Positions 1 through 44,654 of a DNA stretch of 44,654 nt are shown piece after piece. Source of the stretch: a virus; the IMG/VR virus record IMGVR_UViG_3300020468_000015, positions 1-44,654 of that record. One strand, written 5' to 3'. Position numbers and translations under genes: made by a program. The number at the start of each line of letters is the position of its first letter. The first letter of the stretch is position 1. The notes beneath the pieces were generated by a model, which saw nothing but the letters and a program-made list of their open reading frames with translations, did not search any database and was not told where the DNA came from.

Positions 1-264
1 TTCAGAGATGTATGGGAAAACTTGTATCAAAATATTAATCTGTTGTTCCTAGATGAATTGATAGACAGTGGTATGGACAGTGCAGGTGTTGAAAGTTCGT
101 TGGCAATATTGAAGAAAATGAGTAGGGAAAGAGGCAAAAACATATTCTTAATCAGTCACAAAGATGAACTGGTAGGTCGTGTAAACAATGTATTGAAAGT
201 GATCAAAGAAAATGGATTCACTTCTTACGCAAATGATGTGGAGACATATGAGCATACAAGATGA
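1..264 (+). CDS. 46: Recombination endonuclease subunit gp46 (SbcC/Rad50-like), C-terminal fragment
   Basis: This is the 3' end of a gene that begins before the window; the frame is open from base 1. It shows the C-terminal half of an SMC/Rad50-type ATPase. A Walker B strand (LLFLDE) is followed by a D-loop-like segment (DSGMD), and the H-loop histidine lies in FLISHKDEL. In T4, gp46 with gp47 forms the Mre11/Rad50-like complex that resects DNA ends for recombination-dependent replication and helps degrade host DNA. The N-terminal Walker A and the coiled coil lie outside the window. The next gene starts inside its last codons, which implies translational coupling. The family assignment rests on motifs and the T4-like context; other SMC-type ATPases share these motifs. 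Confidence 0.85.
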   Translation, partial: FRDVWENLYQNINLLFLDELIDSGMDSAGVESSLAILKKMSRERGKNIFLISHKDELVGRVNNVLKVIKENGFTSYANDVETYEHTR

Positions 265-463
265 CACACATGACAAGTTGACCAAAGCCTACATGGCGTA
301 CTTCAAGGCAAACGAGCAGTTCGCGAAGAGGCGAAGCCTCGCTACAAAAGTAGCCGCCAGAAAGGCGCTCGCGGAAATTCGAATTTTGGCCCGAACACGT
401 AGAAAAGAACTCACAGCAGAGTTTGAAGACAGTAGAAATCAAAAGACGCACAACCAAAAATAG
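248..463 (+). CDS. Small basic conserved T4-like phage protein, function unknown
   Basis: A 71-residue protein rich in Lys, Arg and Ala. The start at 248 is chosen because GGAG (239-242) lies 5 nt before the ATG; an upstream ATG at 212 would overlap gene 46 more deeply and lacks such a site. The chosen start overlaps the 3' end of gene 46 by 17 nt. The chain looks all-helical. An N-terminal acidic helix is followed by a basic stretch (KRRSLATKVAARKAL) ending in EIRILARTRRKEL, which could bind nucleic acid. Small proteins of this type follow replication genes in marine T4-like phages, but I know of no demonstrated function. Confidence 0.7.
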   Translation: MSIQDDTHDKLTKAYMAYFKANEQFAKRRSLATKVAARKALAEIRILARTRRKELTAEFEDSRNQKTHNQK

Positions 464-481
464 CACACGGTAAGTATTGGT

Positions 482-910
482 ATGGCATGGACATACCAAG
501 GAAAACACATAGACACACTGCCAGAACACTGTGAAGGCTTTGTGTATCTCATTACCAATACAACCAACGGTAAAAAATATGTTGGGAAAAAACTGGCAAA
601 ATTCAAGAAGACACGTCCACCACTCAAGGGAAGAATAAACAAACGTAGAAGCAAAGTCGAAAGTGACTGGAGAGACTATTGGGGTTCCAATGATCATTTG
701 GTTGCTGACGTCAAGGCACAAGGGGAAGACAAATTTACTAGGGAAATATTATACATTTGCTCAAACAGAGGCACAATGAGTTATTTGGAAGCCAAGGAAC
801 AGTTTGACAGAAGAGTACTCGAAACAGACGACTATTACAATGGAATTATTAATGTTCGCGTAGGCGGATCCAAAGTCCTAAAAGAAGAATTAAAATCCCA
901 CAAGGCTTAA
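482..910 (+). CDS. GIY-YIG-like endonuclease-family protein
   Basis: A 142-residue protein. Residues about 20-36 (GFVYLITNTTNGKKYVGKK) match the core of the GIY-YIG nuclease fold, with G-x-V-Y-L-I in place of GIY and Y-V-G in place of YIG. A basic, Arg/Lys-rich stretch follows (RPPLKGRINKRRSK), and there is an acidic residue in the helix near EAKEQFDRRVLE. Phage members of this family include homing endonucleases (Seg type) and stand-alone nucleases. The degenerate first motif leaves activity uncertain. There is no good Shine-Dalgarno; a GTAAGTA box at 470-476 ends 5 nt before the ATG, which fits a leaderless transcript. No DNA-binding module beyond the nuclease-like domain is recognisable. 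Confidence 0.65.
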   Translation: MAWTYQGKHIDTLPEHCEGFVYLITNTTNGKKYVGKKLAKFKKTRPPLKGRINKRRSKVESDWRDYWGSNDHLVADVKAQGEDKFTREILYICSNRGTMSYLEAKEQFDRRVLETDDYYNGIINVRVGGSKVLKEELKSHKA

Positions 911-964
911 CATAGCAACACAGTTGATAGAAATATCCAGGAAATGCAGTTGATAAAACGTTAG

Positions 965-1255
965 GTGAATCCTGAGTTGCAAGGCAAGTGCTTACTTAAG
1001 GCACAAAAGAAGATGCTCTGTGAAAAAGATACAACATCACAACTACTCACTTTGTTTGTGAAGGGTGGGTCAGTTGCCCGTGACTATGAAGTCTGGAATA
1101 GGGAGTTGGCGGGTCACCGCTTCCGTTTAAAAAATTTCCTCTCACACAATGGCAGGCTAATCTCGCATGATGGCGCCTACTTTGCCCTAACGGGTGAAGT
1201 ATGGATCAACTATCTGCATGATGCGACACATAACTTCGTTATGTTGATTGCTTAA
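965..1255 (+). CDS. Hypothetical protein, possible winged-helix fold
   Basis: An open frame of 96 residues from a GTG at 965, or 81 residues from the ATG at 1013. Neither start has a strong ribosome site. I do not recognise the family. The middle part (LLTLFVKGG, then AGHRFRLKNFLSHNGRLISHDG, then YFALTG) has the helix-helix-wing rhythm of winged-helix DNA-binding proteins, which is only a weak resemblance. It sits between a GIY-YIG-like gene and a convergent minus-strand gene and ends just before a perfect hairpin. It could be a real small regulator or a chance reading frame. Confidence 0.4.
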   Translation: MNPELQGKCLLKAQKKMLCEKDTTSQLLTLFVKGGSVARDYEVWNRELAGHRFRLKNFLSHNGRLISHDGAYFALTGEVWINYLHDATHNFVMLIA

Positions 1256-1264
1256 TTGCGAAGC

Positions 1265-1283
1265 AGAACGACGCAGTCGTTCT
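1265..1283. terminator. Perfect hairpin between convergent genes
   Basis: AGAACGAC-GCA-GTCGTTCT forms an 8-bp perfect stem with a 3-nt loop. It lies exactly where a plus-strand gene ending at 1255 meets a minus-strand gene ending at 1283. It has no long T-run on either strand. It may therefore act as a bidirectional transcription barrier or as an mRNA 3'-end stabiliser rather than a classical intrinsic terminator. Confidence 0.5.
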
Positions 1284-1885
1284 TAAACATTAGGATCAAA
1301 CTGTTCACAATCCAACCACAAACTCTTATCTGGGTCTGCACTCTGAACATAGCGGAGTTTTGTGTGACTCCAATCTCTAACTTCTAATTCTTCCAACACA
1401 CTTTGTTGATACACATGAATCACTTTGGGATCCATCTTTAAAATTTTTTTAACGGCGTCCCTGTCAGGACGTGACTCATAAGTCTGAATGGTGGTGACAT
1501 TTGGCATCTTGGAAAAATCTCTGGCATACTTGTCTCCGCGGAGCCACGTGAGTGGCCCTACATCTTTACTCATCAGTTTGAGTTCGTCCGCTTTGTGTCG
1601 CCAGTGTATGTTGTTTTCGCCAAATCCCAACTCCACAAGTCTGTCATAGGTCTTGGAACCTACTGCATAAATTTTTTGTTCTAGTAATTTTTTGAGACTG
1701 TGTTTGTAATGATTGACGGATTCGATGTGTGTGATAATTAAGCCTTGCGGCTTGGCGGGATCATGGTCCACTGTATAAGTCTTCATACAGGGTATCCAAA
1801 TATCATCTCCGTTTAGTTCCGCAGGTTTGGTGATTTGCGTGTATACTTGCATAGGTGTATTATTTAGAACAGGTGGTTTCATCAT
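1283..1885 (-). CDS. Uroporphyrinogen-III synthase-like (HemD-fold) protein
   Basis: A 200-residue protein (189 if it starts at Met12, base 1852). The pattern follows the HEM4/HemD family. There is an N-terminal ITKP (family T-R-P) at 18-21 and a strand (LIITHIESVNHY) where the family has its S-x-x-A-V segment. Next comes KIYAVGSKTYDRLVELG (71-87), matching the I-x-A-V-G-x-x-T-A-x-x-L helix start. Then TWLRGDKYARDF (113-124) matches the L-L-x-R-G-x-x-A-R-D motif, followed by VTTIQTYESRP (130-140) where HemD has its V-x-Y-E/Q linker, and KVIHVYQQSVLEEL (154-167) in place of the D-x-V-x-F-T-S strand. HemD cyclises hydroxymethylbilane to uroporphyrinogen III. It is shorter than typical HemD (about 240-270 aa), mainly at the C-terminus, so catalysis is not assured. 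It is the last gene of a minus-strand set after gene 26. A CTAAATA box on the minus strand (1867-1861) lies 8 nt before Met12. Confidence 0.62.
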   Translation of the reverse strand: MMKPPVLNNTPMQVYTQITKPAELNGDDIWIPCMKTYTVDHDPAKPQGLIITHIESVNHYKHSLKKLLEQKIYAVGSKTYDRLVELGFGENNIHWRHKADELKLMSKDVGPLTWLRGDKYARDFSKMPNVTTIQTYESRPDRDAVKKILKMDPKVIHVYQQSVLEELEVRDWSHTKLRYVQSADPDKSLWLDCEQFDPNV

Positions 1886-1958
1886 TAAAACAGCATATTT
1901 GATTCTAGATGTCTGTAAGGTAGATATTTTTACACTTTATATATTGTGTTTGTTTGCA

Positions 1959-2135
1959 TTAAAAGAACGGTTGTCCTGTCTTTTTGGCTGTGTCCAGATT
2001 GTCTTTGATCACTTTTGCCATGATCTCTCTGTCTTCCGGTGCACTAGTGTACATTTCTTCCATTGTGATCCCACCACGCATGAACCAAGCAATTTTTGTG
2101 AGTTCTGCTTTGAAGTTTTTGACTTCGTTTTCCAT
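1959..2135 (-). CDS. Small baseplate-hub-associated protein (gp51-like, tentative)
   Basis: A 58-residue reading from the ATG at 2135. Conserved-looking features are AWFMRGGIT, then the helix DREIMAKVIKDNL, and the terminal KKTGQPFF. Small proteins with this W-F/Y-M-R-G-G-I core and K-K-x-G-x-P-F-F end follow gene 26 in marine T4-like phages, where I recall them being annotated as gp51, baseplate hub assembly catalyst. The frame stays open upstream without an ATG to a TGA near 2204. The reading just before Met58 (STLDISEILKIAKD) looks coding, so the true start may be a non-ATG codon such as the CTG at 2171. Gene 26 ends at 2183, so the two are probably translationally coupled. Confidence 0.65.
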   Translation of the reverse strand: MENEVKNFKAELTKIAWFMRGGITMEEMYTSAPEDREIMAKVIKDNLDTAKKTGQPFF

Positions 2136-2182
2136 GTCTTTGGCAATTTTAAGGATCTCAGAAATATCCAGTGTGGAGATTT

Positions 2183-3055
2183 TTAACCGAAAAAATTTGC
2201 GGTATCAAATTGTATAGGTAGTTTGAAAGATTCTGGAGCACCTTCTTTGCGTTCTTCTTCAGTGGTTGTAATTTCCATTTCAGGAAGTGCAAAGGCATCT
2301 CTTTGTTTTTCTAAATGATCCAGTATTGTTTGAAAGAATCCTTTTTCAGCATTTTCAATAAACTCTGCTATCATGGCTTTGTCTGTCACAGTCTGTCCAT
2401 CAACTTTGACTGATACCACAGTTTCAGTAACCATGCCAACATTTAACGCAGTCAATTTTGTTAAACTTTGTTGGAATCTTTTCAGTTTGTCTTCTTCAGA
2501 TATGTCTTGATTTCTTATTGTTTCTTGCAGACGTGCTTCTTCAAAAGATTTGATTGCCATTTTTGTGAATTGACTGTATGACAAAGGATTAGTGGTTACT
2601 TCCATATCTGCTACAAACACTGTTTCTTGATATTGTGCTGAAAGAAGTTTGTCCAGAGATGATTGTAAATTTAATTCAAAATCTCTTTGTATTTTTGTTC
2701 CAGGTATTGTTACCGGCACTGACATCTTTTCACCGTATGTTGCCATTCTGATTGCTATAAGCACAGCATCAACATCTATGCTAGGCATTGCCCAAGCATT
2801 TTTAATGGCTGGTGCACAACTCTGTATCACTGACACAGTGGCTTCACCGTTCAATAATGCATCTGGTGTTTTAAAAAGTAATTCATCTTTTGCTGTCATC
2901 GGGTACACAGCAATCTCTCCTGACTCTGAAACGTTTATTGCTCCTTCAGGATAAAATTTATAACCGCTAGGCAGTTTGATATACTGCTTGGGTTGTCTGT
3001 AATATTTTTTTAAAGGATTTTCTTGTGGTATTTGTCCTTGTTGTAATTCTGTCAT
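2183..3055 (-). CDS. 26: Baseplate hub subunit gp26
   Basis: A 290-residue protein matching the T4 baseplate hub family. The N-terminal part (QYIKLPSGYKFYPEG, then SGEIAVYPMTAKDELLFKTPDALLNGEA) followed by IQSCAPAIKNAWAMPSIDVDAVLIAIR is characteristic. In T4, gp26 belongs to the central hub of the baseplate. The C-terminal half is helical and charged. The gene is on the minus strand, divergent from the tape-measure-like gene, with the gp51-like and HemD-like genes downstream. A late-promoter-like CTAAATATG on the minus strand (3112-3104) lies about 50 nt before the ATG. Overall length and motif order appear intact. Confidence 0.87.
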   Translation of the reverse strand: MTELQQGQIPQENPLKKYYRQPKQYIKLPSGYKFYPEGAINVSESGEIAVYPMTAKDELLFKTPDALLNGEATVSVIQSCAPAIKNAWAMPSIDVDAVLIAIRMATYGEKMSVPVTIPGTKIQRDFELNLQSSLDKLLSAQYQETVFVADMEVTTNPLSYSQFTKMAIKSFEEARLQETIRNQDISEEDKLKRFQQSLTKLTALNVGMVTETVVSVKVDGQTVTDKAMIAEFIENAEKGFFQTILDHLEKQRDAFALPEMEITTTEEERKEGAPESFKLPIQFDTANFFG

Positions 3056-3065
3056 TTTATCTCCA

Positions 3066-3072
3066 ATAAATA
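3066..3072 (+). promoter_or_regulatory. T4-type late promoter core (ATAAATA)
   Basis: AATAAATAC matches the T4 late promoter core (TATAAATA consensus). It lies 94 nt before the start at 3166 within the divergent region between gene 26 and the tape-measure-like gene. Inverted repeats lie between it and the gene. Confidence 0.55.
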
Positions 3073-3076
3073 CAAG

Positions 3077-3138
3077 AAAGTGTTACGCACTTTTTTATAT
3101 ACACATATTTAGTGATGAGTATTAAGTGCGTACTTAAT
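3077..3138. promoter_or_regulatory. Three mutually exclusive inverted repeats in a divergent intergenic region
   Basis: Hairpin A pairs AAAGTG (3077-3082) with CACTTT (3088-3093), followed by a T-run. Hairpin B pairs TACGCACTT (3084-3092) with AAGTGCGTA (3124-3132), 9 bp. Hairpin C pairs ATTAAGT (3121-3127) with ACTTAAT (3132-3138) around GCGT. B overlaps both A and C, so they cannot all form together. This resembles an attenuator or an operator between divergent genes; the function is inferred. Confidence 0.5.
3104..3112 (-). promoter_or_regulatory. Late-promoter-like box for gene 26
   Basis: Read on the minus strand, 3112-3104 is CTAAATATG, a variant of the late core. It sits about 50 nt upstream of the gene 26 ATG at 3055, and no other promoter-like box is closer. 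Confidence 0.45.
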
Positions 3139-3165
3139 GATTGGATTTAAATACAATTTGGTAAT

Positions 3166-5361
3166 ATGGCAGATTTAACACCAGATCAATTGGATGCATT
3201 GGCAAAGGGCATAGCCGCCTCAGGCATTGCTCAGGAAACCACACTTAAAGCATTGGTAAAAGCACTGGGCGGAAGCACAGGTATGGCGGCAGTGGCGCAA
3301 GCCACAGGCAAGACTGCCAAAGAAATGAAAACTGTGGGATCATACTTAGAAGACCTCAGTGAAGATTTAGAAGAAACAAGCACAGGATTAAACAAATATG
3401 CCAAACTACAGAATTCAATTAATATAGGTGTTACTTTAGCCACAGGCAAATTAAACGATTTAGGAAGTACAGTAAGAGTTGCCACTGGACAAATGGGAAT
3501 ATTTGGACAAAGTGTTGGATACGCGGCAAGTACACTTTTAGATGCATTGGCTGACAATGTGGATTTCTACAGACAACTTTCAACTGTGGGTGCAACAGCA
3601 GGGCAAAGCATTAGTGACTTGAGACGAGTGTCTGGATTAACAGGACTAACAATGGGACAACTTACTCAAGCAGTTGCGGCGGCACAAGGAAATCTCGCTT
3701 TACTAGGTGGTACCGCTGGTCAAGGATTTCAAAGATTTTCTCAAGCACTTATAGAATTATCACAAGGTGAAACATTCGAAAAATTAACTGGTCTAGGATT
3801 TACAATGGATAGAATCGCCGAAGGTGCAGGTGAATATTTAGAAATTCAAACTCAATTAGGCAGAACACAAACAATGACTTCAAGAGACCTTGCCTCTGGT
3901 GCGGATGAATATCTAACTAACCTCGACTTGTTGACAAGACTGACAGGAAAAAATAGAGATATGTTGGCACAAGAGATGAAACAAAACGCCGCTGACAATA
4001 GATTGAAAATACAAATGGCAGGTATGGATCAAAAACAACAAGCAGTAATACAAAGAGCATTGTCATTAACAGACAAAGGTTCACAAGAACTTGGACAATC
4101 GTTGAGAAATTTAATTGCAACAGGCGGAATTCCTACAAATGCAAGAGAGGCTGGTATTATGCAGTTGCAAGGATTCAGTGAAGCACTAGATAGAGTAAGC
4201 AGAGGTGAGTCCGGCTCAGTAGAACAGTTGATGTCTGTGTTCCAAACAGCGGCACTAGAAACAGGAAATTTAAGTGCAGAAGAAAGACAAAGATTTGCAC
4301 AATTAAAACAATTCGGCGTAGACTTCTTTGATGTTAGATTTGAAACTATTGCATTTAAAAATGCTTTAGGAGATTTACAACAAGTGACTGAAGAACAAAA
4401 GAAAGCACAAGAAGCCGCAGGTACATCTGCTCTACAATTTGACAGAGCAACACAAAGATTAAGAACAGCATTCGCGGCAGTGTTGGCTCCGGCAACAACA
4501 TTAATAGCAAAAGCATTTGAAGGTATCGCATTCGTACTAGAAGGATTAGGCAGTATGGTATCGTCTGTCACTGAAAAACTTGGAGAGATGGGTGGAGCAG
4601 TTGTAGGCATACTTGGTTTACTAGGAGTAGGAGCAGGCGGAGCCTTTTTAACAAAACAGGCTGGTAAAGGTTTATCTACTGCTGGTTCATATCTCACAGG
4701 CGGTGGTGCCGGTGGTGGTACGGTATCTAAATTAGGAGCAGGCGTTGGCGGACTTGCCAGAGGAGTAGGTAGAGGTGCAGGCGCAATATTTTCTGCTTTA
4801 GGAAGAGCATTAGGCGGATTGGCTAATCCCAAAATTTTATTAGGTGCTTCAATTCTAGCAGGATCCATTGCAGTCTTAGGAGCAGGTATTGCCGGTGCAA
4901 CATATCTAATGGGTGGTGCATTAGAAAAGTTTTCAGTGGGTATGGAATCCATCACCAACATAGATGGTTCGGCACTAAAAGATACAGCAAGTGGTTTGAA
5001 AACATTGGCAGGTGCAATGGTAGACATGGGAAGTGCCACAAGTTCATCAGCAACAGGCTTTTTTGGAAAACTTTTTGGCGGTGGACCAGAAAACTTTGCC
5101 AAAAGTGTCAATGCAACGTTAGATTCTCTTGACAAAGGCAAAATAGATATGTATGCTAACAGTTTAAGCAATCTTGGAGAAGCAATGAACAGTTTGAATA
5201 CAGGAATGTCAGGCACAATCACAACTTCCGCAACTGAAACAGGAAACAAGTTGGATAAGTTAAATACTACTATGGAGCAAGTTTTAATGATGATGGGCGA
5301 GAACAACAAGTTTGCTAAGAACGTATCAGATAATACAAAAGTTGTAGCGGATAATACATAA
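3166..5361 (+). CDS. Probable tail tape-measure-like / virion internal protein
   Basis: A 731-residue protein, mostly alpha-helical and Gln/Ala/Gly-rich, with long amphipathic stretches (about residues 50-450). Two hydrophobic Gly/Ala segments follow, near residues 476-496 (GGAVVGILGLLGVGAGGAFL) and 559-587. This combination of long helical body and late hydrophobic segments is typical of phage tape-measure proteins, which span the tail tube and set its length. At about 1.5 Angstrom per residue it would match a tail of roughly 110 nm, as in T4-like phages. It overlaps the portal gene by 1 nt. In T4 and cyanophages the gene before 20 is normally 19 (tail tube), so this position is unusual. I do not recognise a diagnostic motif; another internal virion protein is possible. 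Confidence 0.55.
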   Translation: MADLTPDQLDALAKGIAASGIAQETTLKALVKALGGSTGMAAVAQATGKTAKEMKTVGSYLEDLSEDLEETSTGLNKYAKLQNSINIGVTLATGKLNDLGSTVRVATGQMGIFGQSVGYAASTLLDALADNVDFYRQLSTVGATAGQSISDLRRVSGLTGLTMGQLTQAVAAAQGNLALLGGTAGQGFQRFSQALIELSQGETFEKLTGLGFTMDRIAEGAGEYLEIQTQLGRTQTMTSRDLASGADEYLTNLDLLTRLTGKNRDMLAQEMKQNAADNRLKIQMAGMDQKQQAVIQRALSLTDKGSQELGQSLRNLIATGGIPTNAREAGIMQLQGFSEALDRVSRGESGSVEQLMSVFQTAALETGNLSAEERQRFAQLKQFGVDFFDVRFETIAFKNALGDLQQVTEEQKKAQEAAGTSALQFDRATQRLRTAFAAVLAPATTLIAKAFEGIAFVLEGLGSMVSSVTEKLGEMGGAVVGILGLLGVGAGGAFLTKQAGKGLSTAGSYLTGGGAGGGTVSKLGAGVGGLARGVGRGAGAIFSALGRALGGLANPKILLGASILAGSIAVLGAGIAGATYLMGGALEKFSVGMESITNIDGSALKDTASGLKTLAGAMVDMGSATSSSATGFFGKLFGGGPENFAKSVNATLDSLDKGKIDMYANSLSNLGEAMNSLNTGMSGTITTSATETGNKLDKLNTTMEQVLMMMGENNKFAKNVSDNTKVVADNT

Positions 5362-7073
5362 TGAGTTGGAAAAAATTTTTTAGTGAAGTACCAGTTGCAG
5401 GAGCATCTGATGGTACATATTCAGCAATGGGCGGTGGTATAGGAGGCAAACCTGGACCAGCACGTTCTAACTATTCATCATATCTTCCAGATGTGTACAG
5501 TGGTGCACCAAACAGAATAGAAAGATATGGACAATACAATGTAATGGATATGGACAGTGAGGTTAATGCCGCACTTGATATTCTTGCAGAATTTTGTACA
5601 CAGAACAACACACAAAACAACACTCCATTCAAATTCACTTACAATCAGAAAGCAACAAACACAGAAGTACAGATTATTGAACAATACTTGCATCAGTGGT
5701 GCAAATTAAATGATCTAAACAAAAGAATTTTTAAAGTAATGCGTAATGTATTCAAATATGGTGATGCATTCTTTATAAGAGACCCAGAAACAAAAAAATT
5801 ATTTCATGTTGACCCAGCAAAAGTTTCAAAAATAATTGTAAACGAAAGTACAGGCAAAACTCCTGAACAATATGTGGTCAGAGACATCAACTTTAACTTT
5901 AGAAGCCTTGTAGCAACAACTCCATATCAAACAACTGGTAATGTTACAGGTGGAGGATCAGGATATTTAACAGGTGGTGTTAGAGGTATGGTAGGTGCAA
6001 ACTATCAAGACTCACCAGGAACAAGATTTGCAACAGGACAAAGAGAAATTGCTGTTGATTCCAAACATATGTTCCATTTAAGTTTAAGTGAAGGTCTAGA
6101 TTTGAATTTTCCATTTGGAAACAGTTTGTTAGAAAGTGTTTTTAAAGTATACAAACAAAAAGAATTACTAGAAGATGCAATTATAATTTACAGAGTACAA
6201 AGAGCACCTGAACGTAGAGTGTTTTACATTGACGTAGGTAATATGCCATCACACTTGGCAATGCAATTTGTAGAAAGAGTTAAGACAGAAATACACCAAA
6301 GACGTATTCCGTCAAGCACAGGTGGTGGTACAAACGTAATTGATTCAAGTTATAATCCATTATCAATCAATGAAGATTATTTCTTCCCACAAACAGCAGA
6401 AGGTAGAGGTTCTAAAGTAGAAACATTACCAGGTGGTACTAACTTAGGTGAGATTGATGACCTGAAATACTTTACAAATAAACTATTAAGAGGTTTACGT
6501 ATACCAAGTTCTTATTTGCCAACAGGTGCAGATGATGGACAAAGCCAATACAATGATGGTAGAGTAGGCACAGCATACATTCAAGAATTAAGATTCAACA
6601 AATACTGTGAAAGATTACAAAACATGGTATCAAATGAATTCAATCAAGAGTTTAAACAGTATTTGATAGAAAAAGGTGTAAACATTGATATAGCAATGTT
6701 TGATATCAAGTTTAATCCACCAATGAACTTTGCTTCATACAGACAAGCAGAGGTGGATAACAATAGAATTTCTACTTACACACAAATTGCTCAGGTTCCA
6801 TTTGTGAGCAAACGTTATGCACTTTCAAGATTCTTAGGATTAACTCCAGAAGAAATGGCGGAAAACGAAAGATTGTGGAGAGAAGAAAACGATGCAACCA
6901 CACAGGCTAAACCTACAACATCAGCAACAGAGTTAAGAAGTGCAGGAGTTAGCACAGCAGGTATTCAAGCAGACTTAGATGCGGCTGAACCAGAAGCACC
7001 AGCAACTGAACCAGGTGCAGAACCAGGAGCAGACACTCCACCAGACGCAGGCACTACAACTCCAGGGGCCTAA
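5361..7073 (+). CDS. 20: Portal vertex protein gp20
   Basis: A 570-residue protein with typical gp20 features. The N-terminus has RIERYGQYNVMDMDSEVN followed by ALDILAEFCTQ. The middle has YRVQRAPERRVFYIDVGNMP followed by YFTNKLLRGLRIPSSYLP and the C-terminal RFNKYCERLQNMVSNEF. gp20 forms the 12-subunit ring at one capsid vertex, through which DNA is packaged and to which the tail attaches. The start shares one base with the previous stop (TAATG), implying coupling. The last 50 residues are Pro/Glu/Ala-rich and probably disordered (AEPEAPATEPGAEPGA). Confidence 0.95.
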   Translation: MSWKKFFSEVPVAGASDGTYSAMGGGIGGKPGPARSNYSSYLPDVYSGAPNRIERYGQYNVMDMDSEVNAALDILAEFCTQNNTQNNTPFKFTYNQKATNTEVQIIEQYLHQWCKLNDLNKRIFKVMRNVFKYGDAFFIRDPETKKLFHVDPAKVSKIIVNESTGKTPEQYVVRDINFNFRSLVATTPYQTTGNVTGGGSGYLTGGVRGMVGANYQDSPGTRFATGQREIAVDSKHMFHLSLSEGLDLNFPFGNSLLESVFKVYKQKELLEDAIIIYRVQRAPERRVFYIDVGNMPSHLAMQFVERVKTEIHQRRIPSSTGGGTNVIDSSYNPLSINEDYFFPQTAEGRGSKVETLPGGTNLGEIDDLKYFTNKLLRGLRIPSSYLPTGADDGQSQYNDGRVGTAYIQELRFNKYCERLQNMVSNEFNQEFKQYLIEKGVNIDIAMFDIKFNPPMNFASYRQAEVDNNRISTYTQIAQVPFVSKRYALSRFLGLTPEEMAENERLWREENDATTQAKPTTSATELRSAGVSTAGIQADLDAAEPEAPATEPGAEPGADTPPDAGTTTPGA

Positions 7074-7075
7074 AC

Positions 7076-7082
7076 ATAAATA
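7076..7082 (+). promoter_or_regulatory. Late promoter core (ATAAATA) 5 nt before an ATG
   Basis: CATAAATATC lies directly after the gene 20 stop. With the usual late-promoter start about 6 nt downstream, transcription would begin at or next to the ATG at 7088, giving a leaderless mRNA. Confidence 0.55.
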
Positions 7083-7087
7083 TCATT

Positions 7088-7327
7088 ATGATACTACGTG
7101 AATTATTTTATTTCGACAAAATTTCCACTGAATCAGGTGAACAAAAGGAATACGATCCTACATCTGATCAAGGTATTATGGGTGTAAGTGATACACGTAA
7201 AACACGCCTATCACTAAAACAGATCAACAAAGCACGTAAAGCCGGTGAGTTCCACAAAGATGAGCAACAAAAAGAGTTGACTTTTGTGAGAGATATGTAC
7301 GGCGCCGCTAATCAACCAGAGGTATAA
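7088..7327 (+). CDS. Conserved small protein between portal and prohead core genes
   Basis: A 79-residue charged protein. Its most distinctive part, SDTRKTRLSLKQINKARKA (about residues 34-52) followed by ELTFVRDMYG, resembles small proteins next to gene 20 in marine T4-like phages. It does not resemble T4 gp67 or gp68, the usual small genes at this site. The position within the head cluster suggests a role in capsid assembly, but this is context only. There is no Shine-Dalgarno; the ATG is 5 nt after a late promoter core. Confidence 0.7.
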   Translation: MILRELFYFDKISTESGEQKEYDPTSDQGIMGVSDTRKTRLSLKQINKARKAGEFHKDEQQKELTFVRDMYGAANQPEV

Positions 7328-7330
7328 TAG

Positions 7331-7918
7331 ATGTCCGTGGCATTTGTACTGGGCAATGGTCTCAGTCGTAAGCCTATACCATTGGAACCTCTTAAACAAC
7401 ACGGCAAAGTGTATGCCTGCAATGCCGTATATAGAACATTCACACCAGATTACCTTGTGGCAGTAGATGCCAAGATGATCAATGAGATATGCACTGCTGA
7501 TGCTCATAGGAAAATGCCGGTTTGGACCAATCCAAATAGAGCATATAAAAAGTGGAATGGCTTAAACTTCTTTGAACCTAGTCTAGGTTGGTCATCTGGA
7601 CCCACAGCACTCTATCTAGCCTCACAAAAAGAGCATCAATTGATATACATCTTGGGTTTTGACTTCATAGGTAACCAAGATGGCAAACTAAACAACATAT
7701 ATGGTGACACACCGAACTACAAAAAGAACACAGACGTGGCAACCTATCATGGCAACTGGAACAGACAAACTTCTATCATACTTCAGAAGAATGGTTTAAA
7801 GAGATTTGTGAGAGTCGTACCTGAAGGAACACACGTGTTTGAAGCAAAAGACTTAAAGAAGTATACAAATTACAGTGAAATCACCGTGCAAGAGTTCAAA
7901 AGACGCTATCACCTGTAA
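7331..7918 (+). CDS. Conserved protein, MptE/DUF115-like N-terminus
   Basis: A 195-residue protein. The N-terminus (VAFVLGNGLSRKPIPLEPLK, then KVYACNAVYRTFTPDYLVAVDAKMI) matches the pattern V-x-G-N-G-x-S ... hydrophobic-N ... D-Y-x-V-x-D of DUF115/MptE-like Rossmann-type proteins and some sugar transferases. It continues with SGPTALYLASQ and LIYILGFDFIG, again typical of that fold. Related proteins occur near the portal gene in marine T4-like phages without a demonstrated role. A GAGG at 7319-7322 provides a ribosome site and the start follows the previous stop by 3 nt. The substrate is unknown. Confidence 0.6.
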   Translation: MSVAFVLGNGLSRKPIPLEPLKQHGKVYACNAVYRTFTPDYLVAVDAKMINEICTADAHRKMPVWTNPNRAYKKWNGLNFFEPSLGWSSGPTALYLASQKEHQLIYILGFDFIGNQDGKLNNIYGDTPNYKKNTDVATYHGNWNRQTSIILQKNGLKRFVRVVPEGTHVFEAKDLKKYTNYSEITVQEFKRRYHL

Positions 7919-7941
7919 AATCGACGTTTAAAACACTCTCT

Positions 7942-7965
7942 AACGGCCCGTTATCTGCCGTTTTT
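7942..7965 (+). terminator. Intrinsic terminator-like hairpin upstream of the prohead core gene
   Basis: AACGGC (7942-7947) pairs with GCCGTT (7957-7962) around a 9-nt loop and runs straight into five T residues (7961-7965). It lies in the 108-nt gap after the DUF115-like gene. A GTAAATAAT late-type box follows near 7978-7986, so the prohead gene probably has its own promoter. Confidence 0.6.
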
Positions 7966-8026
7966 ACCGACAATAATGTAAATAATAAGGACAGTCTTAT
8001 CAAAAACAGTTAATAGGAGAAAAACA

Positions 8027-9079
8027 ATGTCAGATAAAAGTAAATTCGAGCAAATGCTTGAAAAATTGATCGCTGACGACAAATCAGCGGCAGAAGAGAT
8101 TTTCCACAATATCGTTGTAGAAAAATCAAGATCAATCTATGAAGGTCTTTTAGAAGATGATATCAAAGATATCGAAGTCGAAGAGAAATCTGAAGACAAA
8201 GCAGAAGACAAAGTAGAAGAAAAAACAGAAGATAAAGCAGAAGACAAAGAAGAAGCAACTACAGAAGCGTCTAAAGAAGATAAAAAAGAAGACGACAAAG
8301 TAGAAGAGAAGGCTTCTGATGAGTCTAAAGAAGATGAAGCAGTTGAAGAAGCATCTAAAGACGAAGAAACTAAAGAAGAAGAGTCTAAAGATGAAGAAGC
8401 AACTGATGAATCTCTTATAGATGCTGAAAATTCCGAAGTAGCGGCAGTTGAAGCACCAGGTGGCGATGCAACAGACGACATGATGGGCGACATAGCGGCA
8501 GATAACGGTGAAGAAAATGGCGACGACAATGGCGATGACAAAGGCGATGACGCTGAAGAAATCGAAGACAGAGTTGTTGACCTAGAAGATGCAATTGATG
8601 ACCTTAAAGCAGAATTTGAAAAAATGATGTCTGACAAGGGCGAAGGCGACGACGACGCAGAAGACAACGGCGAAGAAGAAGCAATCGTAAGTCAAGATGC
8701 AGAGGGAGAAGTAGAAGTTGCTCCCGAACTTGCTCCTGAGGAAGTGATCCCAGCAGTAGAGGCAAAAGACAACGCACCTAAAACAGCGACAGAAGAAATC
8801 AGAGAATATGTGAACAAAGTAAGTGTATCACACACTGACGGTTCAGATAGTTCTGCTTCTCCAGTTGCTAAATCAGGTGGTTCTGACGCGAAAGCAGACG
8901 GCAAAAATCTTGTACAAGGTGGTGAAGAAAAAGGTGGTAAAGCACCTGCACCTAAAGAAGACAATGCTGGAAATGTTAACACGCCAGGCTCTAATGCAGG
9001 AAGTAAACAATCAGCGGCAAAGGCTAATACAGCAGATGGAACTGACGGTTCCGCTAAAAAATCTGCGATTGGCAGTTAA
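8027..9079 (+). CDS. Acidic prohead core protein, gp67-like N-terminus with a very long extension
   Basis: A 350-residue protein. The first 45 residues (FEQMLEKLIADDKSAAEEIF, then VVEKSRSIYEGLLEDD) follow the same helix pattern as T4 gp67, an 80-residue prohead core protein. The rest is extreme low complexity: Glu/Asp/Lys repeats (EDKAEDKVEEKTEDKAEDKEE) to about residue 130, then Asp/Gly-rich segments (GEENGDDNGDDKGDDAEE), a short helix (VVDLEDAIDDLKAEFEKMM) and a Ser/Gly/Lys tail. Core proteins of this type are packed in the prohead and degraded by gp21 before DNA entry. Position just before 21-22-23 supports this role. RBS AGGAG lies at 8014-8019. The length, more than four times that of T4 gp67, is the odd feature. 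Confidence 0.72.
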   Translation: MSDKSKFEQMLEKLIADDKSAAEEIFHNIVVEKSRSIYEGLLEDDIKDIEVEEKSEDKAEDKVEEKTEDKAEDKEEATTEASKEDKKEDDKVEEKASDESKEDEAVEEASKDEETKEEESKDEEATDESLIDAENSEVAAVEAPGGDATDDMMGDIAADNGEENGDDNGDDKGDDAEEIEDRVVDLEDAIDDLKAEFEKMMSDKGEGDDDAEDNGEEEAIVSQDAEGEVEVAPELAPEEVIPAVEAKDNAPKTATEEIREYVNKVSVSHTDGSDSSASPVAKSGGSDAKADGKNLVQGGEEKGGKAPAPKEDNAGNVNTPGSNAGSKQSAAKANTADGTDGSAKKSAIGS

Positions 9080-9100
9080 TAATTGATTTAGGAAAAACGG

Positions 9101-9724
9101 ATGTTACAACTACGTGAGACACTGACTTTTGACCAAGCGGGAATAGTCGTTGAGACCAAGGATGAAAACAACGGTAAAAGCCTTTATATGAAAGGCATCT
9201 GCATTCAGGGAGGTGTGAAAAACGCCAACCAGAGAGTGTATCCTGTTAACGAAATCCAAAGGGCTGTCAGTACGCTCAACGATCAAATCAAAGGCGGGTA
9301 CTCAGTGCTCGGCGAAGTAGACCATCCAGAAGGACTAAACATCAATTTGGATCGTGTATCACACATGGTTAATGAAATGTGGATGGACGGACCTAACGGT
9401 TACGGAAAAATGAAAGTTTTACCAACTCCTATGGGAACACTAGTGAAAACAATGCTGGAAAGCGGAGTCAAACTAGGAGTTTCCAGTAGGGGTTCAGGTA
9501 ATGTATCAGAAGACGGTTCCGGAAACGTATCAGATTTTGAAATTATCACCATCGACATAGTTGCTCAACCATCGGCGCCAGGAGCATATCCAACGCCAAT
9601 TTACGAGCATCTTATGAATACAAAAGGTGGTCTGAAGGCATTTAACACAGCAAGGGACACAAAGGCAGAAAAATACTTAAAAGAACAACTAATAAACATA
9701 ATTGGAAAACTCCAATCTAAATAG
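9101..9724 (+). CDS. 21: Prohead maturation protease gp21
   Basis: A 207-residue serine protease of the T4 gp21 (herpesvirus-assemblin-like) family. Visible catalytic elements are His75 in GEVDHPEG, the nucleophile Ser128 or Ser129 in LGVSSRGSG, and Asp152 in TIDIVAQPSAPGA. The spacing is like that in T4 gp21 (His85, Ser140). It cleaves the scaffold, the core proteins and the N-terminus of the capsid protein after Glu in (L/I)-x-E sequences. RBS AGGA lies 8 nt before the ATG. It sits between the core gene and gene 22, as in T4. Confidence 0.95.
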   Translation: MLQLRETLTFDQAGIVVETKDENNGKSLYMKGICIQGGVKNANQRVYPVNEIQRAVSTLNDQIKGGYSVLGEVDHPEGLNINLDRVSHMVNEMWMDGPNGYGKMKVLPTPMGTLVKTMLESGVKLGVSSRGSGNVSEDGSGNVSDFEIITIDIVAQPSAPGAYPTPIYEHLMNTKGGLKAFNTARDTKAEKYLKEQLINIIGKLQSK

Positions 9725-9734
9725 GAGAAACTAA

Positions 9735-10823
9735 ATGTTAGAAGCACTGAAATCACTTTTTGAAAACAATGCAATTTCGGAAGAGATCAGAGCGGAAATC
9801 GAAGACGCTTGGACACAGAAGGTTGAAGAAAATAAACTTTCTGCTACTGCTGAACTTCGTTCAGAATTTGCTGAGAAGTATGAACACGACAAAGCAAATT
9901 TAACTGATGCTGTGGATAAAATGGTATCAGAAAGAATCGAAGCAGAAATGCAGGAACTAGCGGCTGACAAAAAAGCATTGGCTGAAGAAAGAGTTAAGTA
10001 TGCAACACAAATAGGTGAGCATTCTAACAAACTTAAGGCATTTGTTTTTGAAAGGCTACAATCAGAAATTTCTGAACTACATTCAGACCAAAAAGTTATG
10101 GCGGAAAACTTCCAGAAACTTGAAGAGTTTGTTGTAGAGGCTCTATCCAAAGAGATCGCAGAGTTTCATCAAGATAAACAAGACGTTGCTGAGACAAAAG
10201 TACGTCTAATCAGAGAAGCGAAAGCACATTTTGAGAAAGTTAGAAATAACTTCATCACAAAAGGTGCGGCAAAAGTATCTGAAATCGTGAGCAAAACTTT
10301 ACAAAAAGAAATTAGTTCATTGAAAGAAGATATCGACGCGGCTCGTAAAAATGACTTTGGTCGCAGACTGTTTGAATCTTACTCTCAAGAATACAATAAA
10401 TCATTCTTGAACAGCAAGAGCGAAACAGCCAAACTTCTAAAAGTTGTAGATACAACAAACCAACAATTAGAAGATGCGAAGAAGACTGCTGATGAGAAAG
10501 TCAAGATCATCGAAACTAAAGTACAAGAAATCGAAGATTTAAAAAATACAGCAGAGAGAGAAAAAGTAATCAATGAGTTAGTAACTCCATTGAATGCTGA
10601 ACAAAAAGATATAATGACTAACTTACTGGAGAGTGTACAGACGGGTGCTTTACGAAAGCAATTCGAAAAGTACATACCGGCTGTATTAAACGGTAGGTCT
10701 CCAGCGAAAAAACAGGCGTTAAATGAAGGCACAGAAGTAACAGGCGACAAAGAAACAAACATTGTAAACGGCAGTCAGTTCAACAGCAATATTGTTGACA
10801 TTAGAAGACTGGCGGGTATATAA
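9735..10823 (+). CDS. 22: Prohead scaffold protein gp22
   Basis: A 362-residue, highly charged and almost entirely helical protein, as expected for the major core scaffold. Long coiled-coil stretches run from about residue 20 to 290. The part around AAKVSEIVSKTLQKEI and FGRRLFESYSQEY resembles gp22 of T4-like phages. The C-terminus (GSQFNSNIVDIRRLAGI) is likely the capsid-binding end. The ribosome site is AGGAG 6-11 nt before the ATG, 10 nt after gene 21. The protein directs prohead assembly and is degraded by gp21. Confidence 0.93.
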   Translation: MLEALKSLFENNAISEEIRAEIEDAWTQKVEENKLSATAELRSEFAEKYEHDKANLTDAVDKMVSERIEAEMQELAADKKALAEERVKYATQIGEHSNKLKAFVFERLQSEISELHSDQKVMAENFQKLEEFVVEALSKEIAEFHQDKQDVAETKVRLIREAKAHFEKVRNNFITKGAAKVSEIVSKTLQKEISSLKEDIDAARKNDFGRRLFESYSQEYNKSFLNSKSETAKLLKVVDTTNQQLEDAKKTADEKVKIIETKVQEIEDLKNTAEREKVINELVTPLNAEQKDIMTNLLESVQTGALRKQFEKYIPAVLNGRSPAKKQALNEGTEVTGDKETNIVNGSQFNSNIVDIRRLAGI

Positions 10824-10839
10824 AAAGGAGAAAACGACA

Positions 10840-12000
10840 ATGTCAGAACTAACAGAAACTCGCTGGCAGGATACAAAGAGTGCGTTATTAGAAGGCCTAA
10901 CTGGTAATAAAAAAGCAGTTATGGAGTCGACTTTAGAAAATACTAAAAAGTATTTGGCTGAGGCGGCAACAGCAGGTGCTACATCTGCCGGTAACGTTGC
11001 AACTTTGAACAGAGTGATCCTACCGGTGATCAGAAGGGTTATGCCTACTGTGATCGCAAACGAAATCGTTGGTGTACAACCAATGACAGGTCCAGTTGGA
11101 CAAATCCACACTCTAAGAGTACGTTACGCAGAAGCGAACGACAACGTGGCGGCTGGTGAAGAAGCACTTTCACCTTTCAAAATCGGTACTGCATATTCAG
11201 GTGCTGGTACAGATCCAGATGGTACTGCAGATGCAACAGCAACTAAAGAAGGTACTGGTGGTAGAGCAATGTCAATCCAAATCTTGAAACAAACAGTTGA
11301 AGCAAAAACTCGTAAGTTACAAGCAAGATGGACATTTGAGTCGGCACAAGATGCACAAGCACAACAAGGGATCGACGTTGAGGCTGAGATAATGGCGGCA
11401 TTAGCACAAGAAATAACTGCTGAAATCGACCAAGAAATCTTAGGTTCATTAAGATCATTAGCGGCAACTGAAGAAACATTCAACCAAGCGGCAGTATCAG
11501 GTACGGCAACATTCGTAGGTGATGAACACGCGGCTTTGGCTGTTTTAATCAACAGAACTGCTAATAAAATTGCACAAAGAACAAGACGTGGTGCAGGTAA
11601 CTGGGCTGTGGTATCACCACAGGCTTTAACTGTACTTCAATCTGCAACAACTTCAGCGTTCGCAAGAACAACTGAAGGTTCTTTTGAAGCGCCAACTAAC
11701 CAAAAATTTGTTGGTACTTTGAACAGTGCGATGAAAATCTACGTTGACACATACCAAGCAGACAACGGTGCTGTATTAGTAGGTTACAAAGGCTCATCTG
11801 AAGCAGATGCGGCGGCGTTCTACTGTCCATACATTCCGTTAATGTCAAGCGGTGTTGTTCTTGACCCATCGACTTTCGAACCAGTTGTATCTTTTATGAC
11901 AAGATACGGCTATGTAGAATTGTCGAACACAGCGTCTTCACTAGGTAATGCTGGTGACTACGTGGGTGAAGTAGCGATGTCAAACATTTCATTTGCGTAA
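10840..12000 (+). CDS. 23: Major capsid protein gp23
   Basis: A 386-residue HK97-fold capsid protein. The start at 10840 is preferred to an upstream in-frame ATG at 10792 because AAAAAGGAG (10822-10830) lies directly before it and the upstream start would overlap gene 22. Family segments are NRVILPVIRRVMPTVIANEIVGVQPM, read here in two parts (to TVIA and from NEIVG), and WAVVSPQALTVLQS. The predicted gp21 cut is after Glu41 in KKYLAE, giving a mature protein of about 345 residues. T4 gp23 is 521 residues and cyanophage versions about 450-470, so this is short and probably has reduced surface insertion domains. A strong terminator follows. Confidence 0.95.
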   Translation: MSELTETRWQDTKSALLEGLTGNKKAVMESTLENTKKYLAEAATAGATSAGNVATLNRVILPVIRRVMPTVIANEIVGVQPMTGPVGQIHTLRVRYAEANDNVAAGEEALSPFKIGTAYSGAGTDPDGTADATATKEGTGGRAMSIQILKQTVEAKTRKLQARWTFESAQDAQAQQGIDVEAEIMAALAQEITAEIDQEILGSLRSLAATEETFNQAAVSGTATFVGDEHAALAVLINRTANKIAQRTRRGAGNWAVVSPQALTVLQSATTSAFARTTEGSFEAPTNQKFVGTLNSAMKIYVDTYQADNGAVLVGYKGSSEADAAAFYCPYIPLMSSGVVLDPSTFEPVVSFMTRYGYVELSNTASSLGNAGDYVGEVAMSNISFA

Positions 12001-12023
12001 TTCTTAGCAAACGGAAAAAATTT

Positions 12024-12053
12024 AAAGGGCGGCTTTTTTAAGTCGCCCTTTTT
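12024..12053 (+). terminator. Strong intrinsic terminator after gene 23
   Basis: AAAGGGCGGCTT pairs with AAGTCGCCCTTT (12 bp with one G-U pair), and the 3' arm continues into a T-run. It lies 24 nt after the capsid gene stop and closes the head operon. Confidence 0.9.
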
Positions 12054-12079
12054 GTTTATAAGCAATCAGGAGAAATAAA

Positions 12080-12190
12080 ATGAAAGCATTTTTGAAAAGT
12101 AAGAAAACATGGATTGCAGTTGCAGTTGTTGTAATTGTATTTGCATGGGTACTTTGGTCAGGTCAACCTGCTCCAGAAGTTACACAATAA
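12080..12190 (+). CDS. Small single-pass membrane peptide
   Basis: A 36-residue peptide that begins MKAFLKSKKTW, followed by one hydrophobic helix (IAVAVVVIVFAWVLW) and a short polar tail ending in EVTQ. The lysines before the helix and the short outer tail predict an N-in single-pass inner-membrane peptide. CAGGAGA (12067-12073) is a good ribosome site 7 nt before the ATG. It sits alone between two terminators, downstream of gene 23. It could act in lysis control, superinfection exclusion or membrane signalling; nothing in the sequence decides between these. Confidence 0.7.
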   Translation: MKAFLKSKKTWIAVAVVVIVFAWVLWSGQPAPEVTQ

Positions 12191-12214
12191 TAGATTTCAA
12201 TTTTAATCTAACTG

Positions 12215-12249
12215 AAGGGCGGCAATGAACAACGGTCCGTCCTTTTTTT
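12215..12249 (+). terminator. Second intrinsic terminator
   Basis: AAGGGCGG (12215-12222) pairs with CCGTCCTT (12237-12244, one G-U pair) with a 14-nt loop, followed by a run of seven T (12243-12249). It separates the membrane peptide from the accessory island. Confidence 0.8.
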
Positions 12250-12300
12250 ATGACTGAATAACAGCACATAATTTTTTGAGTAAGCCATTTAAATATTATT

Positions 12301-12528
12301 ATGAAATGGTTGGTCATATATTTTTATCTATCAGGTGTTTGGGTAGCAGGTGATTTTGTACATCCTGAAGGGTGGAGCAGTATCCAATATGCTACCGAAA
12401 AAGAATGCATAGAACATATGGGTTATGCCAATGAAAACCTCCAAAAAAGTGACCAATTTCATGACAATGCCAAAGCAGTTTGCTTGGCACATAAGCCAGA
12501 TTTATTCACTCCAGCACCAAAATTTTAG
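12301..12528 (+). CDS. Small secreted-type protein with two conserved-looking cysteines
   Basis: A 75-residue protein with a hydrophobic N-terminus (WLVIYFYLSGVWVAG) that may be a signal peptide or membrane anchor. Cysteines occur at KECIEHM and KAVCLAHK, about 26 residues apart. Small proteins with a hydrophobic start, a tyrosine-rich middle and a C...C pair are common in marine T4-like phages, without known function. No Shine-Dalgarno is visible; a TTAAATA box (12289-12295) ends 5 nt before the ATG. The 3' end contains the start of the next gene's promoter region. Confidence 0.6.
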   Translation: MKWLVIYFYLSGVWVAGDFVHPEGWSSIQYATEKECIEHMGYANENLQKSDQFHDNAKAVCLAHKPDLFTPAPKF

Positions 12529-12558
12529 TTGACAAAATAACCAAAAATGTGTTATATT
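12529..12558 (+). promoter_or_regulatory. Host-type sigma70 promoter
   Basis: A perfect -35 box TTGACA (12529-12534) and -10 TATATT (12553-12558), spaced 18 nt (17 nt if read as TTATAT). Transcription would start near 12565, almost at the ATG at 12567. It is the clearest sigma70 promoter in the window and is surrounded by late-type promoters. It would express the lipoprotein-hemB-coiled-coil set early in infection. Confidence 0.75.
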
Positions 12559-12566
12559 GTTAGTGT

Positions 12567-12767
12567 ATGAAACATATCATGACAATGTTACTAGCATTCT
12601 TATTAGTGTCTGCTTGTTCAATTCCAAAAAATCCAAAAGTTTCTTTTGGAAAAAAATGTATGGTAAAAGACGAAAGTGTCAGTTACTCTTACGTTTGGTT
12701 GTATGACAAGAACACAGGATTACCTGCATCAGCAGAACAGTGTGAAGCATTACCTAAGAAAGACTAG
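12567..12767 (+). CDS. Small lipoprotein
   Basis: A 66-residue protein with a bacterial lipoprotein signal. MKHIMTMLLAFLL is followed by lipobox V-S-A-C, with the lipidated Cys at residue 17. The mature part is a short polar peptide (KKCMVKDESVSYSYVWLYDK) with two further cysteines. Phage-encoded small lipoproteins often act in superinfection exclusion or in masking surface receptors (for example T5 Llp); that role is only a candidate here. Its own sigma70 promoter inside a late region is typical of a moron. The transcript would be nearly leaderless. hemB begins 2 nt after its stop, so the two are co-transcribed. Confidence 0.78.
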   Translation: MKHIMTMLLAFLLVSACSIPKNPKVSFGKKCMVKDESVSYSYVWLYDKNTGLPASAEQCEALPKKD

Positions 12768-12769
12768 TA

Positions 12770-13579
12770 ATGGAACTAATCCAGCCTATCTTTGTAAACC
12801 AATCTGGCTCTACTAGAGAGGCTGGTTTGGGAATAGACAATTCAAGTTATTCCCAAACAGATATCATCCAAAGAATACAAAAAGACGTTGATCTAGGCAT
12901 TGACAGTTTTCTATTATTCATAACACCTGACACAAAAACTTGGCTACCTACATGGGACTTTCAGGCAGAAGTTGTTAACAAAATAAAAAACAAATTTCCA
13001 AAAATACAATTAATTGTAGATGTATGTTTGTGTTCAACTTTGCCAGACGGACATTGTAGAGTGATAGACAAACCTGATACTAGTGAGAATCTTTTAATTG
13101 ATCTAGGAAGAAAATTAGAAACAGCAGGTGCTGATGTATTGGCTCCCAGCGATATGGGTGACAACACAGTGAGAAACTTAAAACAAGAAACTAAAAAAGA
13201 AGTAATGGCATACGTAAAATGGAGAAGTGTGTTTTACAGTTCATTCAGAGACCTTGCACAAAGCAGTCCTACAAGTGGACGTTCATATCAACTTCCTGTT
13301 GACAATGCATTTGGAATGGTGGCAACTGCCAATCAATACAAGAGTCAAAAAGCAGATTATATAATTTTAAAACCTGCACAACACAGTTTAAATGACATCA
13401 GTTTAATAAGATCAAATATGTACATACCAGTAGGATTATATCAAGTATCAGATGAATACAGAGGATTGCCAAGCCTTCAACATCAGATAGAATTGTGTCA
13501 AGTCTACCGTAGATCAGGTGCAAATTTCCTTGTGACATATGGTGCCAGAGATATTAAGGAGCATTGGAAAAATGACTGA
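12770..13579 (+). CDS. hemB: Delta-aminolevulinate dehydratase (porphobilinogen synthase)
   Basis: A 269-residue HemB that condenses two 5-aminolevulinates to porphobilinogen, the second committed tetrapyrrole step. Family motifs in order: LIQPIFV (3-9); DVDLGIDSFLLF (39-50); the metal site DVCLCSTLPDGHC with Cys86, Cys88 and Cys96 spaced as in the zinc type; GADVLAPSDM (120-129); Schiff-base Lys150 in MAYVKW; FYSSFRD (155-161); GRSYQLPVDNA (170-180); catalytic Lys201 in IILKPA; YQVSDEY (224-230); GANFLVTYGARD (250-261). All catalytic and zinc residues appear present. It lacks about 30 N-terminal residues (the arm that joins subunits in octamers). An in-frame TAA at 12755-12757 rules out a longer start. 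It lies in a sigma70-driven set with a lipoprotein and a coiled-coil gene. Confidence 0.9.
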   Translation: MELIQPIFVNQSGSTREAGLGIDNSSYSQTDIIQRIQKDVDLGIDSFLLFITPDTKTWLPTWDFQAEVVNKIKNKFPKIQLIVDVCLCSTLPDGHCRVIDKPDTSENLLIDLGRKLETAGADVLAPSDMGDNTVRNLKQETKKEVMAYVKWRSVFYSSFRDLAQSSPTSGRSYQLPVDNAFGMVATANQYKSQKADYIILKPAQHSLNDISLIRSNMYIPVGLYQVSDEYRGLPSLQHQIELCQVYRRSGANFLVTYGARDIKEHWKND

Positions 13580-13847
13580 CAGTGAAGCACTATTAAAAGA
13601 ATACAATGATTACAAAGATCGTATAGAAGTATGGAAAAAACAGCACGGAATATTCTACAACGATATTAAAAAATTAGAAGATTCAGTGGACAAAATGATG
13701 GACAAAAGGTCAGATGTACTCATAGACTACCGCAGAACAAAGAAACAAAGATACCTAGATGAAGCAAACGAAATACTTCAAAACGTCATAAATCACATAA
13801 AAAAGTTCTCAAAAGTGGAACTATTGGCATCACTCAGCAAACGATAA
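13572..13847 (+). CDS. Coiled-coil protein downstream of hemB, function unknown
   Basis: A 91-residue, highly charged, all-helical protein with heptad-like spacing (ALLKEYNDYKDRIEVWKKQ, then IKKLEDSVDKMMDKRSDVLIDY). The start at 13572 is chosen because AAGGAG (13556-13561) lies 10 nt before it; a longer in-frame start at 13539 would overlap hemB more. It overlaps hemB by 8 nt, so translation is probably coupled. The stop overlaps the late promoter core at 13844. I do not recognise a family; an oligomerising partner of HemB or an unrelated structural protein are both possible. Confidence 0.65.
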   Translation: MTDSEALLKEYNDYKDRIEVWKKQHGIFYNDIKKLEDSVDKMMDKRSDVLIDYRRTKKQRYLDEANEILQNVINHIKKFSKVELLASLSKR

Positions 13848-13850
13848 ATA
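13844..13850 (+). promoter_or_regulatory. Late promoter core (ATAAATA) with a long structured leader
   Basis: GATAAATAC overlaps the stop codon of the coiled-coil gene. The next ATG is 106 nt away, much longer than the usual 17-25 nt in this window. It opens the virion surface gene region. Confidence 0.7.
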
Positions 13851-13867
13851 CTTCTAGTTCAAAGGCA

Positions 13868-13937
13868 CTTTGACATAAAGTCAAAGACTTATGCAGTAAT
13901 AACCCACTGCGTACCGGTTAGAACCCGGATTGGACTT
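13868..13937 (+). ncRNA. Structured 5' leader with three hairpins
   Basis: Three successive stems are visible: CTTTGAC/GTCAAAG (13868-13886, 7 bp), GCAGT/ACTGC (13893-13910, 5 bp) and CCGGTT/AACCCGG (13914-13928, one bulged C). The last one, with the following ACTT, recurs in the leader before 20236. No known riboswitch class is recognised. The function could be mRNA stability or translation control. Confidence 0.5.
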
Positions 13938-13956
13938 CTAAAATAGGAGAAAAAAA

Positions 13957-14583
13957 ATGGGACGACCAATTAATAAAAAACACATTGGTGATGGTGCAGG
14001 TAAAATCCAAGTATCAGCAGTAAGATTTGCGGCTGGTTCTGAGATTTCGGCAAACGCCGCAGAATCACACATTGTGAATCAAAGATCAAACACTAAATTT
14101 ACAGTTACTGACGGAAGTAAAACAGAAGTATGTACACTTGTAAACAAGTCTATAGGCGGCTTAGGAGCAAGTGAATTTATCATAAACGTAACTGATAGTG
14201 ACGGTGTTTCTAAACAGGTTACAAAACTGTACAACAGAAAAATGCAACTCGAAGGCAATACTAGACACGTATGGTCACGTGATGCGGCAGGTGCCTCAAC
14301 AGCGATAGAAAAAGTTATCACTGGAGCAACACAGGCTAATCCATGTGTAATTACATCTAATGGACACGGCTTCGAAAACGGAGATAAAATATCTATCCGT
14401 AACGTAGTTGGCATGACAGAGTTAAACCTTGAAACTGCTTACACAGTGGCAGGCAAAACAACGAACACATTCCAATTATCAGGAATTAACAGTTCGGCCT
14501 TCACTGGTTATGCATCAGGCGGTCTTGCAACTAAGGCGGCAACAGATGCAGGAAGTATCGTAGTTGACGCACAGGCGTCGTAA
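13957..14583 (+). CDS. Virion structural protein with an E1-FCCH-like domain
   Basis: A 208-residue protein. The N-terminal half (residues 1-110) is beta-rich with TEVCTLVNKS, resembling small structural proteins of marine T4-like phages. The C-terminal half (about 115-195) matches the FCCH-like domain often found in phage virion proteins. It shows ITGATQANPCVITSNGHGF, then GMTELN, then a TNTFQLSGI strand and ASGGLA. A second copy of this domain occurs in the 1898-residue fibre at about residues 1545-1630. It is the first gene after the late promoter with a structured leader; AGGAG lies 9 nt before the ATG. A 26-nt hairpin follows the stop. Confidence 0.72.
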   Translation: MGRPINKKHIGDGAGKIQVSAVRFAAGSEISANAAESHIVNQRSNTKFTVTDGSKTEVCTLVNKSIGGLGASEFIINVTDSDGVSKQVTKLYNRKMQLEGNTRHVWSRDAAGASTAIEKVITGATQANPCVITSNGHGFENGDKISIRNVVGMTELNLETAYTVAGKTTNTFQLSGINSSAFTGYASGGLATKAATDAGSIVVDAQAS

Positions 14584-14594
14584 TAAAAATACAG

Positions 14595-14620
14595 TTTAGG
14601 GAGTGGAAACACTCCCTAAA
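14595..14620 (+). promoter_or_regulatory. Intercistronic hairpin with GAAA tetraloop
   Basis: TTTAGGGAGTG (14595-14605), loop GAAA, CACTCCCTAAA (14610-14620): an 11-bp perfect stem with a GNRA tetraloop. There is no following T-run, and the ribosome site of the next gene (AAAAGGA) is 5 nt downstream. It therefore looks like an mRNA processing or stability element rather than a terminator. Confidence 0.65.
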
Positions 14621-14637
14621 TTACGAAAAGGAATTTA

Positions 14638-15663
14638 ATGGCAAAGAATATTATTATTAATGATGGCAATTACAAGATAAGTGTTGACGACACTAATAGT
14701 ATCATATTGGATGTAGGTGCAACTGGTGTTGTACAAGTAACAGGAGATTTACAAGTTGACGGAACTCAAACTACTGTAAATTCTTCTACATTAGAAATTC
14801 AAGACAATGAAATAGTTGTTAACAAAGGTGAAACAGGTTATAGTGTTTCAGTTACAGGACAAGAAGCAGGTATTAGAGTTGAAAGAGGACAAAGTGCAGA
14901 TGTTAGAATGGTGTATGATGAAACCATTACTTGGAATGATCCAAACACACAAACAACATCACAAGGTCCAGGAGTTGGTCAACAAGCAGGACAAGGTCCA
15001 AACCTAGGTGGATTTAAACTAGTAGATGCTGGTGGTACAACAATATCATTACAACTTGCAAACATTAATAACAACAATGCAATTTACTTTGAGCCAGGTG
15101 GAGCAGGTACATTAAGAGTTATTAGAGCAGGATACGAAGCATTACTAACAGATGTAAATGATATTCCAAATAAAAAATATGTTGACGATGAAATTAATAA
15201 TGTTGTACTAGGTGCAAACTTTCCTAAAATTATACAAGGTGATACCGAAGTAAGAATTACCGACAACAGTACATCAGGTACAACAAGTATTATTGAAACA
15301 AAAATTGATAATGTTTTGTATGCAAAATGGAAACCAAGTCATTTAGAAATTTACAATCAAATGACAGATATTGGTAGCATCAGAATAGAAGATGATGTTA
15401 TAAGTGGTTTAAATTCTAACCAAGATATTGAAATACAAGCACCAGGAACTGGTAGTGTGCGTATAAATGATTCATTGGTGGTCAATAATAGACCAAGCCT
15501 ACAAGACCCGCAAGTGGACCCTCAATTTGACGCTAACGGGGTGAAATTGTACAGTAAAACACCAAGCGGAGGTAATACAGGATTATATTTTGTAAATACA
15601 AATGACGCAAGAGGAGAAGTGATCAGTACGAATAGAGCACTACTTTTTGGATTAATATTTTAA
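14638..15663 (+). CDS. Virion structural / short fibre protein
   Basis: A 341-residue beta-rich protein. Residues 20-80 have the short strand repeats (GVVQVTGDLQVDGTQTTVN, then STLEIQDNEIVVNKGE) that begin many marine T4-like fibre proteins. A Gln/Gly-rich linker (QGPGVGQQAGQGPNLGG) separates this from a central sheet region. DIPNKKYVDDEIN (about 175-187) is a common fibre joint motif. The C-terminus contains GVKLYSKTPSGGNTGLYFVN, as in tail proteins that end in a trimeric tip. The protein is probably attached to the baseplate or tail. Its exact T4 counterpart cannot be decided. Confidence 0.7.
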   Translation: MAKNIIINDGNYKISVDDTNSIILDVGATGVVQVTGDLQVDGTQTTVNSSTLEIQDNEIVVNKGETGYSVSVTGQEAGIRVERGQSADVRMVYDETITWNDPNTQTTSQGPGVGQQAGQGPNLGGFKLVDAGGTTISLQLANINNNNAIYFEPGGAGTLRVIRAGYEALLTDVNDIPNKKYVDDEINNVVLGANFPKIIQGDTEVRITDNSTSGTTSIIETKIDNVLYAKWKPSHLEIYNQMTDIGSIRIEDDVISGLNSNQDIEIQAPGTGSVRINDSLVVNNRPSLQDPQVDPQFDANGVKLYSKTPSGGNTGLYFVNTNDARGEVISTNRALLFGLIF

Positions 15664-15672
15664 GGAGAAAAA

Positions 15673-16005
15673 ATGGCAATAGTAAACCAAAACATAACAA
15701 CAGGAGCAACAGTTGATGTATTAACTGTGCCAGCAGGCAAATCATATGCAATAACTTCTGTGTTGATAACAAACACAGGTCCAGAAGATGCCACAGGTGC
15801 AGAAGATAGCAGATTTTATTTGTATGCAGTCACAGGAGCATACAGTTCAACATCATCAATGATTGTTAACAATGCTTTATTGCCTGGTGCTGAAACTTTT
15901 ACACTAGACACAGAAAAATTAGTTTTAGGTGCAGGTGATTATTTTAAAGTTTCTTGTTCAGGTACTAACAGCATTTCAGTTGTAGTAAGTTACTTGGAGG
16001 TATAA
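15673..16005 (+). CDS. Small beta-sandwich virion protein, paralogue 1
   Basis: A 110-residue protein, all-beta by pattern: TVPAGKSYAITSVLITNTG, then AETFTLDTEKLVLGAGDYFKV, then ISVVVSYLEV. Two other genes in the window (23971 and 37371) have the same length and the same order: a thiol-free strand pair, an I/V-N/C-N-T/L edge, a central acidic strand, a G-D/E-K/Q-L hairpin and a final S/V-x-V-x-Y/G-I/L-E strand. These small proteins each follow a long fibre or structural gene and may form collars or joints. It overlaps the next gene by one base. Confidence 0.68.
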   Translation: MAIVNQNITTGATVDVLTVPAGKSYAITSVLITNTGPEDATGAEDSRFYLYAVTGAYSSTSSMIVNNALLPGAETFTLDTEKLVLGAGDYFKVSCSGTNSISVVVSYLEV

Positions 16006-16853
16006 TGAGATATCTCAAAAGACAAAGTACCAACAAAAGATTGTTGAATGGTAAAGGATTGATCTATACTCAATACGAAGATATTGAAGCACAATCAGTA
16101 GGAGCATTTTTAGTTCCTAAAGGAACATCAGCACAAAGACCATCTTCACCATCTGAAGGACAAGTTAGATACAACACAACTAACAGACAGTTAGAAGTGT
16201 ATGAATTCAATTCAGGTACAAGTCAAGTAGAATGGAAAACATTTAGATTATCTGAACCACAAAACATCACACTACAAAATCTAGGTAACGGTGACGACAC
16301 AGAAGTAAACTTTGGTATACTAAACGACAACTTTGGTTCAGGTTTAGGTTATCCAACAACTCCAGAAAATGTTTTTGTTCTTGTAGAAAATGTTGTACAA
16401 ATTGCAAATACAAACTATACATTAACACAAAATCCTTGCAACACAAACACAAATCAAATGGAAGCAGTGTTTGATTATGGTGTTGCTACAGGAAATCCAG
16501 CAACAGGAACTGGCGCATTTAAAATTAAAACAAACACAACTCCAGGACCAAACTTCGGTCAATTACTTGCAACAGACTTTCAAACAAAAGGTTATCACGT
16601 TGGTCAATCACTGGTAGTTACTGGTACTGCTTCAAACAACGGAACATACACAGTTACAGCAGTTACTACGCAATACTTGGTTGTTAATACTTCACTTGTT
16701 AATGAGGCAAACAACGCATTAGGTAACACATTTTTCTTAGATGGCAAAAGTTCAGTTACAGGAAACTCATATCCAGCAGGTTATTATATTACCTTTGGTA
16801 CAGCAGTACCTACGGGCAAACCTGTGAACGTTTTGCACAATTTTGACAAATAA
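16005..16853 (+). CDS. Virion structural protein
   Basis: A 282-residue protein with an N-terminal basic segment (RYLKRQSTNKRLL). It is followed by GTSAQRPSSPSEGQVRYNTT and LEVYE (about 41-66), a motif found where phage fibres carry a T4 gp12/gp37-like repeat and also present near the C-termini of the long fibres here. The middle is beta-rich and Asn/Thr-rich (TNYTLTQNPCNTNTNQ). The C-terminal half shows a small domain with GQSLVVTGTASNNGTYTVTA. The start shares one base with the previous stop. The product is probably a tail or fibre component; no enzyme motif is seen. Confidence 0.66.
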   Translation: MRYLKRQSTNKRLLNGKGLIYTQYEDIEAQSVGAFLVPKGTSAQRPSSPSEGQVRYNTTNRQLEVYEFNSGTSQVEWKTFRLSEPQNITLQNLGNGDDTEVNFGILNDNFGSGLGYPTTPENVFVLVENVVQIANTNYTLTQNPCNTNTNQMEAVFDYGVATGNPATGTGAFKIKTNTTPGPNFGQLLATDFQTKGYHVGQSLVVTGTASNNGTYTVTAVTTQYLVVNTSLVNEANNALGNTFFLDGKSSVTGNSYPAGYYITFGTAVPTGKPVNVLHNFDK

Positions 16854-16870
16854 TACATTTCCAAAATACA

Positions 16871-16877
16871 ATAAATA
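16871..16877 (+). promoter_or_regulatory. Late promoter core (ATAAATA)
   Basis: AATAAATACT lies 17 nt before the ATG at 16894, with the ribosome site AAAAAAGGAT between them. Confidence 0.65.
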
Positions 16878-16893
16878 CTAAAAAAGGATTAGT

Positions 16894-19800
16894 ATGCCAG
16901 TATCAAATGTAGGTAAAATATCAGGGCCATTATTAAAGGCAAATCTAACTAGAAATAGCGATTTGACTTTTGATAACACAGCAGTCACTTCTACACCTAC
17001 TTTATTCATCGGACACACAAATAATAAGTTAGGTATTAGAACTGATTCACCTACTAGAGAATTATTAGTTAACGGAGATACAAAAGTAACTGGTGATGTT
17101 ATTGCAACAAATTCAGCATCATTTGGAAATTTAACATTTGATGGTCCAACAAATACTTTATCGGCTAGTGTTGGCAAAATAAATTTAAACAGTGCTAGTG
17201 GTTTTACATTTAACGAATTACGTACAGACAATTTAAGTTTTACAAACAGCACAATCAGAGGATATGCTGGAGATAACATTAATATTCATCCAGGACCTGG
17301 CACAGGAATTTTTAATATTCCTATGGATTTAAAATCCTATGGTAATATTCATGCAACAGGAGATATTTCATTTGACGGAAATATATTCATTGGTGGAGAT
17401 GGAGCAGAAGATTCATTAAGTTTTGAAGGAGATATCACTTCAAACATAATGCCCGATGCAACATCAACTTATAATTTAGGTGAAACAGGAAAACGTTGGG
17501 GACAAATGCATCTTCAATCAATGCCTGGTTTACAAGACGTTGTTATTGACAACACAATTTCTTTGGCAGGTGTTGCCGTAAACTTAGGTATTCAAAATAA
17601 ATGGTATGTCAGTACAAATGGTGCAGACAACCTTGCAGGTAATCACCCTAACTTTGCGTTTGGTACAATCAAACACGCATTAAGTTACATCCAAGAAAGT
17701 TCTGCTGGTCCACATCAATTGCACATTTTACCTGGAACATACATAGAAGAATTTCCTTTAGAGGTTCCAGCAAACGTGACTATAAAAGGTGCAGGTATAA
17801 GATCAGTAACAGTTAAACCTACACAGGCAGGAAGATTTAATGACGCATTTATATTGAATAATGCATCTATGGTTACAGATTTGGCTATACAAGGATTTCA
17901 ATATAATTCAACAACAGATGTTGGTTACGCATTTAGATTCGCACAAAACGCCGGCATAGTTACAAAATCACCTTATATACAAAACGTATCTGTAATAACA
18001 CAAGGTTCCAACAGAACAGCATCTGATCCAAGAGGATTTGCATCCGGTGATGCGGGTAAAGGTGCATTATTAGATTCAAATGTATTGGATACTGCTTCTC
18101 CAAGAACAAGTATGCTATTCAATGGCGTAACTTTTATTACACCAGGTGTAGATGCAGTAACAGTTAAAAACGGATCAAGAATTGAATTTATAGATTGTTT
18201 TACATACTTCGCAAACAGAGGTTTGTATATGCAACACGCATTAAATCAATATACGCCAACAGCAGGAACTTATGCACCAGCAACTGGTGTAATGACATTG
18301 ACTATCGGCAATCACTCTATAAGAGTTGGAGAATCCATAACCATTGCAGACAACAGTTTAACTTTTACGTGTGCTATGGACAATCATCAAACAGATCACA
18401 CTTACCCAAGATCAACGGATCCTTATTCAGGCAAAAAAGTTACCGTAACAGGAACAACTGCTACGTCTATAACTTGTAACGTTGGTATATCAAGCAACAC
18501 AACAGCACACATATTTAAAAGTGCTTCTGCTAATTCTGTAACAGAAGGCACAATGAATGAAGCAAGAGTAATAGCAAGTGCCACAATATACGGTAATCAA
18601 GGTGTTGTTGCAGATGGAAATGGTTGTTTAGCATATTTGATCAGTCATAACTTTGCTTATGTTGGCACAGGAAAAGATGTAGAAAATGATGACTATCTAA
18701 TAAATCAAGAAAATGAAGTTGTAACAACTAACAATGCAAAAGTACATTTTGTAAGTCAAGACCAAGACGGAGATTTTAGAGTAGGTGAAAACTTTATAGT
18801 TGATTTAGGTAAAGGTACAACAAGTATTAACATCACTGATTCAGATTTAGGAGGTTCAACATTAACAGTTGGAACACCAGGTGCAACAACTATAATTGAT
18901 GCTACAAAAATAGATGTGCCTAATTTTAGAATTTCAGCAAATGCAATTTCTACATTAGAAAATGGTTTAACAATTAATGCTTCTGGCAAAACTGTAATAG
19001 ATGGTAATGCCACAATGATGCAAAATTTAAATGTTACTGGAAATACAACAATAACAGGTTCAGGCATAAACCTTGGTGATCAACCAGGTGATACACTAAA
19101 CTTTGCTCAAGAATTTCAAAATGATTTAATTCCTGTAGAAGATAGAGAACATAATTTAGGAAGTGCAAATAAAAATTGGAGACAAGCAAATTTAAACAAA
19201 GCAATATTTGATGGTATAGAAATTACAAATAATGTAATTAGAGCAAATGATTCTAACAGTTCTGTAGATTTAAGAGCAAATGGTACAGGATCAGTAAATT
19301 TAGAAAACTTATCATTCAACACACAAATACAAAGTGCTGGTGATGTTGGATTCGGAGTTGGTACAAACAGTTTACAATTTACAGGATTATCAAATATAGA
19401 GGTACCAGCAGGTACAACAGCACAAGATCCTGCACAAGGTAATGCAATTAGATATGATACAGATAGACAAAATTTTGAAGCATTTTCTACTGGAAAAATT
19501 CCATTTGGTGGTATTAGAGATGGTGATTATGACACTTATATTGATCTATCAAACAATCAGTTTGACTTTATAGCAGGTGGAACATCTGTAGGAACAATAG
19601 ATGGATCAGGTAATTTTGTTGCAAATAAACTCAGTTCACAGGATCAGTTTGCAATAGATAATAATCAAATCACAACAGGCACAGCAAACAATCCTGAAGC
19701 ATCTTTACAAGCAAACGGCAATGGTAAAATATTCATGGATACTTCAAATTTTGAAGTATTTGATGGTACATTTTTAAACACAGTAACCAACTCTGATTTT

Positions 19801-20061
19801 GTATTAACAGGAACGGCTCCTAAAGCCAACAGATACATTCACTTTGATACCACTCAAGCATACAGAGGACACTATGGTACTGAAACTGAAAGAGATGCAA
19901 AAACACCAAGAGCAGGTGAAGTATTTTGGAACCAAACAAGTTCCACACTAGAAGTTTACACAGCAAATGGTTGGAAATCTGCCACTGGTTTACAGGAAAT
20001 AACGGTTACAGAAGAGTTTGCACAAGATTTAAACGTATTATACAATCTTATATTAAACTAG
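16894..20061 (+). CDS. Long tail fibre with beta-helix, 1055 residues
   Basis: Modular fibre. Residues 1-230 are a shaft of short beta repeats ending in YNLGETGKRWGQMHLQ, a shaft-joint motif. A right-handed beta-helix starts near 235 (KWYVSTNGADNLAGNHPNF, then HILPGTYIEEFPLEVPANV and IKGAGIRSVTVKP), typical of DUF1565/pectate-lyase-like phage fibres. Residues about 453-550 are an inserted domain (YTPTAGTYAPATG, then LTIGNHSIRVGESI and DHTYPRSTDPYSG) also found in the 1898-residue fibre. The helix resumes (SATIYGNQGV) and ends at QDQDGDFRVGENF (about 623). A second joint (EDREHNLGSANKNW) and a gp12-like VPAGTTAQDPAQGNAIRYD segment precede the C-terminal tip. The protein probably binds the host surface; no catalytic residues were identified. 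Confidence 0.82.
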   Translation: MPVSNVGKISGPLLKANLTRNSDLTFDNTAVTSTPTLFIGHTNNKLGIRTDSPTRELLVNGDTKVTGDVIATNSASFGNLTFDGPTNTLSASVGKINLNSASGFTFNELRTDNLSFTNSTIRGYAGDNINIHPGPGTGIFNIPMDLKSYGNIHATGDISFDGNIFIGGDGAEDSLSFEGDITSNIMPDATSTYNLGETGKRWGQMHLQSMPGLQDVVIDNTISLAGVAVNLGIQNKWYVSTNGADNLAGNHPNFAFGTIKHALSYIQESSAGPHQLHILPGTYIEEFPLEVPANVTIKGAGIRSVTVKPTQAGRFNDAFILNNASMVTDLAIQGFQYNSTTDVGYAFRFAQNAGIVTKSPYIQNVSVITQGSNRTASDPRGFASGDAGKGALLDSNVLDTASPRTSMLFNGVTFITPGVDAVTVKNGSRIEFIDCFTYFANRGLYMQHALNQYTPTAGTYAPATGVMTLTIGNHSIRVGESITIADNSLTFTCAMDNHQTDHTYPRSTDPYSGKKVTVTGTTATSITCNVGISSNTTAHIFKSASANSVTEGTMNEARVIASATIYGNQGVVADGNGCLAYLISHNFAYVGTGKDVENDDYLINQENEVVTTNNAKVHFVSQDQDGDFRVGENFIVDLGKGTTSINITDSDLGGSTLTVGTPGATTIIDATKIDVPNFRISANAISTLENGLTINASGKTVIDGNATMMQNLNVTGNTTITGSGINLGDQPGDTLNFAQEFQNDLIPVEDREHNLGSANKNWRQANLNKAIFDGIEITNNVIRANDSNSSVDLRANGTGSVNLENLSFNTQIQSAGDVGFGVGTNSLQFTGLSNIEVPAGTTAQDPAQGNAIRYDTDRQNFEAFSTGKIPFGGIRDGDYDTYIDLSNNQFDFIAGGTSVGTIDGSGNFVANKLSSQDQFAIDNNQITTGTANNPEASLQANGNGKIFMDTSNFEVFDGTFLNTVTNSDFVLTGTAPKANRYIHFDTTQAYRGHYGTETERDAKTPRAGEVFWNQTSSTLEVYTANGWKSATGLQEITVTEEFAQDLNVLYNLILN

Positions 20062-20097
20062 TATATTAACCGTGTACTATATTAAAAACCAAAATTC

Positions 20098-20105
20098 TAT
20101 AAATA
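20098..20105 (+). promoter_or_regulatory. Perfect T4 late promoter (TATAAATA)
   Basis: An exact match to the T4 late consensus, 130 nt before the ATG at 20236. The long leader that follows contains predicted stems. Confidence 0.75.
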
Positions 20106-20110
20106 CAATT

Positions 20111-20235
20111 AATGTTGTTATCCGACCAGATGCAACAGGACAAACCCTGGTTCAACCCGGGAAGAACTTGCGAATATTGTAAGGTGAAAAGGTAGGTTGG
20201 TGGGACAAGATCCCCGTGCTAAAAAGGAGTAAACA
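20111..20235 (+). ncRNA. Long structured leader sharing an element with the 13868 leader
   Basis: TGTTG...CAACA can form a 5-bp stem. CCCTGG-TTCAA-CCCGGG (near 20145-20161) folds with one mismatch. GGGA-CAAGA-TCCC lies further on, and AAAAAGGAG ends the leader. GGTTCAACCCGG followed by ACTT (20149-20169) parallels GGTTAGAACCCGG...ACTT at 13916-13937. No known riboswitch is recognised. Confidence 0.5.
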
Positions 20236-23200
20236 ATGGCCGTTGGTCGAATTTCGGGTCAACTCTTAAAGTCAAACTTGTTGCGACAAGGTACAAACTT
20301 GGCTTTTGAGACTGACTTGTTATACATTGATGTAGTAAACAATAGGATCGGCGTAAAAACCAATACTCCGACAGTTCCATTAGATGTCGTTGGAACAGCA
20401 CGTACAACAAACTTAGAAGCAACAGGTCAACTAGACATTGGTCAAATCACAATATCAGGTAACTCTATAACAACAACTGCTGGACAGTTGAACTTGTCTG
20501 CTCCTGATGGTATTTTATACAACAATAATCTACAGGTAGATGACCTTATAATTGCTGGTAATTCTATTACAGCAACAGACACAAATCAAAATTTTGAAAT
20601 TCAAACACAGGGTACTGGTATTTTAGAAGTACACGGTAACACACGAGTAAACGGAAATATTCACGCAACAGGAAATATTAGAGCAGATGGTAATATACAA
20701 ATAGGTGACAGTGATACAGATTCTATCACTATTAATGCTGATATTACATCGAACTTAACACCTGATGTATCTAACACATACAACATTGGTTCTGCTGTAA
20801 AACGTTGGAACAATGTTTATGCAAACAATTTAACTGTTGACAACTTAACACTTTCAGGAAACATTACAGTACAAGGACTAAACTTAACAGCACGTCCAGG
20901 TAAAATAATATACGTTGCAACAAACGGTGATGACAGTAATTCAGGTACGCACCAAAATGATCCTTATGCCTCAATCGAACAAGCATTGGCAGTAGCAATA
21001 GCAGGTGATCACATTTACATATATCCAGGAACATACACTGAAGCATTTCCAATGAATGTACCAACTGGAGTATCAATAAGAGGTGATGGACTGAGAGCAG
21101 TAAACATTCAACCTAGTGTTGCAACAAACAATAAAGATGCATTTATTTTAAATGGTGAAGTAACAATTGAAGACTTAACTGTTAAAAATTTCTATTATGA
21201 TTCTGGTAACAACACTGGATACGCATTTAGATTTAATCCTACTGGAAATGATGACAGTACTGGATTTACAGTAACAAACAGATCACCGTATATTAGAAAC
21301 ATTTCTGTAATCACACAAGGAACAACATCTACAGCAACAGATCCAAGAGGTTTCGCGGCGGGCGATGCTGGTAGAGGTGGATTTTTTGATGGCGAATTAG
21401 CGGCTCCTGGTAGTCAAGAAGCAAGTGTACTATTTCAAAATGCAACATTTATCACTCCAGGTGTTGATGCAATTACACTTACAAATGGTGCAAGAGTTGA
21501 ATGGTTAAACAGTTTCACGTACTTTGCAACAACATCTATTAATGCTTATGACGGAGTTAACGGATTAAAAGGTACAGGTACAACTCAATTAAGAGTTTCA
21601 GGTTTATCTGGTGGTGCTATCACGCAAGGTAATGTAATTTCATATTACGATATTGGCGGATCATTAGTTGCATCAGGAACTATTGCCGCAGTAGATAATG
21701 ATAAAATTTTTATTAATGGAAAATCTGCAGGATTTATTTTACCAGCAGAACAAAATGGAAAAACAATTAACGCATTAGGTAATGCACAACTTAATACAGC
21801 AGAAAAGAAATTTGGTTCTGCAAGTTTACAATTAGCAGGTTCAGGTGATGCGGCAAAAATAAACACAAATGCAGACTTTGGATTTGGAACAGGAGACTTT
21901 ACTATAGACTTCTGGGGTAATTTATCAGCACTACAATCAACAGTATTGTTCGATATGAGAACAAGTGCCGCACTACAAAACAGTTTATATGTTTATGTAA
22001 CAAACAATGGTCCAAAAGTTTATGTAAACGGTTCTGAAGTTATTTCAGGCTCACAAGGATTTAATTTAAACACATGGACACACTTTGCTCTTGTAAGACA
22101 AAGTGGAACATTAACGATGTATGTTGCTGGACAAAACGTTGGTTCTGCAACAGTAAACCAAGACTTAGGTGGTGCTAAACCACTTGTAATTGGAAACAAT
22201 TGGAATCAAACATTAGGTTTAACAGGTTACATAGATGAATTTAGAGTGTACAAAGGTTCAGCAGTTTACACAGGAAACTTTACACCACCAACAGTTGGTG
22301 CAGTTGGTAATGCAAACACAGTGTTAGTTGCAAACTTTGATGGCAACAATGGATCAACAATATTTTTAGATAAAAATTTAATTGCACAAGATATTAGATT
22401 TAGTAATGGTGCAACAGCAACAGCATTTACTTTAGTTGATTATGCAGACTTTGGTGCAGAAGTTAGATCAATAGCATCAGCATCAATTTACGGAACATTT
22501 GGAATGAAAGGTAACGGTCCAGGTGTTAGAATGTATCTTATCAGTCATAACTTTGCTTACATAGGCAATGACTACAATGTAGATAACGATGCAAACACAG
22601 TAATACAAGCAAACGAAGTTGTTGCAACAAATGGTGCAAAAATATTTTTTAGTTCAGTCGACCACAAAGGAGACTTTAGAGTTGGTGATCAATTTAGAGT
22701 TGATCAAAACACAGGACAAGTAGATTTTACAAGTGCAAACTTAAACATTGATGTTGATCAAGCACTTACATTTACAACAGGATCAGATGTAACAGTAATT
22801 TCAGGAAGTTCAATTGAAACTGGAAATGTAAAATTATCAGGAAATACTATTACAACCACATCTGGAGATTTAACTTTAGATTCATTTGGTAACAATACAG
22901 TATTCAACGACAACGTAGATGTAAATGGAAACCTTTCTGTTATAGGTGATATTACAATTGGTGGTAATGTTACTATTGGAGATGAATCAACAGATGAAAT
23001 TACAATCTCTGCTGGTATAGATTCTAATTTAATTCCAAACATAGATACAACATATGATTTAGGTTCTTCAACTAAAAATTGGAACACATTGTTTGCTCAA
23101 GAGGCACAAATTGATAGTGTTAACATTGTTGGAAATGTAATTCAATCAAATAACACAAACGCAGATTTAGATATTAGAGCAAGTGGTACAGGTAACGTAA

Positions 23201-23964
23201 CATTAGAAAACTTCGCTGTACAAAATGATACAATTACAAACACATCAGGAGATTTTATTGTTAATCCTGCAAGTAATATTTTCAAAGTTCAAGGTACAGG
23301 TTCAATAAGAATACCATCAGGTACAACAGCACAAAGACCTGGTTCAGCAGTTGCTGGTATGATGAGGTACAACACAGATGATACTGTGTTTGAAGGTTAC
23401 AACGGCTCAAACTGGGTGGCATTAACTGGTGTATATGACCTAGATAGAGACACTTATATCACAGCAGAACAGACACCTGGTGCTGATGATGATACAATAA
23501 GATTTTACGCAGGTAATACACTGGTTGCAAACGTAAGTCCAACAAGATTTGACGTCACAACTTTAAGGGTAGATGATATTCAAATCAGTGGAAATACACT
23601 GACAACTGTTCAAACTGACCAAGATTTGATCCTAAATGCCAACGGAAATGGTACTATTAGGATTGAAGACTTCAGATTCTCTGGAAATACGATAACTAAT
23701 GTTATATCTTCTCCATTAGTGTTTAAAACTACTGGAAGTGGGTATATTGATGTATCAAACTCTGGTGGATTTGTACTTCCAGTTGGTACAGGTGCTGATA
23801 GACCGACTACACCATTGTTGGGTATGATTAGATACAATACCAACGATGAAAGGGTTGAACTTTATGACGGTAGCCAATGGGGTTCAATTGCAGGTTCATC
23901 AGGTGCTGTAAGTATTATTGATGCAACAGAAATAGCCGTACAAATTGCGGTAACGTTAGGATAA
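20236..23964 (+). CDS. Long tail fibre with beta-helix and LamG-like insert, 1242 residues
   Basis: A paralogue of the 1055-residue fibre. The N-terminus (AVGRISGQLLKSNLLRQGTN) parallels VSNVGKISGPLLKANLTRNS there. A shaft runs to YNIGSAVKRWNNVYANNL (about 180-198). The beta-helix begins near 223 (IIYVATNGDDSNSGTHQND, then YIYPGTYTEAFPMNVPTG). After FTYFA, where the sister fibre carries its YTPT-type domain, this protein instead has a LamG/concanavalin-like jellyroll at about 519-690 (KFGSASLQLAG, DFTIDFWGNL, NTWTHFALVRQSGTLTMYVA, GYIDEFRVYKG). Such domains bind carbohydrates. The helix resumes at SASIYGTFGM, followed by DHKGDFRVGDQF and a second joint (YDLGSSTKNWNTLF). It is probably a receptor-binding fibre. 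Confidence 0.83.
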   Translation: MAVGRISGQLLKSNLLRQGTNLAFETDLLYIDVVNNRIGVKTNTPTVPLDVVGTARTTNLEATGQLDIGQITISGNSITTTAGQLNLSAPDGILYNNNLQVDDLIIAGNSITATDTNQNFEIQTQGTGILEVHGNTRVNGNIHATGNIRADGNIQIGDSDTDSITINADITSNLTPDVSNTYNIGSAVKRWNNVYANNLTVDNLTLSGNITVQGLNLTARPGKIIYVATNGDDSNSGTHQNDPYASIEQALAVAIAGDHIYIYPGTYTEAFPMNVPTGVSIRGDGLRAVNIQPSVATNNKDAFILNGEVTIEDLTVKNFYYDSGNNTGYAFRFNPTGNDDSTGFTVTNRSPYIRNISVITQGTTSTATDPRGFAAGDAGRGGFFDGELAAPGSQEASVLFQNATFITPGVDAITLTNGARVEWLNSFTYFATTSINAYDGVNGLKGTGTTQLRVSGLSGGAITQGNVISYYDIGGSLVASGTIAAVDNDKIFINGKSAGFILPAEQNGKTINALGNAQLNTAEKKFGSASLQLAGSGDAAKINTNADFGFGTGDFTIDFWGNLSALQSTVLFDMRTSAALQNSLYVYVTNNGPKVYVNGSEVISGSQGFNLNTWTHFALVRQSGTLTMYVAGQNVGSATVNQDLGGAKPLVIGNNWNQTLGLTGYIDEFRVYKGSAVYTGNFTPPTVGAVGNANTVLVANFDGNNGSTIFLDKNLIAQDIRFSNGATATAFTLVDYADFGAEVRSIASASIYGTFGMKGNGPGVRMYLISHNFAYIGNDYNVDNDANTVIQANEVVATNGAKIFFSSVDHKGDFRVGDQFRVDQNTGQVDFTSANLNIDVDQALTFTTGSDVTVISGSSIETGNVKLSGNTITTTSGDLTLDSFGNNTVFNDNVDVNGNLSVIGDITIGGNVTIGDESTDEITISAGIDSNLIPNIDTTYDLGSSTKNWNTLFAQEAQIDSVNIVGNVIQSNNTNADLDIRASGTGNVTLENFAVQNDTITNTSGDFIVNPASNIFKVQGTGSIRIPSGTTAQRPGSAVAGMMRYNTDDTVFEGYNGSNWVALTGVYDLDRDTYITAEQTPGADDDTIRFYAGNTLVANVSPTRFDVTTLRVDDIQISGNTLTTVQTDQDLILNANGNGTIRIEDFRFSGNTITNVISSPLVFKTTGSGYIDVSNSGGFVLPVGTGADRPTTPLLGMIRYNTNDERVELYDGSQWGSIAGSSGAVSIIDATEIAVQIAVTLG

Positions 23965-23970
23965 AAAAGA

Positions 23971-24303
23971 ATGGCAACAAATTTTAGAAATAATGTAACA
24001 AAAAACATTGGAACTGTTCCTGTGTCAGTATACACAGCACCAATTTCGATTTATTCAACAGTCGTTGGATTAGTTCTAGCAAATTTAACTGAATCAGTTG
24101 TGAAAGCAAGTGTAACATTAACAGCAACACCAGATTCAGTGACAGGTTTTATTGTAAAAGATGTTTTGATTGCACCAAACTCTAGTTTACGTGTTTTAAA
24201 CTCAGGAGAAAAATTAATTGTAGCAAGTCAAAACAGTTTAAACGTACAGTCAAATATTAACGACTCACTTGATTGTGTGTTAAGTTATGTGGAGATAAGT
24301 TAA
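23971..24303 (+). CDS. Small beta-sandwich virion protein, paralogue 2
   Basis: A 110-residue protein of the same size and strand order as the genes at 15673 and 37371. VPVSVYTAPISIYSTVVGLVL is followed by ESVVKASVTLTATPDS, the SGEKLIVASQNSLNV hairpin and the final CVLSYVEIS. It follows the LamG-containing fibre by 6 nt, so it probably is produced with it. A trimer-joint or adaptor role is plausible but unproven. Confidence 0.66.
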   Translation: MATNFRNNVTKNIGTVPVSVYTAPISIYSTVVGLVLANLTESVVKASVTLTATPDSVTGFIVKDVLIAPNSSLRVLNSGEKLIVASQNSLNVQSNINDSLDCVLSYVEIS

Positions 24304-24304
24304 G

Positions 24305-24766
24305 ATGTCGAATACAGTTGGACAAGATACAAATGTATATTTAGAAAACGGTGTAAAGGATCGTTACTTCTATGGTTTACGAAGAACCGACGAAGGAGAA
24401 TTATACATTGGTAAGGTTGACCAATTGTCAGCAAATGATCCGATAACAATTAACTTACCTGGAAACATTGACGACAACTATAAAGATTTTGATCAAGGTT
24501 ATGATTTTTATGAAGGAAGAGATTTAAATCATAGCAAACCATTTGTAAATTTAAAGTACGAACAATTTAGATGGGATGATGTAAATTTAAATTATTACAT
24601 CAATGATGAAGGAGAATTTGTTGTTAGATTGAACAGTAATCGTGGAGATGGTACTATCACATATCCACAAACAGATGAAACAGTTGTTACAGAAACAACT
24701 CCGTTTACATTTGATAAGACAACATATAATATGGATAGTAATGAAATAACATTCGATAGAAGTTAA
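24305..24766 (+). CDS. Conserved fibre-associated virion protein, paralogue A
   Basis: A 153-residue protein. Its core RYFYGLRRTDEGELYIGKVD, then LPGNIDDNYKDFDQGYDFYEGRD and KYEQFRWDDVNLNYYINDEGEFVVRLN, recurs in the 124-residue protein at 26077. Proteins with the YFYGLRRT core accompany fibre genes in marine T4-like phages. A mixed alpha/beta adaptor is likely. The C-terminal 35 residues (TDETVVTETTPFTFDKTTYN) are specific to this copy. The start is 1 nt after the previous stop. Confidence 0.7.
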   Translation: MSNTVGQDTNVYLENGVKDRYFYGLRRTDEGELYIGKVDQLSANDPITINLPGNIDDNYKDFDQGYDFYEGRDLNHSKPFVNLKYEQFRWDDVNLNYYINDEGEFVVRLNSNRGDGTITYPQTDETVVTETTPFTFDKTTYNMDSNEITFDRS

Positions 24767-24784
24767 AAACGTGGGAGGAAACGA

Positions 24785-26068
24785 ATGACAAGACAACTAA
24801 TTAACACCGGTATTTTGCCTAACGATGGTCAAGGTGACTCGTTACGTGATGCTGGTACAAAACTAAATTCCAATTTCAGTGAATTATACACTGCACTTGG
24901 AAACGGTACAGCACTGACAATTGTCAGTAATAATTTATTAAACGCAACAGGTTCTAACAAAGTAAGTTTTTTATACACTAATCTTTCAGATCTGCCAAGT
25001 GCAAGTACGTATCACGGAATGTTCGCCCACGTTCATTCTGAAAATGCTTCTTACTATGCTCACGCAGGTGCATGGGTTAAACTCGCAGACGAGAATAAAT
25101 CCATTGACATTTTTACGGATGTAGATACTTCAACAGCGGCTCCATCAAATGGACAAGCACTTGTTTGGGACCAAGGTGCAAGTAAATGGAAACCAGGCAC
25201 AGTATCCGGCGGTGGCGGCGGAGGTGGTGCAACTACCTTCTTGGCACTTACAGATACACCTACAACTTTTTCAGGTTATGCAAATGGCTTCTTAAGAGTT
25301 AACGGTGCAGGTGATGGTTTAACACTTGTAAACAATTTTTCAATTGATACTTTATCAGATGTTGACACAACAACTAGTGCTCCAGCGTCAGGACAAGTTT
25401 TAAAATGGAACGGTACACAATGGGCGCCGGCGAATGATGCAACATCAGGTGGCGGTGGATTAGACGCTGATACATTAGATGGTTTGGACAGCACATACTT
25501 TTTAAATTACAACAATTTAACAAACAAACCAGCAATTCCAACAGCGTTCACAGGATTATCAGATACTCCTACAAACTTTACAGGTGCGGCTGGTAGATTT
25601 GTTAAAGTAAATGGTTCAGGTACTGCTTTAGAATTTGTTACATCTTCTGCGGCTTCAACAGCATTGAACGATTTAACAGATGTTACGGCTTCAGGAGCGG
25701 CACAAGGTGATGTATTATATTACAATGGAACTGCATGGGTTTTACAAAATGGTCCAGTAATTAGATGGAATATTACAAACAACGGCGCAAGTGATTACAC
25801 ATTTAATGGTCCAGGTTTCCCTAGTGCTGTAAATGATCCAGTATTATATTTGATGAGAGGACACACTTACGTTTTAGTAAATGGTGGAGGCTCTACACAC
25901 CCATTTGAAATAAGAGTTTCAAACGGCGGAAGTGCGTACAGTACAGGAGTAACAGGTTCACAATCAGGAACACAGGTATTTACGGTACCAATGGATGCAC
26001 CAAGCACATTGTATTATCAATGTACGGCGCATAGTGGAATGGGTAACACAATTAATATTGTAAGTTAA
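24785..26068 (+). CDS. Tail fibre with C-terminal cupredoxin-like domain
   Basis: A 427-residue modular fibre. The N-terminus LINTGILPNDGQGDSLRDA then GTKLNSNFSELY (about 4-37) is a common virion-attachment start of phage fibres. Three LTDTP/LSDTP-type repeats follow, joined by a Gly linker (SGGGGGGGA). Residues about 205-245 contain LDADTLDGLDSTYF, a fibre joint. The last 90 residues look like a plastocyanin-type cupredoxin: a central strand VLYLMRGHTYVLV, a His in THPFEIR and a C-terminal YYQCTAHSGMGN. The Cys, second His and Met are arranged C-x2-H-x2-M as in type 1 copper sites. The protein could bind copper or use the fold only as a binding tip. Confidence 0.75.
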   Translation: MTRQLINTGILPNDGQGDSLRDAGTKLNSNFSELYTALGNGTALTIVSNNLLNATGSNKVSFLYTNLSDLPSASTYHGMFAHVHSENASYYAHAGAWVKLADENKSIDIFTDVDTSTAAPSNGQALVWDQGASKWKPGTVSGGGGGGGATTFLALTDTPTTFSGYANGFLRVNGAGDGLTLVNNFSIDTLSDVDTTTSAPASGQVLKWNGTQWAPANDATSGGGGLDADTLDGLDSTYFLNYNNLTNKPAIPTAFTGLSDTPTNFTGAAGRFVKVNGSGTALEFVTSSAASTALNDLTDVTASGAAQGDVLYYNGTAWVLQNGPVIRWNITNNGASDYTFNGPGFPSAVNDPVLYLMRGHTYVLVNGGGSTHPFEIRVSNGGSAYSTGVTGSQSGTQVFTVPMDAPSTLYYQCTAHSGMGNTINIVS

Positions 26069-26076
26069 GGATTATA

Positions 26077-26451
26077 ATGGCACAAGTTTTTGGAGTAGGC
26101 ATAGATGAATTACAGAAATCGCTGGCAAACAGCAGATATTTCTATGGTTTACGCAGAACTGAAAACGGTGAATTGTACATGGTGAAAGCAGATTTACTTG
26201 AACTAGAAGATGGTGTTCAATTGAATAGACCAGGTAATATTGATTCAAATTATAATAATTTTTCAAGAGGAGAAGATTTTTTTGAAGGCAGAGATCAACA
26301 GCACAGAACAGTTTATCAGAACCTTGTTTATGAACAGTACAAATGGGACGGAAGAAACCTATTTTATTATGTGAATAAAGATGGTGAATTAGTATTAAAA
26401 GTTAACGAGGCTCAAACGTATTTAGGATACGTTGAACCTTATAGTAGTTAG
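26077..26451 (+). CDS. Conserved fibre-associated virion protein, paralogue B
   Basis: A 124-residue paralogue of the gene at 24305. It shares RYFYGLRRTENGELYMVKAD, then RPGNIDSNYNNFSRGEDFFEGRD and YEQYKWDGRNLFYYVNKDGELVLKVN. It lacks the Thr-rich tail of the other copy and ends in YLGYVEPYSS. The pair flanks the cupredoxin-tipped fibre on both sides, suggesting duplication together with that fibre gene and a shared attachment role. AAGGATT lies 6 nt before the ATG. Confidence 0.7.
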   Translation: MAQVFGVGIDELQKSLANSRYFYGLRRTENGELYMVKADLLELEDGVQLNRPGNIDSNYNNFSRGEDFFEGRDQQHRTVYQNLVYEQYKWDGRNLFYYVNKDGELVLKVNEAQTYLGYVEPYSS

Positions 26452-26456
26452 AGGAA

Positions 26457-26463
26457 ATAAATA
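26457..26463 (+). promoter_or_regulatory. Late promoter core (ATAAATA)
   Basis: AAATAAATAG lies 19 nt before the ATG at 26482, with GTAAGGAA between as ribosome site. Confidence 0.6.
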
Positions 26464-26481
26464 GTAGTAAGGAATTAATCA

Positions 26482-29400
26482 ATGGCAGATTTTCGAATAG
26501 ATAGGATACGTTTTAAATGGAGAGGTGATTGGACAGCAGGCACTCTCTATGTAAAAGATGACGTTTTAAGATTCGGTGCAAAAGTTTATGTTTGTATTGA
26601 AGTTCACACATCAGATTCAAACTTTTATAATGATTTAAATTCAAGTACTCCTAAATGGACGCAGATGATGGACGGTCAAAGTTGGACCGGCGATTGGAAA
26701 GCGGCAACTTTTTACAAAATTGGCGAACTAGTAAAAGTTGGTGGTCTAATTTACAAATGTATCGAAGGACATATTTCAAATGCTGATGCAAACAACGGTG
26801 TATTAGGTGACGAATTAAAATGGGTTTACTTTGCACGTGGAGAAGATTGGCAAACTGTATGGCAACCAAACACATTGTACAATGTTGACCAGACTGTAAT
26901 CTACGGTGGTTCAATTTGGAAATGTAACACAGCACACACATCTTCAACAGCAGACGCAGGATTGGCTTTCCATGCAAGTTATTGGGATCTATATTCTAAA
27001 TCAGACAACTGGAGAAATGTTTGGACAGAAAATACTTTATACTATCCAGATGATATTGTAAGATACGGTGGTAACATTTATAGATGTTTAACAGGACACA
27101 GATCAGCACCAGTTAACAACTGGACAAATCCTACATACACAACAGGAGCAACAGGAACAAATGCGGCATTTTTTGTTTGGAGAGTAGGAACAACTTATTA
27201 TGTAAACATCACGAACGCAGGTACAGGTTACGCAAACTTAAACACATTTAATATTGTTGGAACAGCACTAGGTGGCGATGTTGGCTCACACGATGCTGTG
27301 ATTCAAGTAAACACAGTTGATGGTTCGGGTGCAATTCAATCAGTTTCAATCACAGGAACAGCAAACAATGTAAATGATGGATTAGAAGCCAATACTGCTC
27401 AATGGGAATTAGTATTAACTGGTATCAGTTACGTTGGAGATTATGCAAGAGGCACAAGATACAAACCAAATGAAATAGTTAGATGGTCTCCAGGCACGTG
27501 GAAAGTGTCAACAGGTCATTGGGCAACTGATCCTAGAATGGTTGAAGCAAACTTCAGTTTATGGATTCCAGGTTTAGAGTATGAAGACCTTTGGACGGAA
27601 TCACAGTACTATCAACAAGGTGATGTGGTACTTTACGGAGGTTACACATATGTTGCACTTGTAAGTAACATTGGTATAACTCCAACATTAACAGATTCGA
27701 CAAACACTTGGGAAGCACAGGTTTTAGGTTACACATTCAAAGGAGAATGGGTTGGACAAACAATACAAAATGGTCAACTTCAACCTTATGTTTACAAAAC
27801 AGGAGATGTTGTAAGAGCAGGTGGTGATTTATACATTGCTGTAAGAACAAATTCTGATGTTGGACCAGACACAAGAGATGTTTATGATCCAGGTACAGAC
27901 GAACCTTTCCCATGGCAGTTATTAGTAACAGGAAATATGTTCAGAGGTCCTTGGGTGGATCAAGATATAGGCGGAGTTACAGGTGAGTCTACTTATTTCC
28001 CAGGTGATCTTGTAACAATAGCAGGAACACTTTACAAATGTATTTTAAAACATGAAGCAAATTCTTCAGATGCGAAACCACCATTAGATTTTGCATCAGA
28101 AAATGTTGGTCCATATTGGGTATTAGTGGCACAAGGTCACACTCCAAACGTATTGGAATATCCTGGAGATATAAAAACCCAAGCAGATGATTCTACAAGA
28201 TTGAGAATAGGTATTGGAACAACAGGACAATTATTAAAAGCAGGTTCAAACACTTATCCTTTCTGGGAAGATTTTGAAAAAGTAAACAAAGTTTACTATG
28301 TTGCACCAGATGGAATTGATCTAGAAACAGCAGGTAACAAATTAAGTTCACCATTTAAAACAATCAAGTATGCTTGTGATTACATCCAAGGTGATTTGGC
28401 AAATAGAGCACCAGCAACAATATTCATTAAAACAGGAATATACGAAGAAATTTTACCTATCACAGTACCAAGAGATGTGGCACTTGTAGGAGATGAATTA
28501 AGAAGTACAACAGTAAAACCAGCGGCAGGTTATGAAACTGGTTATGATATGTTCTATGTAAACAATGGAACAGGAATTAGAAACATGACACTACAAGGTT
28601 TAACAGGAACTCTAGGTGCTATGAATCAATATGGTACAAAAAGACCAACAGGTGGTGCTTTTGTTTCATTAAATCCAGGAACAGGTGTAAATGACGCAAG
28701 TGCTTGGATCACAAGTAAATCATGTTATGTACAAAACGTTTCAACATTTGGATCAGGATGTATTGGATTAAAAGTAGATGGTGACCTACACGCAGGTGGT
28801 TACAGATCAGTTGTTGCTAATGACTTTACACAGGTTATTGACAACGGTATTGGTTATTGGGCAAACGGTGAAGGAAGATCAGAACTTGTTTCTGTATTCA
28901 CATACTACTGTCACATAGGATATCTTGCAACTAACGGTGGTAAAGTTAGAGCAACTAACGGAAATAATTCTTATGGAGATTTTGGTTCAGTTGCAGAAGG
29001 TGTTACACCAACTGAAACTCCTATCACAGGTAAATTTAATAACAGAACAGGTGAAGCAACAGTAGATAAAGTTTACAACGATGAAAACGAAATATTTGCT
29101 TTTGCTTATGATCACGCAGGACAAGATTACACATCTGCAACAATTACAATTTCAGGTTCAGGTGAAGGTGCGGCAGGTTCTATTGCGTATGAAAATACAA
29201 GAGATAATGCTGTAAACAGAATTAGAATATTAGGTCCTGGAGATTCAACACCAGCAGGTGGTGCCGCTTATACAAGTAAATCAGGACCAGCAATTTCAGG
29301 TGATGGTACATCAATCAAACTAAATGCACAGTTCCAAGGTACAACTGCACAAACAGTTGGACAAAGAATTTACATTTGGGAAGGTACAGGCAGAGGACAA

Positions 29401-31626
29401 TACGCAATTATTGATTCATTTAATGAAGTAACAAAAGTTTGTACAGTTAAAAAAGAATTTGATAACACACCAGGCTGGCAACATTTCTTAGGAGGATTCA
29501 AAATTGAAACAGAATTAAATCCTTCAACAAAATATTTTATTGAACCAAGAATTCAGGTTTCAGAACCAGCATATGCAAATTCAACAGCAAGTATTCCACT
29601 TGCAGGAAATTATGACATAGGTGCACAAAGAAGAGTAGGTGCATCAAACGTAACTGTGTTATTAGGTAATGGTAGAGGTTTAAGAACAACAGATGGTTCA
29701 AGTTGGACAACTGGAAACGCAGTACCAACAGCAAACTGGACAGACTTAGAAGGCGGTACTAACTGGTTTATGGCAGTGTCAACTGATGGTACAGTAGCAA
29801 GATCTCAAGACGGTGCAAACTGGAGTGACATCAGCAGTAATTTAGGTGCTGATCTTTTCACAGGTGTTGCTTATGAAGGTACTACATGGATTGTTGCTTC
29901 AAGAACAGGTGTTGTTTACAGATCAACAGATGAAGGTGCTACATGGACAAACCAACAAGTTGAACCATATGATGGATCAACTCCAGTATTCCATTATGCG
30001 GCGGCAGGTAACGGATTGTTTATATTATCAAACAACCTAGGTCAAACTTGGGAATCAATTGATGATGGTGTAACATGGCAAATGGCGGCTGACATCGGTG
30101 GTACAAGATACCTTGTTAATTCTTTACAATACTTAGGTGGAAAATTTGTTGCAACTGTACAAGATTCACCATTTGATGATTCAACATCAGCAAACAAATT
30201 CTTTGTTTCAAATGCTAACGTGGCACAAAGTTCAACAAGTGCAACAACAGTATGGACAGAATCAGATGCTCCACCACACACAGGACCATACAATGTTACT
30301 TGGTCTCAAGGAACTTTTGTTGCAGTGACACCTTCAGGTGAAGTTGCTTACAGTTATGACTGTGTAAGTTGGAAACAATTAACAACATTATCAGGAACAT
30401 TCGGAAGAATAGTAGGCGGAAGATCAGGTGGCAATTACTTTGTTCCATTATCAACAGGACCAATGAGTAACTTAACAATATTGAAAAAAGGTGCTCCACC
30501 ACTTTGTAGAGTAATTACAAATGCAGGTAAAGTATCTAAAATACAAATACTTGATCCAGGTTCAGGATACGCAAGTGCACCAACAGTTTCAATCACGGAC
30601 AATGTTAATACAGTAGATGTAAGTGTACAAGCAAGAACAGCCAACGGAGTATTAGGACAACCAACATTTACAAATAGAGGTACAGGTTTTATTAACGTAA
30701 GTGCAACTCTTGATGGAGATGGATTTAAAGATGAATATCAAATTGGTAAAGTAATGCAAGTTCAAGATTTATCTAGAGAACCAGGACCAGGTGACTTGTT
30801 ATACATAAATGGTATTGATGATCAAATTTACAGAGTGACTCAAATAACAAATGTACAAGGAACTGCGCCTAACATATCAGCACAATTTAGAATATCACCA
30901 AGTCTAAAATCAAATGAATCTCCTAATCATTTAGAAACATTTACAATTAGACAACAATATTCACAAGTAAGATTAACAGGACATGATTTCTTAGATATTG
31001 GTACTGGTGGTTTAACAACTACAAACTATCCAACACTTTATACTAACGCAGGTTTCACTGAAGGATATGATCCACAACCTGCAAGAGAAGTTGCAAACAA
31101 TGGTGGTGGTAGAGTATTCTACACGTCAACTGACCAAGATGGTAACTTTAGAGTTGGTGAATTATTTGAAGTTGAACAGGCAACAGGTATTGTTACACTT
31201 AACGCAGACTTATTCAACCTATCAGGATTAAGTGAATTAAGTTTGGGTGGTGTTGTATTAGGTGGAACTGAAGTTGTAATTAGAGAATTCAGTACAGATG
31301 CAACAATGTCTGCTAATTCAGACAATATTGTACCAACACAAAAAGCAATCGTAACATATATTGGTAACAGAGTATCAGGTGGTGGTGCTAACTTGAATGT
31401 TTCTGGTTTCAGAGCAGGTCAGGTTAAAGTAAGAAATAGAGAAATGTTCAATGAAGCGTTCCCAACTAACGGTGTTATAAGTTTCCCTCAAGTAACCAAT
31501 TTAAATGGTGGAATGGGCGGTTACTTAATGGCGTTGAATTTCTTTACAGGAGGAACAGCAAGTACTGAACTAAATGAAGGGGATCCGATTAGTGCAATTG
31601 ACGACTCTAATGGATATGGCTCATAA
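26482..31626 (+). CDS. Giant tail fibre with CBM-like repeats, beta-helix and Asp-box propeller
   Basis: A 1714-residue protein. The N-terminal 550 residues hold eight imperfect repeats of the CBM5/12 chitin-binding-like type, each W-x-x-x-W-x-x-x-T-x-Y-x-x-x-D-x-V-x-x-G-G-x-x-Y-x-C, for example WQPNTLYNVDQTVIYGG. A beta-helix starts near 604 (VYYVAPDGIDLETAGNK, then KTGIYEEILPITVPRDVAL). Residues about 1050-1333 carry Asp-box repeats (RSQDGANW, RSTDEGATW, ESIDDGVTW) of a sialidase-type beta-propeller; the Arg triad of active sialidases was not found, so binding is more likely than cleavage. The C-terminal part (TDQDGNFRVGELF, then NIVPTQKAIVTYI) is shared with the next gene. It is probably glycan-binding. 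Confidence 0.83.
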   Translation: MADFRIDRIRFKWRGDWTAGTLYVKDDVLRFGAKVYVCIEVHTSDSNFYNDLNSSTPKWTQMMDGQSWTGDWKAATFYKIGELVKVGGLIYKCIEGHISNADANNGVLGDELKWVYFARGEDWQTVWQPNTLYNVDQTVIYGGSIWKCNTAHTSSTADAGLAFHASYWDLYSKSDNWRNVWTENTLYYPDDIVRYGGNIYRCLTGHRSAPVNNWTNPTYTTGATGTNAAFFVWRVGTTYYVNITNAGTGYANLNTFNIVGTALGGDVGSHDAVIQVNTVDGSGAIQSVSITGTANNVNDGLEANTAQWELVLTGISYVGDYARGTRYKPNEIVRWSPGTWKVSTGHWATDPRMVEANFSLWIPGLEYEDLWTESQYYQQGDVVLYGGYTYVALVSNIGITPTLTDSTNTWEAQVLGYTFKGEWVGQTIQNGQLQPYVYKTGDVVRAGGDLYIAVRTNSDVGPDTRDVYDPGTDEPFPWQLLVTGNMFRGPWVDQDIGGVTGESTYFPGDLVTIAGTLYKCILKHEANSSDAKPPLDFASENVGPYWVLVAQGHTPNVLEYPGDIKTQADDSTRLRIGIGTTGQLLKAGSNTYPFWEDFEKVNKVYYVAPDGIDLETAGNKLSSPFKTIKYACDYIQGDLANRAPATIFIKTGIYEEILPITVPRDVALVGDELRSTTVKPAAGYETGYDMFYVNNGTGIRNMTLQGLTGTLGAMNQYGTKRPTGGAFVSLNPGTGVNDASAWITSKSCYVQNVSTFGSGCIGLKVDGDLHAGGYRSVVANDFTQVIDNGIGYWANGEGRSELVSVFTYYCHIGYLATNGGKVRATNGNNSYGDFGSVAEGVTPTETPITGKFNNRTGEATVDKVYNDENEIFAFAYDHAGQDYTSATITISGSGEGAAGSIAYENTRDNAVNRIRILGPGDSTPAGGAAYTSKSGPAISGDGTSIKLNAQFQGTTAQTVGQRIYIWEGTGRGQYAIIDSFNEVTKVCTVKKEFDNTPGWQHFLGGFKIETELNPSTKYFIEPRIQVSEPAYANSTASIPLAGNYDIGAQRRVGASNVTVLLGNGRGLRTTDGSSWTTGNAVPTANWTDLEGGTNWFMAVSTDGTVARSQDGANWSDISSNLGADLFTGVAYEGTTWIVASRTGVVYRSTDEGATWTNQQVEPYDGSTPVFHYAAAGNGLFILSNNLGQTWESIDDGVTWQMAADIGGTRYLVNSLQYLGGKFVATVQDSPFDDSTSANKFFVSNANVAQSSTSATTVWTESDAPPHTGPYNVTWSQGTFVAVTPSGEVAYSYDCVSWKQLTTLSGTFGRIVGGRSGGNYFVPLSTGPMSNLTILKKGAPPLCRVITNAGKVSKIQILDPGSGYASAPTVSITDNVNTVDVSVQARTANGVLGQPTFTNRGTGFINVSATLDGDGFKDEYQIGKVMQVQDLSREPGPGDLLYINGIDDQIYRVTQITNVQGTAPNISAQFRISPSLKSNESPNHLETFTIRQQYSQVRLTGHDFLDIGTGGLTTTNYPTLYTNAGFTEGYDPQPAREVANNGGGRVFYTSTDQDGNFRVGELFEVEQATGIVTLNADLFNLSGLSELSLGGVVLGGTEVVIREFSTDATMSANSDNIVPTQKAIVTYIGNRVSGGGANLNVSGFRAGQVKVRNREMFNEAFPTNGVISFPQVTNLNGGMGGYLMALNFFTGGTASTELNEGDPISAIDDSNGYGS

Positions 31627-31628
31627 TG

Positions 31629-31635
31629 ATAAATA
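31629..31635 (+). promoter_or_regulatory. Late promoter core (ATAAATA)
   Basis: GATAAATAAC begins 3 nt after the previous stop and 32 nt before the ATG at 31661; AGAGGA provides the ribosome site. Confidence 0.6.
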
Positions 31636-31660
31636 ACTTTAAACAGAGGATATAGCAACA

Positions 31661-34600
31661 ATGGCTGAGTTTAAACTAGGTAGAATTCGATTTGTATGGA
31701 AAGGTTCTTGGTACACAGGAGCCGTTTATTCAGTAGATGATGTAGTAAGATATGGTGGTAGAACATATATCTGTGTGGTTAACCATACAGCGGCATCAGA
31801 ATTCCAAACTGATTTAACAGCGGCAAATTGGGCATTGATGTCCGATGGTCAAGAATGGAAAGGTGACTGGAGTCTTAACACAACTTACAAACCAAATGAC
31901 ATTGTAAAATACGGTGGATACATTTATATTTGTAACACAGGTCACACATCAACAGCAGTTGCTAATGATGGATTAGAAGTTGATATTGCAAAATGGGATC
32001 TTTTCATTGAAGGATTTAATTACACATCAGATTGGGCAATCAGCACAAGATACAAAATTAACGATTTAGTAAGATACGGAAATTCAATTTATCTTTGTAC
32101 AACTGCACACGTTTCTGCGGCAACAACAGCAGATGGTTTAGAGGCTAACAGTGCTAACTGGGAATCTTTTGCAAAAGGTTTTAATTGGTTAAACAACTGG
32201 GCAATTAATACAAGATACAAATCAAATGACACAGTAAGATATGGTGGACAACTTTACATCTGTATTACTGGACACACATCAGCGGCTACAACTGCTTTAG
32301 GTTTAGAACCAGATCAAGCAAAATGGCAAGCAGTACACCCAGGTATCGAATACAAAGGTACTCACGCAGGTACAACAAGATATAAAGTAAATGATGTTGT
32401 TAAGTATGGTGCAAATTTATACATTGCAACAGCAGGACACACATCAACAACAGATTTAAATGCAGACTCGGCGAACTGGGGATTATTCATTCCAGGTTTA
32501 GAGTTTGAAGATTCATGGAGTTCATCAACACAATATCAACAAGGTGACATTGTAACATACGGAGGTTTCCAATATGTTGCATTAACTCTTAACTCAAATA
32601 AAAATCCATCAACACAAACAAGTGATTGGGATTTATTTGTAACAGGGTTCAGTTTAAAAGGTGATTACAACAATGGAACGGCTTACAAAACAGGTGACGT
32701 TGTTAGAGTTGGTGGTATAACTTACATTTCAATTGCAGACACAACAGGTAACAGACCACCGAATGTATTATACTGGGATAAACTTAACGAAGGTTTATAC
32801 TGGAGAGGTACTTGGACAAATGCGACTTACTACGACAAAGGCGACATTATAAGAGGTGCAATCAATACTGATACTTCTTATGTTGCAGTAACATCACACA
32901 CTGCAAACAATGTAGGTCCAAGCACAATTAACGAACCAGGTTATGCACCGGGGGCAGGTGTTGACACTTCAGTTTGGCAACTATTAGCAGGTGGTCCAGA
33001 GAATGATACTTTATCTGCACAAGGTGATTTATTAATTTACGGTGCTTCAGGTCCAAGTAGATTAGCAATTGGTAATCCAGGACAAGCACTTGTTGTAAAC
33101 TCAGCAGGTACTTTACCTGAATGGGGTTATGTTGGACAAATTGATCAAGTTTATTATGTAAGTCCAGATGGAAGTGATGTTCCAGCACCAGATGGTGGTG
33201 TAACTTTAGATAGAGCATGGAAATCTATAAGATATGCACTACACCAAATGGACAAAGGACCAAGAAATCCACAAGCAGTAAATCTTTTAGAAAGAAACAA
33301 AGCATTTATTCAAGATGAAACTATTGCTTGGATCAATGCACAGATTGCCGGTGCAATTTCTCCATTCACAGGATCATTTACATACAACGCAGTAAAATGT
33401 AGAAGAGATATTGGTATTCTAATTGAATCAGTATTACATGATTTAAGACATGGTGGTAACAGAAAATCTAGAATGTCGGCATTAAGTTATTTCACGCCAG
33501 CAGGTGCTTCATATGTTACTGGACAAACAGCAGAAACGGCGGCGGCTATTGTTAGAGCGGCATACATTGCTCAACAAGTTGTTTCAAACAATACAAGTTA
33601 CAGTGCATCACAAGGTACAACTTTACAAGTTTCAGATTTAACTAAAAATGCTGAAGCAGGCACAACAACATCAATAGAAACTTTAATGAAACTTTCTTCA
33701 GATGCAATTACGGCTGGAGTTGTTACAGGTATACCTACTGAAGTTTATCCAAACACAACATTAAACGTGAAAACAGGTACATATCAAGAAATTTTACCAA
33801 TGAGTGTAAAAGAAAGATGTGCAGTTGTTGGAGATGAATTAAGATCAACAAATATCAGACCAGCAGGCGTTATTACTAATTCAAGTGATACACAATACAG
33901 TTTACAAGGTATACAACGTTTAGAAGCAATCGTCAGTGATGTAATTCAAAACAGTGCAGTAACAGTTACGCCAACAGGTGGTGTAACAGGTTTAACTCCT
34001 ACATCAGGCACAGTATTAGGAATTGCTGATGTTACTGGTACAGATGTTGCAACAACAACTACAGGTTCAGGAACAGGATTAAAAGTTACAGTAGTTTGTA
34101 ATGCTTTCCAATCTTATTCTTCAGTAACAATCACTTCACCAGGACAAGGTTATGGTGCAGGCGATCAAATTACTATACCATCAGCAACAAGTTGTAATGC
34201 AAACAGTAACAATGCGGCAACACCTTTAGGTGCAGACATTGTATTGAACACAACAGGCGTTACAAGTGGTAACACATTAACACAAAACACAGCGGTACCG
34301 GCAGGTTCAGCGGCGGCGGCAACTGCGGCAACAACTTTAGCAGACAATATTGAAAAATACATTGACTTCAAAATAAATGCTAACGGTTCTGAACCAGCAA
34401 TGACAGGTTCGAACATACCTAACACAACAGCAGGATACACAGATGCACGTTTAAGATTATTAGCAAACAAAGATTTCATTGCTAGAGAATGTTCAGAATA
34501 TGTGAAAAGACAGAATCCAAGTTTAAACTTCAATCAAACTGATTGTGAAGATGATATTAAAGATTACGTAGACGCAATGATACATGACTTGTACTACACA

Positions 34601-37357
34601 GGTAACTATGAATCACTTAAAGGTGCTAAATGGTATGTAAATTCTGTACAAGGTAGCACAACAAAAGATATGTTCTATATGAGAAATGCTACAGGTTTAA
34701 GAAACTGTACACTACAAGGTTTATCAGGAACATTAGGATCAGCAAACAGTTATGGTACAAAACGACCAACAGCAGGTGCGTTTGTTTCATTAGATCCAGG
34801 ATTTGGTCCAAACGATTACAGAACATGGATCGCAACTACTGTGGCTGGTACAGGTCAATTTACACCAACAGATGGTACATATGATCCTGCAACAGGAACA
34901 ACTGTTTTAACAATTGGTGCACACCAATTACAACCAGGTGACACTGTAAGACTTGCAACAGCAAGTTTAACTTTCCAATGTTCACAGGACAATTATGGAT
35001 CAAACCATGCTTATCCGAGAGCATCAGACCCGGCGGCAGGTGCAGAATTAATGGTAGAAGCAGTTACTCCAACAACAATTACAATTAATGTTGGTGCAAG
35101 TGGCGGTGGAGACCAATACGTACACAGATGGGTAAGTGCAACTGCAAACGCAGTTCAAGAAGAACACGTATCAAGAGCAGGTGGTAGATCACCTTACGTA
35201 CAAAACGTAACAAACTTTGGTACTGGTGCAACAGGTTTAAAAATTGACGGTGATATACACGCAGGTGGTAATGATTCAATCGTTGCTAACGACTTTACAC
35301 AGGTTATTTCCGATGGTATTGGTTGTTGGATTACAAACTTAGGTAGAGCAGAACTTGTATCAGTGTTCTCATACTACGGACACATTGGTTACCTAGCAGA
35401 AAACGGCGGTAAAATTAGAGCAACAAACGGTAACTCATCATATGGTGATTTTGGTACTGTTGCAGAAGGTGTTGACAGCACAGAAGTTCCAATCACTGCA
35501 TTTGTTGACAACAGATCATCTGACGCATTAGTTGATTCAGTGTTCACAGATGGTTCACAAATTCTTGCAATGCAATATGCAAACGCAGGTAGAGAATATT
35601 CTAATGCAACATTCACAATATCAGGTGATGGTTTTGGATTAAATGGTGTTGCGGCAACATACAATACAGGTGGTGTTCACGAAATTAGATTAGGCGAAAC
35701 GCCAGCAAGTAACCCATCAGACTTTGGTGGTGATGGATATGTTACAACAACTAACGCGGCACAGGATGGTAACACAACACAAATTACTTTAGCGGCGGCA
35801 GATTCATCAGCAAGTGGTGTGTATGTTGGTATGGCATTGTTCATTACAGAAGGTTTAGGTGCTGGACAATATGGTTACATCGACACTTACAATGCATCAA
35901 GCAAAATTGCAACAATTAAAAAATTCTCAGATGGTAATGCAGGTTGGGATACACTAGGTGGTATTTCAGTACAAGCAGATTTAGATTCAACAACAATCTA
36001 TGAAATTACTCCGAGAGTTGTAATTGGTGCTCCGGCAGGTGATGGTTCTACAGGTGCAAGATCGGCAGTTGGTAGAGCAGTAGTTGCCTCAAACAAAATT
36101 ACAAAAGTTTTAATTTTAGATTGTGGTGCTTCTTATACGACTGCACCAACAGTTACATTTACAGATCCAAACAACACAGTGGACGCTCCAGTACAATCAT
36201 TTATTGGTGATGGCGTATTAGGACAACCAACATTTGTTGCAAGAGGTACTGATTATGTTACAGCATCAGCAATAGTTACTGCACAAGGTACGCAGGCAAC
36301 TGTTAATGCAATTACTCAAGCAAGTCCGGCTGTTATAACAACATCAGCGGCACACAACTTTAGCACAAATGATAAAGTTACATTCACAGGAATTCTTGGA
36401 ATGATTGAATTAAACACTGGTGTAAGATATTATGTAAAAGTATTAAACACAACTTCTTTTGAAATTTATGCAGATGAAGATTTTGCAACACCAATTGATT
36501 CAACAAACTACACTGCTTACGCAAGTGGTGGTACTGCAGAATTACAAGGTGGTTTCAGAGATTCATTACAATCAGGAAAATATGTACAGGTAGAAGGTTT
36601 AAGTTCTTTACCAAGAGCAGGTTCGAACATACAGTTCAGTCATTTACCTACACAATATTTCAAACTGGTATCTGTACAGTCACAGTTAGGAACACAAACT
36701 CCTTACTCTGCACTATTACAAGTTTCACCAGACATAAAAGTTTCAGAAGCACCAGAACACGGACAAGAAGTAACAATTAGATTAAGATACTCTCAAGTAC
36801 GTTTAACTGGACATGACTTCTTAGATATTGGTACTGGTAATCTTGCAGAAACAAATTATCCAGGTTTACCTACACAGAACGCAATTCCGGCAAATGAAGC
36901 CGTTGAAGGTGGTGGAGGAAGAGTATTCTTTACTTCAACTGACCAAGACGGTAACTTTAGAGTTGGAGATTTGTTTAACGTAGAACAGGCAACTGGTATT
37001 GCATCATTGAATGCAGATGCGTTTAACATTTCAGGATTACAAGAATTACAGTTGGGAGATCTAGCATTAGGTGGTACTAGTGCTTCTATACAAGAGTTTT
37101 CAACTGATGGAACAATGGCGGCTAATTCAGATGCTATTGTGCCGACACAACGGGCAATTAGAACTTATATCGCTTCACAGATCGGTGGTGGTGCAAGTTC
37201 GCTCAATGTTAACTTAATTACTGCTGGATTAGTGGTAATTACAGGTAATACGATAAGTACAAGTAACGGAGTAGCAATCAATATGCAGAGCTCGGTGAAC
37301 TTTGAAAAAGGTGTAACTGGTGTTCCGATAGCGATGAACTACTTAATACATAGTTAA
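31661..37357 (+). CDS. Giant tail fibre with CBM-like repeats, helical inserts and beta-helix, 1898 residues
   Basis: A paralogue of the 1714-residue fibre and the largest gene here. Residues 5-440 hold eight CBM5/12-like repeats (for example NTRYKSNDTVRYGGQLY). A beta-helix start (VYYVSPDGSDVPAPDGG, near 496) is interrupted by a helical insert at about 544-700 (ERNKAFIQDETIAWIN, KCRRDIGILIESVLHDL) before TYQEILPMSVKERCAV. A second helical insert lies at about 931-990 (ANKDFIARECSEYV, DCEDDIKDYVDAMIHDL). A YTPT-type domain sits at about 1066-1165 and an E1-FCCH-like domain at about 1545-1630. The C-terminus repeats the TDQDGNFRVGDLF and NSDAIVPTQRAIRTYI elements of its neighbour. It is probably a receptor-binding fibre. 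Confidence 0.84.
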   Translation: MAEFKLGRIRFVWKGSWYTGAVYSVDDVVRYGGRTYICVVNHTAASEFQTDLTAANWALMSDGQEWKGDWSLNTTYKPNDIVKYGGYIYICNTGHTSTAVANDGLEVDIAKWDLFIEGFNYTSDWAISTRYKINDLVRYGNSIYLCTTAHVSAATTADGLEANSANWESFAKGFNWLNNWAINTRYKSNDTVRYGGQLYICITGHTSAATTALGLEPDQAKWQAVHPGIEYKGTHAGTTRYKVNDVVKYGANLYIATAGHTSTTDLNADSANWGLFIPGLEFEDSWSSSTQYQQGDIVTYGGFQYVALTLNSNKNPSTQTSDWDLFVTGFSLKGDYNNGTAYKTGDVVRVGGITYISIADTTGNRPPNVLYWDKLNEGLYWRGTWTNATYYDKGDIIRGAINTDTSYVAVTSHTANNVGPSTINEPGYAPGAGVDTSVWQLLAGGPENDTLSAQGDLLIYGASGPSRLAIGNPGQALVVNSAGTLPEWGYVGQIDQVYYVSPDGSDVPAPDGGVTLDRAWKSIRYALHQMDKGPRNPQAVNLLERNKAFIQDETIAWINAQIAGAISPFTGSFTYNAVKCRRDIGILIESVLHDLRHGGNRKSRMSALSYFTPAGASYVTGQTAETAAAIVRAAYIAQQVVSNNTSYSASQGTTLQVSDLTKNAEAGTTTSIETLMKLSSDAITAGVVTGIPTEVYPNTTLNVKTGTYQEILPMSVKERCAVVGDELRSTNIRPAGVITNSSDTQYSLQGIQRLEAIVSDVIQNSAVTVTPTGGVTGLTPTSGTVLGIADVTGTDVATTTTGSGTGLKVTVVCNAFQSYSSVTITSPGQGYGAGDQITIPSATSCNANSNNAATPLGADIVLNTTGVTSGNTLTQNTAVPAGSAAAATAATTLADNIEKYIDFKINANGSEPAMTGSNIPNTTAGYTDARLRLLANKDFIARECSEYVKRQNPSLNFNQTDCEDDIKDYVDAMIHDLYYTGNYESLKGAKWYVNSVQGSTTKDMFYMRNATGLRNCTLQGLSGTLGSANSYGTKRPTAGAFVSLDPGFGPNDYRTWIATTVAGTGQFTPTDGTYDPATGTTVLTIGAHQLQPGDTVRLATASLTFQCSQDNYGSNHAYPRASDPAAGAELMVEAVTPTTITINVGASGGGDQYVHRWVSATANAVQEEHVSRAGGRSPYVQNVTNFGTGATGLKIDGDIHAGGNDSIVANDFTQVISDGIGCWITNLGRAELVSVFSYYGHIGYLAENGGKIRATNGNSSYGDFGTVAEGVDSTEVPITAFVDNRSSDALVDSVFTDGSQILAMQYANAGREYSNATFTISGDGFGLNGVAATYNTGGVHEIRLGETPASNPSDFGGDGYVTTTNAAQDGNTTQITLAAADSSASGVYVGMALFITEGLGAGQYGYIDTYNASSKIATIKKFSDGNAGWDTLGGISVQADLDSTTIYEITPRVVIGAPAGDGSTGARSAVGRAVVASNKITKVLILDCGASYTTAPTVTFTDPNNTVDAPVQSFIGDGVLGQPTFVARGTDYVTASAIVTAQGTQATVNAITQASPAVITTSAAHNFSTNDKVTFTGILGMIELNTGVRYYVKVLNTTSFEIYADEDFATPIDSTNYTAYASGGTAELQGGFRDSLQSGKYVQVEGLSSLPRAGSNIQFSHLPTQYFKLVSVQSQLGTQTPYSALLQVSPDIKVSEAPEHGQEVTIRLRYSQVRLTGHDFLDIGTGNLAETNYPGLPTQNAIPANEAVEGGGGRVFFTSTDQDGNFRVGDLFNVEQATGIASLNADAFNISGLQELQLGDLALGGTSASIQEFSTDGTMAANSDAIVPTQRAIRTYIASQIGGGASSLNVNLITAGLVVITGNTISTSNGVAINMQSSVNFEKGVTGVPIAMNYLIHS

Positions 37358-37370
37358 AGGAGAATAGGAC

Positions 37371-37691
37371 ATGGCTTCAGGAAGAATAGGAAAATCAAAT
37401 CTTTCAGCCGCTACCGATACGACTGTTTATACTACACCTGCTTCAACTTTCACGGTTGCAACAGTGAGTATATGTAACAGAGGTAATCAAGCCATCACAG
37501 TAAGATTAGCGGTGGCGGACGCGGCGACTCCAGATTCATCAGAATTTGTTGAATTTGAGACAGAAATACTGTCTCATGGGGTTTTAGAAAGAACTGGACT
37601 TGTTTTAAATGCTGGACAACTGTTAGTAGCACGATCAAGTGGTGCTAATGTTTCAGTTGTAGTAATGGGCATTGAAACTAGTACAGCATAA
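37371..37691 (+). CDS. Small beta-sandwich virion protein, paralogue 3
   Basis: A 106-residue protein similar in size and strand order to the genes at 15673 and 23971. A TVYTTPASTFTVATVSICNRG edge strand is followed by ITVRLAVADAATPDS, ILSHGVLERTGLVLNAGQLLVA and a final SVVVMGIETS. It follows the largest fibre by 13 nt, as paralogue 2 follows its fibre. It probably forms part of the fibre attachment or collar. Confidence 0.64.
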   Translation: MASGRIGKSNLSAATDTTVYTTPASTFTVATVSICNRGNQAITVRLAVADAATPDSSEFVEFETEILSHGVLERTGLVLNAGQLLVARSSGANVSVVVMGIETSTA

Positions 37692-37707
37692 TTTTAAGTA
37701 AAGTAAC

Positions 37708-37714
37708 ATAAATA
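37708..37714 (+). promoter_or_regulatory. Late promoter core (ATAAATA)
   Basis: CATAAATATA lies 21 nt before the ATG at 37736 with AAAAAGGA as the ribosome site. Confidence 0.62.
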
Positions 37715-37735
37715 TATAAAAAAGGAAACATTAAA

Positions 37736-38068
37736 ATGGGAAGATATATATCAACAACTGGAACTGCTGGCGTAGTCACTAAACAAGTGAACACAACGTA
37801 CCAAGCAGTTGTAAATGATAGAATCTTAGCAGACAGTTCAAGTGCGACTTTTACAATCACACTACCTTTGAATGCATCATTATTAGTTAATGATACAATT
37901 CAAGTCATAGATGCTACTTCAAACTTTGGTACTAATGCAGTAACAATAGCAAGAAATGGCTCTTTGATTCAAGGAGCGGCAGACGATTTAACTGCTGACT
38001 TGAATGGCGCTATTATGACATTAATTTACACTGGTCCAACTTATGGTTGGATAGTAGGTGCTGTATAA
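37736..38068 (+). CDS. Small virion-type beta protein, function unknown
   Basis: A 110-residue beta-rich protein beginning GRYISTTGTAGVVTKQVNTTY. Its middle ADSSSATFTITLPLNAS, then DTIQVIDATSNFGTNAVTIARNGS, matches the pattern of small phage fibre-tip or attachment domains in which a T-x-T-L-P strand precedes N-x-V-T-I. The end LIYTGPTYGWIVGAV resembles the end of many phage fibre tip domains (Y-x-G-x-x-W). It precedes the cysteine-rich trio and may be the base on which they dock; this is positional inference. Confidence 0.62.
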   Translation: MGRYISTTGTAGVVTKQVNTTYQAVVNDRILADSSSATFTITLPLNASLLVNDTIQVIDATSNFGTNAVTIARNGSLIQGAADDLTADLNGAIMTLIYTGPTYGWIVGAV

Positions 38069-38115
38069 TATTTTATATTGTACAACATTATTATTAACTT
38101 GGAGAAATTGAAACA

Positions 38116-39078
38116 ATGGCTAGTTTAAAATCATTACTAGGAAGTAAGCAAGACGCATTCGTATCTGTCACCGAAGAAAATTTGGAAAAAGGCAGAATTT
38201 ACGTTTACACTCCTGGAACTAACTACTCAAGACTCTGGTGCGGATTTTGTTTCCATCCAGATACATCAGGTACAGCGGTAGTAGAAGTTTGGGGTGCTGG
38301 CGGATCAGGCGCTGAAATGTGTTGTTGTGGTTTTGGTACACCTGGAAATGCAGGTGCTTATGTACGTAAAACAGTTTCTATGGCTCCAGGAGATTTCATT
38401 TGTGGATACATTGGACAATCTTGTGGTAACGCAACTTCGTTATGTTTTAGAGGTTGTTCAGAAGCAACTCAAGTTAGATTTTGCTTAGGTGGAACAGAGA
38501 CTTGCGTTTGTGCAGAAGGTGGTAAAGGTGGATTAACTTATTGTTCAACTAGTCCTTCATATTATTGTTGTTACAGAGCAAATGGTTTCTGTGTAACAAG
38601 AACAAACAATGACAACTGTGGAATTGTTTGTAACCAGTGTAGCGGTTCATGGATAGCGTGTGCATATGGTGGAGATGTTAACTGTCCAGGAAAAATTTCA
38701 TGTGTATCAGCATTTGGCTGTTACCCATCATGCGTATGTATGTTTATTGATCACGTTCCAACTCCGGCTGGAATGTTTTCTAAAGAAGGCGCAATGATTT
38801 CTTATACAAGAGAAAACGACAATGACTTTGCTCAATGGTCAGGTTCAGGTCACCACCAACACTTAGGTGTACTTGGATCAGGAAGATTCCCAAGAGGTGG
38901 TATACCTTTTGCAACTTGTTGGGGAGCGAGTAAGGCTTGTGGTTGTTATGAAAATGATGGTTGTGTACCTGTTATGCCTATTGGAACAGGTGGTAGAGGA
39001 CCTAACCCTTGTCCAGGTGTTAGAGATCACGCAATCAGAGGTGGACACGGTGGTGTCAGAATAAGGTTTACGGCTTAA
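38116..39078 (+). CDS. Cysteine/glycine-rich virion-type protein 1
   Basis: A 320-residue protein with about 30 cysteines (9%), extreme for a protein made in a reducing cytoplasm. The N-terminal domain contains VEVWGAGGSGAEMCCCGFG and GNAGAYVRKTVSMAPGDF, resembling the Gly-rich W-G-A-G-G domain of phage fibre tips. The middle has repeated C-C, C-x-C and G-G-x-G-G motifs (CVCAEGGKGG, YYCCYRANGFC). The C-terminus is ACGCYENDGC, then PNPCPGVRDHAIRGGHGG. It has no signal peptide. Two tandem paralogues follow. The cysteines could bind metal, form disulfides after lysis, or rigidify a surface spike. Confidence 0.72.
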   Translation: MASLKSLLGSKQDAFVSVTEENLEKGRIYVYTPGTNYSRLWCGFCFHPDTSGTAVVEVWGAGGSGAEMCCCGFGTPGNAGAYVRKTVSMAPGDFICGYIGQSCGNATSLCFRGCSEATQVRFCLGGTETCVCAEGGKGGLTYCSTSPSYYCCYRANGFCVTRTNNDNCGIVCNQCSGSWIACAYGGDVNCPGKISCVSAFGCYPSCVCMFIDHVPTPAGMFSKEGAMISYTRENDNDFAQWSGSGHHQHLGVLGSGRFPRGGIPFATCWGASKACGCYENDGCVPVMPIGTGGRGPNPCPGVRDHAIRGGHGGVRIRFTA

Positions 39079-39087
39079 GGAGATATT

Positions 39088-40104
39088 ATGGCAAGTTTAA
39101 CAACATTACTTCAAACCAAATATGATTTCGTAGTAGGAAATGAAACTAACCTTGAAAAAGGTAGAATTTATCAATACGCATCATTCTCAAGCAGACAGAT
39201 GAATTTCAGATGTCACGTTTGTTGGGTTGCACCATCAGATGGTACAGCAACTATTGAAATTTGGGGTGCTGGTGGATCTGGTGCTGAAATGTGTTGTTGT
39301 GGTTTTGGAATTGCAGGAAACCCAGGTGCATATTCTAAAAAAGTAATTACAATGGCTGAAGGTTGTTTCATTTGTTCAATACTTGGTATGCCATGCAGAA
39401 ACGAAGACGATTTATGTTTTAGAGGTTGCGGTGAACCAACTCAAGTATGTTGGTTTGGTAATGCTGGTGGCGACGGTTGTATGTGTGTTCAAGGTGGAAT
39501 GGGTGGTAGATCATACTGTTCTACAGGTAACTCACCATACTGTTGTTTCGTAGCAGGCGGCTTCTGTCATACACAAGGCGGTGACCAATACTGCGGTATT
39601 ATTTGTAATTTTAAAGATGCTAGTGCAAACCCAGAATTTTGTGCTCAAGCATATGGAGGTGATGTAAACTGTTACGGTGGTTTCAGTTGTACATCTTGGA
39701 GAGGTTGCAGAGTTAACTGTAACTGTAGACGTGTAGAAGTTTCTAAATTCCCTCCAGGAATGATTTCAACATTAGGTGGTGAAGTACACTACACAATGGA
39801 CGAAAACTCAGGAAGATCAGATTGGTCTGGAATGGGTGGTTGGATGAACGCATCACATGGTTATAACTTGGCAACAAGATCACCTACAAGAGGTGGACCA
39901 TACACTGCTTGTTGGACAGGTAACAGAAGTTGCGGTTGTTATCAAGCAAACGGAAGAAATCCATTTATGCCAGCAGGCTTAGGTGGTCAAGGACCAACAC
40001 CGTGCGATGGTGTAAGAGATCACGCACACATGGGTGGCCCTGGAATGATAAGAATTAAATTTATAAGTACAACAAACGATTACGATTTACCAAGTGCACC
40101 GTAA
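39088..40104 (+). CDS. Cysteine/glycine-rich virion-type protein 2
   Basis: A 338-residue paralogue of the preceding gene with about 29 cysteines, most aligned: EIWGAGGSGAEMCCCGFG, CFRGCGEPTQVC, YCCFVAGGFC, CGIICNF, CGCYQANG and PTPCDGVRDHAHMGG. The last third is more different, with WSGMGGWMNASHGYN in the variable stretch and an extra acidic tail. It starts 9 nt after the first copy with AAGGAG as ribosome site, so the genes are co-transcribed. Confidence 0.72.
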   Translation: MASLTTLLQTKYDFVVGNETNLEKGRIYQYASFSSRQMNFRCHVCWVAPSDGTATIEIWGAGGSGAEMCCCGFGIAGNPGAYSKKVITMAEGCFICSILGMPCRNEDDLCFRGCGEPTQVCWFGNAGGDGCMCVQGGMGGRSYCSTGNSPYCCFVAGGFCHTQGGDQYCGIICNFKDASANPEFCAQAYGGDVNCYGGFSCTSWRGCRVNCNCRRVEVSKFPPGMISTLGGEVHYTMDENSGRSDWSGMGGWMNASHGYNLATRSPTRGGPYTACWTGNRSCGCYQANGRNPFMPAGLGGQGPTPCDGVRDHAHMGGPGMIRIKFISTTNDYDLPSAP

Positions 40105-40126
40105 TAAAAAGGAGTAAATATAGTAT

Positions 40127-41098
40127 ATGGCAAGTTTAAAAGGATTACTTACTGTTAGAAACCCAGCAGAGATGGTTGAAGACAACCTAGAAACTGGTTA
40201 TATCTATTCATGGACTCCTGGAACTAACTACACAAATTTCTGTAATGGTGTCTGTTGGACTGCAAAAGCCAACGGTACAGCAATTATTGAGGCTTGGGGA
40301 GCAGGTGGTTCAGGTGCTAGAATGTGTTGTTGTGGTGACGGATTACCAGGCAATGCAGGTGCTTATGTTAAAAAAACAATCACAGTAGAAACAGGTGACA
40401 CAATGACAGGCTGTACAGGTATGGCTTGTTATGCACACCCACTATGTCACTCAGGATGTTCAGATCCAACTATGTTATGTTGGGTAACAGCAAATAACGG
40501 AAATGGTTGTATTTGTGCAAGAGGTGGTTACGGTGGTAAAACTATGTGTACAACAGGAAGTTCTTTATACTGTTGTTTCAGAGCACAAGGTTTCTGTACT
40601 GTAAGATGTAATAATGATAATTGTGGAATGGTTTGTAACTGGTGTAACGGTGCTTGGGAGGCACTAGGATACGGCGGTGATACAGGTAAAAACTGTTGCG
40701 GTCAATTATCATGTTCAAGTTTCTTCGGATGTTGCCCACACTGTAAATGTTATTTCCAACAGCACGTGGCAACCCCAGCAGGTTTATTTGCTGAAAATGG
40801 AGCACTTATAACGTTTAACAAAGAATCAGACGGTACGCCAATGTCGCAATGGTCAGGTAACCAATTATTCCAGTTCTATGCGGCACTTAACTTGGCTACT
40901 AAATCTCCATATCAAGGTAACCCATTAAGTTACTGTTGGAGATCAGATAGATCTTGTGGTTGTTATGAAATGCAAGGATGTAACAATTACCTACCTGTGG
41001 GAACAGGCGGTATTGGTCCAAACCCTTGTCCAGAAGTAAGAGATCACGGAATTAGAGGTGGATTTGGTGGAATAAGAATCAAGTTCCAACCATCATAA
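40127..41098 (+). CDS. Cysteine/glycine-rich virion-type protein 3
   Basis: A 323-residue paralogue with about 32 cysteines, the highest of the three. Shared blocks are EAWGAGGSGARMCCCGDG, GNAGAYVKKTITVETGD, YCCFRAQGFC, CGMVCNWC, SCGCYEMQGC and PNPCPEVRDHGIRGGFGG. Copy-specific cysteine pairs occur at KNCCGQLSC and GCCPHCKC. The region between about 215 and 275 is most variable among the three and may be the exposed part. AAAAAGGAG lies before the start, with a GTAAATATAG sequence in between. Confidence 0.72.
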   Translation: MASLKGLLTVRNPAEMVEDNLETGYIYSWTPGTNYTNFCNGVCWTAKANGTAIIEAWGAGGSGARMCCCGDGLPGNAGAYVKKTITVETGDTMTGCTGMACYAHPLCHSGCSDPTMLCWVTANNGNGCICARGGYGGKTMCTTGSSLYCCFRAQGFCTVRCNNDNCGMVCNWCNGAWEALGYGGDTGKNCCGQLSCSSFFGCCPHCKCYFQQHVATPAGLFAENGALITFNKESDGTPMSQWSGNQLFQFYAALNLATKSPYQGNPLSYCWRSDRSCGCYEMQGCNNYLPVGTGGIGPNPCPEVRDHGIRGGFGGIRIKFQPS

Positions 41099-41111
41099 TA
41101 AATGGAGTTAG

Positions 41112-41118
41112 ATAAATA
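41112..41118 (+). promoter_or_regulatory. Late promoter core (ATAAATA)
   Basis: GATAAATAAA lies 22 nt before the ATG at 41140, with AAGAGGA between as ribosome site. Confidence 0.6.
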
Positions 41119-41139
41119 AAACTGTAAGAGGATAAAATT

Positions 41140-41793
41140 ATGCCAATGAACAAAAGTTTTAATATTGCAATGCCAAACAAGCCGTACGTTGAAGACTTCA
41201 GCGAAAACAAAGTACAAGCGGCTACTTATACTGGTCCAAGATATCTAAAAGTTCAATATGCGAACGACACAAAATATATTGCAAACATCATAAGTGACGG
41301 TGACACGATGGATGAAGTAAATGCAGGTCCATCAGCAGTAATGGAAAATCACACTTCTACAGTTATTGATGCAGATTCAGAAACATTGGTTGCGGCATAC
41401 TTAAACAATATGTATGAAACAGGTGTAGTTGCTGATCATTCAGAAGATTTAGGAACAACTGATGATAACGGTGATGCAGAAACTTGGGAATATGTATGGA
41501 ATGACAACGGTGTTATTCATCAAATTTACTTACAAGGCACTGCAAAGTTTGAAAGCAATGCAGTAGTGGCTCCAGAGTTCAGATCACACGCAGTTTCAGT
41601 TGATACTTTCAACGATTCAATAACAACGCAAATTGCTCAATGCACAGAAGAATTAGCAAGGGCTGATGTTTACACAGACGATGAAAAAACAGCAATTACA
41701 ACTTACAAAACTTGGTTAGAAGGTATTTCAACGAAGTATGCGGCTGTTGATCACTGGAAAATTCCTTTCCCACAATTCCCTGATTTCAAATAA
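41140..41793 (+). CDS. Virion-associated protein, paralogue of the next gene
   Basis: A 217-residue protein. It shares an order of blocks with the gene at 41840. QAATYTGPRYLKVQ matches HEATYVGNRFVLVA there. WEYVWNDNGVIHQIYLQG matches WEYTYSDTHAVIKHIFK. The C-terminal APEFRSHAV, then KTWLEGISTKYAAVDHWKIPFPQFPDFK, matches RPEVHTHPI, then QWLEIAPTRYKNIKHYKIKCPDLP. A mixed alpha/beta protein with a helical C-terminal bundle is suggested. Its place after the Cys-rich trio and its late promoter suggest a virion or assembly role. I do not recognise a named family. Confidence 0.6.
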   Translation: MPMNKSFNIAMPNKPYVEDFSENKVQAATYTGPRYLKVQYANDTKYIANIISDGDTMDEVNAGPSAVMENHTSTVIDADSETLVAAYLNNMYETGVVADHSEDLGTTDDNGDAETWEYVWNDNGVIHQIYLQGTAKFESNAVVAPEFRSHAVSVDTFNDSITTQIAQCTEELARADVYTDDEKTAITTYKTWLEGISTKYAAVDHWKIPFPQFPDFK

Positions 41794-41795
41794 TC

Positions 41796-41822
41796 AGTTT
41801 TAAAAATTACAATCTTAAAACT
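41796..41822. promoter_or_regulatory. AT-rich inverted repeat between paralogous genes
   Basis: AGTTTTAA (41796-41803) and TTAAAACT (41815-41822) form an 8-bp AT-only stem with an 11-nt loop, just upstream of an ATAAGTA box. It is weak as an RNA hairpin and might be a protein-binding site. Confidence 0.3.
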
Positions 41823-41824
41823 CC

Positions 41825-41831
41825 ATAAGTA
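41825..41831 (+). promoter_or_regulatory. Late-promoter variant ATAAGTA
   Basis: CATAAGTACG ends 8 nt before the ATG at 41840; the A-to-G change at the fifth core position is also seen at 42513. No Shine-Dalgarno lies between box and ATG. Confidence 0.45.
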
Positions 41832-41839
41832 CGATTACT

Positions 41840-42487
41840 ATGGAACGAATTAAATTTCAAATACCTATCTGGGACGAACCACATCAAAACAAATTTGAAA
41901 ATGGAATCACACACGAAGCAACATACGTGGGTAATAGATTTGTTTTGGTTGCAGTGCGTAAAAAAGATGATCTACTGCAAGAACCACTTGTAGAGTACAG
42001 CCAAGGTGATAAAGAAAAAGGTGACATTAAATATTTTATAGATGATGACAAGTACACACTTGAAGTAGATAGTTGGAAACATCCATTTGTGTGTGCGGCA
42101 TTAACTTCGAAATATGATCACGAACCTTGCCCTAATTGGAGTGAGAAAATAGGCGTTGATGATGAAGTCTGGGAGTACACTTATTCAGACACTCACGCAG
42201 TGATAAAACATATTTTTAAAACGGATACCATTTATTACAAGAATGGAGAATTTACTCGTCCAGAAGTCCATACACATCCAATAGATGAAAAACAATTTTG
42301 GGAACTTTTAGAAGTGCATAGACAAGATATGATTAGAGAACTTGCCAGAGGCTCAGATGCATACAACGAACCAGATTTAAAAGCATTTGAAGAGTACAAA
42401 CAATGGCTAGAAATAGCACCAACACGTTACAAGAATATTAAGCACTACAAGATTAAGTGTCCAGACTTGCCTAAAATTAAGTCATAA
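41840..42487 (+). CDS. Paralogue of the 41140 virion-associated protein
   Basis: A 215-residue protein with the block order given for its neighbour but more basic and with Cys/His residues (YDHEPCPNW, KIKCPDLP). The N-terminus ERIKFQIPIWDEPHQNKFE differs from the other copy. It has no recognisable catalytic motif. Transcription from the ATAAGTA box would start at or near the ATG. Presence directly before the glycosyltransferase suggests that the end of the structural region has been duplicated and adapted; its role is unknown. Confidence 0.6.
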   Translation: MERIKFQIPIWDEPHQNKFENGITHEATYVGNRFVLVAVRKKDDLLQEPLVEYSQGDKEKGDIKYFIDDDKYTLEVDSWKHPFVCAALTSKYDHEPCPNWSEKIGVDDEVWEYTYSDTHAVIKHIFKTDTIYYKNGEFTRPEVHTHPIDEKQFWELLEVHRQDMIRELARGSDAYNEPDLKAFEEYKQWLEIAPTRYKNIKHYKIKCPDLPKIKS

Positions 42488-42512
42488 TTAAACCACAGCA
42501 ATTTTTCAACTT

Positions 42513-42519
42513 ATAAGTA
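42513..42519 (+). promoter_or_regulatory. Late-promoter variant ATAAGTA
   Basis: TATAAGTAA ends 6 nt before the ATG at 42526 with no ribosome site between, again consistent with a leaderless mRNA. Confidence 0.45.
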
Positions 42520-42525
42520 ATTAAA

Positions 42526-43476
42526 ATGACAGAAAATAAAAGACCTAAGGCTTTTTTTCTTAATGGTGGAATGGGTAGAATTATATCTGCAATCCCTGCC
42601 TTGGAAAAATATCAAGAAGCAAACACAGATCCTGACTTTATAATTGTAATAGAAGGAATATGTGACATACTAAATGGACATCCAACACTGGATGGAAAAA
42701 CTTATGATATGTATCATAAGAATTTATTTCATACAAAATTAGTAAACATGGATATTGTAAGTCCAGAACCATACAGAGTAAATGAATATTTCAATCAAAA
42801 ATGTAGTATTGCCCAAGCATTTGATATTCTTATTAACAAGCAAGGAGTAAGAGATTTACCTAAACCAACTTTAGTTTTAAGTAAAGAAGAATTATTGTAC
42901 GCCAGAAAAGCCATAGACGAAATAAAAGAAAAAACAAAGAAAGAAAAAGTTGTAATAATACAACCATTCGGACGTGCTATAAAACAAATAGACAATTCTT
43001 TTGTTGATGCAAGTAATCGTAGTATAGAGTTTCATAACTTAAAAAACATGATACGTAAATTAATGAAAAAAGACTTTGCAGTTGTGCTTATGTCTGAATT
43101 TGGAATAGATTTTAAAGATGCAGGTTTTCAAGATGAGGTTGCACTACCTGAAAAAGTAACTTTAAGACAATGGGCAGGCATAATAAAATATGCAGATGTA
43201 TTTTTAGGTTGTGATTCAGTTGGTCAACATTTAGCATATGCCGTTGATACTCCAGCAAATGTTGTGTTGGGTGCAACATACCCTGAAAACACTTCATATC
43301 CTGATGTAAAAAATTTTAATATAATTGATTTAGGACAAATGACAAGAGAATATGATCCTATAAGAATAAGTTATGATGAAAGAATTAGTAGAAAAAATGA
43401 AACTATTATGAGCATGACTCCAGAAATAGAAGATTATGTGGTATCAGCAGTAAACGGTGATCCAATTGAGGAATAA
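42526..43476 (+). CDS. Glycosyltransferase family 9-like (heptosyltransferase-like) protein
   Basis: A 316-residue protein of GT-B pattern. The N-terminal GGMGRIISAIPALEKYQE (14-31) matches the G-x-G-D-x-x-x-x-x-P-x-L start of ADP-heptose transferases. The second half has VVIIQPFGR (143-151), LRQWAGIIKYADVFLGCDSVGQHLAYAVDTPANVVLG (approximately residues 215-251, two adjoining segments), which fits the D-S-G-x-x-H-x-A-x-A-x-x-x-P-x-x-x-x-x-G signature with Val-Gly-Gln in place of the usual residues. Such enzymes add sugars to lipopolysaccharide cores. Here the target could be host surface glycans, virion proteins or small molecules. A carbamoyltransferase gene follows 3 nt later, suggesting a common pathway. 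No ribosome site is visible. Confidence 0.7.
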   Translation: MTENKRPKAFFLNGGMGRIISAIPALEKYQEANTDPDFIIVIEGICDILNGHPTLDGKTYDMYHKNLFHTKLVNMDIVSPEPYRVNEYFNQKCSIAQAFDILINKQGVRDLPKPTLVLSKEELLYARKAIDEIKEKTKKEKVVIIQPFGRAIKQIDNSFVDASNRSIEFHNLKNMIRKLMKKDFAVVLMSEFGIDFKDAGFQDEVALPEKVTLRQWAGIIKYADVFLGCDSVGQHLAYAVDTPANVVLGATYPENTSYPDVKNFNIIDLGQMTREYDPIRISYDERISRKNETIMSMTPEIEDYVVSAVNGDPIEE

Positions 43477-43479
43477 ATT

Positions 43480-44654
43480 ATGGACAACATAGAACAATAT
43501 AACAAAACAGGATACATTGCCGCAATAGCCAGAGGACATAATGCAGGTGTTTGTTTGTTAAAAGACGGTGAAGTAGTATTTTCTATTGAAGAAGAAAGAT
43601 TATCCAGAAGAAAATATGATGGTGGTCCATATGCATCCATGGTTGAGATTTTGAAATACACAGACAAAATTGACTATCTTGTTATTGCACATACACAGTC
43701 ACTAAAAGATCCTTCAACAGGTAGAGTAGATTACTCAGGTGATGATGTGTACACAGGTATGGCTAGAAAACTTGGTTTAATTGATCAACACATACACAAA
43801 ACAGAACATCCTCAAGTAATTGACTTATCACACATACATCACAAACTTCATGCCGCGTGTGCATTTTACAGATCAGGCTTTGACAAAGCAGTTGCAGTAA
43901 TTGTAGACGGTGCAGGAACTTTTATTCCTATACAAAATAGTATTGCAGGCGAGATGACTGTGTTTGAAGTTGAAAGTATTTTTAGTTGTGATTATCCAAA
44001 TGATATTTTTGCACTTTACAAACATTATGGCACAGGTAACGCAACACCTGGAGCATATTATCCACAAATGGATTCAGAAAATATAGGAGAAGCAGGACAT
44101 ACACACGAAGCAATATTTTCAGACAAAGCAGGTATTGTAAAAGTTTACGAAGCAGTAACACAATATTGTGGATTTAGCGCCATTGAAGCAGGCAAGACAA
44201 TGGGATTATTTCCTTATGGAAAGAAAAATGATGTAATTCCACCATTATTTCAAAAAGAAGGAAAGTTTGAACTGTCAAATAGAAATTTAATTATTCCAAC
44301 ATATCCTAATGCATCAGTTATAAACAGTCAACACTATCCATTTTTAGATGAACAACCTTCATCTGATAAAACAGATGATTGGACAAAATTGCAAAGTAGG
44401 AGAGATTTATCTTATGCTGTACAAAAAGAATCACAAAAACAATGTTTAGACTTAATTTACAAAGCAGTTGAAATGAGTGGTTGCAAAAATGTTGTATTCT
44501 CTGGAGGATACGGATTAAATTGTGTAGCAAATTATTATTATTTAGAAAGTTTACAAAAAGACGGCATTAAATTTTATGCAGAACCAGTGTCAAATGATGC
44601 CGGTACGGCAATGGGTGCCGCAATGTTGTTCTATTACAGTTTGACACAAACAAA
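43480..44654 (+). CDS. Carbamoyltransferase (NodU/CmcH/TobZ family), truncated by window end
   Basis: The first 391 residues are present; the frame is open at the window edge. The N-terminus GHNAGVCLLKDGEVVFSIEEERLSRRK (about 19-45, read as GHNAGVCLL then EEERLSRRK) is the hallmark of this family. It continues with SHIHHKLHAACAFYRSGF (family H-x-x-x-H metal ligands), VIVDGAGTF, EAGKTMGLFPYG and VVFSGGYGLNCVANYY. Family members transfer a carbamoyl group from carbamoyl phosphate through a carbamoyl-adenylate to sugar or antibiotic hydroxyls. Carbamoyltransferases occur in other T4-like marine phages. With the GT9-like gene it may decorate a glycan. GAGG (43468-43471) is the ribosome site. Confidence 0.88.
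   Translation, partial: MDNIEQYNKTGYIAAIARGHNAGVCLLKDGEVVFSIEEERLSRRKYDGGPYASMVEILKYTDKIDYLVIAHTQSLKDPSTGRVDYSGDDVYTGMARKLGLIDQHIHKTEHPQVIDLSHIHHKLHAACAFYRSGFDKAVAVIVDGAGTFIPIQNSIAGEMTVFEVESIFSCDYPNDIFALYKHYGTGNATPGAYYPQMDSENIGEAGHTHEAIFSDKAGIVKVYEAVTQYCGFSAIEAGKTMGLFPYGKKNDVIPPLFQKEGKFELSNRNLIIPTYPNASVINSQHYPFLDEQPSSDKTDDWTKLQSRRDLSYAVQKESQKQCLDLIYKAVEMSGCKNVVFSGGYGLNCVANYYYLESLQKDGIKFYAEPVSNDAGTAMGAAMLFYYSLTQT

Follow-up and report, generated by a model that had tools for sequence, protein, structure and literature searches.

A T4-like phage fragment encodes a porphobilinogen synthase-type HemB from a virus-only family without the N-terminal arm

Results

The DNA analysed here, referred to as the window, comes from a virus and is a linear fragment of 44,654 bases with T4-type genes: a gp26-like hub, the portal gp20, the protease gp21, a scaffold-position gene, the capsid protein gp23 and long fibre-like genes. 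By inspection, a gp46-like fragment lies at its left end. The gene for the major capsid protein gp23 (10840..12000, + strand; phrog_138, E 5e-101) is followed by two small open reading frames (ORFs). The first, a conserved ORF of 75 amino acids (12301..12528, +), is also found in loci L001 and L002 and has no family match. The second (12567..12767, +; 66 amino acids; also in L001, L002 and L003) encodes a putative small lipoprotein, judged from an LVSACS-type motif, and ends 2 nucleotides before the ATG of hemB (12770..13579, +), which encodes a protein of 269 amino acids. The start codon of the next gene (13572..13847, +; the ORF is also listed from 13539) overlaps the hemB stop. This companion encodes a small helical protein with no family match above cut-off. 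The order gp21, gp22, gp23, hemB, companion and fibre genes is shared by the capsid-linked loci, the window included. Towards the right end of the window, three tandem paralogues (38116-39078, 39088-40104 and 40127-41098), of which the first matches phrog_4205, are rich in cysteine and glycine, which is unusual for a phage protein. A glycosyltransferase-9-like gene (42526-43476) adjoins a carbamoyltransferase gene (PF02543; 43480-44652, +) that runs off the end.

The capsid protein of the window is 66-70% identical to those of large T4-like phages, for example Vibrio phage 2.275; these phages infect Vibrio, Sinorhizobium, Pseudomonas, Cronobacter and others. A link to SAR11, touched on in the sequence-only reading, and a SAR11 host are not supported: the capsid shares just 38% identity with its counterpart in the SAR11 pelagimyophage HTVC008M. 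The portal is 32% identical, and hemB is absent from HTVC008M.

The identity of HemB rests on profile and fold matches. The protein matches the Pfam ALAD profile PF00490 (E 4.5e-43; 148 bits, cut-off 24.6) over profile positions 26-315 of 317, starting at HemB residue 2. NCBIfam PRK09283 matches at 4e-38; that this falls under the cut-off for full-length proteins is unsurprising for a member that is short and divergent. The AlphaFold2 model has a pLDDT of 94.7 and a pTM of 0.93, and all 50 Foldseek matches listed are porphobilinogen synthases, with TM scores of up to 0.94 (query) and up to 0.79 (targets). Its solved relatives are all porphobilinogen synthases; the model aligns to the E. coli (1B4E) and human (5HMS) enzymes with TM scores of 0.92-0.94. 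Profile, model and structural matches thus agree with the proposal, made before from the sequence, of a HemB in a T4-like phage.

The N-terminus of the protein is the first barrel strand. The frame upstream reads TAA-GAA-AGA-CTA-GTA-ATG, with the TAA (12755..12757, +) 5 codons upstream of the start and no alternative start in between, which excludes an N-terminal arm exactly as had been read from the sequence. The dN/dS of hemB, 0.05-0.20 over nine relatives, indicates strong purifying selection. Together with the 47 distinct viral homologues, in which the short N-terminus and the active site are both retained, this excludes a chance ORF or a pseudogene.

Successive scans of viral contig proteins yielded 5, 15 and 133 relatives; from the last of these sets, the 80 best were retained. 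The resulting family set has 84 viral loci, including the window, and 47 distinct complete proteins. No viral locus encodes the arm: the start codon ATG coincides with the first barrel strand or precedes it by a dozen codons or so at most. In cellular HemBs, the N-terminus is longer by a median of 28 residues (n=87), and among the matches listed from 400 genomes of one bacterial phylum every HemB frame has at least 324 codons. Two ways in which an arm could have been hidden were considered and rejected. In the L192 group, an in-frame extension of about 37 codons is, by inspection, an overlapping small-lipoprotein gene read out of frame, and it lacks the R-x-RR-x-R motif. Extending the profile alignment upstream through the TAA codons in relatives gained almost no score.

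Among the matches listed, the viral HemBs are at most about 42% identical to cellular HemBs, and a closer cellular relative may exist beyond these. Trees were built from 26 viral and 60-67 cellular HemBs, as quick trees with SH-aLRT support. The viral HemBs fall on one side of a single branch with a support of 100 and, in one tree, a length of 1.16 changes per column; no sampled cellular HemB is close to the viral clade. The phylogeny called for in the sequence-only reading places the viral proteins in one clade; a single long branch with full support sets it apart from all sampled cellular HemBs and gives neither a date nor a donor for a transfer from host to phage. The family is absent from 50,697 annotated phage records, apparent bacterial DNA aside, and PHROGs has no family for phage HemB or for the HemD-like proteins described below. 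The hemB matches in GenBank phage records of Listeria, Staphylococcus, Salmonella, Escherichia and Acinetobacter look like bacterial DNA and were set aside; most are short or unannotated contigs, and one has hemB amid ordinary bacterial genes. The phage-labelled records OR847202, OR848617, OR851529, OR845814 and CAKLQH020000030 carry an apparently ordinary bacterial hemB and are likely mislabelled host DNA. In phages this variant of HemB is widespread, and it has gone unannotated there.

Residues were compared, in E. coli numbering, in an alignment of the 47 distinct viral and 90 cellular HemBs. The two Schiff-base lysines, Lys150 (E. coli Lys195; 13217..13219, +) and Lys201 (E. coli Lys247; 13370..13372, +), are present in 47/47 viral and 90/90 cellular proteins. 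The cysteines of the site C86-x-C88-x7-C96 (13025..13057, +) are invariant in the 47 viral HemBs, and by this C-x-C-x7-C site the window protein is classed as zinc-type. All five residues had been cited correctly in the sequence-only reading. Cys120, Cys122, Cys130, Lys195, Arg205, Gln220, Lys247 and Tyr312 are kept in every viral HemB and Ser273 in all but one (46/47). Arg216 is not in place, and an arginine stands at the next position, aligned with 217, in 47/47. The viral lid is shorter, without the conserved Gly-Asp, and loops near the C-terminus are also shortened. The arm arginines are found in none of the 47 viral HemBs, compared with 85-89 of the 90 cellular ones, and Glu232 in none compared with 85 of 90. 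The position of Asp236 is Tyr or Phe in all viral HemBs and Asp in all cellular ones. We take Glu232 and Asp236 to be the positions of the allosteric magnesium ligands which, with the arm, are part of an octamer-specific magnesium site. The allosteric magnesium site has been linked to the octamer (PMC7729013, PMC535902). Having neither the arm nor the magnesium ligands, the viral HemBs do not, by their sequences, qualify as octameric HemBs with allosteric magnesium.

The companion, so far undescribed, has about 90-107 amino acids across loci and a conserved C-terminus (FSKVELLASLSKR); its reading frame begins within or right at the hemB stop. It directly follows hemB in all 65 capsid-linked loci in which both neighbours are visible, a count that includes many near-copies; the loci belong to marine and freshwater phages. 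In a sample of 80 relatives of the window capsid gene, the sequence downstream is long enough in 41 to establish the absence of hemB; the companion was found in none of these 41, and a fibre gene was found in 31 of the 80. Since the companion tracks the presence and absence of hemB, the two genes behave as an accessory cassette.

Other members of the family lie in haem-pathway operons. In L224, hemF, hemC, hemE and hemB follow one another (3321-6852), and the last three frames overlap. Contig G037 (L271, L272) has the same hemF-hemC-hemE-hemB operon with alaS, and contig G022 (L268, L270) has hemF overlapping hemB, with alaS and a HemD-like gene. The AlaS, HemC and HemF assignments are confirmed by NCBIfam, with one of the two HemF proteins slightly under its cut-off. 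For HemE, the best NCBIfam match is under cut-off and Pfam URO-D is over it. These IMG/VR contigs carry phage replication genes (helicase, primase and DNA ligase). The presence of AlaS, HemC, HemE and HemF on phage contigs with family members ties the family to real tetrapyrrole synthesis. Searches of the window and the longest of its close relatives, all of which are fragments, gave no ALA synthase, HemC, HemE or HemF. The operon-type HemBs (L187, L208, L171 and L218) have neither arm nor companion.

The window has a second gene of possible relevance to this pathway. An ORF of 200 amino acids (1283..1885, - strand), downstream of the gp26-like baseplate hub gene, matches the HEM4 profile with 16.7 bits, under the curated cut-off of 27.5, and 12 of 20 relatives have weak HEM4 matches (best E 1.9e-5). 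In its structural model (pLDDT 81.6), the ten best PDB fold matches are all to HemD, a protein with a two-domain fold, with a best E of 1.9e-5 and TM scores of only 0.36-0.51. The ORF is conserved in at least 46 viral loci (dN/dS 0.05-0.22), and several contigs have both a HemD-like gene and hemB. It is likely, though not proven, to be a uroporphyrinogen III synthase. HemD as a certain identity was dropped and only the label HemD-fold is used, because the HEM4 match is under cut-off. T4 gp51, considered from the gene 26-51 order, was rejected: the HTVC008M protein annotated as hub assembly catalyst has 45 amino acids. No significant similarity to the ORF was found in the HTVC008M genome. A comparison of HemB and HemD profiles showed no relation. 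No heme oxygenase was found in the lineage of the window. One phage contig that also has a HemD-like gene (G059) encodes a heme oxygenase (L306; 692-1165, -; PF01126, E 1e-21).

Discussion

We consider it probable that the HemB of the window is catalytically active, a zinc-type porphobilinogen synthase from an arm-less subfamily specific to phages, and that it acts as an always-on small oligomer that raises tetrapyrrole flux. During infection, the enzyme would condense two molecules of 5-aminolevulinate to porphobilinogen and so raise the flux into host, and partly phage, tetrapyrrole synthesis. With no arm-stabilised octamer possible and the allosteric magnesium site lost, it would most likely be a small oligomer, such as a dimer, that is always on. 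The translationally coupled partner of about 100 amino acids may stabilise or position it. We infer the activity, the oligomeric state, the lack of regulation, the role of the partner and the benefit to the phage from the features described above. In studied porphobilinogen synthases, secure closure of the active-site lid depends on octamer contacts (PMC7729013), and in a native gel of the Rhodobacter capsulatus enzyme the two smallest bands were inactive (PMC535902). An arm-less enzyme could therefore be weak; the phage HemB presumably must close its lid without octamer contacts or use its partner.

A dependence on the partner is the basis of a second explanation, in which the companion replaces the arm in trans, in lid closure or assembly, and the two genes make a hetero-oligomer. 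The position of the companion after hemB in 65/65 resolvable capsid-linked loci, its absence from the 41 hemB-less relatives and the overlapping or abutting reading frames speak for such a complex. However, the operon-type HemBs do without both arm and companion, so that at least part of the family has no need of the companion, and we regard an obligate two-gene enzyme as unlikely.

Somewhat less likely still is a changed role, in which HemB would bind 5-aminolevulinate or porphobilinogen or interfere with the host HemB, with no useful catalysis, as a structural or regulatory product of the late cluster. A place between capsid and fibre genes is unusual for a metabolic gene, and the parts for octamer-stabilised lid closure are missing. 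Yet the catalytic and metal residues are near-invariant over very divergent members, and relatives lie in genuine haem operons. A recently captured, decaying host hemB with a lost 5' end, to which only the short start and the missing arm would point, is very improbable given that the arm is missing from all family members, that dN/dS is 0.05-0.20, that identity to cellular HemBs is at most about 42% among the matches listed and that viral monophyly has a support of 100.

The preferred reading, an active and octamer-free enzyme, can be extended tentatively to the pathway. Aquatic phages could possibly encode most of a deregulated pathway of their own that leads from glycine and succinyl-CoA to the porphyrin stage, with AlaS, HemB, HemC, a HemD-like protein, HemE and HemF distributed over lineages, in which HemB would be a virus-evolved minimal porphobilinogen synthase that works without an octamer and has a small helical partner in the capsid-linked lineages.

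Known phage genes touch this route at several points. AlaS genes of the Shemin pathway have been published for aquatic phages, with hemB unmentioned (PMC11480375). The viral AlaS is a different enzyme, one step upstream of HemB, and in two phages alaS shares a contig with a member of the hemB family. A coproporphyrinogen oxidase and a porphobilinogen deaminase are noted in a passage on a 'deep ecotype' of pelagimyophages (PMC7029224); these genes are possibly part of the same kind of operon as in L224 and G037 (hemF, hemC); hemB and hemE are not named there. Phage-encoded ferrochelatases are known too (PMC9599517). In the main texts of the open-access papers searched, no account of a phage hemB was found, which is weak evidence of novelty. 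The remark in the sequence-only reading that no arm-less phage HemB was known still stands, none having been found described, and arm-lessness proves to be common to the whole phage family. The findings take the viral share in haem synthesis beyond the published AlaS step to most of the pathway.

Compared with cellular zinc-type HemB/ALAD (1B4E, 5HMS), the phage HemB has in common the TIM-barrel, the Schiff-base lysines, the C-x-C-x7-C site and the substrate residues. In contrast to cellular HemB, it lacks the arm, the arm arginines, Glu232 and Asp236, and several loops are shortened; it is about 22-28% identical to the solved cellular structures. Porphobilinogen synthase is a textbook case of control by an oligomer switch, in descriptions of which the lid needs the arm and the octamer to close securely. 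With a family that naturally has no arm and keeps its active site intact, this requirement becomes directly testable. The porphobilinogen synthase of R. capsulatus is a natural enzyme that has no allosteric magnesium site, as is the phage HemB, and it does not form the usual octamer (PMC535902), as is probably true of the phage HemB. However, the R. capsulatus enzyme is reported to be a hexamer that needs no metal, and its model has N-terminal arms (PMC535902), whereas the phage HemB is arm-less and keeps the zinc cysteines.
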